In this document: positions 1 to 42,017 of the stretch, one piece after another
How the letters are laid out: every line of letters starts with the position of its first letter
How positions within the stretch are numbered: position 1 is the stretch's first letter
Notes under the pieces: model-generated
Told to the model about the DNA's origin: nothing
The model's input: the letters and a program-made list of their open reading frames with translations, nothing else
Databases searched by the model: none
DNA from: Acidimicrobiaceae bacterium
Lineage (GTDB): Bacteria > Actinomycetota > Acidimicrobiia > Acidimicrobiales > RAAP-2
Assembly (NCBI GenBank): GCA_947455165.1
Contig: CANGMP010000007.1
Span: forward strand, 1 to 42,017
Length of the DNA stretch: 42,017 nt
Direction: 5' to 3'
Translations under genes and position numbers: made by a program

Positions 1-792
1 TCCGTGGAGGGTAAGCCATGGTTCTACGTGTTGCACGTGCTTGGTACGGGGTGCGACGAGGCCGGCGAGGCCGCCGGTCGCCAAAACGGTGCACTCGCCG
101 AGCTGTTCACGGATTCGCTCCACCATGCCGTCGACCTGGGCCGCGAAGCCGTAGAGGACACCAGACTGAATTGATTCAACGGTCGATCGGCCAATGACAG
201 ACCGGGGCTCAACGAGCTCGACCGAACGCAGGGCTGCGGCGTGCGAGTAGAGCGCGTCGAGCGAAATCGCCACGCCGGGCGTAATGGCCCCACCGAGATA
301 CTCACCCTTCTCGCTAATGGCGTCAAAAGTTGTCGCCGTGCCGAGGTCCACGACGATGCAGGCCGTCTTGTAGAGGTCGTAGGCACCGACCGAATTGGCA
401 ATGCGGTCGGGGCCCACTTCGCGAGGGTTGTCGTAGAGAATCGGCATGCCGGACTTGACCCCGGGGCCGAGGATGGTCAGCGGGATGTCGGCAAACCAGC
501 GATTCGACATGCGGCGAATCTGGGTGATCACCGCGGGCACCGAGGATGACAGCGCAATGGCCGTGACGGTCGAACGAAGATCGAGTCCCTCGAGGTGCAA
601 GAGCTGCGTCAGCACGACGGCCAGTTCGTCCGGCGTGCGCTCTGGCACGGTGGAGAGGCGCCAGTGAAACTTGAGGCCGTGCTCGCCCGTGGCGCGCGCA
701 ATACCGAGGCCGTGATCGGCCGCCGGCAACGGCTCGTCGCCGAAGAGACCAATAACGGTTTCGGTATTTCCAGTGTCAATTGCGAGCAGCAT
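1..792 (-). CDS. coaX: Type III pantothenate kinase (3' end cut by window edge)
   Basis: Phosphorylates pantothenate with ATP, the first step of coenzyme A synthesis in the cytosol. The N-terminal phosphate-binding motif DTGNT (residues 6-10), the DNPREVGPDRIAN segment, the DLGTATTFDA motif and GGAITPGV are all present, which marks the type III (CoaX) family of the ASKHA fold rather than CoaA. 264 codons are visible without a stop; the last residues, around HVEPWLTL, are typical of the extreme C-terminus, so only a few residues are missing. The start ATG has an AAAGGGAG ribosome site 4 nt upstream and overlaps the panC stop as TGATG, so it is translationally coupled to the previous pathway gene. 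Confidence 0.96.
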   Translation of the reverse strand, partial: MLLAIDTGNTETVIGLFGDEPLPAADHGLGIARATGEHGLKFHWRLSTVPERTPDELAVVLTQLLHLEGLDLRSTVTAIALSSSVPAVITQIRRMSNRWFADIPLTILGPGVKSGMPILYDNPREVGPDRIANSVGAYDLYKTACIVVDLGTATTFDAISEKGEYLGGAITPGVAISLDALYSHAAALRSVELVEPRSVIGRSTVESIQSGVLYGFAAQVDGMVERIREQLGECTVLATGGLAGLVAPRTKHVQHVEPWLTLHG

Positions 793-1652
793 CAGGCTCC
801 CTTTCGTGCAGTGATTGTTACCTCGGCGTTGTCGAGCAGGCGCACCCCGTCGACGAGTCCCGCCAACAGTGCTCTCGCGATTCCCGTGAAGTCGGCCTCG
901 ACCGGTTCAAGGGTGTCGGAATGGACAATGTCGGCGTAGGCAATCTCCACGCCGGCGGCGTTCAGTATCTGCTGCATCGTTGCGCGAGCCTGCGTCGCGT
1001 CGAGCGACGAGCCCTCCACAGCGCGCAGTGCCGAGGAGAAGGCCAGCGCGACCGCTCGACCCGGCTCGCTGAGGCGAACGTTACGGCTCGAAAGTGCCAG
1101 TCCATCGTGGTCGCGAGCAATCGGGCATCCGACGATGGTTATGCCGAGCGCGAGGTCGCGGTTGAGCTGGCGCACCATAGCGAGCTGCTGAAAGTCCTTT
1201 TCGCCGAAGTAGGCGTTCGCGACGCCGGTAATGGCAAAGAGCTTGGTCACGACGCTGGCCACCCCGTCAAAGTGTCCCGGTCGGCCGGCCCCTTCGAATC
1301 GCTCGGTGATGCCAGCGACCGAAACGGTGGTGGCCGTCGTGCGGGGATAGTCGGGCCACATCTCTTCAACCGACGGCGTCACGACGGCCGCCGCACCCCA
1401 GGACTCACAGAGAGCGAGGTCACGAGCTTCGTCGCGCGGATAGGCCGCGAGATCAGCAGCGTCATTGAACTGTCGGGGGTTCACAAAGATGCTCACGAGC
1501 GCAACGGTGCCATCGGCCACGGCACGACGCACGAGTGATCCGTGCCCGTCGTGCAGTGCGCCCATGGTGGGAACAAAACCGACGGTGCGACCGCTTCGGC
1601 GTTGCTCGTCAGTAAAGGCTCGCCACTGCGCGAGCGTGGTGAGGTGCTCCAC
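792..1652 (-). CDS. panC: Pantothenate synthetase
   Basis: Joins pantoate and beta-alanine with ATP to make pantothenate, the substrate of the CoaX kinase encoded next. A 286-residue protein of normal family length. It has the nucleotidyltransferase HIGH-type motif in PTMGALHDGH (about 29-38), the SIFVNPRQF substrate loop, YFGEKDFQQ, and the KMSKS-like region around RDHDGLALSSRN. The start is GTG, 2 nt after the TAG of the upstream dehydrogenase-like gene; no strong ribosome site is visible, so translation probably continues from upstream. panD, which supplies beta-alanine and sits beside panC in many actinobacteria, is not present here. Confidence 0.96.
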   Translation of the reverse strand: MEHLTTLAQWRAFTDEQRRSGRTVGFVPTMGALHDGHGSLVRRAVADGTVALVSIFVNPRQFNDAADLAAYPRDEARDLALCESWGAAAVVTPSVEEMWPDYPRTTATTVSVAGITERFEGAGRPGHFDGVASVVTKLFAITGVANAYFGEKDFQQLAMVRQLNRDLALGITIVGCPIARDHDGLALSSRNVRLSEPGRAVALAFSSALRAVEGSSLDATQARATMQQILNAAGVEIAYADIVHSDTLEPVEADFTGIARALLAGLVDGVRLLDNAEVTITARKGA

Positions 1653-1654
1653 CG

Positions 1655-2368
1655 CTAGGCCGGACTTCCGGCGCGACGCTGCTCACCGAGGGCGAGGGCC
1701 TCACGGACCAGCGCAACGTAGAGCGGCCTAGTCGATTCGGGGATGGCCTCGAGGTGGGCGTCCAGCGTGGCGACGTCGCCACGGGCCGCCGGTCCTGTGA
1801 GCGCCCGCAGTGGCCCCAGTTCAATGACGTCGCTCAAAGCGTTTTGGGCGAGGGGTAGAAAGTCTTCGAGCTCCATGCCAATACTGGCGGCGATCTCGCC
1901 CACCGAAGCCAGCAGTGTGACGAGGTGATTGGCCGCGACACAGGCGGCCGCGTGATACGCCGCGCGATCTTCGTCGGCTACGTCAATGGCCTTGCCACCA
2001 ACGAGTTCGACAAGCGTCCGAGCCAAGGGGTCACCAGCCACGGCAAAGGTGGCCCCAGCGAGACGGGCGGTTCCAATCTCTTCATTCGGGAGGGCGACGA
2101 GTGGATGCATCGAGGCCACGCGAGCGTGAGGGGTCAAGACCTCAAGCGTCCGCGATCCGGCGACATGCATCACGACGGCCGAGGTTGGGGGCAGCGTGGC
2201 TGCGACGGTGGCAATCGCGTCGTCCGGGACGCAGAGCACCACGGCGTCGGCCTCGTGGAGCGACGGAATCTCGTTGTGGTGAACGAGCTGAACGGTCGGG
2301 CCAGCCAGCGAGAGAGCCTTGGCGAGGGACGTACCGGCGCGGCCAGCTCCCACAATGACAATGTTCAT
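1655..2368 (-). CDS. Rossmann-like / DUF2520 protein, ketopantoate-reductase-like
   Basis: A 237-residue protein starting MNIVIVGAGRAGTSLAKAL, an NAD(P)-binding GxGxxG Rossmann motif, followed by a helical C-terminal domain of the DUF2520 type (AAYHAAACVAANHLVTLL segment, about residues 140-157). Proteins with this architecture commonly stand directly before panC. The relation to 6-phosphogluconate-dehydrogenase-like ketopantoate reductases and the position suggest a role in making pantoate, but that is inference and the family has no settled function that I can cite. The ATG at 2368 was chosen because the glycine-rich motif begins there; an in-frame extension upstream overlaps folK and reads as low-quality sequence. 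Confidence 0.85.
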   Translation of the reverse strand: MNIVIVGAGRAGTSLAKALSLAGPTVQLVHHNEIPSLHEADAVVLCVPDDAIATVAATLPPTSAVVMHVAGSRTLEVLTPHARVASMHPLVALPNEEIGTARLAGATFAVAGDPLARTLVELVGGKAIDVADEDRAAYHAAACVAANHLVTLLASVGEIAASIGMELEDFLPLAQNALSDVIELGPLRALTGPAARGDVATLDAHLEAIPESTRPLYVALVREALALGEQRRAGSPA

Positions 2369-2411
2369 ACAGCCCCGTTTCGTTCCAGCCTCGTGTGAGT
2401 GCCGTTCGTCG

Positions 2412-2879
2412 TTAGCGCAACTCGTCAAGTGTACCGAGCGGCACCACGCCGCCTTCGGCCTTCGCGAGCAGGACGTCAGAAACGAGCGCCGGCGCGAGTT
2501 CGCGGAGTGGAAGTAAGACAAAGCGCCGTTCCCACATGCGCGGGTGTGGCACCAGAATCTCGGGGTCCTCACTCGTCTGCTCCCCGACCAACAAGATGTC
2601 AACGTCGAGCGTCCGGGGGCCCCAGCGCACGTCGCGAACCCGCTGGGCCGCCGTCTCGGCCGCCCGAGCCCGCTCTAACAGTTCACGGGGCGTGGCGGCC
2701 GTCTCGAGTTCGACGACCACGTTCCAAAAGTCGTCTTGCTCGACGCCGCCGACCGGTTCGGTTACATAAACCTTCGATATCCGGAATGGTTCACCGTTCG
2801 TAACGAGCGGCAGGGCATCTCGCAGTTGGGCCCCTCGGTCACCGAGGTTGCTCCCGAGCGACAAATAGGCGAGGGTCAT
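2412..2879 (-). CDS. folK: 2-amino-4-hydroxy-6-hydroxymethyldihydropteridine pyrophosphokinase
   Basis: Transfers pyrophosphate from ATP to 6-hydroxymethyl-7,8-dihydropterin, giving the substrate of FolP. 155 residues, the normal size. The N-terminal LGSNLGDR motif (about 8-15), the WGPRTLDVDILL signature with the two metal-binding aspartates, and the HPRMWERRFVLLPL loop are all visible. Its ATG begins exactly where the folB TAG ends, with no intervening base and no convincing ribosome site of its own, so translational coupling to folB is likely. Confidence 0.96.
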   Translation of the reverse strand: MTLAYLSLGSNLGDRGAQLRDALPLVTNGEPFRISKVYVTEPVGGVEQDDFWNVVVELETAATPRELLERARAAETAAQRVRDVRWGPRTLDVDILLVGEQTSEDPEILVPHPRMWERRFVLLPLRELAPALVSDVLLAKAEGGVVPLGTLDELR

Positions 2880-3242
2880 CTAGCGAGCGAGTGAGCAGCG
2901 AACGCCGGTCGTGGCGACGTCGTGGGGCACTGGTGGTCGCAGCTTGCGAACCGCCAGAGTGACGCGCTCAATCTCGGGATCAAAGTTCAAGATCTCCTGA
3001 GCCGCGCGATAGATGAGGGTTTCGAGCAGTTGAAACTGACCCTGGGCGGCCACATTCTCGACCACCTCAATAACGGCGGCGTAGTTCGAGGTGGCCCGGA
3101 TGTCATCGTTCAAGGCCGCGGCGGCAAAGGACCGCTCAATGTCGATGTCAAAACTCAGCGGCTGCTCGCGCAGTCGCTCTTCGGGGAGCACGCCCACAAT
3201 CACGGTGCACCGAAGATCACGAATCTCGATGGTGTCAGTCAT
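2880..3242 (-). CDS. folB: Dihydroneopterin aldolase
   Basis: Converts 7,8-dihydroneopterin to 6-hydroxymethyl-7,8-dihydropterin and glycolaldehyde in folate synthesis. About 120 residues, normal for the octameric T-fold family. Visible are the N-terminal IEIRDLRCTVIVGVLPEER segment, the central SNYAAVIEVV region and the C-terminal lysine in VRKLRPPVP. I place the start at the ATG at 3242 because a GGGGGAG ribosome site lies 5 nt upstream of it; the alternative GTG six bases earlier is fused to that site and cannot use it. Confidence 0.94.
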   Translation of the reverse strand: MTDTIEIRDLRCTVIVGVLPEERLREQPLSFDIDIERSFAAAALNDDIRATSNYAAVIEVVENVAAQGQFQLLETLIYRAAQEILNFDPEIERVTLAVRKLRPPVPHDVATTGVRCSLAR

Positions 3243-3278
3243 CAGCACTCCCCCAACCGTGACGCGTCACGGCTCTTT

Positions 3279-3779
3279 CTAGGCCTCGACGGCCGGCAAG
3301 TTCTTAAGGATCTCACGACCCTCAATGGCGATGGAGCGACGGAAGAGTCGCTCGACCGAGGCAATGGCGATGGCCTCGCTGGCCACGCGGCCCGTCCAGA
3401 GCAGGTAGCCCGCGACGAGTCCGAGCAAACGGTCGGAGACTTCATCACCGTGGAGCAAGATCACGTCGCCGCGATTCATCGAGGCCTGCAGGTCGGTGTA
3501 GCAGGCCCGCATGATTTCGGTCTGGTCGCCCTCGCCCAAGATGGGGTAGGTGGCCGCCGCGAAGTGGTGCTCGTCGTAGGCCTCTTGGTTGAGCGGCAGC
3601 GCGAGGATGGAGACCATCCGGGTGAACTTGTGGTTCTTCAACCACCGAAGTTCTTCGTCCCGTCGAACACGACGATGGACCAGCGTGGAGCCGCCGGGCC
3701 GTTCGGCTACGGCGAGTTTGTCCTTAAAGACCCACGTAAAGTTGCGCGGTTCAATGCCCGCCGCCCACTTACCTCTCAC
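3279..3779 (-). CDS. Dual-specificity-phosphatase-like protein lacking the catalytic Cys
   Basis: 166 residues. The C-terminal half resembles the phosphatase fold: a strand ending VILLH (about 106-110), then a loop GDEVSDR and a helix LLGLVAGYLLW. In cysteine phosphatases this position carries H-C-x5-R; here it is H110-G111-DEVSD-R117, so the nucleophilic Cys is Gly while His and Arg are kept. The upstream part (MVSILALPLN, then HHFAAATYPIL) fits the beta-strand and general-acid-loop region of such enzymes. It begins at a GTG that overlaps the folP stop as GTGA, with AGAGGTGG upstream, so it is co-translated inside the folate operon between folP and folB. It could be a pseudophosphatase, a binding protein, or an enzyme with different chemistry. 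Confidence 0.7.
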   Translation of the reverse strand: MRGKWAAGIEPRNFTWVFKDKLAVAERPGGSTLVHRRVRRDEELRWLKNHKFTRMVSILALPLNQEAYDEHHFAAATYPILGEGDQTEIMRACYTDLQASMNRGDVILLHGDEVSDRLLGLVAGYLLWTGRVASEAIAIASVERLFRRSIAIEGREILKNLPAVEA

Positions 3780-4573
3780 GCAACCACCTCTTCAGTCGGC
3801 ATTGCCAACAGCTCACGCAGTTGCATCGCAACTGCCACGTCATGTACGCGAATCACATCAGCACCATAAAGCAACGACCACGCTTCCGTAGCAACGGAAC
3901 CTTCGAGTCGGTCTTGGACTTCAAGAAACTCAGGGGCGAGCGTACCGAGAAAACGCTTACGACTGGTGCCAATGAGCAACTGTGATGCGGTTTGGTCACA
4001 CAGTGCACGGAAAACATCGAGGTGGGCCAGGAGCGACAGATTGTGCTCAACCGTCTTGCCAAACCCAATTCCGGGATCTAGCCAAAGTTCAGGAACGTTG
4101 GCGGCGGCAGCGCGAGCGGCCACGCCGGCGAGAAAGTCGCGCACTTCAATCACGACATCTTCGTAGTGAGGATTGTCCTGCATCGTGCGACTGTCACCTT
4201 GGCGGTGCATGGCGACGTAGCCAACCTGCAACTCGCCCGCGACGTCGACCAACGTCGCCGACACGTCATTGATGATTGAAGCGCCGGCCGCGACGGCGGC
4301 GCGGGCGACCGACTCTTTTTGCGTGTCGATCGATACGGGACCGAGTGGGGCCAGTGCTTCAACAATGGGCAAGACGCGAGCGAGTTCGTCGGCCTCGCTC
4401 ACGCTGTCGGCGCCCGGACGCGTCGACTCGCCACCAATGTCGACAATGTCAACGCCCCGAGCGAAAAACGCCCGACCCTGGGCGATGGCCTCGTCGATGG
4501 ATGCGCTGCGGCCACCGGGGTAGAACGAGTCGGGGGTGATGTTGATAATTCCCATCACACGAGGGAGAGTCAC
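3776..4573 (-). CDS. folP: Dihydropteroate synthase
   Basis: Condenses hydroxymethyl-dihydropterin pyrophosphate with p-aminobenzoate; the sulfonamide target. A TIM-barrel protein of 265 residues. Signature motifs in order: MGIINITPDSF (about 7-17), DIVDIGGESTRPGA (about 42-55), the VSIDTQK strand, INDVSA, LDPGIGFGKT and the C-terminal SRKRF loop and IRVHDV. The GTG start lies 5 nt after the folE TAG. The order folE-folP-folB-folK matches the actinobacterial folate cluster. Confidence 0.97.
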   Translation of the reverse strand: MTLPRVMGIINITPDSFYPGGRSASIDEAIAQGRAFFARGVDIVDIGGESTRPGADSVSEADELARVLPIVEALAPLGPVSIDTQKESVARAAVAAGASIINDVSATLVDVAGELQVGYVAMHRQGDSRTMQDNPHYEDVVIEVRDFLAGVAARAAAANVPELWLDPGIGFGKTVEHNLSLLAHLDVFRALCDQTASQLLIGTSRKRFLGTLAPEFLEVQDRLEGSVATEAWSLLYGADVIRVHDVAVAMQLRELLAMPTEEVVA

Positions 4574-4578
4574 GATGC

Positions 4579-5148
4579 CTACCTGCGCTGGTGGATGAAG
4601 TTGAGGGCCTCGGCACGCGAGGCGGGGTCCGTCTTGAAGCTGCCACGGACGGCCGAGGTGACGGTCGTCACGCCGGGCTTCTTGACGCCACGCATCGACA
4701 TGCAGAAGTGTTCGGCCTCGATGACCACAATCGAACCTCGGGGTTCGAGCTCGCGCTCGAGAGCATCAACAATCTGAGTCGTCATGCGCTCTTGAACCTG
4801 AAGACGACGGGCGTAGCCCTCGACGAGACGGGCCAACTTCGAAAGGCCGGTAATGCGTCCGTCCTTGCCGGGCAGGTAGGCGACGTGGGCGTGACCCACA
4901 AAGGGCACCAGATGGTGCTCGCAGAGCGACGTGAAGGGGATATCGCGAACCATGACCATTTCGTCGTGGCCCGCTTCAAAGGTGGTGCGCAGGTGAGCTC
5001 CGGGGTCGGCCTCAATGCCTTCGAAGAGTTCGACGTACATGTCGGCGACGCGGCGCGGTGTTTCGAGAAGTCCGTCACGATTGACGTCCTCGCCGATGGC
5101 CGAGAGCAACTCAGAGACGGCCGCCTGAATACGGCTGCGGTCAATCAC
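4579..5148 (-). CDS. folE: GTP cyclohydrolase I
   Basis: Opens the GTP ring to form 7,8-dihydroneopterin triphosphate, the first committed folate step. 189 residues. The zinc- and substrate-binding motif [10 protein letters not shown], the [14 protein letters not shown] segment, the [12 protein letters not shown] helix and the second metal Cys in [13 protein letters not shown] are present, so this is the zinc-dependent FolE1 type. The GTG start overlaps the hpt stop as GTGA, giving tight coupling. ftsH, which lies between hpt and folE in many actinobacteria, is absent here. Confidence 0.97.
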
Positions 5149-5717
5149 GAACCCACTCCCTTGTAGGTGTAGATGCCGTCGAGGTTGCGGTACCGCTCGG
5201 CGACGTCGAGGCCGTAGCCCACCACGAACGTGGAGGGAATTGAAAAGCCGACGTACTTGAGCGACTGTTCAACCTTCTGCTCGCCTTCTTTTAAGAGGAG
5301 GGCGCAGACTTCGAGACTGCGAGGCTTACGCGAACCGAGGTACTTGCGCAGGTAGTTGAGCGTCAGACCCGAATCAACAATGTCCTCAACGATGAGGACA
5401 TCACGACCCTCAATGTCGGACTCGAGGTCCTTAACGATGCGCACAACACCGCTGGACTTCGTGGCGGCGCCGTAGGAGGAGACGGCCATGAAGTCAATGT
5501 CGACGGGCAGGCGCACGGCTCGCATGAGGTCACTCATGAAGGTCACCGCACCCTTGAGAACACACACCAGCAGTGGTGGGTTGTCGGCGTAGTCAATGGC
5601 GATCTGGTCACCGAGTTCGGCGATACGGGCGTGGATCTGTTCGGCCGACAAGACCACGCCAGCGAGGTCGTCTCCAGTCCACGCCAGATGACTTGGGATT
5701 CCCTCTGGAGCGCTCAC
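5145..5717 (-). CDS. hpt: Hypoxanthine phosphoribosyltransferase
   Basis: Salvages hypoxanthine (and probably guanine) to IMP or GMP using PRPP. The PRPP-binding motif [14 protein letters not shown], the [11 protein letters not shown] flexible loop region, the [14 protein letters not shown] strand and the C-terminal [16 protein letters not shown] are diagnostic. The reading frame stays open far upstream into tilS, so the start is not obvious. I choose the GTG at 5717, 25 nt after the tilS stop, giving 190 residues, close to the family norm; a GTG at 5657 is a shorter alternative. It sits between tilS and folE as in other actinobacteria. Confidence 0.93.
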
Positions 5718-5742
5718 GACCTGACAGGGTAGTGGCAGAAAT

Positions 5743-6630
5743 TCAGGAGAGAGAAAGGTACTGGTCTTTTCGGGCAATGCGCCGACCACCACTGATTTCG
5801 CAGGCGATGTGCTCGCCGTGGATGACCGCGATAACCCTGGTGACTTCGTCCAACGTGGGCGGGTGGGTTCCGTCGGCCTCGTCGGTCGTGGTGAGTTGCG
5901 TGCGAACCCACCGGCGCAGACGAGCCAGTCCCCACGTTTGAAGCTCGCGACAGTCAATTTCGTCGAGACGGCGCGTGGCGTCCGCCCCAGCCAGTTCGGT
6001 CAGCCACGCGGCATCCTCGGCCACCACATGGGCCTGGCGAGCCAGGACAGGAACCATGTCACGCTGGCCAATGTCGTTGAGTTGAGGCAACAGTCGGTGG
6101 CGCACGGCGTTACGCCGAAAGGACTCATCGAGATTGGTGGGGTCATCAATGAAGGGCTGGCCGCAAACTTCGACAAAGGACCTCAGTGCCGCTCGACGAA
6201 CGTGGACGAGTGGCTTGGCGGGATCATTCACCATTGGGGAGAGTCCGTCGAGACCGGCTCCCCACAACAGATTGAGCACCATCGTCTCAGCGAGGTCATC
6301 CATCGTGTGGCCGGTCAACGCACCGACGGGCACGACGGAACGTCGGGCGGCCCGAGCACGAGACTCGACGTTGCCACCCGGCTCGATGTGGACATCGTGG
6401 ACCGTTACCTCGAGGCCGAGTCGTTCTCCGAGATCGAGCACGAGGTGGGCGTCAACGTCGCTGCTCTCACGGAGGTGATGGTTGACGTGGTGGAGGTGAG
6501 CCACGAGCCCGTGCTCGTGAGCGAGCAGGGCCAGGCCGACCGAGTCAGGGCCCCCGGAGACGGCGAGGTCGACCGCGGTGCCGCGTTCGGGAAAGCGGCA
6601 GAGGCTCAACAGTTCTGCGGCGGAGGACAC
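5743..6630 (-). CDS. tilS: tRNA(Ile)-lysidine synthetase
   Basis: Attaches lysine to the wobble C of the tRNA-Ile CAU anticodon so that it reads AUA. The ATP-pyrophosphatase P-loop is SGGPDS (about 25-30), followed by [30 protein letters not shown] and the [19 protein letters not shown] signature. With 295 residues it is the short form, without the long C-terminal domains of E. coli TilS. The GTG start is preceded at exactly 6 nt by TATCGT, so the message is probably leaderless and this is the head of the ten-gene folate/pantothenate run. Confidence 0.94.
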
Positions 6631-6636
6631 GGGGTC

Positions 6637-6642
6637 ACGATA
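6637..6642 (-). promoter_or_regulatory. Candidate -10 box of leaderless tilS promoter
   Basis: TATCGT read on the minus strand, followed by 6 nt and then the tilS GTG. No ribosome site fits between. The same TAnnnT plus 6-7 nt geometry recurs at several transcription-unit heads in the window. No clear TTGACA-like -35 is visible. Confidence 0.5.
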
Positions 6643-6663
6643 CGCCCCGAGTCACCACACCAT

Positions 6664-6682
6664 TTTGATAACGGTTCTCATT
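6664..6682. promoter_or_regulatory. Candidate Zur/Fur operator overlapping the ZIP promoter
   Basis: TGATAAC-G-GTTCTCA at 6666-6680 is a 7-1-7 inverted repeat with a single mismatch between the arms, the layout of Fur/Zur boxes in actinobacteria (TGAnAAT-n-ATTnTCA type). It lies between a -35-like TTGATA (6665-6670) and the -10, directly before a zinc-type transporter and a Fur-family gene, so autoregulated repression by zinc is the simple reading. It could also touch the divergent tilS promoter. Confidence 0.65.
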
Positions 6683-6693
6683 TGTCCTAGAGT
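6665..6693 (+). promoter_or_regulatory. Candidate promoter of ZIP-zur-pgeF, leaderless
   Basis: TTGATA (6665-6670), a 17-nt spacer, then TAGAGT (6688-6693), then 6 nt to the ATG at 6700. Transcription would begin at or next to the start codon. The spacer contains the candidate Zur operator, so a bound repressor would block polymerase. Confidence 0.55.
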
Positions 6694-6699
6694 GACGTC

Positions 6700-7437
6700 A
6701 TGTTCCCGGCCGTCATCTTCGCCTTCATAACGGCCGGCGCCACCACCGTCGGAGGCTTTGTCGCCCTGCGGACGCGTGACCGCCTCCACCTCGTCCTTGG
6801 ATTCTCGGCCGGCCTCTTGCTCGGCCTCGTCGGCTTTGACCTGTTGCCAGAGGTCTACGGCCGCAACCATCACATGACCCTCGGTGCTCGCACCGTCTCG
6901 ATTGCGCTCGTGGGCGGATTCTTTCTGTTGCATCTCATTGAGAAGTTCTTCGCCACCCACGAACCCCACGAGTCGGACTATCACGCCGACCACGACCACA
7001 AGCACGTCGTCGGCGCCTTGAGCGCCCTGGCCTTCTCCGGCCACGTCTTTTTAGACGGCGTCGGCATTGGCGCCGCCTTTCGCATTAGCAACTCACTCGG
7101 GTACGCCGTTTTTCTCGCCTTGTTGATTCACGCCTTCAGTGACGGCCTCAACACGGTCTCGTTTCTGATCAAGAACGGCCGCTGGTCGGCCAAGGCCAAG
7201 TTGCTCCTCATCCTCGACGCCCTCGCCCGCGTCTCGGGAGCCGTTCTCGGTTCCTACGTGTTGATTGGTGAGAGCGGCATCGCTCTCTATCTCGCCCTCT
7301 TTACCGGCGTCGTGATCTACATCGCCACGTCCCACATCCTCCCTGAAGCCCACGCCAGCCACCCCTCTCGTTGGACGCTCGTCGCCTCAATGGTCGGCAT
7401 CGCGCTGATGTGGCTCATCACCGCCCATGGCGCATAA
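6700..7437 (+). CDS. ZIP-family divalent metal transporter
   Basis: A 245-residue membrane protein with about seven or eight hydrophobic segments that should import zinc or a similar divalent cation. It has a His-rich cytoplasmic loop (YHADHDHKH, about 107-115), the metal-site segment SGHVFLDGVGIG in one helix, HAFSDGLN in the next, and HILPEAH near the end, all typical of ZIP helices. The ATG is 6 nt after a -10 box, implying a leaderless message. The fur-family gene starts inside its last codons, so the transporter and its likely regulator are co-expressed behind a Zur-type operator. Confidence 0.9.
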   Translation: MFPAVIFAFITAGATTVGGFVALRTRDRLHLVLGFSAGLLLGLVGFDLLPEVYGRNHHMTLGARTVSIALVGGFFLLHLIEKFFATHEPHESDYHADHDHKHVVGALSALAFSGHVFLDGVGIGAAFRISNSLGYAVFLALLIHAFSDGLNTVSFLIKNGRWSAKAKLLLILDALARVSGAVLGSYVLIGESGIALYLALFTGVVIYIATSHILPEAHASHPSRWTLVASMVGIALMWLITAHGA

Positions 7438-7801
7438 GACCCGGCCCGTCATCCTGCGGGCCTTTCGGGGCATCGACGGCTTTGCCAGCGCCCGCGAACT
7501 CCACGCCCAGGCCGTTGGTAATGGTGACGCTCTGGGGTTGGCCACCGTCTACCGAGAGCTTCGTCGCATGGTCAGCGAAGAGATTGTCGACGTCGTCCAC
7601 GACCTGGACGGTGAAGCGCGCTATCGCCACTGTGACGAAGCCCACCATCACCACCTCGTCTGCGAACGATGCGGACTCACGCGGGAAATAGCCGGGGAAG
7701 AAATCGAGACCTGGATCATCGGTGTCGCCCAGTCGGCCGGCTTTCATCAGATTCGTCACACCATCGAGCTCGTAGGGCTGTGTTCGACGTGCGCGAGTTA
7801 A
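7427..7801 (+). CDS. zur: Fur-family regulator, probable zinc repressor Zur
   Basis: 124 residues with the Fur architecture: N-terminal winged helix (LHAQAVGNGDALGLATVYREL, split over about residues 25-46) and a C-terminal dimer and metal domain with HHHHLVCERCG and the second CSTC pair, the structural zinc site. Zur is preferred over Fur or PerR because the gene overlaps the end of a ZIP transporter by 11 nt and the pair sits behind a Fur/Zur-like inverted repeat. The next gene, pgeF, starts inside its last codons, so all three form one transcription unit. Confidence 0.85.
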   Translation: MAHKTRPVILRAFRGIDGFASARELHAQAVGNGDALGLATVYRELRRMVSEEIVDVVHDLDGEARYRHCDEAHHHHLVCERCGLTREIAGEEIETWIIGVAQSAGFHQIRHTIELVGLCSTCAS

Positions 7802-8550
7802 TCCCCTTCCCCCTCGCGCAACGGGGACCTCTCGAAGTTCTCGAACTTCCCGGGGTGAGCGAACTCGGCGTCGACGCCTTCATCACGACCCGCCACGGTG
7901 GCGTCAGCGATGGACCGTTCGCCACCCTCAATCTCAGCTACGCCCAGGGCGACGAGGCGACCAACGTGCGAGAGAACGAAGCCCGTGTCGCCGAAGCCCT
8001 CGGCGTCGCCACCCTTCGTCGCGTACGTCAAACCCACTCGTCAATTGCGCTACGCAGCCGCGAGTGCGCGGCCGACGTCGAAGCCGACGCCATCATCACG
8101 AGTGACGTTGACGACGGCGTGGCGATCATCGTGGCCGACTGCACTCCCCTATTAATTGTGAGCCCGGCCAGCCATCAACTAGCCGTCGTCCACGCCGGCG
8201 GGCGAGGGCTGGCCGGTGGGGTTGTTGAGAACACGCTCGCCATGGTCGATGGTGAGCGCGCTCAGCTCCGCGTCTTTGTGGGTCCCGGTATTTCAGGCGA
8301 GACCTATCAAGTGGGTCCCGAGGTCGTCGCGGCCTCGCCCTACTTTGCCGCTAACGCCGTCGCCGACACCGGCGACCGTTCGCTGCTCAACACTCGAGGA
8401 GCGGCCGTTGACATTCTCTGTGCCCACGGTGTCACCGCGAGCAACATCATTGTCTCGTCGCAGACGACCGACGGTGCCGCACTGTTTTTCTCCGATCGGG
8501 CGCAGCGACCATGTGGGCGCTTTGCCCTCGTGGCCAAGTGGCAGTCGTAG
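7789..8550 (+). CDS. pgeF: PgeF-type purine nucleoside phosphorylase (laccase-domain protein)
   Basis: Member of the YfiH/LACC1 family, shown in other organisms to act as a purine nucleoside phosphorylase and adenosine deaminase and to be linked to peptidoglycan editing. About 253 residues. Metal ligands appear in place: His of RQTHSS, Cys of VADCTPLL and His of AVVHAGGRGLAGG. The usual HAGWRG motif is HAGGRG here, so the Trp is missing, and the Cys pair normally following GPxIGP is absent. The GTG at 7789 is chosen as the start, overlapping the zur stop with AGGG upstream; the GTG at 7780 is an alternative. A peptidoglycan link would fit the two genes that follow. Confidence 0.88.
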   Translation: MRELIPFPLAQRGPLEVLELPGVSELGVDAFITTRHGGVSDGPFATLNLSYAQGDEATNVRENEARVAEALGVATLRRVRQTHSSIALRSRECAADVEADAIITSDVDDGVAIIVADCTPLLIVSPASHQLAVVHAGGRGLAGGVVENTLAMVDGERAQLRVFVGPGISGETYQVGPEVVAASPYFAANAVADTGDRSLLNTRGAAVDILCAHGVTASNIIVSSQTTDGAALFFSDRAQRPCGRFALVAKWQS

Positions 8551-8579
8551 GCTGAGGGGACGACGAGTGGAGGGTCTCA

Positions 8580-9869
8580 ATGGCTAGTCGCGCCAAGCAG
8601 TTCCGCTACAGCGGACTCGACATTACGGCCACTTCTCTCGTTGGTCACTACGAGCTCGACGAGTACTCCTTCACCGAAACGGTGACCTTTGATGTATCGG
8701 GCGACCTTCGCGAACCGGGCCCTCGTGATATTGCGACCCTCTGGTACCTCGTCGCCGGCCTCTCCTACTACAAGGCCGGCGCACCCGCACTGGTGGACCT
8801 CGGCGATACACCGGTCACCCCCGAGGCACGAGCACTCTTGCGCGCCGCCCTCCTCGAGGGGCTCGGCGAATACTCGTTCCGCAACCAGATTTGGCTCGGG
8901 GACGTAGAGATCATCGAGGGAACTCCCGCCACGACTCGTCATCACGAAGTCGACCCCCTGCGCGTCCTCACCCCGTTTGGTGGCGGCATCGACTCGGTCG
9001 TGACCGTTCGCTCCCTCAGCCCCGCCCTCAACCAATCACTCTTTGTCATGAGCCCTCCGAGCGGCACCTTCGCGCCACTCGAAGCCACGGCCGCCGTTAT
9101 GGATCTACCGATCGTGCGGGCCACTCGCCATCTCGACCCCCAGATCACAGCTAAGAATCCCGACTTTTTCAATGGCCACGTCCCCGTCACGGCGATGGTG
9201 ACCCTGTTGGCCTGCATCGCGGCACTGGCCGATGATCGCGGCGGCGTCGTTATGAGTAATGAACACTCCTCATCAGCTCCGAACATGGAGTGGGAGGGCC
9301 TCGCCGTAAACCACCAGTGGAGTAAGTCCTGGGTCGCCGAACAACTCCTCGGCGACGCCGTCGCTAGTTACATCGGCAGCCAATTCACGGTCGCCAGCTT
9401 TCTGCGCGATCGCAGCGAACTCTGGGTCGCCCAACAGTTCGCCGGCTTCACCGACGTGCACGGCGTCTTTCGCAGCTGCAACCGGGCCTTTCACCAGTCG
9501 GCCACCGAGCGCTTGGCTACCTGGTGCGGCCGGTGCGACAAGTGTCTCTTTATCAACCTCGTGCTCGCCCCGTTCATCTCACGTCGTTCACTGGACGAGA
9601 TCTTTCAGGGTGCCGCTCCGCTGACCAACCCCGACCTGCGCGAACAGTTGCGGGCCCTGGTCGGGCTCGGCGACGAAAAGAAGCCGTTTGAGTGCGTGGG
9701 CGATCCCGACGAGTGTGCCGTGGCCCTCACCACGATTATCGAGATGCCCGACTACGCCAACGAGGAACACCTGCACCACATTGCTCGCGAAGTCGGCTCG
9801 GACCAGAGTCTCGATGAACTACTCGAACCCCTAGGAGTAAGCCGTGTCCCGGCCTCGTGGCTTCGCTGA
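8580..9869 (+). CDS. murL: Probable UDP-MurNAc-L-Ala-L-Glu epimerase, MurL-like
   Basis: 429 residues. The features I associate with MurL, the ATP-dependent enzyme that flips the terminal L-Glu of UDP-MurNAc-L-Ala-L-Glu to D-Glu, are a PP-loop-like PFGGGIDSVV (about 132-141), a MSNEHSSSAPN segment followed by AVNHQWSKSW (about 226-251), and a Cys cluster C300, C316, C319, C322 (WCGRCDKC). A GGAGGG ribosome site precedes the ATG. The downstream Mur ligase starts inside its last codons, which matches the MurD2-MurL pairing first described in Xanthomonas. The assignment rests on remembered family motifs plus context. Confidence 0.82.
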   Translation: MASRAKQFRYSGLDITATSLVGHYELDEYSFTETVTFDVSGDLREPGPRDIATLWYLVAGLSYYKAGAPALVDLGDTPVTPEARALLRAALLEGLGEYSFRNQIWLGDVEIIEGTPATTRHHEVDPLRVLTPFGGGIDSVVTVRSLSPALNQSLFVMSPPSGTFAPLEATAAVMDLPIVRATRHLDPQITAKNPDFFNGHVPVTAMVTLLACIAALADDRGGVVMSNEHSSSAPNMEWEGLAVNHQWSKSWVAEQLLGDAVASYIGSQFTVASFLRDRSELWVAQQFAGFTDVHGVFRSCNRAFHQSATERLATWCGRCDKCLFINLVLAPFISRRSLDEIFQGAAPLTNPDLREQLRALVGLGDEKKPFECVGDPDECAVALTTIIEMPDYANEEHLHHIAREVGSDQSLDELLEPLGVSRVPASWLR

Positions 9870-11145
9870 CCTCGCCGGTCACCGCGTCGGCGTCTGGGGC
9901 ATCGGCGTCGAAGGTCGGGCCACCATTGCCGCACTGCAGGCCGTGGGCGCCACGGTCGTGGCCGTCGACGATAACGACCTCGGAGAGCCGGACGTCTTAC
10001 TAACGGCCAGCGGGGGCTTTGACGCCCTCCTCGAGTGCGACATCGTGCTCAAGAGTCCCGGCATCCCCGCCCGCCGACGTGACGTGCTCGATCTGGAGTC
10101 TCGCGGCGTACCGCGCACCTCGGCCCTCGCGGTCTGGTTGGCCGGCACTGACCGAGCGAACGTGATTGCCGTCACCGGCACCAAGGGCAAATCAACGACG
10201 ACCTCGCTGATTCAGTTCATGCTCGAGGCCTGCGGTGAATCGGCCCGCAGCTGCGGCAATATCGGCCTGCCGCCCTATGACCCCGCGGGCCCCGAAGCTA
10301 CGTGGACCGTTCTCGAAGTCTCGAGCTACCAGGCCCTCGACGTCACCGACGCCCCTGGCGTCGTGGTCGTTACCTCGCTCGGCGAAGACCACCTCGACTG
10401 GCACGGGGATATGGAGCAGTACGTCAACGACAAGTTGCAATTGACCCGAGCCGAGGGCCATCACCTCACCGTCGTACCCGACGACGTGGTCGTGCTTATC
10501 CACCGCGACCTCATGGGTGGCGAGATTGTTGTTGAGCACGCCAGTGACGTCGAACTGGCTGAGCTCCTGGGACTCATTGGGCAACACAACGCTCGAAACG
10601 TCGCCTTGGCGCTGCACGCGACGGCCAAGGCCCTCCGTCGCCCCGTCGAGGACGTTCGCGCCGCGACGGTGCGCAATGCCACGAACTTTTCACCCCTGCC
10701 GGGTCGACTGACGCTGGTGCACCGCGCTCAGATCGACACGTCGCACATTGACTTTGTCGACGACGGTCTGGCCACCAACGTGGTGGCCGTCCTCGCGGCC
10801 GTCTCGGCCTTTCGGGGACGACCGGTCACGCTGATTATGGGGGGTTTTGACCGCGGCGTGAGCTACGCCCACCTCGCTCACGGACTCCGGGAAGCCAGTG
10901 ATCAACTTTCGGTGGTCGTCATGGGACCGGCCGGTGAGCGGATTGCCGACGCCGTTGCCCACTCAGAGTTCAATCTCGATGTGGAGCGAGCGGCCGATCT
11001 CGATGACGCCGTCGCCCGAGCCGTGTCACATGCGGCGCAGACCGGTGGCGTCGTCCTCTTCTCGCCCGGGGCCGCCAGCTTTGACCAGTTCAAGAATTGG
11101 GCTGAGCGAAGCGCGCACTTCAGCGCCCTCGCCCGTCGTTACTAA
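9844..11145 (+). CDS. murD: Mur ligase, MurD/MurD2-like
   Basis: 433-residue Mur ligase of peptidoglycan precursor synthesis. It has an N-terminal UDP-binding Rossmann-like domain (VGVWGIGVEGRATIAAL), the ATP-binding VTGTKGKSTTT, the LEVSSYQ and SLGEDHLDWHG central motifs, and a C-terminal domain with LIMGGFDRG. This is the MurD subfamily. Because it overlaps the murL-like gene by 26 nt it is more likely MurD2, which adds L-Glu instead of D-Glu to UDP-MurNAc-L-Ala, with MurL then epimerising the product. The start GTG has AGGAG 6 nt upstream. Substrate stereochemistry cannot be read from sequence. Confidence 0.88.
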   Translation: MSRPRGFADLAGHRVGVWGIGVEGRATIAALQAVGATVVAVDDNDLGEPDVLLTASGGFDALLECDIVLKSPGIPARRRDVLDLESRGVPRTSALAVWLAGTDRANVIAVTGTKGKSTTTSLIQFMLEACGESARSCGNIGLPPYDPAGPEATWTVLEVSSYQALDVTDAPGVVVVTSLGEDHLDWHGDMEQYVNDKLQLTRAEGHHLTVVPDDVVVLIHRDLMGGEIVVEHASDVELAELLGLIGQHNARNVALALHATAKALRRPVEDVRAATVRNATNFSPLPGRLTLVHRAQIDTSHIDFVDDGLATNVVAVLAAVSAFRGRPVTLIMGGFDRGVSYAHLAHGLREASDQLSVVVMGPAGERIADAVAHSEFNLDVERAADLDDAVARAVSHAAQTGGVVLFSPGAASFDQFKNWAERSAHFSALARRY

Positions 11146-11375
11146 TTCCCAACCTCGTCGAGGAAGATTGCTCCGATCTCATCAAATGCGTTCGTCGTGA
11201 TGTTGCGCGCCCGGAGTTCATCACGCAGGGCGGCGAGGTAGATACCCCGGGCGCTGACGTAGGCGCGGATGTGACGCTCTCGCTCAATTTTGCCGATGAG
11301 CTCGGCGTCACTCACGGTGCGGAGGCGCTCGCGCGTTTCAAGGGCATACTGCTCTGGATCAAAGGTGTTACTCAT
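11142..11375 (-). CDS. Small conserved-looking hypothetical protein
   Basis: 77 residues, predicted mostly helical and highly charged (TRERLRTVSDAELIGKIE, then ALRDELRARNIT). I do not recognise the family. It starts with ATG 31 nt after the YCII-like gene stop, so the two are probably co-transcribed. An in-frame extension upstream would run into that gene and is rejected. Its stop codon interlocks with the murD stop on the opposite strand (CTAA). Confidence 0.6.
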   Translation of the reverse strand: MSNTFDPEQYALETRERLRTVSDAELIGKIERERHIRAYVSARGIYLAALRDELRARNITTNAFDEIGAIFLDEVGN

Positions 11376-11406
11376 GGGGCCAGTGTGACGGCCCGCTATG
11401 ACAGTC

Positions 11407-11733
11407 CTAGCGAAGAAAGGGTCGCAACTCGACCTTGCGATGACAGCTGCGAGATCCCTCGGCGGCGAGTTCGCGAGCCTGTTCGAGCGAGTCGGCCTCA
11501 ATAATCCAAAAGCCGCTGACGTATTCGTGAACGTCATTGACCGGGCCGTCGACGACGATACCGGCGCCATCACGATTGTCAAAGGTCACCGAGTGCGATG
11601 GGTCGCAGATGCCGGCGGCCAGAATCCAGTGGCCGTTGGCCTGCAGAGACTCGTTAAAGATGTCGATGGCCTCCATCTCCCCCTCTGTGGCCAGCGTGGA
11701 GGAAGAGGCGATAACGCCGAGAAAGAATCGCAT
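11407..11733 (-). CDS. YCII-related domain protein
   Basis: 108 residues with the YCII/DGPF-like ferredoxin fold pattern: N-terminal MRFFLGVIAS strand, a helix with a conserved region ending NGHWILAAGI, then GAGIVVDGPVNDVHEYVSGF and a helix SLEQARELAAE. YCII relatives have been proposed as small enzymes or ligand binders and often accompany sigma factors; no function can be assigned here. The ATG at 11733 is the start, preceded by GGTGG; it lies 46 nt after tRNA-Thr on the same strand. Confidence 0.75.
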   Translation of the reverse strand: MRFFLGVIASSSTLATEGEMEAIDIFNESLQANGHWILAAGICDPSHSVTFDNRDGAGIVVDGPVNDVHEYVSGFWIIEADSLEQARELAAEGSRSCHRKVELRPFLR

Positions 11734-11779
11734 GACCACCAACTTTCGTTTCGGCGGGAACCGGAACCGCCATCTCCAA

Positions 11780-11855
11780 TGGAGCCTGAGAGGGGATTCG
11801 AACCCCTGACCTACGCATTACGAGTGCGTTGCTCTACCGACTGAGCTACCCAGGC
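11780..11855 (-). tRNA. tRNA-Thr (anticodon CGT)
   Basis: Cloverleaf on the minus strand: acceptor GCCTGGG pairing with CTCAGGC (one G-T), D arm GTAGCTCAGTCGGTAGAGC, anticodon stem ACGCA/TGCGT with loop CTCGTAA and anticodon CGT at 11820-11822, T arm AGGGGTTCGAATCCCCT, and an encoded CCA. Reads ACG. A TAAAGT at 11865-11870 on the same strand is a plausible -10. Confidence 0.97.
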
Positions 11856-11890
11856 AGGACTTCTACTTTACTCCACTCCCCCAAGGCGAC

Positions 11891-12961
11891 TTAGAGACGG
11901 GCGAGCTGGGTGAAGAGATTGGTGAGGAGCAGTGTTTCGTTGGCGTTCAGTGACAAACCACCGACGCTCACGGTGATCGCGTCCACACAGGCCGCCGCAC
12001 TGCGGGCGTCACCCCGTCCTCGCAGGTCTCCCTCTTCGAGGCCTTCGAGAGCCGAGACCATCCGTTCGCGATAGGCGCGAGCGAGGGCTGCGAGTCCGAA
12101 TCGCAGCTCCTCGGTGCGAAAACGGCGCTGTTCGCGCTGCTGACGCTGCTCGACTTCCTTCAGACCGCCCACACGACGTCGTCCCGGCCCTTCGGCCTCG
12201 GTCTTGATCTGTTCCAGCTCTTCGGCGTGGCGGGCCTTCAGCGGTTCAACAGCGGCTTCGAGTGCCCCGAGCAGGGTGCTCGCCAGAGCCGCTGGTGACT
12301 CACCGGCCAAGAGTTCGGGGAGTCGTCGCCACATGGCGAGCCGCTCTGTGAGGTGAGGATCAGTGGCGAGCAGGCGAGCACGGTCTAAGTTGCCGGCGGC
12401 GGCTTCGGCGCTGGAACGAGCCTGCACCGACGAGACGCCTTCACGTTCGAGGACCTCGAGAATGCTCTCGGTACTCAGTTGGTGAAAGCCGACCTCCACG
12501 CATCGAGACTCGATGGTGACGAGATGCTCGGGAAGTTCGTCGGCCAACAGCAAAAACACGGTGCGCTTCGGAGGCTCCTCGAGCGTCTTAAGCAGCGCCG
12601 GGGCGGCGTTAGTTGAAAGTTCGATATTCGGCAAGATCAACACCTGGTAGCCGTCGTGCATCGGTCGACGGCGCGCAATTCGCTCGGCCTCTCGAATCTC
12701 ATCGACACTCCACTGCACGCCGGCTCGCGCCACGATAGTGACGTCGGGGTGAGAACCTCGCAGGACTCGGGTGCACTCATCACAGGTGCCACAGCCGTTT
12801 TGCGGGCACTCAAGAGCTGCGGCAAAGGCCCGCGCCGCTTCGACCTTGCCTGCGCCGGGTGGACCGGTGAAGAGATACGCGTGCGAGGGCAGTCCAACGT
12901 AACGACGGAGTACGGCGACGACTTCGTCTTGACCTACGAGCGAATCAAAGACATCACTCAC
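11891..12961 (-). CDS. holB: DNA polymerase III subunit delta' (clamp-loader)
   Basis: Part of the clamp loader that opens the beta clamp on DNA. 356 residues. N-terminal AAA+ domain with HAYLFTGPPGAGKVEAA (the P-loop has Val where Ser/Thr normally follows GK, common in delta'), a zinc module CPQNGCGTCDEC (about 52-63), and LLKTLEEPP with ESRC (sensor region). The C-terminal half has a long charged helix (EQRQQREQRRFRTEEL). The GTG start overlaps the tmk stop as GTGA, and tRNA-Thr follows 35 nt downstream. The tmk-holB order is common in bacteria. Confidence 0.93.
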   Translation of the reverse strand: MSDVFDSLVGQDEVVAVLRRYVGLPSHAYLFTGPPGAGKVEAARAFAAALECPQNGCGTCDECTRVLRGSHPDVTIVARAGVQWSVDEIREAERIARRRPMHDGYQVLILPNIELSTNAAPALLKTLEEPPKRTVFLLLADELPEHLVTIESRCVEVGFHQLSTESILEVLEREGVSSVQARSSAEAAAGNLDRARLLATDPHLTERLAMWRRLPELLAGESPAALASTLLGALEAAVEPLKARHAEELEQIKTEAEGPGRRRVGGLKEVEQRQQREQRRFRTEELRFGLAALARAYRERMVSALEGLEEGDLRGRGDARSAAACVDAITVSVGGLSLNANETLLLTNLFTQLARL

Positions 12962-13569
12962 GAGGCCCAGCCAATTGCCGCCAGCGCGGCGTCGACGTCG
13001 CGAGCAACGGCGTCCAGCGACTGCTCACCATTGATGACGACCCAGCCGGTCTCTGTGGTGGCGAGGTCCAAGAAGCCGGCCCGTACGCGCTCGTGAAAGT
13101 CCAGAGTGGCCGACTCGAATCGGTCGGCCTTGGAGGGCGAGCGACGAGCGTGCGCCGTGGCAACGGGTAGGTCAATCACGATGGTCAGATCAGGTCGGCA
13201 CTCCCCAATCGCGAGACGGGTGGCCGCGCGCAGCGAGGTGAGGTCGAGTCCTCGGCCGTAGCCCTGGTACGCGAGCGTGGAACCAAAGAAACGATCGGTC
13301 ACGACTGATTGACCCGAGGCCAACGTCGGCGTAATGACCGAGACCACGTGGTGACTTCGATCGGCCAGCATCAAGAGGGCTTCAGTCTCACTGGTCATCG
13401 GTTCGTCGGCGGCGAGGAGTCGCTGCCGCAAGACCTGTCCGAGCGGCGTGCCGCCCGGCTCAAAGGTCAGACGAGCATTGGCCCCGGTGGCCGTGCGCTT
13501 GGCGTGCGTGCTCTTGCCGCAGCCGTCGATGCCCTCGAAGGCAACAAAGAGAGGTCGGTTCGTGCTCAC
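12958..13569 (-). CDS. tmk: Thymidylate kinase
   Basis: Phosphorylates dTMP to dTDP. 203 residues. P-loop FEGIDGCGKST (about 11-21), the dTMP-binding DRFFGSTLAYQGYGRG segment, the LTIVIDLPV strand and the lid region RRSPSKADRFE are visible. The GTG start overlaps the topA stop as GTGA and its own stop overlaps the holB start as GTGA, so topA, tmk and holB form a chain of 4-nt overlaps. Confidence 0.96.
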   Translation of the reverse strand: MSTNRPLFVAFEGIDGCGKSTHAKRTATGANARLTFEPGGTPLGQVLRQRLLAADEPMTSETEALLMLADRSHHVVSVITPTLASGQSVVTDRFFGSTLAYQGYGRGLDLTSLRAATRLAIGECRPDLTIVIDLPVATAHARRSPSKADRFESATLDFHERVRAGFLDLATTETGWVVINGEQSLDAVARDVDAALAAIGWAS

Positions 13570-16361
13570 TCGCCGGAGAGACGGTTGAGCAGGTCGGCAT
13601 TGGTGGCGCTGAGGTCAGCGCCCTGACCCTTGGCCCCACGACCCGTGCCACCGGTCGTCTTCTTGGTGGCCTTCTTCGCGGCCGTGGCCTTCTTCGCCGG
13701 AGCCTTCTTCGCCGGTGCCTTCTTCACCGTCTTCTTCGCGGCCTTCTTCGCCGGAGTGCGACGGGCCGAGGGATCAGCGTTGCGGCGCTCGGCCAACAGT
13801 TCACAGGCCCGGTCCAGCGTCACCGTCTCGGGGGTGTCGCCAATGCGCAGCGTGGCATTGACCTCACCGTCAGTGACGTAGGGGCCGAACTTGCCGGTCT
13901 TGACGACGACTTCCTTGCCGGTGATGGGGTCGGCACCAAGTTCGCGAAGCGGACCGGCGGCGGCGCGGCGGCCTCGCAACTTGGGCTGCGCCAACAAGTG
14001 GAGGGCCTTGTCGAGATCGACGGTGAAGATCTCGTCTTCACTCTCGAGCGAACGTGAGTCCTTGCCCCACATCACGTAGGGGCCGTAGCGACCATTGGTG
14101 GCGTAGATGGGTTCGGCGTCTTGGGGGTGACGTCCGACTTCGCGCGGCAGCGACAAGAGCTTGAGGGCATCGTCGAAGGTGATCGACTCGATGCTCATCG
14201 TCGAAAAGAGCGATGCCGTGCGGGGCTTTTCGCCGTCGACCAACTCACCCAGCTGGACGTAGGGGCCGTAGCGACCGGCCTTGAGATAAATCGTCTGACC
14301 CGAAGCGGGGTCGGTGCCGAGTTCGCGGTCCGAGCTCGGAGCGTCGAGCAACTCGAGCGCGCGAGTCACCGTTAAGGAGTCCGGCTCGGTTGCCTCGGGA
14401 ATTGAGACGCGACGCTCTCCGTGCACTAAGTACGGGCCGTAGCGACCGGAGCGAACTGAGACCGATTCGCCGTCGGGGGCCACACCCAGGGGCAGCGAGT
14501 TAATAGCGGCGTAGTCAAAGTCGAGCTGTTCGGTGACCATGGCGTGGAGTCCACGCTTGGCGAACTCGGTTGGCGCGGTGGCGTCACCGAAGTAGAAGGA
14601 CTTGAGCCAGGGCTCGAGCTCACGGTCACCGGAGGCGATGGCGTCGAGCGAGTCTTCCATCGCGGCCGTGAACTGGTAGTCAACGAGGTCGGCGAAGTAG
14701 GTCGAAAGTAGGTTGACGACCGCAAAGGCCTTAAAGGCCGGCACGAGCGCCTTGCCCTTCTTCCACACGTAGCCGCGTCGGTCGATTGTCTTCATCACCG
14801 AGGCGTACGTTGACGGGCGACCAATGCCGAGGTCTTCGAGCTTCTTGATCAACGTGGCTTCACTGAAGCGGTCCGGTGGCTTCGTGTCGTGACCCTTGGC
14901 GTCGGCCGAGCTAATCGTGGCCGTGGTGCCTTCGCTCAGCGGGGGCAAGATGCGCTCCTGGTCGGCCAGCTCGCTTTCGGGGTCGTCACTACCTTCGACA
15001 TAAGCCCGACGGAAACCGGCGAACTCGATGCGAAGCCCGTTCGCCGACAGACCGACTTCAGTGCTGCCGGGTCGGTTGGGCAAGTCGGTCACGGTGGCTG
15101 AGAGGCGCACGCGGTCACTGGTGAGTCGAGCGTCAACCATCTGCGAGGCAATGGTGCGCTTCCAAATGAGGTCATAGACCGCGTACTCGTCACCGGAGAG
15201 TTGCGTCGAGGCCTCGTCGAGGGAACGGAACGTATCGCCGGCCGGACGGATTGCTTCGTGGGCCTCTTGGGCGTTCTTGACCTTGCGGTCATAGGTGCGA
15301 GGAACATCAGCGACGTAGTCGTCACCGAACATCTCGCTGGCGTGGCGGCGCGCGGCCGTGAGGGCCTCTTTTGACAGCGTCGTCGAGTCAGTACGCATGT
15401 AGGTAATCCAACCCTGCTCGTAGAGGCGCTGGGCTGCCCGCATCGTGCGCTCGGGGTCCATGCGCAGTTTGCGCGAGGCCTCGATCTGGAGCGACGAAGT
15501 CATGAACGGGGCCTGGGGCCGCTGCGTTCGAGGCGACGACGTGATCGAGACGACATTGACCGTGGCGCCAGTCAACTTCTCGCCGAGCGCCGTGGCGTCG
15601 AGCTCACCGAGCACCACGACCGAAGCTGCAGCGTCGAGCGAACCGTTGGCGTCAAAGTTCTTACCCGTGGCTAGGGAACTTCCACCGACGGTGTCAACCG
15701 TGGCGTCAAAGGTGTCGCCGGTCGCCGAGAGAACCTTGGTCTCCACATCGAACCAGGAGGCCGACGTGAACTTCATGCGCTCAAGTTCACGCTCGCAGAC
15801 CAATCGAACAGCCACGGACTGGACGCGTCCGGCCGAACGGGCCTTGTCGACGGCACGCCAGAGAACTGGTGAGACTTCGTAGCCAACGAGGCGGTCCAAG
15901 AAACGGCGACCTTCCTGGGCGTCGACTAAGTGGGTGTCGAGTTCGCGCGTCTCACTGACGGCACGTTCAATGGCGGCGGGAGTGATCTCGTGGAAGACCA
16001 TGCGCTTGACCGGAACCTTGGGGTTCAAGACCTCGATGAGGTGCCAGGCAATCGCTTCGCCTTCGCGGTCTTCGTCGGTGGCGAGGTAGAGCTCGTCAAC
16101 TTCCTTCAAGGCGGCCTTGAGTTCGGAGACGACCTTCTTGCGGTCGGAGGAAACGACGTAGACGGGCTTGAAGTGGTCATTGACGTTGATGCCCAGTCGG
16201 GCCCACTTCTCACCCTTGACCGATGCCGGAATGTCGGCGGCGCTCTCAGGCAGATCACGGATGTGACCGACGGAAGGCTTCACGATGAAGTCCTTGCCGA
16301 GCATTCCCTGAATACGGGTGGCCTTCGCGACGGATTCAACAATTACGAGTGCTCGTGGCAC
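13566..16361 (-). CDS. topA: DNA topoisomerase I with Lys/Ala-rich tail
   Basis: Type IA topoisomerase that relaxes negative supercoils. About 931 residues: Toprim domain (LVIVESVAKATRI near the N-terminus, LATDEDREGEAIAWHL near residue 100), the active Tyr about 321 in YMRTDSTTLS, and several C-terminal repeats each containing GRYGPY or GKFGPY. These are followed by a low-complexity basic tail (AKKAAKKTVKKAPAKKAP and similar, about residues 880-915) as in other actinobacterial TopA, which there helps DNA binding. The start is set at the GTG at 16361 because AAAGGAGG lies 5 nt upstream; a GTG two codons earlier overlaps that site. A minus-strand TAAGTT at 16388-16393 may be the -10. Confidence 0.96.
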   Translation of the reverse strand: MPRALVIVESVAKATRIQGMLGKDFIVKPSVGHIRDLPESAADIPASVKGEKWARLGINVNDHFKPVYVVSSDRKKVVSELKAALKEVDELYLATDEDREGEAIAWHLIEVLNPKVPVKRMVFHEITPAAIERAVSETRELDTHLVDAQEGRRFLDRLVGYEVSPVLWRAVDKARSAGRVQSVAVRLVCERELERMKFTSASWFDVETKVLSATGDTFDATVDTVGGSSLATGKNFDANGSLDAAASVVVLGELDATALGEKLTGATVNVVSITSSPRTQRPQAPFMTSSLQIEASRKLRMDPERTMRAAQRLYEQGWITYMRTDSTTLSKEALTAARRHASEMFGDDYVADVPRTYDRKVKNAQEAHEAIRPAGDTFRSLDEASTQLSGDEYAVYDLIWKRTIASQMVDARLTSDRVRLSATVTDLPNRPGSTEVGLSANGLRIEFAGFRRAYVEGSDDPESELADQERILPPLSEGTTATISSADAKGHDTKPPDRFSEATLIKKLEDLGIGRPSTYASVMKTIDRRGYVWKKGKALVPAFKAFAVVNLLSTYFADLVDYQFTAAMEDSLDAIASGDRELEPWLKSFYFGDATAPTEFAKRGLHAMVTEQLDFDYAAINSLPLGVAPDGESVSVRSGRYGPYLVHGERRVSIPEATEPDSLTVTRALELLDAPSSDRELGTDPASGQTIYLKAGRYGPYVQLGELVDGEKPRTASLFSTMSIESITFDDALKLLSLPREVGRHPQDAEPIYATNGRYGPYVMWGKDSRSLESEDEIFTVDLDKALHLLAQPKLRGRRAAAGPLRELGADPITGKEVVVKTGKFGPYVTDGEVNATLRIGDTPETVTLDRACELLAERRNADPSARRTPAKKAAKKTVKKAPAKKAPAKKATAAKKATKKTTGGTGRGAKGQGADLSATNADLLNRLSGE

Positions 16362-16423
16362 GGCCACCTCCTTTCTCAGACTGCCTGAACTTACAACGGG
16401 CGCATGATGACCGTGGGGGATAC

Positions 16424-16459
16424 AAAAAAATAGGGGCGGGCTCGCGCCCGCCCCTATTT
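16424..16459 (-). terminator. Intrinsic terminator after hppA
   Basis: A perfect 14-bp stem (16428-16441 with 16446-16459), loop TCGC, GC-rich inside and AAAT/ATTT at the base, followed on the minus strand by a run of T (complement of the A-run at 16424-16430). It ends hppA transcription 12 nt after its stop and isolates it from topA. Confidence 0.93.
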
Positions 16460-16470
16460 CTCAGGACTAC

Positions 16471-18723
16471 TTAGTTAGCCATTGCTTCAGCGCCACGCTT
16501 CGAGAAGAGAATGGCGGCAATCACAGCAACGGTGGAGGCGATGGCGATCGAGTAACGAAGACCCTCGTGGCCGGTGCTGTTGGTGATTACGACAGGCAGA
16601 ATCAGCAGGGAGACCAGGTTCATCACCTTGATCAGCGGGTTGAGCGCCGGACCAGCGGTGTCCTTGAAGGGGTCACCAACGGTGTCACCGATAACGGCGG
16701 CCTTGTGGACTTCCGAACCCTTACCGCCACCGAAGCCGTCTTCGACGAACTTCTTGGCGTTGTCCCATGCGCCACCCGAGTTGCTGAGGGTGTTGGCCAT
16801 GAGCTGACCGGTGATGATGGCAACCGCCAAGAAGCCACCGAGTGCCATGTAACCCAGGCCGAAGCCGACGGCAACGGGGGTCAAGATGGCGAGGAGGGCT
16901 GGCGTAGCGAGCTCGCGCTGCGAAGCAGCGGTGCAGATCGCGATGACCTTGCCGTACTCAGGCTTTTCGGTGTAGTCCATGATGCCGGGGTGCTCACGGA
17001 ACTGGCGACGCACTTCCTCCACCACGGTTCCGGCCGTGCGGCCTACGGCGCGAATGGCCAGGGCCGAGAACAAGAAGGCCACCGAACCACCGATAAGGGC
17101 AGCGATGAAGGTCTTGGGGTCGGCAATGTTGATCGGAATCTTCTTGAAGACGTCACCGACAACACCGGTCTGCTGACCGATGGTCTCAATGAACGAAGCG
17201 AAGAGTGCCACGGCGGCGATAACGGCTGAACCGATAGCCACACCCTTAGTGATGGCCTTGGTCGTGTTACCGACTGCGTCGAGGCTCACGAGAACCTTCT
17301 CAACGTCACCCTGGAACTCACCGGCCATTTCAGCCACACCGGCCGAGTTGTCCGAGACGGGACCGAAGGAGTCTTCGGACACGATCATTCCGGCGGTCGA
17401 CAAGAGACCGATACCGATCAGCGAGACGTAGTAGAGAACCTGCTTGACGTCGCTACCACCGAGGCCAATGGCCACGGCGAGGGCTGCGACGATGGCCAGA
17501 GCGGCCCAGAAGGACGACTCGAGACCGAAGGCGATACCACTCAAAACGGTGGTCGCGGGACCAGTCTTCGCGGACTCGGCGATTTCCTTCACTGGGGTCT
17601 TCTCCGTTGAGGTGAAGTACTCGGTGATGTAGGAAGCGAGCAGCGAGAGACCAACACCAGCCACGATGGCCAAGAAGACCTTCATCGAGTGGACGTAGTA
17701 CTGCGCAATGAAGTAGCTCGCAATGATGGTGAGGATCGAGCTCAGCCAGACGCCACGGTTAATGGGCTGGAGGGCGTTGCGGTCTTTCGGGCGTGACTTC
17801 ACGAAGTAGACACCGACGATTGAGGCGATGACACCAATTGCGGGAATGATCAGCGGGAAGAGCACGCTCGTCGACTTGCCAGTCGCCGCGAAGCCCAAGA
17901 TGAGGGCCGCGATGATGGTGATGACGTACGACTCGAAGAGGTCCGCGGCCATACCGGCGCAGTCACCAACGTTGTCACCAACGTTGTCAGCGATCGTGGC
18001 GGCGTTGCGGGGGTCGTCTTCGGGGATTCCGGCTTCAACCTTGCCGACGAGGTCGGCGCCAACGTCAGCGGCCTTGGTGAAGATTCCTCCACCGACGCGC
18101 ATGAACAGTGCGAGGAGCGACGCACCGAAGGCAAAGCCCACGAGGACGGTCGTAGCGGAGTTCTGGAAAATGAGGAAGATACCGGCGGCGCCGACGAGGC
18201 CGAGGCCCACGCAGAGCAGACCAGTAACGGCACCGGTGCGGAACGCGACCTTGAGTGCTTCGTCGGTCTTGCCGGTACGAACAGCAGCGGCCGCGGTGCG
18301 GACGTTGCCTCGTACGGCAGTCGACATACCAATCAGACCAACGAGGCCCGAGAAGATGGCGCCGACCAGGAAGCAGAGCACGCGGTAGAGACCGTTGGCA
18401 CCCTTGGTCATCTCCACCATGCCGTCAGGTCCAACGACCTCGGTACCGGTGAAGTAGATAAGCAAAGCGAGTGGAATCACGATGACGGCGATGGTCTTGA
18501 ACTGACGCGAAAGGAAGGCTTCAGCGCCTTCCTGGATTGCACGGGCAATCTCACGCATCTTCTCCGAGCCCTGCTCGGCGGCCAAAACGCCCTTCATGAG
18601 GATGAGACCGACGAGAATGCCGATCACGCCTGCGGCGAGGACTAGGTACAACCAGTTCTTGTCAGTGCTGGAAAGGACGAAGTTTTGATACCCGCCCTCT
18701 GCCAGACGAATCATTGGTTTCAT
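16471..18723 (-). CDS. hppA: K+-independent proton-pumping pyrophosphatase
   Basis: Integral membrane pump of 750 residues with about 16 membrane segments that couples PPi hydrolysis to proton export. The substrate motif [21 protein letters not shown] begins at residue 220, followed by [18 protein letters not shown] and the C-terminal [17 protein letters not shown] motif. Subtype is set by [10 protein letters not shown] (485-494): Lys at 489 marks the K+-independent class, where K+-dependent pumps have Ala. AAGGAG lies 12 nt before the ATG, somewhat far. The leader upstream holds two small hairpins. The gene stands alone, with its own terminator. Confidence 0.97.
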
Positions 18724-18830
18724 ACTGGGTCGTTACTCCTTGATTGGGGGACCACGAATTGGTCCTCGTCGGCCCAAAGGCGGGCCAAGCCGTGAAAAAT
18801 CTAGTCGGGATTGCCTTGCCCGTTAGGGAT
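18724..18830 (-). other. hppA leader with two inverted repeats
   Basis: Between the permease stop and the hppA ATG. Contains GGACCA-cgaat-TGGTCC (18749-18765) and GGCCC-aaaggc-GGGCC (18771-18786). Neither is followed by a T-run on the minus strand, so they do not look like standard terminators; they may be weak termination or mRNA-stability elements. A TAGATT on the minus strand just beyond them could be a -10. Confidence 0.4.
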
Positions 18831-21206
18831 TTAGTGGTCGTCGGAGCTGGCGCCGGCCACAATTTCGTATTCGGGATTCATAATCACGGCTTCACGATTA
18901 AACGACGTGACTGTGCCTGAAACCAGCAGGCGAACGCCTCGTTCGACTCCCGGAACCGCATCGCGGCCCTGGAAGACAAGCTTGATCGAACCGGTGCTGT
19001 CGGTAAGAAGGCACGACAACGACTGACCGTTGTTGCCCTTTTCGACGGTTATCGACTTCACTCGACCGGCCAACTTGGCCCGTTCGCGCAGGGTGACGGC
19101 ACCAATTTCGCCGGCGTGGGCCTCGTTAGCACGGGTTTCAAGCAGGGTGTCAGCCTCGAGGTGAGCGTCTTCACGCAGGCCGCCACGGGCCACAACGTCG
19201 CTCGGGATCTCCTGGACGGTACCGGTGTCGCGGGCCATCCGGAAGGGCACGATGGTCGCGGCAGTGCGCGGTACGTGCATGACGGCTGACGCAATGGAGT
19301 CAGCCGTGCGGTCGTGGAGGAGTCGCTGGAGGCGTGACGTGAAGCCTCGTCGAGGCAAGATCACCATGGCAAAGACCTTGGGGTCTCGCACCATGTCGGA
19401 AACGACCTCGAGTGCGGCGCGATCGACGCGACGGTCCTCACACTCCATGATTTCGAGTGGGATCGTGGCCGAGGCCGAGTCCTTACGACCCCAACGCTCT
19501 TCGAGCTCCTTGGTGACGGCCGGGTCGATGTCAAAGTGAATGGCGCGAACCGTCGAGGCGCTGAGGGTCTTGCAGTATGCGAGAGCCCGCTCGGTCGCCA
19601 GGTCGTACTGGTCGACAAAGACGACAATGCGGTTGTGCGACGTGGTCAGTGCCGTCGCGCCACTCTCGGCCTCGAAGGCCTCTTCTTCGCGCGAGTAGGC
19701 ACGGTGAAGACGAATGAGCCCGAAGAACATGAATGGTGCAATGGTGACCACCATCCAGGCACCTTCGCCAAACTTCACAACACCGAAGATGAGCGCCACG
19801 ATCAGACAGGTGAAGGCCGAGCCACCGTTAACGATGGCGCCGAGCTTCCAGTGCTTTTCACGCTTGATCCAGTGGCGTTTGGCCATGCCGGCGCCGGCCA
19901 TTGTGAATGCCGTGAAAACGCCAATGGCGTAGAGCGAGATCAGTCCGTTCACGCTGGCATTAAAGACGAAGATCAAAATCAGAGCCATCGCTCCGAGCCA
20001 GATGATGCCAGTCGAAAAGGCGAGGCGGTGCCCACGCTTGGTGAGTTGTCGAGGCAGGTACTTGTCGGTGGCGACGAAGTTGGCCAAGAACGGAAAGCCG
20101 TTGAAGGCCGTGTTGGCACCCGTGTAGAGGATGGCCACCGTGGCGAGCTGGACCAAGAGATAGATGACGTGGCCAAACCCGTGGGCGCCAAAGACGGCCG
20201 AGACTTCCTGCGAGACCACGGTCGGCGAACCGGCCTGGTAGGGCAGCGCGTGCGTCCATGTAGCGAGCATGGTCGTACCAATAAGCAAGAAACTCAGGAT
20301 GCCGGCCATGATGAGCATGACCTTGCGGGCGTTGCGGGCTTCGGGGCGGGCGAAACCCGAAACCGAGTCAGAAATCGCCTCAAGACCCGTGAGCGAGGAT
20401 CCACCGTTGGCGTAGGCACGCAGCAGTGTCAGGAACGCCACGCCCATTAAGAAGCCGTGTCCCGGTGAACCGAGGTGACCGCCAACGAGGAGTTCGGCCG
20501 CGGGCTGCTTGACGAAGTGGAGCGCACCGGCGAAGTGCTTGTAAATACCAACGATGATCGTGAGCGACATCATGGCGATAAAGAAGTACGACGGGAAAGC
20601 GAAGTAGGCACCGGCTTCCTTCAGACCTCGCAAGTTTCCGTAAATAAGAAAGAGCACCACACCGACCGTGATCCACAGCGTGTACGGAAGCAGATTGGGG
20701 AAGGCACTCGTCATCGCAGCCGTACCGGCCGAACTCTGTACCGCGACAGTCACGATGTAGTCGATGAGGAGGGCTACCGCCGTGACTTGGGCCGTCTTGG
20801 GGCCGAAGTTGTCACGGGTGACGATGTAACTACCGCCCTTGATGGAGTAGGCGCCGATGACGTCGAGGTAGCTCAGCGTGACGAGTACCAACACGCCGAG
20901 GATGACGAACATGATTGGCACGAGCAGCGAAAAGGCCGCGATGCCGATCGCCGGGGTGAGCTGGGTCAAGATCTGCTCGGCACCGTAGGACGAGGACGAG
21001 ATGCAGTCGGGTGCGAGCACTCCGAGGGCAATGGGGTTATTCAGTCGCTCACCGTGCAACTGCTCTGAGACGTACGGCTTACCGAGGAAGATGCGCTTAA
21101 GGCGGTAACCCAAAGTCTCGGGGTAAAACGTGCGAGTGTCAGCGTGCGAGGTCAGGACCGGAGAGTTGTGACGAATCTGTTCACCGGCGTTATCCACGGA
21201 GGTCAT
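18831..21206 (-). CDS. APC-superfamily permease with USP-like and OB-fold C-terminal domains
   Basis: 791 residues in three parts. Residues about 55-505 are a 12-segment APC transporter with the SSSSYGAEQIL motif in helix 1, as in the KimA/YdaO-like branch (potassium or amino-acid transport). Residues about 523-655 resemble the universal-stress-protein-like cytosolic domain of that branch (RIVVFVDQYDLATERALAY). Residues about 705-785 read as a small OB-fold nucleic-acid-binding-type domain (GRVKSITVEKG, then LTDSTGSIKLVFQG and LVSGTVTSF). It is divergent from ceoB-ceoC, as in mycobacteria and streptomycetes, where the OB-fold protein is a separate gene nearby. The ATG at 21206 is preferred over a TTG five codons upstream. 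Substrate unproven; K+ is the best guess. Confidence 0.85.
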   Translation of the reverse strand: MTSVDNAGEQIRHNSPVLTSHADTRTFYPETLGYRLKRIFLGKPYVSEQLHGERLNNPIALGVLAPDCISSSSYGAEQILTQLTPAIGIAAFSLLVPIMFVILGVLVLVTLSYLDVIGAYSIKGGSYIVTRDNFGPKTAQVTAVALLIDYIVTVAVQSSAGTAAMTSAFPNLLPYTLWITVGVVLFLIYGNLRGLKEAGAYFAFPSYFFIAMMSLTIIVGIYKHFAGALHFVKQPAAELLVGGHLGSPGHGFLMGVAFLTLLRAYANGGSSLTGLEAISDSVSGFARPEARNARKVMLIMAGILSFLLIGTTMLATWTHALPYQAGSPTVVSQEVSAVFGAHGFGHVIYLLVQLATVAILYTGANTAFNGFPFLANFVATDKYLPRQLTKRGHRLAFSTGIIWLGAMALILIFVFNASVNGLISLYAIGVFTAFTMAGAGMAKRHWIKREKHWKLGAIVNGGSAFTCLIVALIFGVVKFGEGAWMVVTIAPFMFFGLIRLHRAYSREEEAFEAESGATALTTSHNRIVVFVDQYDLATERALAYCKTLSASTVRAIHFDIDPAVTKELEERWGRKDSASATIPLEIMECEDRRVDRAALEVVSDMVRDPKVFAMVILPRRGFTSRLQRLLHDRTADSIASAVMHVPRTAATIVPFRMARDTGTVQEIPSDVVARGGLREDAHLEADTLLETRANEAHAGEIGAVTLRERAKLAGRVKSITVEKGNNGQSLSCLLTDSTGSIKLVFQGRDAVPGVERGVRLLVSGTVTSFNREAVIMNPEYEIVAGASSDDH

Positions 21207-21238
21207 CCTACGACTGCACAATTACTTTCTAGAGAAAC

Positions 21239-21256
21239 TTGCGTTTTATATCGCAA
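21239..21256. promoter_or_regulatory. Inverted repeat in the permease/ceoB divergent promoter region
   Basis: TTGCG-ttttatat-CGCAA, a perfect 5-bp inverted repeat around an AT-rich core that could itself be a -10 for ceoB. It lies 33 nt from the permease ATG and just before ceoB, so a regulator bound here could act on both. Confidence 0.35.
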
Positions 21257-21274
21257 AGTGGTCAGATAGGCAAC

Positions 21275-21931
21275 GTGCATATCGTCGTCGTAGGTTGTGG
21301 CCGAGTTGGCAGTGACCTCGCCACCCAATTATCTGAAGATGGCCACAGCGTCGCCATTATTGATAAGAGTGCGGACTCGTTTCGCCGACTCGGAGAAAGC
21401 TTCAACGGCAAGCGAATCGTCGGATCGGGCTTTGACCGCAACGTTTTGAGTCAGGCCGGCGCCGGTGAAGCTCAGGCTTTCGCTGCCGTCACCAACGGCG
21501 ACAACACCAACATTCTCTGCGCCCGTATTGCCCAAAGCACGTACGGCATCAAGGACGTGGTGGCTCGTATTTACGACCCCCAGCGCGCCACGATCTACCA
21601 ACGTCTCGGCATCCCCACGGTGGCCACGGTCACGTGGACAACCAGCCAAGTCAAGCGGTGGTTGTTGAACGAAGACGCCACGATCGCGTGGACAGACGAC
21701 TCGGCCACACTCCAGGTCCTCGAGCGATTCTTGCCCGACAACCTGGCCGGTCAGCCGCTCAAGGATCTCAATGTCGGCAGCGACATTCGAGTTATTGGTG
21801 TCGTTCGCGGCAGCCAGGGCCGACTCGACGTCGAAGGCCTCTACGGCCAAGAGGACGACAAGGTCCTCTTCCTCGTCACCCCTGAGGGCGGTCGTCAGTT
21901 GAACGAAGTTCTGGGGATTGGTCGATCATGA
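21275..21931 (+). CDS. ceoB: TrkA-type potassium uptake regulatory subunit, CeoB
   Basis: 218 residues: N-terminal RCK/TrkA-N Rossmann domain beginning HIVVVGCGRVGSDLA (NAD-binding GxGxxGS) with an acidic IIDKS at the second strand, and a C-terminal RCK_C-like domain (GQPLKDLNVGSDIRVIGVVR). Such subunits gate K+ transporters through NAD(H) or nucleotide binding. The start is a GTG at 21275 because the glycine motif begins there; earlier in-frame codons are unlike the family. Its stop overlaps ceoC as ATGA. No TrkH/TrkG channel is in the window; the divergent permease is the obvious partner. Confidence 0.92.
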   Translation: MHIVVVGCGRVGSDLATQLSEDGHSVAIIDKSADSFRRLGESFNGKRIVGSGFDRNVLSQAGAGEAQAFAAVTNGDNTNILCARIAQSTYGIKDVVARIYDPQRATIYQRLGIPTVATVTWTTSQVKRWLLNEDATIAWTDDSATLQVLERFLPDNLAGQPLKDLNVGSDIRVIGVVRGSQGRLDVEGLYGQEDDKVLFLVTPEGGRQLNEVLGIGRS

Positions 21932-22605
21932 AGATTGTCATTGCCGGTGGTGGCAGCGTCGGAACGGCCATTGCGACCGACCTCGCTGAACGCAACCACG
22001 AAATCGTCCTGATTGAGCAGCGCCTCGATGCCATCTCCAAGCTCCGCGACCAGCTCCAGTCACCCAATGTGCGTGTCGAACACGGTGACGCGTGCGAAGT
22101 TAAGTCGTTGAACCGAGCCAATATCGCCGGGGCGGACGTCATGATTGCCGCCACTGGCGACGATGAAGACAACCTGGTTGTGAGTTGGCTCGCCCGCACC
22201 CACCTCGGCATCACCCGAGTAATCGCTCGCGTGAACAATTCACGCAACGAGTGGCTCTTCGACGAGAACTGGGGTGTTGACGTCAAAGTCTCCATCCCCA
22301 CGTTGATCACCTCGTTGGTCGATGAGTTCGTCGAAGTCGGTGCCGTGGTGCCGATCATGGACGTGGCCCAGGGTTCCATGGAGATGGTTGAAGTCACCCT
22401 AAACGACGACGCTCCGGTCATCGTGAACCAGCAGACCCTCGGCGAAATCTCGCTGCCCGACGTCGCCAAGGTCGTCGCCATTGTTCGTGACGAAATGCCC
22501 CTCTCGCCGCAGCCCACCACTTCCTTTCAAGAGCACGACCACGTCTTGCTCTTGGTGAAGAAGGGCGAGCACGGTTGCCTGAACGGAATCTTCACCGCCC
22601 ACTAA
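21928..22605 (+). CDS. ceoC: TrkA-type potassium uptake regulatory subunit, CeoC
   Basis: 225 residues, second RCK protein of the pair: MKIVIAGGGSVGTAIATDLA NAD-binding motif, LIEQRLDAISKLRD, the IAATGDDEDNLVVSWLA segment typical of RCK domains, and a C-terminal RCK_C domain (GSMEMVEVTLN onwards). Two paralogous RCK proteins encoded in tandem probably form mixed or stacked octameric gating rings. The start ATG overlaps the ceoB TGA. Confidence 0.93.
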   Translation: MKIVIAGGGSVGTAIATDLAERNHEIVLIEQRLDAISKLRDQLQSPNVRVEHGDACEVKSLNRANIAGADVMIAATGDDEDNLVVSWLARTHLGITRVIARVNNSRNEWLFDENWGVDVKVSIPTLITSLVDEFVEVGAVVPIMDVAQGSMEMVEVTLNDDAPVIVNQQTLGEISLPDVAKVVAIVRDEMPLSPQPTTSFQEHDHVLLLVKKGEHGCLNGIFTAH

Positions 22606-22622
22606 TCGCGGGCGCTGACGCC

Positions 22623-22628
22623 TACGAT
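22623..22628 (+). promoter_or_regulatory. Candidate -10 box of leaderless HAD hydrolase gene
   Basis: TACGAT followed by 6 nt and the ATG at 22635; no ribosome site fits. The gene may also be read through from ceoC, 29 nt upstream. Confidence 0.5.
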
Positions 22629-22634
22629 TCGACT

Positions 22635-23414
22635 ATGCGCGCGGCCTTCTTCGATCTCGATAAGACCGTTATTGCCAAGGCCTCCGTGGTGGCCCTCGGA
22701 CCACAACTCCACGCTCGAGGCTTCATACGTCGTCGCACTCTGGCCCGCGCCGTCTTCGCCCAAGTGATGTTTCTCTGGTTCGGCGCCGACCAGAACAAGA
22801 TGGAAAAGATTCGTCGGGACATGCTGAAGGTCGGCAAGGGCTGGAATCGCGGAGAAGTCCGGTCGCTCGTTCAAGAGACCTTGCACGACGTGATCGAGCC
22901 ACTGATTTATCGCGAAGCACTGGAGCTCATCGACTATCACCGGGCCCAAGGCGATGAAGTCTGGATTGTCAGTAGTTCGCCAATTGAGATTGTCGAACCC
23001 TTTGCCGACATCATTGGGGCAAATGGGGCTATCGCCTCACGGGCCCAAGTTGACGACCTCGACCGCTACACCGGCGAACTCGAATTCTTCTGCCAGGGAC
23101 CGAACAAGGCCACCGCAATTCGCGAACTGGCCGCGGCACGGGGTATTGATCTCGCCGAATCGTCGGCCTATTCAGACTCTGAGACCGACGTCCCGATGCT
23201 CGAGGTGGTCGGCCACCCCTACGCCGTCAACCCCGATCGACCACTGGCCAAAATTGCCCACGATCGCGAATGGCCGACCCTGGTCTTTGATCACCCCGTG
23301 CGAGCTAGTAGCCGTCGGGCACCCAGCACCCCGTTCATTGTCGGTGTTGGCGTCGTGGCCGTTATGGCCATGTTGGGTCGTTCCAGGGGCCGAGGACGGA
23401 CCCCGAAGGTTTAA
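22635..23414 (+). CDS. HAD-IB family hydrolase with C-terminal membrane segment
   Basis: 259 residues. HAD motifs: FDLDKT (I, residues 6-11), IVSSSP (II), a Lys in GPNKATAI (III) and [12 protein letters not shown] (IV). The helical cap between motifs I and II is of the subfamily IB (SerB-like) type. Known relatives dephosphorylate phosphoserine or lipid-type phosphates. The C-terminus carries a hydrophobic stretch ([15 protein letters not shown]) followed by basic residues, so it is probably tethered to the membrane, favouring a lipid or envelope substrate over phosphoserine. Substrate cannot be assigned. Confidence 0.88.
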
Positions 23415-24772
23415 CCGAGCAGGTCGCGCCAGCCCATGTCAACGGCGGGGTGACGCAGCTTGCTCATCGCGCGTGACTCAATCTGGCGAATGCGCTCACG
23501 AGTGAGTCCCAGTTCCAGACCGACGTCTTCGAGCGTGCGCTGAGGCATTCCCCCGAGTCCGTAACGCATGCGAAGAATCTGACGCTCACGGTCATCGAGC
23601 ACCTGCAAACCACGCTCGATTTCTTGAGGAATCAAGGACTCGGCGGCCACTTCGTACGGTGAAGAAACCGAACGGTCTTCAATAACGTCGCCGAGTTCGG
23701 CGTCGCCGTCTTCACGCAGTGGCTCCGAGAGCGAGACCGGGTCGTTGCTAAAGCGCAGTGCTTCACGCAACTTCTGGCAGCGGTTCGGACACTCCTCGCC
23801 CTTTTCGCCGGCCTTGGGGGCCTTGGGGCAAAAGGCGCGAGCGGCTCCGCGAATTGGCGCGAGCTCTTCGTCGTCAAAGTTCAGTTCGTCGTCGCTGCCC
23901 TTGGGCCGCTTGGAGGCCTTTTCGGCACGCTCGGTGCGGGACTTCTCTTCGGCCTGCTTCGCCTTTTCGGGCGTCCACTCGACCATGTCAGTGTCCCAGC
24001 AGAGCTCCACCATGGTCGGCGGGCGACCGAAGTGGATTTCGAGACGAGTCTTGGCCTTTTGCACGCGGGCGAGGGTGTCGCCGGCGTGCACGGGGAGGCG
24101 GATGGTGCGACCAGTGTTGGCAATACCGCGGGTGATCGACTGGCGAATCCACCACGTGGCGTATGTCGAAAACTTAAAGCCCTTGCGATAGTCGAACTTC
24201 TCGACCGCGTGCATCAGGCCGAAGTTGCCCTCCTGGATGAGGTCCTGCAGTGGCAGTCCCGAGGCCTGGTACTTCTTGGCGATCGAAACAACGAGTCGAA
24301 GGTTTGAAGTAACAAACTCTTCCTGAGCGTGCTCACCACGGCGGGCCATCAACTTCATGGCCTGGAGTTCGCGGGGGGCCAGCTTGACGCCGCGAGCTTC
24401 CTTGGAGACGGCCTTGCCCTTTTTGATGAGTTCGAGCTTGGAGAGCATCGTGCGAAAGAGGGGGTGCAAGACGCTGGGGATTTCGTAGACGGCGTAGTCA
24501 AAGGTGCTGACATTGCTCTTGCCGTCGGCCGACTCACTGAGGTCGAGGTCCTCAATAATCTCGCGCAGCGTGATCAGGGCGTCAGCGGTCAGGGCGTCAA
24601 TAGAGCCCTTGTCGGCGTTCAAGACGAGGAGTTCGTTGGCCAACTTGCCGTACCCGTGAATCTTTGCGAGTCGTACTTCGCCTTCCTTGGTCAACAGCGT
24701 GTACTGACCGATGCCGGTCAAATAAGTACGTACGCCGTCTTCGTCGTCGCGATCGATGCGGTCTTTAACCAA
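23411..24772 (-). CDS. Primary-like RNA polymerase sigma-70 factor with Cys-containing insertion
   Basis: About 453 residues. Region 1.2 ([20 protein letters not shown]), region 2 ([51 protein letters not shown]), region 3 (PTMVEL), the 3.2 finger ([19 protein letters not shown]) and region 4 with the [21 protein letters not shown] helix-turn-helix are intact, as in the housekeeping sigma. Unusual is an insertion of about 65 residues (about 272-335) between region 3 and the 3.2 finger: a charged stretch, then Cys315, Cys328 and Cys332. The TTG at 24772 is chosen because GAGGGG lies 9 nt upstream; a TTG at 24793 is the alternative. Its stop interlocks with that of the HAD gene. Confidence 0.88.
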
Positions 24773-24811
24773 CTCGCTGTTCCCCTCAAGCAAATAATCA
24801 GTAGATGTTCT

Positions 24812-24832
24812 ACCGGTTTTCGGACCGGTTTT
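24812..24832. repeat. Tandem ACCGGTTTT direct repeats upstream of the sigma gene
   Basis: ACCGGTTTT at 24812-24820 and again at 24824-24832, 12 bp apart (about one helical turn), each containing the palindrome ACCGGT. They lie 40-60 nt before the sigma start, where an activator or repressor would bind on one face of the DNA. Confidence 0.45.
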
Positions 24833-24899
24833 GTCCGATACCTCGGAAAGTTCCCTTTTTACGCCTCCGCACGAACAGTTCGTGGTCGGGTGCGATGGT

Positions 24900-25160
24900 T
24901 TAAAAAACCAGACGCGTCATTTTAGATGCATCGTGCGGTGTCCTCGGCGACGCAGACTCATCACCGCTGAGGCGACTCGCCAAGCTGGGGATCGAACGGG
25001 CGGCGCGGAGCGCTCGAGTCTCTCGCCAACGCACCTGTTCGCGGGAGATGCCGAGCTCGGCGGCCAGCTGTTCGAGGGTCATCGGCGTGGCACCAGCGAG
25101 GCCAAAACGCGAGGTGAGGAGTCGAAGGTCATCGGGGTGAAGGGCGGTTGAAACGGTCAC
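24900..25160 (-). CDS. Small sigma-region-4-like helix-turn-helix protein
   Basis: 86 residues. The core ([21 protein letters not shown] through [21 protein letters not shown]) aligns with region 4.1-4.2 of sigma-70, but no region 2 or 3 exists and the C-terminus is a short disordered-looking tail. Region 4 alone contacts the -35 element and the beta flap. The recognition helix reads [11 protein letters not shown] where the usual form is [10 protein letters not shown]; the next sigma gene upstream has the same R-W pair. The start is the GTG at 25160 because AAAGGA stands just upstream. It lies 51 nt after the second sigma gene and is probably co-transcribed with it. Confidence 0.72.
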
Positions 25161-25211
25161 GGGGTTCCTTTCGTTGGATGGGTAGTGCACCTTTGGTACG
25201 GCGAGTCAGCG

Positions 25212-26120
25212 TTAGAAGACCTCGCCCAATTCACGAATCTGCGGTGCGTTGCGCACCGCGTTAAAGCCCTTCTGCTCGACCCAGCGAGCCTGGTTGCGGG
25301 TCATGCCCTTGCGCTTGGCCACGCTCTCGAGCGAGGCGCCTTGTCCCGACTCCAGTCCCAGGTGTTCCATAACGACTTCCCGTTCAGTCACGCTGAGCGC
25401 TTTGGCCAACTCGTCGGCCACCATCTGGGCCTCAAAGGAGGTCACATGCAGCTCAGTGAAGTCTTCGGCGTCGCTGTCAACGTAGATGTCCTGCAGTGTG
25501 ACCGCTCCGTCGGCGCTGTCGAGCGGAGCGTCGAGCGAGTAGGTGTCCATGCTCCAACGCCGCAGTTGGCGAACACGATCAATCGAGATGTTCATCTCGT
25601 CGGCCAGCATCGCCTCGCTCGGTGGCTCACCAAACTGAGCGAGCAGCTCGTTCTCGGCTCGCCACAGCGCGTTGACTTCCTGGAAGACGTCCTCGGGCAG
25701 GGCAATGGTTCGCGAGTACTTTTGCGTCGCGCGCTGCAGGGCCTGCTTAATCCACCACGTGGCGTAGGTCGAAAACTTGAAACCCTTCTCGGGGTCGAAC
25801 TTGTCGACGGCGTGCTGCATCCCGAGGATGGCTTCTTGGATTAAGTCGTCGCGGGTCATGCCCACCGGGCGACGCGGCGAGGCAATCTTGATGGCCAACT
25901 TGACGTTGCAGGTGATGAACTGCTGGCGCGCCTCGGCACCACGCTTGACCGCGAGTTCCAAACTCTTGCGCTCACGAGCGCTGAACTTGGTCGCCGTGGC
26001 GAGCTGCTCTTTGGCAATGCGGCCGGCCACCATGGCCGTGCCCAGCGTGTGCTCCTGCTCTCGGGTGAGAACGGGAAAGCGGCTCAAGTCGCCGAATGAG
26101 TCGTATTGGTTGAATTTCAT
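25212..26120 (-). CDS. Second sigma-70 family factor
   Basis: 302 residues. Region 2 is clear ([38 protein letters not shown]) and region 3 follows (PPSEAMLADEMNISIDRVRQL). Region 4 is divergent (LSVTEREVVMEHLGLESG then a helix-turn-helix ending NQARWVEQKGFNAVR), and the segment after VKLAIKIA lacks the usual KKY-RG-GLPL and reads SPRRPVGMTRD. This suggests an alternative (group 2-like) sigma with altered -35 recognition. The ATG at 26120 has AGGAG 6 nt upstream; the frame continues upstream in a Ser/Pro/Arg-rich stretch unlike a sigma factor. Confidence 0.85.
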   Translation of the reverse strand: MKFNQYDSFGDLSRFPVLTREQEHTLGTAMVAGRIAKEQLATATKFSARERKSLELAVKRGAEARQQFITCNVKLAIKIASPRRPVGMTRDDLIQEAILGMQHAVDKFDPEKGFKFSTYATWWIKQALQRATQKYSRTIALPEDVFQEVNALWRAENELLAQFGEPPSEAMLADEMNISIDRVRQLRRWSMDTYSLDAPLDSADGAVTLQDIYVDSDAEDFTELHVTSFEAQMVADELAKALSVTEREVVMEHLGLESGQGASLESVAKRKGMTRNQARWVEQKGFNAVRNAPQIRELGEVF

Positions 26121-26514
26121 CTCTATCTCCTGACGTCGGTACTGCACTCGTGAACTACGTGATGGGGAGGTCGAAGCACTCGCCTTTGGCGATGGTTTCG
26201 CTTCCCGCTGATCTGAGCGGTCGGGGCTCGCGATCCCGGTTAGGGGAGCATCCAGGCTGCGGCTCATAACAATGCGGTTGAACTGCCGATGGAGGATCTG
26301 TCGACTTCGTAGCGAAGGCAGTTTCTCTCCATCTCCACAGTAGAGATGGGCTATGACATCACTTCAAAAACTGAAATAATTCTCAGTAAAGCGGTATTCA
26401 AACATCGACGTTAAGTACGTCAAGACGTTGAACTCATTGCACCTAAGCCCCCCTAAGTGGACCATCACTGTAACGGGCAATGTCGCCAGTGGTGCAGATT
26501 CGTTCGAAGATTTT
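26121..26514. other. Gene-free upstream region of the second sigma gene
   Basis: 394 bp without a convincing gene, AT-richer than its surroundings in the middle. It contains a perfect 7-bp hairpin CCATCTC-cacagta-GAGATGG (26329-26349) that would fold in a long sigma leader, and on the minus strand a TTGACG (26418-26423), 16 nt and TTGAAT (26396-26401), a possible promoter. If that promoter is used, the 5' untranslated region is nearly 270 nt, long for this window. Confidence 0.4.
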
Positions 26515-27039
26515 CTAGAACCGCTCGTCGGCGCCGGCCTCGCGTAACCAGTCTGCGTACCGGGCGGCCGGAGCCCCGAGAATCTCCTCAGAACCCCGAC
26601 TTCTTAGGAGATCAGAGGAGGCGTGGAGTTGAGCCATAACGACGGCTGATGCGCGACGCGCGCGGTCGATAACCCGCCCACCCTGCTGATGGTCGAGAAG
26701 CTCGGCCACGTCGCGAAGCGAAATTAAGAGACGGGGCAAGATCTCTACACAGATGGCATAAAGCGCAATTACGCCCGAATCATCGGTGTCGAGTGCGTCG
26801 TTCAATACTTTGGCAATTACCCCGGATGTCAGTGGCGAAGCCTCGACCCCGGCGCGGTGGGGCCCGAGGTCACGAAATGTGGCGGCCACTTCCCCAAACT
26901 CGCGAGCCATCACGTGCAGGGCAATCGTCACCGCATCGTCGCGAACCCCGCCGGCCCGGGTGCCGAGCACGGCGTAGAGGTCGTTAAAGAGTTCCTCGAG
27001 GTGGTGGGCGGCCGCTTCAGTTGCGTTAATCGTGGTCAC
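26515..27039 (-). CDS. Hypothetical helical protein
   Basis: 174 residues, almost entirely predicted helix (AAHHLEELFNDLYAVLG, ALYAICVEILPRLLISL, RRASAVVMAQLHASSDLL), without membrane segments or Cys. The long amphipathic helices suggest a four-helix bundle. I do not recognise the family. The GTG start lies 2 nt after the nadE stop with TGGAG upstream, so it is co-expressed with nadE. Confidence 0.65.
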   Translation of the reverse strand: MTTINATEAAAHHLEELFNDLYAVLGTRAGGVRDDAVTIALHVMAREFGEVAATFRDLGPHRAGVEASPLTSGVIAKVLNDALDTDDSGVIALYAICVEILPRLLISLRDVAELLDHQQGGRVIDRARRASAVVMAQLHASSDLLRSRGSEEILGAPAARYADWLREAGADERF

Positions 27040-27041
27040 GA

Positions 27042-28739
27042 CTACTCCATTCCGCGGTAGCGGTTCGTAATTGGCATACGGCGATCTTTTCCGAAGGCCT
27101 TGTCGGAAATACGAACACCGGGGGGCGACTGACGACGCTTGTATTCAGCCGTATCAACGAGTCGCGTGATGCGAGCGACCAACGCGGGGTCGTACCCGGC
27201 CTGGACAATCTGGGCCGCGGTGGCGTCTTGCTCGACGTAGAGCTCGAGAATGGGGTCGAGTTCCTCGTAGGGCGGCAGCGACTGGTCGTCGCGCTGGTCG
27301 GGACGAAGTTCGGCCGAGGGGGCTTTAGTCAAAATGTTGAGTGGGATCGGTTCAACGTCCCCACGCTGGCTTGCTTGGGCATTCCGCCAGTGACACAGGT
27401 CATAGACGAGGGTCTTGGCGACGTCCTTAATGACGGCAAAGCCTCCGGCCGAGTCGCCGTAGAGCGTGGAGTACCCAACGGCCATCTCCGACTTGTTACC
27501 CGTCGTGAGAACGACGGCTCCAGTGGCGTTGCTGATGCCCATCATCAATACGCCTCGAATCCGGGACTGGAGATTTTCGTCGGTTAATCCGACGGGGTCT
27601 CCCCCGAGGACGATGGCGAGTGACGAGCTCAGGGCGACGTGGGCCGGTTCAATAGCAATCTCGGCGAGTGTGACACCGAGTCGCTCGGCCAGTGCCACGG
27701 CGTCACTCTTGCTGTGATCACTGGAGTACCGACTCGGCAGGGCGAAGCCCTGCACGGCCGAGGCGCCGAGGGCGTCAACGGCAATGGTCGCGACGATGGC
27801 CGAGTCCACGCCGCCTGACAGCGCGACGATCACGGAGCGAAAGCCGTTTTTGCGGATGTAGTCACCAGTGCCAAGGACGAGCGCCTGGTAAATCTCGGCG
27901 AGGGGATCGAGTCGCTGGGCTCCGCCTCCGACGATGGCGTCGCTCGCTAGATCGACCGTCACGATCTCTGACGCAAAGGCGGCCGCACGCCCAATCACTT
28001 TGCCCTGGGCGTTGGTGACGAAACTCTGCCCATCAAAGACGAGCTCGTCTTGACCACCGACCAAGTTCACGTAGACAAAGGCAGCGTTTTTTTCCTGGGC
28101 CCGTTGCGCGGCCATGAGCTCACGCTTCACGGGACGACCCTTCGCGAAAGGCGAGGCGTTGGACGACACGATGACATCGACGTCGCCGAACTCGGCAATC
28201 GGGCCTTCGGCGAGCCACGCGTCTTCGCAGACCACGAGTCCCACTCGTTGACCCTTGACCTCAATGACGGTCGGCGCTCCGACACCGGGTTGGAAGTAGC
28301 GCTGCTCGTCAAAGACGTCGTAGTTCGGGAGGAGCCGCTTGGTCGCCACGGCCGAAATCGCGCCGTTGGCCAAGACGGCCAGGGCGTTGCCGAGGGCGTG
28401 AGTTCTGGTGTGGGCCACCGGTTGGGCCGAGCGGCGACTGTCACCCGGGGGAGCTAGGTGAACAAGGGGTCCTTCGGCGAGCGGGGCGCCCACGATGAGC
28501 GGAACCGGGCCAATATCGGCAGCCAGGCCATCGAGCTGGCGAGCAACGTCGGCCACGAAACCCTCTTTGAGGACGAGATCTTCGGGTGGATAGCCAGTCA
28601 GGGCCATTTCGGGGGCAACGACGAGGTCCGGTTCTTGACCGAGCGCCGTTTGGTAGGCCTCGCGGAGGAGGGCGACATTGCCTTCGAGGTCCCCAACGGT
28701 GGGATTGATCTGAAGGAGCGCCACGCGCAGTCCGGCCAC
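27042..28739 (-). CDS. nadE: Glutamine-dependent NAD+ synthetase
   Basis: Makes NAD+ from deamido-NAD+ with ATP, using ammonia from glutamine. 565 residues in two domains. The nitrilase-type glutaminase has the Glu44-Lys134-Cys171 triad (VVAPEMALTGY, ATKRLLPNYDVFDE, VVCEDAW). The synthetase has the PP-loop ALSGGVDSAI and the downstream TTGNKSEMAVGYSTLYGD motif. A segment of about 20-30 residues before the catalytic Lys (about 92-122, APPGDSRRSAQPVAHTR and onward) looks longer than in typical relatives. The GTG start is preceded at 6 nt by TAGGCT, so the message is probably leaderless. Confidence 0.96.
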   Translation of the reverse strand: MAGLRVALLQINPTVGDLEGNVALLREAYQTALGQEPDLVVAPEMALTGYPPEDLVLKEGFVADVARQLDGLAADIGPVPLIVGAPLAEGPLVHLAPPGDSRRSAQPVAHTRTHALGNALAVLANGAISAVATKRLLPNYDVFDEQRYFQPGVGAPTVIEVKGQRVGLVVCEDAWLAEGPIAEFGDVDVIVSSNASPFAKGRPVKRELMAAQRAQEKNAAFVYVNLVGGQDELVFDGQSFVTNAQGKVIGRAAAFASEIVTVDLASDAIVGGGAQRLDPLAEIYQALVLGTGDYIRKNGFRSVIVALSGGVDSAIVATIAVDALGASAVQGFALPSRYSSDHSKSDAVALAERLGVTLAEIAIEPAHVALSSSLAIVLGGDPVGLTDENLQSRIRGVLMMGISNATGAVVLTTGNKSEMAVGYSTLYGDSAGGFAVIKDVAKTLVYDLCHWRNAQASQRGDVEPIPLNILTKAPSAELRPDQRDDQSLPPYEELDPILELYVEQDATAAQIVQAGYDPALVARITRLVDTAEYKRRQSPPGVRISDKAFGKDRRMPITNRYRGME

Positions 28740-28745
28740 GAAACG

Positions 28746-28751
28746 AGCCTA
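28746..28751 (-). promoter_or_regulatory. Candidate -10 box of leaderless nadE promoter
   Basis: TAGGCT on the minus strand, then CGTTTC, then the nadE GTG. Same geometry as the tilS, ZIP and HAD starts. Confidence 0.5.
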
Positions 28752-28843
28752 CCGGCGACCAGCGAGGGGCTCCGGTCGAACTTCACACGTGGTTAACAAA
28801 ACCCGAGACCGCACTGGGCTCGGAGCGACCAGACTGTTCCCGT

Positions 28844-28861
28844 ACGACACAACGATGTCGT
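28844..28861. promoter_or_regulatory. Inverted repeat upstream of glnII
   Basis: ACGACA-caacga-TGTCGT, a perfect 6-bp inverted repeat 25 nt before the glnII start. It could be an operator or a leader hairpin. It does not resemble the published GlnR box of actinomycetes as I know it. Confidence 0.3.
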
Positions 28862-28885
28862 GCCATCGTGAATCAAGGAGAGAGT

Positions 28886-29962
28886 ATGCCCTTCCAGGCC
28901 GAATACATCTGGCTCGACGGAACCCAGCCCACCGCCAAGCTGCGCAGCAAGACGCGCATCATTGCCGACGGCAAGAAGCCCACAGTCTGGGGCTTTGACG
29001 GTTCGAGCACCAACCAGGCCGATGGCCACTCATCCGACTGTGTTTTGAACCCAGTCTTCACCTGCCCGGACCCACTGCGCGGTCCGAAGGACATCCTCGT
29101 GATGTGCGAAGTCTTGAACCCCGACTTCACGCCCCACTCAACCAACACTCGCGCCGCGACCGTGGCCGCCGAGAAGAAGTACGGCAAGTTCGAGCCCTGG
29201 TTCGGCATCGAGCAGGAGTACACCTTCTACCAGGACGGCCGTCCTTACGGCTGGCCCGAAGTTGGCTTCCCCGCCCCGCAGGGTCCTTACTACTGCGGCG
29301 TCGGTGGCGCGAAGATGGCCGGACGCGACATCGTCGAAGCCCACACGCTGGCCTGCATCCGTGCCGGCCTCTCCATCGAAGGCACTAACGCCGAAGTGAT
29401 GATGAGTCAGTGGGAGTTCCAGATCGGCATCCTGAGCCCGGTCGCCGTTAGCGACCAGCTCTGGGTCGCTCGCTGGTTGCTCGAGCGCATCGCCGAGGAC
29501 TACGGCGTTGACGTGAACTGGGACGCCAAGCCAATGAAGGGTGACTGGAACGGCGCTGGTGCACACACCAACTTCTCGACCAAGGCCATGCGTGAAGCGG
29601 GTGGCCTCAAGGCCATCCACGCCGCGTGCGAAGCCATCGGCAAGAAGGTCATGGAGCACATCGCGGTCTACGGCCACGGCATCGAAGAGCGCCTCACCGG
29701 TAAGCACGAGACCGCTCCGTGGAACAAGTTCTCCTACGGCACCTCGGACCGTGGTGCCTCGATCCGCATCCCCCTGCAGACCGCTCGTGATGGCAAGGGC
29801 TGGTTGGAAGACCGTCGTCCTAACGCCAACATGGACCCCTACGCCGTCGCGGCCGTAATGGTCGAGACCGTTTGCGGTGCTGCTTCAGCCCCGGCGAAGA
29901 AGGCCGTTGCGAAGAAGGCCCCCGCGAAGAAGGCACCCGCGAATAAGGCTGCCCATAAGTAG
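28886..29962 (+). CDS. glnII: Type II (eukaryote-like) glutamine synthetase with Lys/Ala-rich tail
   Basis: ATP-dependent ammonia assimilation onto glutamate. 358 residues. GSII signatures: WGFDGSSTNQADG, FGIEQEYTFYQ, PQGPYYCGVG, NGAGAHTNFST and SYGTSDRGASIRIP, the active-site Arg loop. The family normally ends close to the AVMVETVCG helix; here about 25 more residues follow, built of AKKA/PAKKAP units like the tail of TopA in this window. The ATG at 28886 has AAGGAG 5 nt upstream. A strong terminator follows, separating it from the type I enzyme. Confidence 0.95.
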   Translation: MPFQAEYIWLDGTQPTAKLRSKTRIIADGKKPTVWGFDGSSTNQADGHSSDCVLNPVFTCPDPLRGPKDILVMCEVLNPDFTPHSTNTRAATVAAEKKYGKFEPWFGIEQEYTFYQDGRPYGWPEVGFPAPQGPYYCGVGGAKMAGRDIVEAHTLACIRAGLSIEGTNAEVMMSQWEFQIGILSPVAVSDQLWVARWLLERIAEDYGVDVNWDAKPMKGDWNGAGAHTNFSTKAMREAGGLKAIHAACEAIGKKVMEHIAVYGHGIEERLTGKHETAPWNKFSYGTSDRGASIRIPLQTARDGKGWLEDRRPNANMDPYAVAAVMVETVCGAASAPAKKAVAKKAPAKKAPANKAAHK

Positions 29963-29972
29963 TTCGATGTAG

Positions 29973-30010
29973 ACAAAACCCCCGCCACCGCTTGGTGGCG
30001 GGGGTTTTGT
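29973..30010 (+). terminator. Intrinsic terminator after glnII
   Basis: Perfect 17-bp stem (29973-29989 with 29994-30010), loop GCTT, with CCCCCGCCACC/GGTGGCGGGGG core and an AAAA/TTTT base; the T-run on the 3' side makes it a strong plus-strand terminator. Confidence 0.94.
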
Positions 30011-30067
30011 GTTTCTTGGCCGGTCGACGAAGAGTCGGCCCCGTTGGAGTTCTGCGAGACTGTCACT

Positions 30068-31357
30068 ATGCAAAATCAGGTCCAGTACGTACTGCGAACC
30101 GTTGAGGAACGGGGCGTTCGCTTCGTCCAGCTGTGGTTCACCGATGTCCTCGGTCGACACAAGGCCTTTCACGTCACACCGGCCGAACTCGAAGACGCCC
30201 TAGATGACGGCATGACCTTTGACGGCTCGGCCATCGACGGCTTTTCACGCGTCCAAGAGTCAGACGTCTTGGCCCGCCCGGACCTGAACACGTTTCAACT
30301 CCTCCCCTGGCATGAAGAGGGCTCAGGCGTGGCGCGAGTCTTTTGTGACATCTTCAACATCGACGGCACCGTGTTTGAGGGTTGCCCCCGCCAGCAGCTT
30401 CGACGCGTCCTGAGCGACGCGCACGGTTCGGGCTACACCTTCTATGTCGCCCCCGAGATGGAGTACTTCTACTTCAAGGACCTCGGCAACGGACAGGGTC
30501 CCGTGCCGGCCGATGGTGGCTCCTACTTTGACCTGCTCCCGGACGACCCGGCCAGTCAACTGCGTCGTCGCACTGTCCTCACCCTCGAAGAGATGGGAAT
30601 CGGCGTCGAACATGCCCAGCACGAAGATGCTCCGGGGCAGCACGAAATCGACCTGCGCTACACCGACGCACTCACGATGGCCGACACCGTGATGACGGTG
30701 CGCCACGTCGTCAAGGAACTGGCTCGCCAGTCCAACCTCGTCGCGAGCTTTATGCCTAAGCCACTCTCGGCCGAGCAGGGATCGGGCATGCACACCCACC
30801 TCTCACTCTGGAAGGACGACCAAAACGCTTTCGTTGGCGAAGGCCCCTACGGACTGAGTGGCGTGGCCCAGAGCTTCATCGCCGGCCTCGTGGCTCACGC
30901 TCCCGAAATCACGGCCGTGACCAACCAGTGGGTCAACTCCTACAAGCGACTGGTGCCGGGTCACGAAGCTCCAGTCAACGCGGCGTGGGCCCGCTACATT
31001 CCTTCGACGCTGGTGCGCGTTCCCACCGTCAAGACCGGTCGTCTCGAGTCGACCCGTATTGAGTACCGCGCACCGGACCCAGCCGCCAACCCCTACCTGG
31101 CCTTTGCGGTGATCTTGGCCGCCGGTCTGAAGGGCGTCGAGGGCAACTACTCGCTCCCGGCCGAAGGGGAGACCTCGCAGCCACTGCCCCGCTCCCTGGC
31201 CGAGGCCGTGGAGTTGATGGAAAAGTCCGAGCTGCTGAATGCGACACTCGGCGATCACCTCGTCGAGTGGTTCTTGCGCAACAAGCGCGAAGAGTGGGCC
31301 TCCTACCGCGCCGAAGTTACGCCCTTTGAATGGGCCCGTTACTTGCCACTGCTCTAA
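30068..31357 (+). CDS. glnA: Type I glutamine synthetase (short, alpha-like)
   Basis: 429 residues. Motifs: beta-grasp N-terminus (VRFVQLWFTDVLGR), MTFDGSAIDGF, APEMEYFYF with metal-binding Glu, MPKPLSAEQGSGMHTHLSL, NSYKRLVPGHEAP and the STRIEYRAPDPAANPYLAFA loop. The length matches the shorter GSI-alpha class better than the roughly 470-residue adenylylated GSI-beta, and no NLYDLPPEE adenylylation motif is present, although a Tyr sits nearby (GNYSLP). The ATG at 30068 is preferred over an upstream TTG. Its TAA overlaps the start of the GlnR-like gene as TAATG. Confidence 0.94.
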   Translation: MQNQVQYVLRTVEERGVRFVQLWFTDVLGRHKAFHVTPAELEDALDDGMTFDGSAIDGFSRVQESDVLARPDLNTFQLLPWHEEGSGVARVFCDIFNIDGTVFEGCPRQQLRRVLSDAHGSGYTFYVAPEMEYFYFKDLGNGQGPVPADGGSYFDLLPDDPASQLRRRTVLTLEEMGIGVEHAQHEDAPGQHEIDLRYTDALTMADTVMTVRHVVKELARQSNLVASFMPKPLSAEQGSGMHTHLSLWKDDQNAFVGEGPYGLSGVAQSFIAGLVAHAPEITAVTNQWVNSYKRLVPGHEAPVNAAWARYIPSTLVRVPTVKTGRLESTRIEYRAPDPAANPYLAFAVILAAGLKGVEGNYSLPAEGETSQPLPRSLAEAVELMEKSELLNATLGDHLVEWFLRNKREEWASYRAEVTPFEWARYLPLL

Positions 31358-32055
31358 TGCAAGACCTCGTTCTCGTCGTGCCTCTCTGCGAGGGTCCGGT
31401 TCGTAAGGCCTTCGACATGGCTGGTGTCAACACGGAGATCGTCGCCTCGACGCACCTCAACGACATCGCGCGGGTCGAGCCACCGACGGGATACGCGGGC
31501 GCGCTCGTCGATGCAACGGCCCTGGCCTTTAACGATGCCATGAGTTTTTGCCGTCAGCTCCGGCAGCGGGAACGATCAATCAGCCCCATCATCTTGGTCC
31601 TCGATCGCTACCAGCTCGATGAGCTCACGTTTCGCGAAGACCTCTTCGACGACTTTGTCGTCGCGCCGGTCGATGCCTCCGAACTCGCGGCCCGACTGCA
31701 CCACCGACTCCGGCGGGCCGGCCACGAGGGATCAACCTCGTTGGTCGAACAGGGTGGCCTCGTCTTGAACCTCGAGACCTACCAAGCCACCATCGCGGGT
31801 CGAGTCATGGACCTCACCTACATGGAGTACGAACTCTTGAAGTTCTTGGCCACGAATCCCCAGCGCGTCTTCTCGCGCGAAACCTTGCTCAACCGAGTGT
31901 GGGGCTATGAGTACTACGGCGGTGCTCGCACAGTGGACGTTCACGTGCGTCGTCTGCGAGCCAAGCTCGGTGAAGAGCACGCGTACTTGATTCAAACAGT
32001 GCGCAGTGTCGGCTACAAGTTCGGCGCGAACAACTCACGCACTGCGGAGGACTAA
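31357..32055 (+). CDS. glnR: GlnR-like atypical OmpR-family response regulator
   Basis: 232 residues: receiver-like domain (1-120) and winged-helix domain (about 133-225) with LTYMEYELLKFLATNPQRVF, RVWGYEYYGGARTVDVHVRR and the VRSVGYKF hairpin, closely matching actinobacterial GlnR, the global nitrogen regulator. The receiver keeps an Asp at 52 (LVDAT) but has neither the acidic pair near residue 10 (VPLCEGP) nor the conserved Lys (VAPVD in its place), so phosphorylation control is unlikely, as known for GlnR. No histidine kinase is adjacent. It is coupled to the type I glutamine synthetase through TAATG. The stop interlocks with that of ridA. Confidence 0.88.
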   Translation: MQDLVLVVPLCEGPVRKAFDMAGVNTEIVASTHLNDIARVEPPTGYAGALVDATALAFNDAMSFCRQLRQRERSISPIILVLDRYQLDELTFREDLFDDFVVAPVDASELAARLHHRLRRAGHEGSTSLVEQGGLVLNLETYQATIAGRVMDLTYMEYELLKFLATNPQRVFSRETLLNRVWGYEYYGGARTVDVHVRRLRAKLGEEHAYLIQTVRSVGYKFGANNSRTAED

Positions 32056-32417
32056 GCCTCCGGGGCGTAGGCCCAGAGCTCGGCTTCGGCGCGGGCGCCG
32101 AAGGGCAGTTGGGCAATTCCAATCGTCGAACGTGTTGGACGCGGGGCGTTAAAGAACTCGAGCCAGACCTCGTTGCAGGCCGGGAAGTCGGCCATGTCGA
32201 GCAAAAAGAGCGTCGCCTTGACGACGTGGTCAAAGTCCGTGCCGGCCTCGGTGAGCAATGTCTGAGCGTTGGTGAGCGCTTGACGCAACTGACCGGGGGC
32301 CGTGTCGTCGATCATCGTGGGCGTTTCGGCACCGGGCACCAGGCCAATCTGACCCGAGAGAATGACGAAGTCACCGGCGCGACGCCAGGCGGAGTAGGGG
32401 CCAACGGGAGTGCTCAT
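32052..32417 (-). CDS. RidA family protein (enamine/imine deaminase)
   Basis: 121 residues, YjgF/YER057c/UK114 family: PVGPYSAWRRAGDFVILSGQ at the N-terminus, QLRQALTNAQTLLTEAG helix, VVKATLFLLDMADF and the RSTIGIAQLPFGARAEAE strand with the conserved Arg. RidA hydrolyses reactive enamine/imine intermediates from PLP enzymes. The ATG has AAGGA 7 nt upstream; an in-frame extension to 32465 is rejected. Confidence 0.92.
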   Translation of the reverse strand: MSTPVGPYSAWRRAGDFVILSGQIGLVPGAETPTMIDDTAPGQLRQALTNAQTLLTEAGTDFDHVVKATLFLLDMADFPACNEVWLEFFNAPRPTRSTIGIAQLPFGARAEAELWAYAPEA

Positions 32418-32553
32418 GAAACGTCCTTTCGACAGGTGGGCATCACGTGCCACTCCCATAACCATACGGCGGGGCGCAGGACTGCACCAACGTCAGCGCA
32501 CTCAGCAGTGTGCTGATAGGCGTGACGAGTCAAAATTCTGCGAATGGTGATGG

Positions 32554-32570
32554 TTCGCCGGCGCGGCGAA
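32554..32570 (-). terminator. Possible weak terminator after erpA
   Basis: TTCGCC-ggcgc-GGCGAA, a 6-bp GC-rich stem 21 nt past the erpA stop. There is no T-run directly after it on the minus strand, so this is only tentative. Confidence 0.3.
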
Positions 32571-32590
32571 TTGGAACTGCCAGTAACTAG

Positions 32591-32959
32591 TTAGCTAAAG
32601 GAGTTGCCGCAGCCACAGGTCTTGGTGGCGTTGGGGTTGGTGATGTGAAAGCCAGCGCCCTGGAGACCGTCGGCGTAGTCGAGGGTCGAACCGGTGAGCA
32701 ACTGGCCACTCGAGGGGTCCACGACCACCTTGACGGCGCCGAAGCTGTTGACGATGTCGTCAGCGGCGAACTCCGAGTCAAAGAACATGTCGTAGTTAAA
32801 GCCCGAGCAACCACCGGGCTTGACGGCGACGCGCAGGGCGAGGGTCTCTTCGACACCTTCGGCGGCGATGAGCTCGGCGACCTTGCTAATAGCGGTGTCA
32901 GTCAACGTGATCGGGGCGGCCGACTTGTTGGACAAGTTGACGGAAGTGGCAGTAGTCAT
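32591..32959 (-). CDS. erpA: Iron-sulfur cluster carrier, ErpA/IscA type
   Basis: 122 residues. A-type carrier with the three conserved Cys: one in KPGGCSGFNYDM (about 51) and the CGCG pair near the C-terminus (TKTCGCGNSF). The first about 15 residues are an unconserved Ser/Thr/Ala leader. AAGGAG lies 4 nt before the ATG; a TACGCT about 33 nt upstream of the start fits as the -10 of a short leader. It is divergent from the mrp Fe-S carrier gene. Confidence 0.92.
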   Translation of the reverse strand: MTTATSVNLSNKSAAPITLTDTAISKVAELIAAEGVEETLALRVAVKPGGCSGFNYDMFFDSEFAADDIVNSFGAVKVVVDPSSGQLLTGSTLDYADGLQGAGFHITNPNATKTCGCGNSFS

Positions 32960-33093
32960 AATGCTCCTTAGTAGCCAGAGAACTGCTGTCTAGCGTAGCG
33001 ACCTCGAGAGGTTTGGTCTACCCCTCCCCCGGGCCATTCAAGGCCGGACTTCGGGTCGCGACGTCCAACCCGAAGGCCCTGGACGTCGACCGG

Positions 33094-33099
33094 TAGCGT
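33094..33099 (+). promoter_or_regulatory. Candidate -10 box of leaderless mrp promoter
   Basis: TAGCGT followed by 7 nt and the mrp ATG. A GAGG lies in those 7 nt but is too close to the start to serve well as a ribosome site. Confidence 0.45.
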
Positions 33100-33106
33100 C
33101 CGAGGT

Positions 33107-34246
33107 ATGAAGAGCGTCATTGAGGACCTGCGCGAGCGGCTGGCTCACGTCTTGGACCCCGAACTCGGGGCCTCCATTGTGGAGCTCGGCATGGTCGGCG
33201 ACATCGAGGTCAATAACGGCCACGCCATCATCGAAGTGGCCCTCACCACGGGGCGCTGCCCCATGCGAGCCCAGATCGAGCGGGCCGTCACCGAAGCGGC
33301 ACGGGTCGTTCCGGGCGTCGAAACGGTGGCGCTCACCATGACCCAAATGACCCCCGAGCAAAAGGCGGTCCTGATGGACACGGCTCGCCGCCTGGCGCAA
33401 GAGACTGCGCCGAGCACCACCATCGGGCGGACCACGCCGGTGATTGCCATCTCCTCGGGCAAGGGCGGCGTCGGCAAGTCGTCAGTCACGGCAAACCTCG
33501 CGGTGGCGCTGGCCGCGCAGGGTCTGTGCGTGGGCGTGCTCGACGCCGATATCTGGGGCTTTTCACTACCGCGACTTCTCGGCATCTCGGGCGAGGTCTC
33601 GGCCGAAGGCGGCAAGATGCAGCCCCTCGAGCGAGCCATCGGCGCCGGTTCGATCAAGTTGCTCTCGATGGGCTTTCTCGCCGAAGAGGAGCGGGCCCTC
33701 CTGTGGCGGGGTCTCATTGTTCAACGTGCCGTTCAGCAGTTCATTGAAGACGCCAACTGGGATGGCGTTGACTATCTCCTTATTGACACCCCGCCGGGCA
33801 CCGGCGACATCGCCATGACCCTCGCCCGCGTCTTGCCCCAAATGGGCCACATCATCGTGACGACCCCAGCCATGGCCGCTCAGCGCGTGGCGGCGCGGAT
33901 GGCTGACTTTGCCCGGCGCAGCAACGTCCGGGTACTCGGCGTCATTGAAAACATGAGCCCCCTCGTCTGCAGTTGCGGCGAAATACACGAGATTTTCGGC
34001 TCTGGTGGTGGTAGCTCACTGGCCGAGGAGCTGGGTTCCCCTCTGCTCGCCACCATTCCGCTGCGCGCTCACGTCTCCCGAGGCGGCGACGAAGGAACGC
34101 CGGCTGCGCTCGGTGACAACGGGACGGCCGAACTCTTTGCCGCGCTGGCCCATCAACTGATGGACGATATCGCCCCGCCGGCCGGTATGAGTGGCTGCAC
34201 GGCTCGACTGGTCGCCGCACTGAACGACGCCGTCGAATCGGCTTAG
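33107..34246 (+). CDS. mrp: Mrp/ApbC-type Fe-S cluster carrier ATPase
   Basis: 379 residues: an N-terminal MIP18-like domain (about 1-85, LDPELGASIVELGMV), then a P-loop ATPase of the Mrp/Nbp35 class with deviant Walker A SGKGGVGKSSV, the DADIWGFSLPRLLG strand, the DTPPGTGD switch and a CxC pair (LVCSCGE) where Fe-S clusters bind in the family. About 25 C-terminal residues extend past the ATPase fold. Encoded back-to-back with erpA, so this is a small Fe-S delivery locus. Confidence 0.95.
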   Translation: MKSVIEDLRERLAHVLDPELGASIVELGMVGDIEVNNGHAIIEVALTTGRCPMRAQIERAVTEAARVVPGVETVALTMTQMTPEQKAVLMDTARRLAQETAPSTTIGRTTPVIAISSGKGGVGKSSVTANLAVALAAQGLCVGVLDADIWGFSLPRLLGISGEVSAEGGKMQPLERAIGAGSIKLLSMGFLAEEERALLWRGLIVQRAVQQFIEDANWDGVDYLLIDTPPGTGDIAMTLARVLPQMGHIIVTTPAMAAQRVAARMADFARRSNVRVLGVIENMSPLVCSCGEIHEIFGSGGGSSLAEELGSPLLATIPLRAHVSRGGDEGTPAALGDNGTAELFAALAHQLMDDIAPPAGMSGCTARLVAALNDAVESA

Positions 34247-35037
34247 TCAGTCCACTCCGGATCCCCGGGCATCACAATGGCGACTTGCCCATCGATGGTG
34301 ACAAACTTCGGTTCGATTCGTGGAATGTCACGCAGGGTCTTGGCGTGCTCTAAGACGGCCGCCGCGTGGGACAAGTCGGCAATTGCTTCGAGGTTGCGGA
34401 TGGTGGGAAAGATCATCTCTAACTCGCCGGACCGTTGACGCCTGAGAGCTTCGTGGGGGCGAACCCACTCGTCGGCAATCGTCTCGCCGGCATCGTGAGC
34501 TGCGACTTGATACTCGGGCGCCAGGGCCACGAAGAACCGTGTGTCGTAGCGCCGGGGCGGCCCCACGGGCGTCACCCAGTGTGCAAAGTATTCGAGGGCA
34601 CTGAGGTCGAGCTGTAGTTGTTCTTCGGCGACGATATCGAGAAAGCGCCGCTCACTGCCGTTAACGGCACGACGGTGACTCGCGAACCGGTCGTGAACGG
34701 CGGGGTCATCAAATCGAACAAGTTCGCCGTCGGGGGTCCGCGCCAGCAAGAGACCGGCCTCTTCGAACAGTTCTCGCAAGCAAGCCACGTAGTAGGCGAG
34801 GCCGCCATCGGGCAGGTTAAGCCGGCGAGAGGCGTCCAAGTCACGGAGACCGGCCACGAGCAGCTCGCTGTCGGGCGAGGCGTCGAGTTCGTCAACACCG
34901 CCGCCGGGAAAGACGTAGGCCCCGCCAACGAAGTCACTGTTGAGGTTGCGCTTGAGCATGAGAACTTCAAAGCCAGCCGCACCGTCTCGGACCAGCATCA
35001 CCGTGGCTGCGGGACGGGGAACGAGCGGGACGGACAC
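34243..35037 (-). CDS. NUDIX hydrolase, NudL/NUDT19-like
   Basis: 264 residues. The NUDIX region starts with AATVMLVRDG, then GGAYVFPGGGVDELDA. The box helix is ACLRELFEEAGLLLA, with a long insertion (about 40 residues) between the Gly-rich part and RELFEEAG, as in the NUDT7/NUDT19 coenzyme-A diphosphatase branch. CoA-type or nucleotide-sugar substrates are likely but unproven. The GTG at 35037 is chosen because a TACGGT lies 7 nt upstream, matching the leaderless pattern; upstream in-frame sequence is not NUDIX-like. The stop interlocks with the mrp stop. Confidence 0.87.
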   Translation of the reverse strand: MSVPLVPRPAATVMLVRDGAAGFEVLMLKRNLNSDFVGGAYVFPGGGVDELDASPDSELLVAGLRDLDASRRLNLPDGGLAYYVACLRELFEEAGLLLARTPDGELVRFDDPAVHDRFASHRRAVNGSERRFLDIVAEEQLQLDLSALEYFAHWVTPVGPPRRYDTRFFVALAPEYQVAAHDAGETIADEWVRPHEALRRQRSGELEMIFPTIRNLEAIADLSHAAAVLEHAKTLRDIPRIEPKFVTIDGQVAIVMPGDPEWTD

Positions 35038-35044
35038 GCCGACA

Positions 35045-35050
35045 ACCGTA
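35045..35050 (-). promoter_or_regulatory. Candidate -10 box of leaderless NUDIX gene
   Basis: TACGGT on the minus strand, 7 nt, then the GTG start. Confidence 0.45.
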
Positions 35051-35137
35051 CTCAACTTTAGGAAGACCTTATGAAGTACGACCGAAGAAATTGGGAAAGC
35101 ACGGTACGCTTTGGGCACATTATCTCGGAGGTCCCTC

Positions 35138-36070
35138 GTGGCTAAGCCCGCCCCTAAAAACGCCAAGAAGAACGTGGCACTACAGCGTCAGAACACCGGT
35201 CGCCCCGCTGGGCTCGTGACCTGGATCGCCGTTGGAGTGGTGGTACTCATTGTTGGTGCCCTGGTTATCGTCAAGATTTCCAAGGGTGGCGTCGCGTCGC
35301 CGACCCAGGGCTGGCAGGCCACCTCGGCCGAAACGGTCACGGCGCTGACAACGGTTCCCCAGTCGGTCTTCGACAAGATCGGCATCACCTCACCCATTGA
35401 GTCCGTCACCACCCCCGAGGTTCACCTCAGCGAACCCCAGCTGACCTACACCGACGCCAAGACCGGCACCAAGCTGCCTGGCGTCTACTACTTCGGTTCG
35501 GAGTACTGCCCATTCTGCGCGGCCCAGCGCTGGCCGACAATCGTGGCCCTCGCCCGCTTCGGCACCTTTGCGTCACTTGGCAACACGTCGTCGTCAAGCA
35601 CCGACGTCTACCCCAGTACGCCGTCGTTCACCTTCACCAAGGTGAGCTACTCCTCTCCCTACATTGCGCTGCACACGATTGAGGAGTACTCCAACGTCCC
35701 GAGCGCCAACGGACAGGGCTACGTCTTGCTCCACAAGCCCACGGCCGAAGAGTCGGCCATCATCAAGAAGTACGACACCCCGACCTACTTCCCCACGATG
35801 AATGCTCAATACGCCGGATCGATTCCATTTTTCTCTATTGGTAACCGCATCATGTGGGCCGGAGCCTCCATCTCGCCCAGCGCCTTCCAAGGCCAGGTGC
35901 GCGACGACATCGCTAAGAACCTGACCGACACCACAAACCCCATCACCCAGGGTGTCATCGCTTCGGCCAACTACATCACGGCCGCCATCTGCTCGCAGAC
36001 TGGTCAGCAGCCCGGCAAGGTCTGCAACTCCAAGGGTGTACTGGCCGCGAAGAAGGCGTTGAAGCTCTAA
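35138..36070 (+). CDS. Membrane-anchored thioredoxin-like DUF929 protein
   Basis: 310 residues. A basic N-terminus (AKPAPKNAKKN), one membrane anchor (about 27-50, VTWIAVGVVVLIVGALVIV), then an extracytoplasmic domain with the CxxC of a thiol oxidoreductase in FGSEYCPFCAAQRW and a cis-Pro-like TPTYFPT segment. This is the DUF929 family, DsbA-like proteins. The next gene, directly abutting, encodes a VKOR-type quinone-linked oxidase that would reoxidise it. The GTG has GGAGG 6 nt upstream; a TACGCT at 35105-35110 fits as the -10. Confidence 0.88.
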   Translation: MAKPAPKNAKKNVALQRQNTGRPAGLVTWIAVGVVVLIVGALVIVKISKGGVASPTQGWQATSAETVTALTTVPQSVFDKIGITSPIESVTTPEVHLSEPQLTYTDAKTGTKLPGVYYFGSEYCPFCAAQRWPTIVALARFGTFASLGNTSSSSTDVYPSTPSFTFTKVSYSSPYIALHTIEEYSNVPSANGQGYVLLHKPTAEESAIIKKYDTPTYFPTMNAQYAGSIPFFSIGNRIMWAGASISPSAFQGQVRDDIAKNLTDTTNPITQGVIASANYITAAICSQTGQQPGKVCNSKGVLAAKKALKL

Positions 36071-36535
36071 ATGAGCGACGCGACTCCCACGGTCTCGCGC
36101 TTCACGGTGTGGGCCAGCTTCGTACTGACCATTCTCGGCGTCGCTATTTCGACCTACCTCACCATTGCCCACTACAAGGGAACATCTTTTCTCGCGTGCT
36201 CCGAACACGGGCTCGTGAACTGTGCCACGGTCACGACCTCGGCCCAGAGTCGTTTCCTCGGCATGCCCGTCTCTGACCTCGGCCTCGCCTTCTTCCTTGG
36301 GATGCTGGGACTTAACAATCCCTGGATGTGGCGACGTTCCGATCGCTGGATTGCCCAACTCCGCGCGCTGGGTCTGCTCTCGGGCATGGGCTTTGTACTG
36401 TGGCTCGTAGCGGCCGAGCTGCTCATCATTGATCACATCTGCCTGTGGTGCACCGGCGTGCACATCGTGACCTTTGCGCTACTGCTCGTCGTGTCGCGCA
36501 CCTGGACCGGCGAGCTCTTTCGCCGTTCTCGCTAG
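36071..36535 (+). CDS. Vitamin K epoxide reductase family protein
   Basis: 154 residues with four or five membrane helices. The periplasmic-side loop Cys pair is in AHYKGTSFLACSEHGLVNCATV, split as Cys43 and Cys51, followed by the Ser of TTSAQS, and the quinone-side CxxC is CLWC. VKOR homologues pass electrons from a DsbA-like partner to quinone, driving disulfide formation in exported proteins. It starts immediately after the DUF929 stop, so the two form an oxidative-folding pair. The stop interlocks with that of whiB in the palindrome CTAG. Confidence 0.92.
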   Translation: MSDATPTVSRFTVWASFVLTILGVAISTYLTIAHYKGTSFLACSEHGLVNCATVTTSAQSRFLGMPVSDLGLAFFLGMLGLNNPWMWRRSDRWIAQLRALGLLSGMGFVLWLVAAELLIIDHICLWCTGVHIVTFALLLVVSRTWTGELFRRSR

Positions 36536-36774
36536 ATCAGCGTCAAGCGCTCCGCCTCAGTGCGGCCGCCCCAGATGCCCTGGCGCTCTCGATTCGTCAG
36601 CGCGTAACGCAGGCATTCCGTTGAGACGTCACAGCGCTCACACACGGCCTTGGCGAGCTGCTCGCGTATCGAACGGTCCTCGCGCGGCTCCTTGTCTTCG
36701 GGCGTAAAGAAGAGGCGCGCATTCTCGTTGCGACACGCGGCTTGGTCCATCCAGTCAGCATTCGGCATAGCCAT
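36532..36774 (-). CDS. WhiB-family iron-sulfur transcription factor
   Basis: 80 residues. Four Cys that hold a [4Fe-4S] cluster: C14 (QAACRN), C45, C48 (VCERC) and C54 (TEC), followed by the GIWGGRTEAER turn and basic end that binds DNA. WhiB proteins act by contacting region 4 of the primary sigma. They are restricted to actinobacteria and their phages, which helps place the organism. The ATG at 36774 is the family-like start; a G-run lies just upstream. The exact subclass (WhiB1/2/4 etc.) is not clear. Confidence 0.95.
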   Translation of the reverse strand: MAMPNADWMDQAACRNENARLFFTPEDKEPREDRSIREQLAKAVCERCDVSTECLRYALTNRERQGIWGGRTEAERLTLI

Positions 36775-36904
36775 TGAAAACCCCCCAGTTCTCTCAAGGC
36801 AAGGCAGACTAACGAGTTCAGCTCGAGGGGTGCAAATGAAATCATGTGAAAGATTTCGCCATCTGGCCCGCTGAACCAAAAACCGGATATTTCGCAAGTT
36901 CCGC

Positions 36905-36910
36905 TACGCT
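36905..36910 (+). promoter_or_regulatory. Candidate -10 box of leaderless receiver-domain gene
   Basis: TACGCT followed by 7 nt and the GTG start at 36918. Confidence 0.45.
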
Positions 36911-36917
36911 TACCGTC

Positions 36918-37349
36918 GTGGCAAACGTCCTAATTGCGAGCGATCTTCCGGCCCTGCGCGCGGAACTTCGCAGCATGCTCGAAGCACCAGACACCCAAAT
37001 CATCGAGGTCGCCAGCGGCCCCGAGGTTCGAGCGCTGGTAACAACTCAAACAATCGACCTCGCAATTCTGGATCTCCAGATTGGCTCGATGGGAGCAATG
37101 GCCATCTGCCTCGACCTGCGACATGAAGAGTCCTACGGAGCCGCACCCCACGTGCCGGTTCTCATGCTGCTCGACCGTCGCCCCGACGTCTTCTTGGCCC
37201 GCCGTAGCGGTGCTGAGGGTTTTGTCGTCAAGCCTCTAGACCCCCTGCGCGTCCGCCGCGCCGTCCGCGCCCTGCTGCGCGGCGAAGGGTATGAGGATGA
37301 CTCGTGGCTCCCAGCCACAGTCCGCGTCGCCGCGACGACGCCTCAATGA
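36918..37349 (+). CDS. Single-domain response regulator (receiver-like)
   Basis: 143 residues, only a CheY-like receiver domain: phospho-acceptor-type Asp52 in AILDLQ, Lys105 in GFVVKPLDP, and the C-terminal RRAVRALL helix. The usual acidic pair after strand 1 is reduced to one Asp (ASDLP) and the switch Thr/Ser position reads Leu (VLMLLD), so it may be a pseudo-receiver. No DNA-binding domain and no kinase nearby. The GTG start follows a -10 box at 7 nt; its TGA overlaps the CBS-domain gene start as ATGA. Confidence 0.85.
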   Translation: MANVLIASDLPALRAELRSMLEAPDTQIIEVASGPEVRALVTTQTIDLAILDLQIGSMGAMAICLDLRHEESYGAAPHVPVLMLLDRRPDVFLARRSGAEGFVVKPLDPLRVRRAVRALLRGEGYEDDSWLPATVRVAATTPQ

Positions 37350-38206
37350 GCGACAGTCACCATTCCGACGCGAAGCCGTCAGGTCTGCTTGCCAGGTTTC
37401 GCCCCCGTCAGCAAGAACGGGTCGTCTCTGAGTTCGAACAGGCCATTATTCGCCGTGTCCACGACCTAGCCGAGCTCGACCTGCGCGACGTCATGACCCC
37501 TCGCGGAGACGTCACCTTCCTCACCCACCCCGTGACTCCCGAACAGGTGGCCGAGGCCGTTCGTGACTCTGGACACTCGTGCTTCCCGGTAGCCACCGAC
37601 GACCTCGACAATGTCGACGGCGTACTGTTCGTCAACGACCTGTTCCGCAGTTCGAATCGTCGACGTGGCCTTGGCGTTTCACTCCCTGACGAGAATGAAA
37701 TCGAACGCAAGATCCGCGAACCGCTTCTCTTGCCAGAGTCGCTGGCCGTTCTCGAGGCCCTCGAGGAGATGCGCCAAAAGCACCGTACTTTTGCGCTGGT
37801 CATGGACGAGCACGGTGGAGTCGCCGGAGTCGTCTCCACCCGAGACCTCCTCGAACCCCTGGTGGGCGATCTCGGCGACGAGTTCGACGAAGACGAGGAA
37901 GAAGAGGTCGCCAAGATCAGCGAACGGCGATGGCTCGTTCAGGGCCAGGCACACACCGACAAGGTCGAAGAGGTCGCCGGACTGCGCGTTCCCGAGGGCG
38001 AATACGTCACCATCGGCGGTTTCATAATCACCCAGTTGGGCCGCTTTCCCAAGGAAAATACAGTCGTTCTCTTCGAAGACTGGGCGCTCCGCGTCTACCG
38101 AGTCGAAAAGCGGAGAATCCTGGAAGTTATCGTCGAACGACACCCCGATGGCTTCCCCGAGGCCGTCTTGAAGGCAGCTGAAGAGTCCCTCCGCGAAGAG
38201 GAGTAA
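37346..38206 (+). CDS. CBS-pair / CorC_HlyC domain protein without membrane domain
   Basis: 286 residues. After an unconserved start come the RDVMTPRGDVTFL motif and CBS domain 1 (about 47-105), CBS domain 2 (PLLLPESLAVLEALEEMRQKH through HGGVAGVVSTRDLLE), an acidic run DEFDEDEEEE, and a CorC_HlyC transporter-associated domain (about 195-270). It corresponds to the cytosolic half of CNNM/HlyC/CorC proteins; the four-helix DUF21 domain is absent, as in CorC (YbeX) itself. Adenosine-nucleotide binding by the CBS pair is expected. The start overlaps the receiver gene stop (ATGA), suggesting a shared complex or stoichiometric expression. Confidence 0.88.
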   Translation: MSDSHHSDAKPSGLLARFRPRQQERVVSEFEQAIIRRVHDLAELDLRDVMTPRGDVTFLTHPVTPEQVAEAVRDSGHSCFPVATDDLDNVDGVLFVNDLFRSSNRRRGLGVSLPDENEIERKIREPLLLPESLAVLEALEEMRQKHRTFALVMDEHGGVAGVVSTRDLLEPLVGDLGDEFDEDEEEEVAKISERRWLVQGQAHTDKVEEVAGLRVPEGEYVTIGGFIITQLGRFPKENTVVLFEDWALRVYRVEKRRILEVIVERHPDGFPEAVLKAAEESLREEE

Positions 38207-38235
38207 GATTAGACGGCTGTAGGGATTTGCCCCTG

Positions 38236-38313
38236 CGGGCTGTAGCGCAGTTTGGTTAGCGCGCTGCGTTCGGGACGCAGAGGTCGGAGGTTCGAATCCT
38301 CTCAGCCCGACCA
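38236..38313 (+). tRNA. tRNA-Pro (anticodon CGG)
   Basis: Acceptor CGGGCTG paired with CAGCCCG, anticodon stem CTGCG/CGCAG with loop TTCGGGA and anticodon CGG at 38271-38273, T arm GGAGGTTCGAATCCTC, encoded CCA. Reads CCG. It lies 29 nt after the CorC-like gene and 42 nt before tRNA-Glu. Confidence 0.97.
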
Positions 38314-38355
38314 CCAAGGTGAGAGCCTTGGAGCATTACAGAAGTACAAGTTCTA

Positions 38356-38428
38356 GCTCCCATCGTCTAGCGGCCTAGGACACCGCCCTTTCACGGCGGC
38401 AGCGCGGGTTCGAATCCCGCTGGGAGTG
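38356..38428 (+). tRNA. tRNA-Glu (anticodon TTC)
   Basis: Acceptor GCTCCCA paired with TGGGAGT (G-T at the first pair), anticodon stem CCGCC/GGCGG, loop CTTTCAC, anticodon TTC at 38390-38392, T arm GCGGGTTCGAATCCCGC. CCA is not encoded. The gene marks the edge of the AT-richer accessory region. Confidence 0.96.
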
Positions 38429-38565
38429 CTCATTTGCCAAAGGTCGAGAATTGGCATCACTCGCAACTCCTTTGAAGTCTTTGACTTTGCAAGCTTGCCC
38501 TCCTGAGGGTCATGCTTCTAAGTAGCGAGACTTCGAAGACCAGCCCTCATGCAGAACTTGGACGA
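38429..38565. other. Spacer after tRNA-Glu
   Basis: No gene seen. Contains the short palindrome CCCTCCTGAGGG (38498-38509) and GAAGTCT/AGACTTC inverted arms (38474-38480, 38528-38534) that may weakly end transcription converging on this spot. Confidence 0.3.
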
Positions 38566-39129
38566 CTACTCGCCGAGTTTGATGACAGTCGTTCGGGTTT
38601 CCCACATATCACAGAGCTCGGACTCGAATGCCTCTGGCTCGTCTAACTGCGTGTCACCTCGAAGGACCTCGAAATCCAATTCGTTTACCCAAATTGAGCC
38701 GTTAAAGATTGCGATTCTTCCCTTTTCGGTCTCAATCATCACCCCAAGGTCGATCGCACACGACTGCGTCGGGCTACTCGCTGCATCGCGAATGAATTCA
38801 ACGCGAATGACTCCCGAATTCGTAATCACGGAATTCGAGAAGTCATAGAACAAACTTCCTTCTTTTGCAGCAACATCGACTAAAGACGTGTCGCCGTACT
38901 CAATGGAAACCGTTGCAAAATCATCAGTCACTCCATTTATGGCATAACTGTCCAATCGTGACCGAACCGATACCACAAGCCCCTCACCAACTTCGATGAA
39001 TGCCTCACCGATTGCGGTTCGAGTTCCGTTCAACAAATTGATCGTTCCGTAGGATTTCAAGGTGCTGCCGATTAGATGACAAAGAATGTCTAATTCTTCA
39101 CTTGGTATGAATCTTGTATTCGTTGTCAT
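38566..39129 (-). CDS. Orphan hypothetical protein
   Basis: 187 residues, no family recognised. Predicted mixed alpha/beta, acidic (pI low by inspection), with no membrane segment or signal peptide. An N-terminal helix (SEELDILCHLIGSTLKSYG) is followed by many beta strands. Codon use is visibly AT-richer than in the core genes. AGGAGG 9 nt before the ATG supports real expression. It may be an immunity or island-encoded protein; nothing shows which. Confidence 0.65.
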   Translation of the reverse strand: MTTNTRFIPSEELDILCHLIGSTLKSYGTINLLNGTRTAIGEAFIEVGEGLVVSVRSRLDSYAINGVTDDFATVSIEYGDTSLVDVAAKEGSLFYDFSNSVITNSGVIRVEFIRDAASSPTQSCAIDLGVMIETEKGRIAIFNGSIWVNELDFEVLRGDTQLDEPEAFESELCDMWETRTTVIKLGE

Positions 39130-39346
39130 TTGCTAATTCCTCCTAAGAAATGTACGCGCTGAGATTTCAGCCCCGCGGTGCCGAGCAATAGAGGTGTCAC
39201 CTAAAGTCTGAGCAGTTCCTTTGGGTCTAGCTAAGAAGCAAGGACGTTTCCCCATTCCAACGGACCAATGGGAATCCAACCGTGGCGGGCCCGACCCGGC
39301 GGTAGCGGTCCCCGTCCCACGCTAAGACCCTCGAGGCGGACCCTTC
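39130..39346. other. Spacer between the orphan gene and hipA
   Basis: Nothing convincing. A short plus-strand open stretch (39211-39334) ends in a Pro/Val-rich run and could be a gene remnant; no start or family resemblance is visible. Confidence 0.3.
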
Positions 39347-40573
39347 TTACGGGGCGAGCAGTTTCAGTTGCGAACCAACGATCGCGGGTATCTTCACTCG
39401 GAGCTCCGGAGTTGCCTCACTCGCTGCCTTGATCGCCTCCGGAGCGCGCTCGCTCAATTCGCTGACGATTAGCTTGGCTGACTCCTCCCGCATTCCCCAC
39501 GAGACGGCCTCCCTGATCAGCCTGTCGCGGGTGACCTTCGACGTCTTGCGGACATCATCTATGTACATGGAGAGTTCACCGTCGACGTAATACAACGTCG
39601 ACACAACGTCATATACGGGGGATAGCTCAATAGATCCGTCACGGTGATGCAAGAGCGAGAAGTTCTTGCCGTGTGCATCACTGTTTCCAACGAGCACATT
39701 GACGTACGTTGCTTGCAAGAGCCTGCTGAGGGAGTCGGGGCGAGCAAACTGTCGCAACACGGCCGCAATCTGCTTGAGCGATGGGCCACCCTCCTTCTGG
39801 TACTTAGTCTTCGGGGAGAGGGAAAGAACCTGGCAAAAGTCCTCTTGATGCACGCGCTCCACGTCGCCTACGCCCGTGACGACTCGGTCATATCGCTCAA
39901 CGACTATGAGCTTTCTCCCGCCGTACTCCGTGGTTTCGATTGATGCCGCCCGAAGCCCGAGGTTGCGCGCAACTCGCATGCAGAATGCCTCGTTTTCGAC
40001 GGTCTCAGGGAAGTCTCGAATTTCGGGCTTGAGAATGTGTGTCGACGGCGTTCCATCGACTGGCTCACCCCAACGACCGTCGGGCATGCGTGTGAGAAGG
40101 AGTTTCTCTTGAACACCGGCTAGAGAGATCCTCACCCGATCTGTGACGCCAAGAGGAGCGCTCCTTAAGTTCGCGACCCTCTCGATGATCTCGTCATCGG
40201 TAAGAGGCAGTGCCGTCAACGTCGTGGCTTGCCGCGGTGCAGAGTCTTCGGCCGGTTGGACGACGATCGCACCAGCGCAATCGAGTCCCAGGGCGCGTAT
40301 CAACCCAAAGGTGTCATTGGAATTGAGGTCGAGCTGTTCTGCAACGGCCCGCCGCTGATCTCCCTCCGGAAGCAGTCCGTCGATGAAAGATCGAGTCTTC
40401 GCATTGGGGTAGGGAACGTCAGTGAGGGGAAGGGCAATCGAAAGTAGCGGCGTGCCGAGCTCGTACTTCTCAAGTGCGTCCGGCGTGTACCGAAGTCGAA
40501 GGCGATTGTTTGCCTCCCGCGAGACTGTGGCGACCCGGTCGCCGTACAGCCAGATGGCCAGCTGGTCCGCCAT
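39347..40573 (-). CDS. hipA: HipA-type serine/threonine kinase toxin
   Basis: 408 residues. N-subdomain 1 (LAIWLYGDRVATVSRE), the ATP-binding loop SLAGVQEKLLL, NEAFCMRVARNLGL, the VVERYDR strand, HQEDFCQVLS, the catalytic loop VGNSDAHGKNFSLL and the metal-binding SPVYDVVSTLYY are all present, so the kinase appears intact. HipA toxins phosphorylate aminoacyl-tRNA synthetases such as GltX and cause dormancy; the target here is inferred only by family. The ATG overlaps the hipB stop as TAATG. The alternative TTG two codons earlier is less likely. Confidence 0.94.
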   Translation of the reverse strand: MADQLAIWLYGDRVATVSREANNRLRLRYTPDALEKYELGTPLLSIALPLTDVPYPNAKTRSFIDGLLPEGDQRRAVAEQLDLNSNDTFGLIRALGLDCAGAIVVQPAEDSAPRQATTLTALPLTDDEIIERVANLRSAPLGVTDRVRISLAGVQEKLLLTRMPDGRWGEPVDGTPSTHILKPEIRDFPETVENEAFCMRVARNLGLRAASIETTEYGGRKLIVVERYDRVVTGVGDVERVHQEDFCQVLSLSPKTKYQKEGGPSLKQIAAVLRQFARPDSLSRLLQATYVNVLVGNSDAHGKNFSLLHHRDGSIELSPVYDVVSTLYYVDGELSMYIDDVRKTSKVTRDRLIREAVSWGMREESAKLIVSELSERAPEAIKAASEATPELRVKIPAIVGSQLKLLAP

Positions 40574-40824
40574 TACCAATCCTCACGATCCACGGTCATT
40601 CGGACGCCCAGTTCCCGAAGAACGGCGAGCGTGCGCTTGAGTTGCTCGGTTTCAAGCCCATTCTCAAGGGCGTTGACGTAGTTCCGAGGCATGCCGGCAC
40701 GGGCGGCCAGTTCTTGCTGGGAGATACCCAACGCATTGCGATAGTGGCGGATCGCCGCCCCCAGAGTCGAAGCGCTGTAGACCCGGAATGGCTGTCTCTT
40801 GTCCGTTGTGTGATTTGCACTCAT
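40573..40824 (-). CDS. hipB: HipB-type Xre antitoxin
   Basis: 83 residues. Helix-turn-helix of the Xre/Cro type: LGAAIRHYRNALGISQQELA, then ARAGMPRNYVNALENGLETE, followed by the strand VRMTVDRED that dimerises HipB. It should bind HipA and repress the operon. The ATG at 40824 is chosen because a TATACT box lies 8 nt upstream (near-leaderless); the GTG at 40857 would put the promoter inside the gene. ATATCCGT repeats overlap its start and upstream region. Confidence 0.92.
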   Translation of the reverse strand: MSANHTTDKRQPFRVYSASTLGAAIRHYRNALGISQQELAARAGMPRNYVNALENGLETEQLKRTLAVLRELGVRMTVDREDW

Positions 40825-40907
40825 ATCCGTATAGTATAGCAAAAGTGACACTTGCACGGATATTTGAGTATCTGTTTCTTTTACCTAATTACACAGATAT
40901 CCGTGCA
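40823..40907. promoter_or_regulatory. hipBA promoter and HipB operator array
   Basis: Three copies of ATATCCGT: plus orientation at 40823-40830, inverted at 40856-40863, plus at 40897-40904. The last two extend to a perfect 11-bp inverted repeat (40853-40863 with 40897-40907). TATACT (40833-40838, minus strand) lies between the first two and serves as the -10. The core resembles the TATCC/GGATA half-sites of the E. coli HipB operator, but with much wider spacing. Confidence 0.65.
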
Positions 40908-41175
40908 CCCTCGGGATCGGAAGGACGGGCTCAGGACCGACTGCCTCTGAGAACTCGTACCATCGCCTCACAGGCATCGGCCTATGCCGGAAGCGAGGAA
41001 ATTATGCGATGCCAGCGTGCCAATCGGTTCCAGGAAGAATCCGAGCGGCGTACCAATTGCAATTTTTCCTCCTCGTAAGCGAGGATTCCCCTTATCTCAT
41101 CTAGCCTTTCGGCGATTCCAACCGCTTCGTAGGTCAGAGAAGATTCACTGGGCTTTCGCAAGAGTCGCGTCGAGG

Positions 41176-41298
41176 TCAAAGTCGCCGAGCTGCAGGGGCG
41201 CCTTGTGCGGCGAGGGCGTAGTCCCCGATGATGAGAAATCGGGCGTCGCTAACGAGTAGTAATTGAACAAACTCGTTGAAGTCTTGATCCAGTTCCAC
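41176..41298 (-). pseudogene. Decayed nucleotidyltransferase toxin fragment
   Basis: A GTG with GGAGAG upstream opens MELDQDFNEFVQLL and continues through FLIIGDYALAAQGAP, the start of MNT/DUF6036-type nucleotidyltransferases (normally GGYALAAHG). After 40 codons a stop appears, before the GDxD catalytic motif; the sequence to about 40982 continues in broken frames. It overlaps the 3' end of the small upstream gene, the normal arrangement for this toxin-antitoxin type. The toxin is therefore probably dead. Confidence 0.7.
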
Positions 41299-41431
41299 TG
41301 GGCTCTCCGTGCATTTGACGTCGAAGGATTTCTACGGCGGCGATGCGCTCTGACGGGCTCTTTGCTAGCCAGTACTGCAAGTCGCTCTGCTGCTCATGCA
41401 GCGGACCAATCGACACAACGGGAGTAACCAT
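41249..41431 (-). CDS. Small antitoxin-like protein upstream of nucleotidyltransferase remnant
   Basis: 60 residues. The pattern PLHEQQSDLQYWLAKSPSER and AAVEILRRQ, ending SRLQRV, is that of small proteins found just before MNT-like nucleotidyltransferase genes, taken to be the antitoxin part. The ATG at 41431 is preceded at 7 nt by TAAAAT, matching the leaderless pattern. The partner downstream is broken. Confidence 0.7.
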   Translation of the reverse strand: MVTPVVSIGPLHEQQSDLQYWLAKSPSERIAAVEILRRQMHGEPSGTGSRLQRVCSITTR

Positions 41432-41438
41432 CACGAGT

Positions 41439-41444
41439 ATTTTA
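41439..41444 (-). promoter_or_regulatory. Candidate -10 box of the small antitoxin gene
   Basis: TAAAAT on the minus strand, then 7 nt, then the ATG at 41431. Confidence 0.4.
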
Positions 41445-41571
41445 CTCCCTCGGCCTGGGCATCGCTTGTCCTGAGACCTGCAACCTCAGCTGCACGACTC
41501 GCAGTTCTGTCGCCATAATTCAGACGAAAACCGATTTTTGAATCTCTGATCGATTCCTTAAAAATGCTGAC

Positions 41572-41589
41572 TGGACTACCACCAGTCCA
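41572..41589. repeat. Small hairpin between two toxin-antitoxin modules
   Basis: TGGACT-accacc-AGTCCA. On the minus strand a short T-run follows about 10 nt later, so it may weakly end transcription from the ribbon-helix-helix module. The rest of 41435-41629 shows no gene. Confidence 0.35.
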
Positions 41590-41629
41590 TACCTCAACTA
41601 CTGATTGAGAAACCTGACCACCAGCCCGA

Positions 41630-41872
41630 CTAACCGGCCTTCACATACTCCTGGAGCGCAGCTCGAATCGCTTCTGACAGGCTGACTCCCTGCTGGGCGG
41701 CACGCTCGAGCAGATCCCGCTTCAGCTCGGGGCTGAGTCTCACCGATTCGACGCTCGATGGCGCCGAGCCCATGGCAGGTCGACCCCCACGACGACGAAG
41801 AATTTCATCGACGTCATAGCCCTCTTCGGCCTGCTTGGCCATCTCTTCTACTGAACTCTTTCGTTTGCTCAT
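41630..41872 (-). CDS. Ribbon-helix-helix antitoxin
   Basis: 80 residues. An N-terminal charged helix (EEMAKQAEEGYDVDEILRR) and GGRPAMGSAPSSVES lead to the RHH unit: strand VRLSPELKRDLL, helix ERAAQQGVSL and helix SEAIRAALQEYV. It should bind its partner toxin, whose gene ends just upstream with a stop overlapping the first of three consecutive ATGs. The third ATG (41872) sits 7 nt from AGGAG and is taken as the start; 41878 is the outer limit. Confidence 0.8.
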   Translation of the reverse strand: MSKRKSSVEEMAKQAEEGYDVDEILRRRGGRPAMGSAPSSVESVRLSPELKRDLLERAAQQGVSLSEAIRAALQEYVKAG

Positions 41873-41874
41873 CA

Positions 41875-42017
41875 TCATTCTCCTGCTCTTGGTAATAAGG
41901 ATCGATACTTCTCACGCATCTTCATGGCATGAATCACACAAGGACCGTTTGGTCGATCCAGGACCACAATCTCTAAGAGGTTGCCGACAGTGTCAGGGCC
42001 CAGAATGAGGTACCGAA
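41875..42017 (-). CDS. Probable toxin of RHH pair (5' part beyond window)
   Basis: Only the last 46 residues are visible: YLILGPDTVGNLLEIVVLD and CVIHAMKMREKYRSLLP. The strand pattern and HAMxMRxKY ending are those I associate with small toxins paired with RHH antitoxins (BrnT-like or related). The gene precedes its antitoxin, with the stop overlapping the antitoxin ATGs. Family identity is tentative. Confidence 0.55.
   Translation of the reverse strand, partial: RYLILGPDTVGNLLEIVVLDRPNGPCVIHAMKMREKYRSLLPRAGE

Follow-up and report, generated by a model that had tools for sequence, protein, structure and literature searches.

Among the described systems closest to the locus reported here is KimA of Bacillus subtilis, for which roles in K+ and proton handling have been assigned to D36, Y43, T121, T230, E233, and Y377 (PMC6994465, PMC10284832). 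Its cytosolic domain has been described as phosphopantetheine-adenylyltransferase-like, and c-di-AMP bound in this domain inhibits the transporter (PMC10284832). Two reports concern Streptomyces: the RCK_C domain of Vnz_27460, whose locus tag adjoins that of a KimA-like protein, does not bind c-di-AMP (PMC10117811), and a separate OB-fold protein (Cluster 13947) is syntenic with trkA and kdpDE (PMC13118837). In the literature on Rv2690c, Rv2693c, and Rv2694c and on OB folds with TrkA or KimA, we found no report of a fusion. Here, we analyzed a 42,017-nt stretch of DNA (the window; contig CANGMP010000007.1 of GCA_947455165.1) from an Acidimicrobiaceae bacterium, in which a transporter gene of this kind carries an OB-fold domain at its C-terminus.

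Layout of the locus and identity of the transporter

The permease ORF occupies positions 18831–21221 of the minus strand (796 aa), with a probable ATG start at 21206, and stands opposite ceoB-ceoC, as the first-pass annotation had stated, the two units being divergent (Table 1). Both RCK proteins matched TrkA_N (CeoB, 90.9 bits; CeoC, 86.4 bits; cut-off, 23.8), and for TrkA_C (cut-off, 27) CeoC scored above the threshold (33.6 bits) and CeoB below it (20.9 bits). An Rfam scan of the window detected tRNAs only, with neither ydaO nor other riboswitches found. The inverted repeat TTGCG-N8-CGCAA at 21239–21256 resembled an operator (0.09 expected per window) but was broken in two relatives (L008 and L018), and was discarded. 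The source assembly is fragmented (94 contigs). The genome is 89.5% complete, so absences from it are weak on their own.

Table 1. Features of the permease-ceoBC locus, in window coordinates
Feature	Position	Strand	Evidence
Predicted KimA-type K+/H+ symporter ending in an OB-fold domain	18831..21206	-	PF13520 and PF01336; phmmer to KimA 6s3k; Foldseek to 8b70
Transmembrane domain (residues ~39-512)	19686..21107	-	Alignment to KimA; AF2 model
Cytosolic domain (residues ~525-660), equivalent of the KimA c-di-AMP-binding domain, pocket altered	19242..19649	-	Alignment; model
Linker (residues ~661-705) of net charge -5; disordered over part of its length in the model, then helical	19107..19241	-	
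OB-fold domain (residues ~706-789)	18855..19106	-	Pfam; AF2 fold; structural neighbours; split-only profile
Divergent intergenic region, ~68 bp, between probable starts of permease and CeoB	21207..21274	.	
CeoB-like RCK protein (ORF from 21239; GTG start at 21275 conserved in relatives)	21275..21931	+	TrkA_N
CeoC-like RCK protein, 4-base overlap with ceoB	21928..22605	+	TrkA_N, TrkA_C

The only permease match in Pfam was AA_permease_2 (PF13520; residues 75–479, 76 bits, cut-off 27), and the protein had been labelled an APC permease with a USP-like domain. Both labels were replaced on comparison with KimA, which phmmer matched across residues 39–641 (6s3k, E = 1.3e-90) and Foldseek matched in structure (8b70, E = 4e-33, TMt 0.72); the supposed USP-like segment corresponds to the KimA cytosolic domain. 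In the alignment, the equivalents of all six K+ and proton residues were kept in the window permease, and those of D36, Y43, E233, and Y377 were invariant in 55 of 55 sampled relatives. Given this homology and the intact K+/H+ residues, the window permease is, as judged from its sequence, a KimA-type K+/H+ symporter of the KUP family and not an amino-acid permease.

The C-terminal segment had been read as OB-like, and the evidence agreed. Pfam placed a tRNA_anti-codon OB fold (PF01336) at residues 716–787 (30.4 bits, cut-off 27), whereas RCK_C, the fold that would have contradicted this reading, gave a negative result. An AF2 model of residues 690–796 was confident (pLDDT 85.2, pTM 0.75), and in VIA-align the domain aligned with the RPA OB domain 3e0e over 88 residues, with Z 13.7 and rmsd 2.0. 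In the AF2 model used for the transmembrane domain, the cytosolic domain, and the linker, pLDDT was <50 at model residues 657–682. When a profile was made solely from split OB proteins (those encoded by separate genes in relatives), the window domain scored 83.3 bits, compared with 9.5 bits for the best of 1000 shuffles, so the tail and the OB protein encoded separately nearby in relatives are homologous, as had been supposed. The profile score relative to the shuffles, the AF2 confidence, and the structural match together place the OB assignment beyond chance. CcmE was rejected as the OB type (E = 0.11, below cut-off); when the OB profile was run against PDB sequences, the top matches were ubiquitin chains, which were taken as spurious, and RecG appeared at E = 0.02. 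OB folds are widespread, and the shape alone would not prove nucleic-acid binding.

Distribution of fused and split OB proteins

Two samples were surveyed, one of 148 genomes from the order and one of 158 genomes from Actinomycetota. The fusion proved to be common and not unique: about 44 of the 148 genomes in the order carry the fused KimA-OB form, mostly divergent from ceoBC. In relatives, the OB domain is a separate gene, either beside KimA (overlapping or abutting it at L047, L048, L050, L051, L055, and L056) or beyond ceoC, in the mycobacterial gene order with DUF3159; split OB genes adjoin ceoC at L049, L058, L113, and L114. The mycobacterial layout given in the first-pass annotation (KimA, ceoB-ceoC, DUF3159, and OB) was verified in the mycobacterium-like locus L106, with an MFS gene in between, where the family profile found the OB protein at 3e-16; the window's genome yielded no DUF3159 match. 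In the phylogenetic tree, the fused forms were nested among split forms with an adjacent OB gene. The Chloroflexi loci L010–L013 have KimA, ceoB, and ceoC in tandem without OB. L014, an orphan OB locus, was uninformative.

The window's genome encodes a second fused KimA-OB paralogue on another contig (C19), divergent to a KdpD/KdpE-like pair. Among the matches listed for this genome, these two fused proteins were the only members of the KimA/CeoBC-linked OB family, so the separate orthologue elsewhere in the genome that had been considered possible did not appear. Eight of the fused copies placed in the tree, including the second copy of this genome, showed no ceoBC within 1.5 kb in the stretch that was fetched; therefore, the OB domain is apparently able to act without adjacent CeoBC.

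The OB family was present in at least 47 of the 158 Actinomycetota genomes, a lower bound like all OB family counts, which draw on at most the best 33 candidates per genome (a second fused copy in G236 was missed). Among the OB genomes listed in this sample, 46 of 47 had KimA (Fisher 4e-26, a value that overstates independence because the sampled genomes are related), all 47 had a CeoC-like protein, and 7 had TrkH. Moreover, of the 48 OB copies among the matches listed, 44 had KimA and 45 had CeoC no more than 10 kb away. The OB family thus co-occurs with and adjoins KimA, which supports the partnership of the split proteins that the fusion had been taken to predict. In the order, KimA and TrkH were nearly mutually exclusive (both, 9; KimA only, 77; TrkH only, 54; neither, 8; p = 4e-22, likewise overstated by relatedness). 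A minority of genomes had both. TrkH (PF02386) was found neither in the window's genome nor in four sampled members of its family; the window's genome also gave no match to KdpA.

A proposed K+-uptake system and its alternatives

We propose that a single K+-uptake system, KimA-CeoBC-OB, is encoded here, in which the OB fold serves as a dedicated regulatory and assembly domain (rough probability, 0.68). Fusion, co-occurrence, and neighbourhood tie the OB domain to KimA. Synteny, the phyletic pattern, and the absence of TrkH suggest that CeoB and CeoC are the RCK regulators of KimA, which is likely to be their membrane partner. Taken with its split relatives, the fusion suggests that the neighbouring KimA homologue is the transporter and that the small OB protein is its subunit. 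In the mechanism that we consider likeliest, KimA would form a dimer with swapped cytosolic domains, below which the OB domain, held on a flexible linker, would dock onto the assembly of cytosolic domains and RCK proteins and pass its state to the TM8-TM9 loop, which would open or lock the inner gate. We further guess that the OB domain may read a phosphate-bearing ligand, a nucleotide or RNA, at a candidate site on strand 1, whose basic residues (R/K720, R/K722, and R753) are conserved. The locus also suggests that a nucleic-acid-type fold has been recruited for the control of an ion transporter. The genomic pattern points to an overlooked complex of KimA, CeoB/CeoC, and OB that may largely replace classical Trk in Actinomycetota. 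The fuller statement, that this complex is the main K+ importer of TrkH-less Actinomycetota, including the mycobacterial "Trk", with the OB subunit as a sensor that couples transport to RNA or to a nucleotide other than c-di-AMP, we regard as tentative and rather unlikely.

The OB domain might instead be a pure protein-protein scaffold that binds no ligand and holds KimA together with CeoB/CeoC or with its own dimer, a reading to which we give somewhat less than even odds. OB folds can act as protein binders, and engineered OBodies were among the structural neighbours; the domain has little net charge; and no listed OB genome of the phylum sample lacked a CeoC-like protein. A scaffold accords less well with the residues conserved in both fused and split forms (R712, 100%; R/K753, 100%; R/K720, 90%; R/K722, 81%; aromatic 750; and the D741-x-[TS]-G744 motif), with the nearest folds, which are nucleic-acid-binding OB domains, or with the fused copies that have no ceoBC nearby.

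We consider it improbable that KimA is regulated by c-di-AMP here as in Bacillus, with the OB or RCK parts adding c-di-AMP sensing. Apart from the B. subtilis precedent, this reading draws on the diadenylate cyclase (DAC) domain in 101 of the 148 genomes of the order and on Arg337, which is kept in the window protein and in most copies. The remaining pocket tells against it: V457, P479, A481, and V506 are replaced by E, F, D, and F, and HDRT stands in place of HNQS (H579, N580, Q581, and S582). Across the OB-fused clade, positions 457, 479, 481, 506, 568, 580, and 581 show systematic replacement, and the replacements are much alike in lineages with and without DAC. DAC (PF02457) was not detected in 10 of the 44 fused-bearing genomes, including all five sampled from the window's family (the window's own, 89.5% complete, and four relatives, 97%). 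The RCK_C c-di-AMP signature is also absent from the window CeoB and CeoC, and the Vnz_27460 result (PMC10117811) runs in the same direction. With no cyclase detected in the family, an altered pocket, and no signature in CeoB/CeoC, c-di-AMP is unlikely to be the ligand or signal in this lineage.

Very little favours a true amino-acid permease, in which the OB fusion would be a lineage curiosity unrelated to K+: the Pfam name supports it, but the match to solved KimA runs through both the transmembrane and cytosolic domains, the K+ and proton residues are invariant, and the partnership with RCK proteins, the near-exclusivity with TrkH, and the paralogue beside KdpDE-like genes all point elsewhere. 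Finally, the possibility that the fused gene arose from an assembly error or a frameshift, or that the OB-like match is due to chance, conceivable in so fragmented an assembly, is refuted by an ORF without interruption, the recurrence of this architecture across dozens of independent genomes whose relatives encode OB separately, the 83-bit homology to split OB genes, and the confident fold.

Comparison with known systems

The proposed KimA-CeoBC-OB system shares with B. subtilis KimA (YdaO; KUP family) the transmembrane fold, the cytosolic domain, and the K+-coordinating and proton-coupling residues. It differs in the OB domain that follows the linker, in the replaced c-di-AMP pocket, in the divergent RCK gene pair, and in that Rfam found no ydaO riboswitch in the window. 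With other PF01336 OB folds (the AspRS/LysRS anticodon domain, RPA, and the RecG wedge), the tail shares the fold as well as the D-x-[TS]-G motif (Z 10.4–13.7), at only ~11–23% identity; unlike them, it sits on a membrane transporter, and its nucleic-acid binding is only putative. The overlapping TrkA-type RCK pair resembles the CeoB/CeoC "Trk system" of Mycobacterium tuberculosis (Rv2691-Rv2692), and in the mycobacterium-like locus L106 such a pair has a KimA-like gene, DUF3159, and an OB gene as neighbours. There, OB is encoded by its own gene past DUF3159, whereas in the window it forms the C-terminus of the permease. For Streptomyces Cluster 13947, synteny alone was reported, with neither fusion to nor a link with KimA noted (PMC13118837); likened by its description, this OB protein probably belongs to the same KimA/CeoBC-linked family.

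The transporter and its OB-fold tail

Judged by homology, the window encodes a transporter of the KimA type that ends in an OB domain, and this C-terminal tail is homologous to a separate protein accompanying KimA and the TrkA-type RCK proteins CeoB and CeoC. ORF and Pfam analysis of the window gave two domains, AA_permease_2 (residues 75–479) and the OB fold PF01336 (716–787; 30.4 bits, cut-off 27). The coordinates and domain order in the first-pass annotation were correct. The CeoB-like and CeoC-like genes (TrkA_N, 90.9 and 86.4 bits, respectively) are divergent from the permease and overlap each other by 4 bases, and about 68 bp separates the probable starts of the permease and ceoB. An inverted repeat lies between the permease gene and ceoB; 0.09 such repeats would be expected per window, and two of the near relatives have not kept it.

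Features of the window locus and of related loci
Feature	Location	Position	Strand	Remark
KimA-type permease ORF with OB tail	Window	18831-21221	minus	796 aa; probable start ATG 21206
Inverted repeat TTGCG-N8-CGCAA	Window	21239-21256
CeoB start	Window	21275		GTG; conserved
Second fused KimA-OB	L046 (G000:C19)	5701-8157	minus
KdpD-like/KdpE-like genes	L046 (G000:C19)	8181-10273	plus	Divergent from second KimA-OB
Fused KimA-OB of G236	L110	4552-6957	minus
Apparent truncated relative	G283:C1	815559-816710
Orphan OB-fold ORF	L014	~3660-3897	plus	Small; uncultured actinobacterium contig

KimA was the sole match of the permease among solved structures (E = 1.3e-90 over residues 39–641), and three KimA entries came on top in a Foldseek search with the full-length model. 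An alignment with B. subtilis KimA covered the copies of the first 60 loci: no copy lacked D36, Y43, E233, or Y377, one lacked T121, and two lacked T230; the functional roles of these residues have been described (PMC6994465, PMC10284832). The KimA match and the kept residues identify the window permease, by homology, as a K+/H+ symporter, and an amino-acid permease identity was rejected on the structure matches and conserved residues. In several families (L096–L101, L109), KimA has approximately 150–180 additional residues between its transmembrane and cytosolic domains.

Residues 690–796 were modelled as an OB barrel (pLDDT 85.2, pTM 0.75); in the full-length model, confidence in the preceding linker is low at model residues 657–682. 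The closest structures were RPA, SSB, the anticodon domains of AspRS/AsnRS/LysRS, and RecG (Foldseek E ~1e-4), with a VIA-align Z of 13.7 and rmsd of 2.0 against 3e0e. A profile of separate OB proteins only gave the window domain 83 bits (best of 1000 shuffles, 9.5) and zero unrelated matches in the fetched loci. Conserved positions include R712, G719, R/K720, R/K722, D741, T/S743-G744, F750, G752-R753, N782-P783, and Y785. The orphan ORF of L014 resembles this OB family, with no KimA or CeoBC in the 11.9 kb of contig covered.

The window's genome (89.5% complete) carries a second fused copy, whose neighbours are a KdpE-like regulator and a KdpD-like histidine kinase (DUF4118) in which no long N-terminal region is present. 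KdpA was not found in this genome; the kdpDE-type pair apparently controls the second KimA copy, and these neighbours independently tie the fused protein to potassium.

Fused and split forms

Fused copies occurred in about 44 of the 148 genomes of the order (permease query), the majority divergent from ceoB-ceoC as in the window. Elsewhere in the order, a split OB ORF overlaps or abuts the KimA end (L047, L048, L050, L051, L054–L056), or it neighbours ceoC, with a divergent KimA on the opposite side (L049, L058, L113, L114). Other classes have it directly upstream of KimA (L096–L098) or beyond ceoC (e.g., L099–L101, L103–L108, L111). The mycobacterium-like L106 contains KimA, ceoB, ceoC, an MFS gene, DUF3159 (PF11361, 249 bits), and the OB gene, confirming the mycobacterial layout that the first-pass annotation had described. 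In Chloroflexi loci L010–L013, KimA, ceoB, and ceoC follow one another in tandem, without any OB protein detected.

In a quick phylogeny of 81 KimA domains, rooted at the midpoint and with SH-aLRT as the only support measure, the fused rows needed 3 changes against a shuffled mean of 27, and they sat in a clade whose early branches bear split OB genes. Most simply, an accessory OB gene would first have come to adjoin KimA, with fusion following later. Besides its normal split locus (L111), the mycobacterium-like genome G236 carries a fused second copy (L110), which groups within the clade of the window's order; lateral transfer would be a likely origin. G283 seems to carry a truncated relative.

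Co-occurrence with CeoBC and near-exclusivity with TrkH

The OB family (≥50 bits; up to 33 candidates scored per genome, making OB counts lower bounds) was present in at least 47 of the 158 phylum genomes surveyed, with KimA in 46 and a CeoC-like protein in all 47 of these. KimA occurred without the OB family in 14 genomes, and neither in 97 (Fisher 4e-26); because the genomes are related, such p-values describe pattern strength, not independent events. OB copies lay within 10 kb of KimA in 44/48 cases and of CeoC in 45/48.

TrkH is the membrane subunit normally served by TrkA proteins. KimA and TrkH were nearly exclusive in the order (both 9, KimA only 77, TrkH only 54, neither 8); the phylum counts were 12, 48, 78, and 20, respectively. 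TrkH was found neither in the window's genome nor in the four family members sampled. CeoBC probably regulate the window KimA, and the OB domain probably joins or gates a KimA/CeoBC complex; nucleotide or RNA binding by this domain is a guess.

The candidate signal and known systems

B. subtilis KimA is inhibited by c-di-AMP (PMC10284832). No diadenylate cyclase (DAC) domain was found in the five sampled genomes of the window's family, four of them 97% complete, in contrast to most of the order; 10 of the 44 fused-bearing genomes lack it. This lineage of small genomes has apparently lost c-di-AMP signalling. In the OB-fused clade, pocket positions 457, 479, 481, 506, 568, 580, and 581 were consistently unlike B. 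subtilis KimA, and the residues were much alike in DAC-positive and DAC-negative lineages; the pocket was nearer B. subtilis in Chloroflexi and OB-beyond-ceoC copies (L047_3725, L049_3395, L058_3858). The RCK_C c-di-AMP signature (PMC10117811) was absent from window CeoB and CeoC. Streptomyces Vnz_27460, with a locus tag next to that of KimA-like Vnz_27465, has an RCK_C domain that did not bind c-di-AMP (PMC10117811). The missing DAC, altered pocket, absent signature, and non-binding Vnz_27460 therefore make a signal other than c-di-AMP more likely in the window lineage.

In the literature covered, which included few subscription papers, we found neither a KimA-OB fusion nor a link of a KimA homologue and OB protein to CeoBC, and novelty is thus unproven. 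A Streptomyces OB-fold protein cluster is syntenic with trkA (PMC13118837), and KimA-like and RCK proteins are listed for S. venezuelae, with TrkH and KtrB noted as absent (PMC10117811). The M. tuberculosis Trk system is described as CeoB plus CeoC (PMC8358298, PMC13163235), and K+ import persists in a triple mutant via an unknown transporter (PMC13163235).
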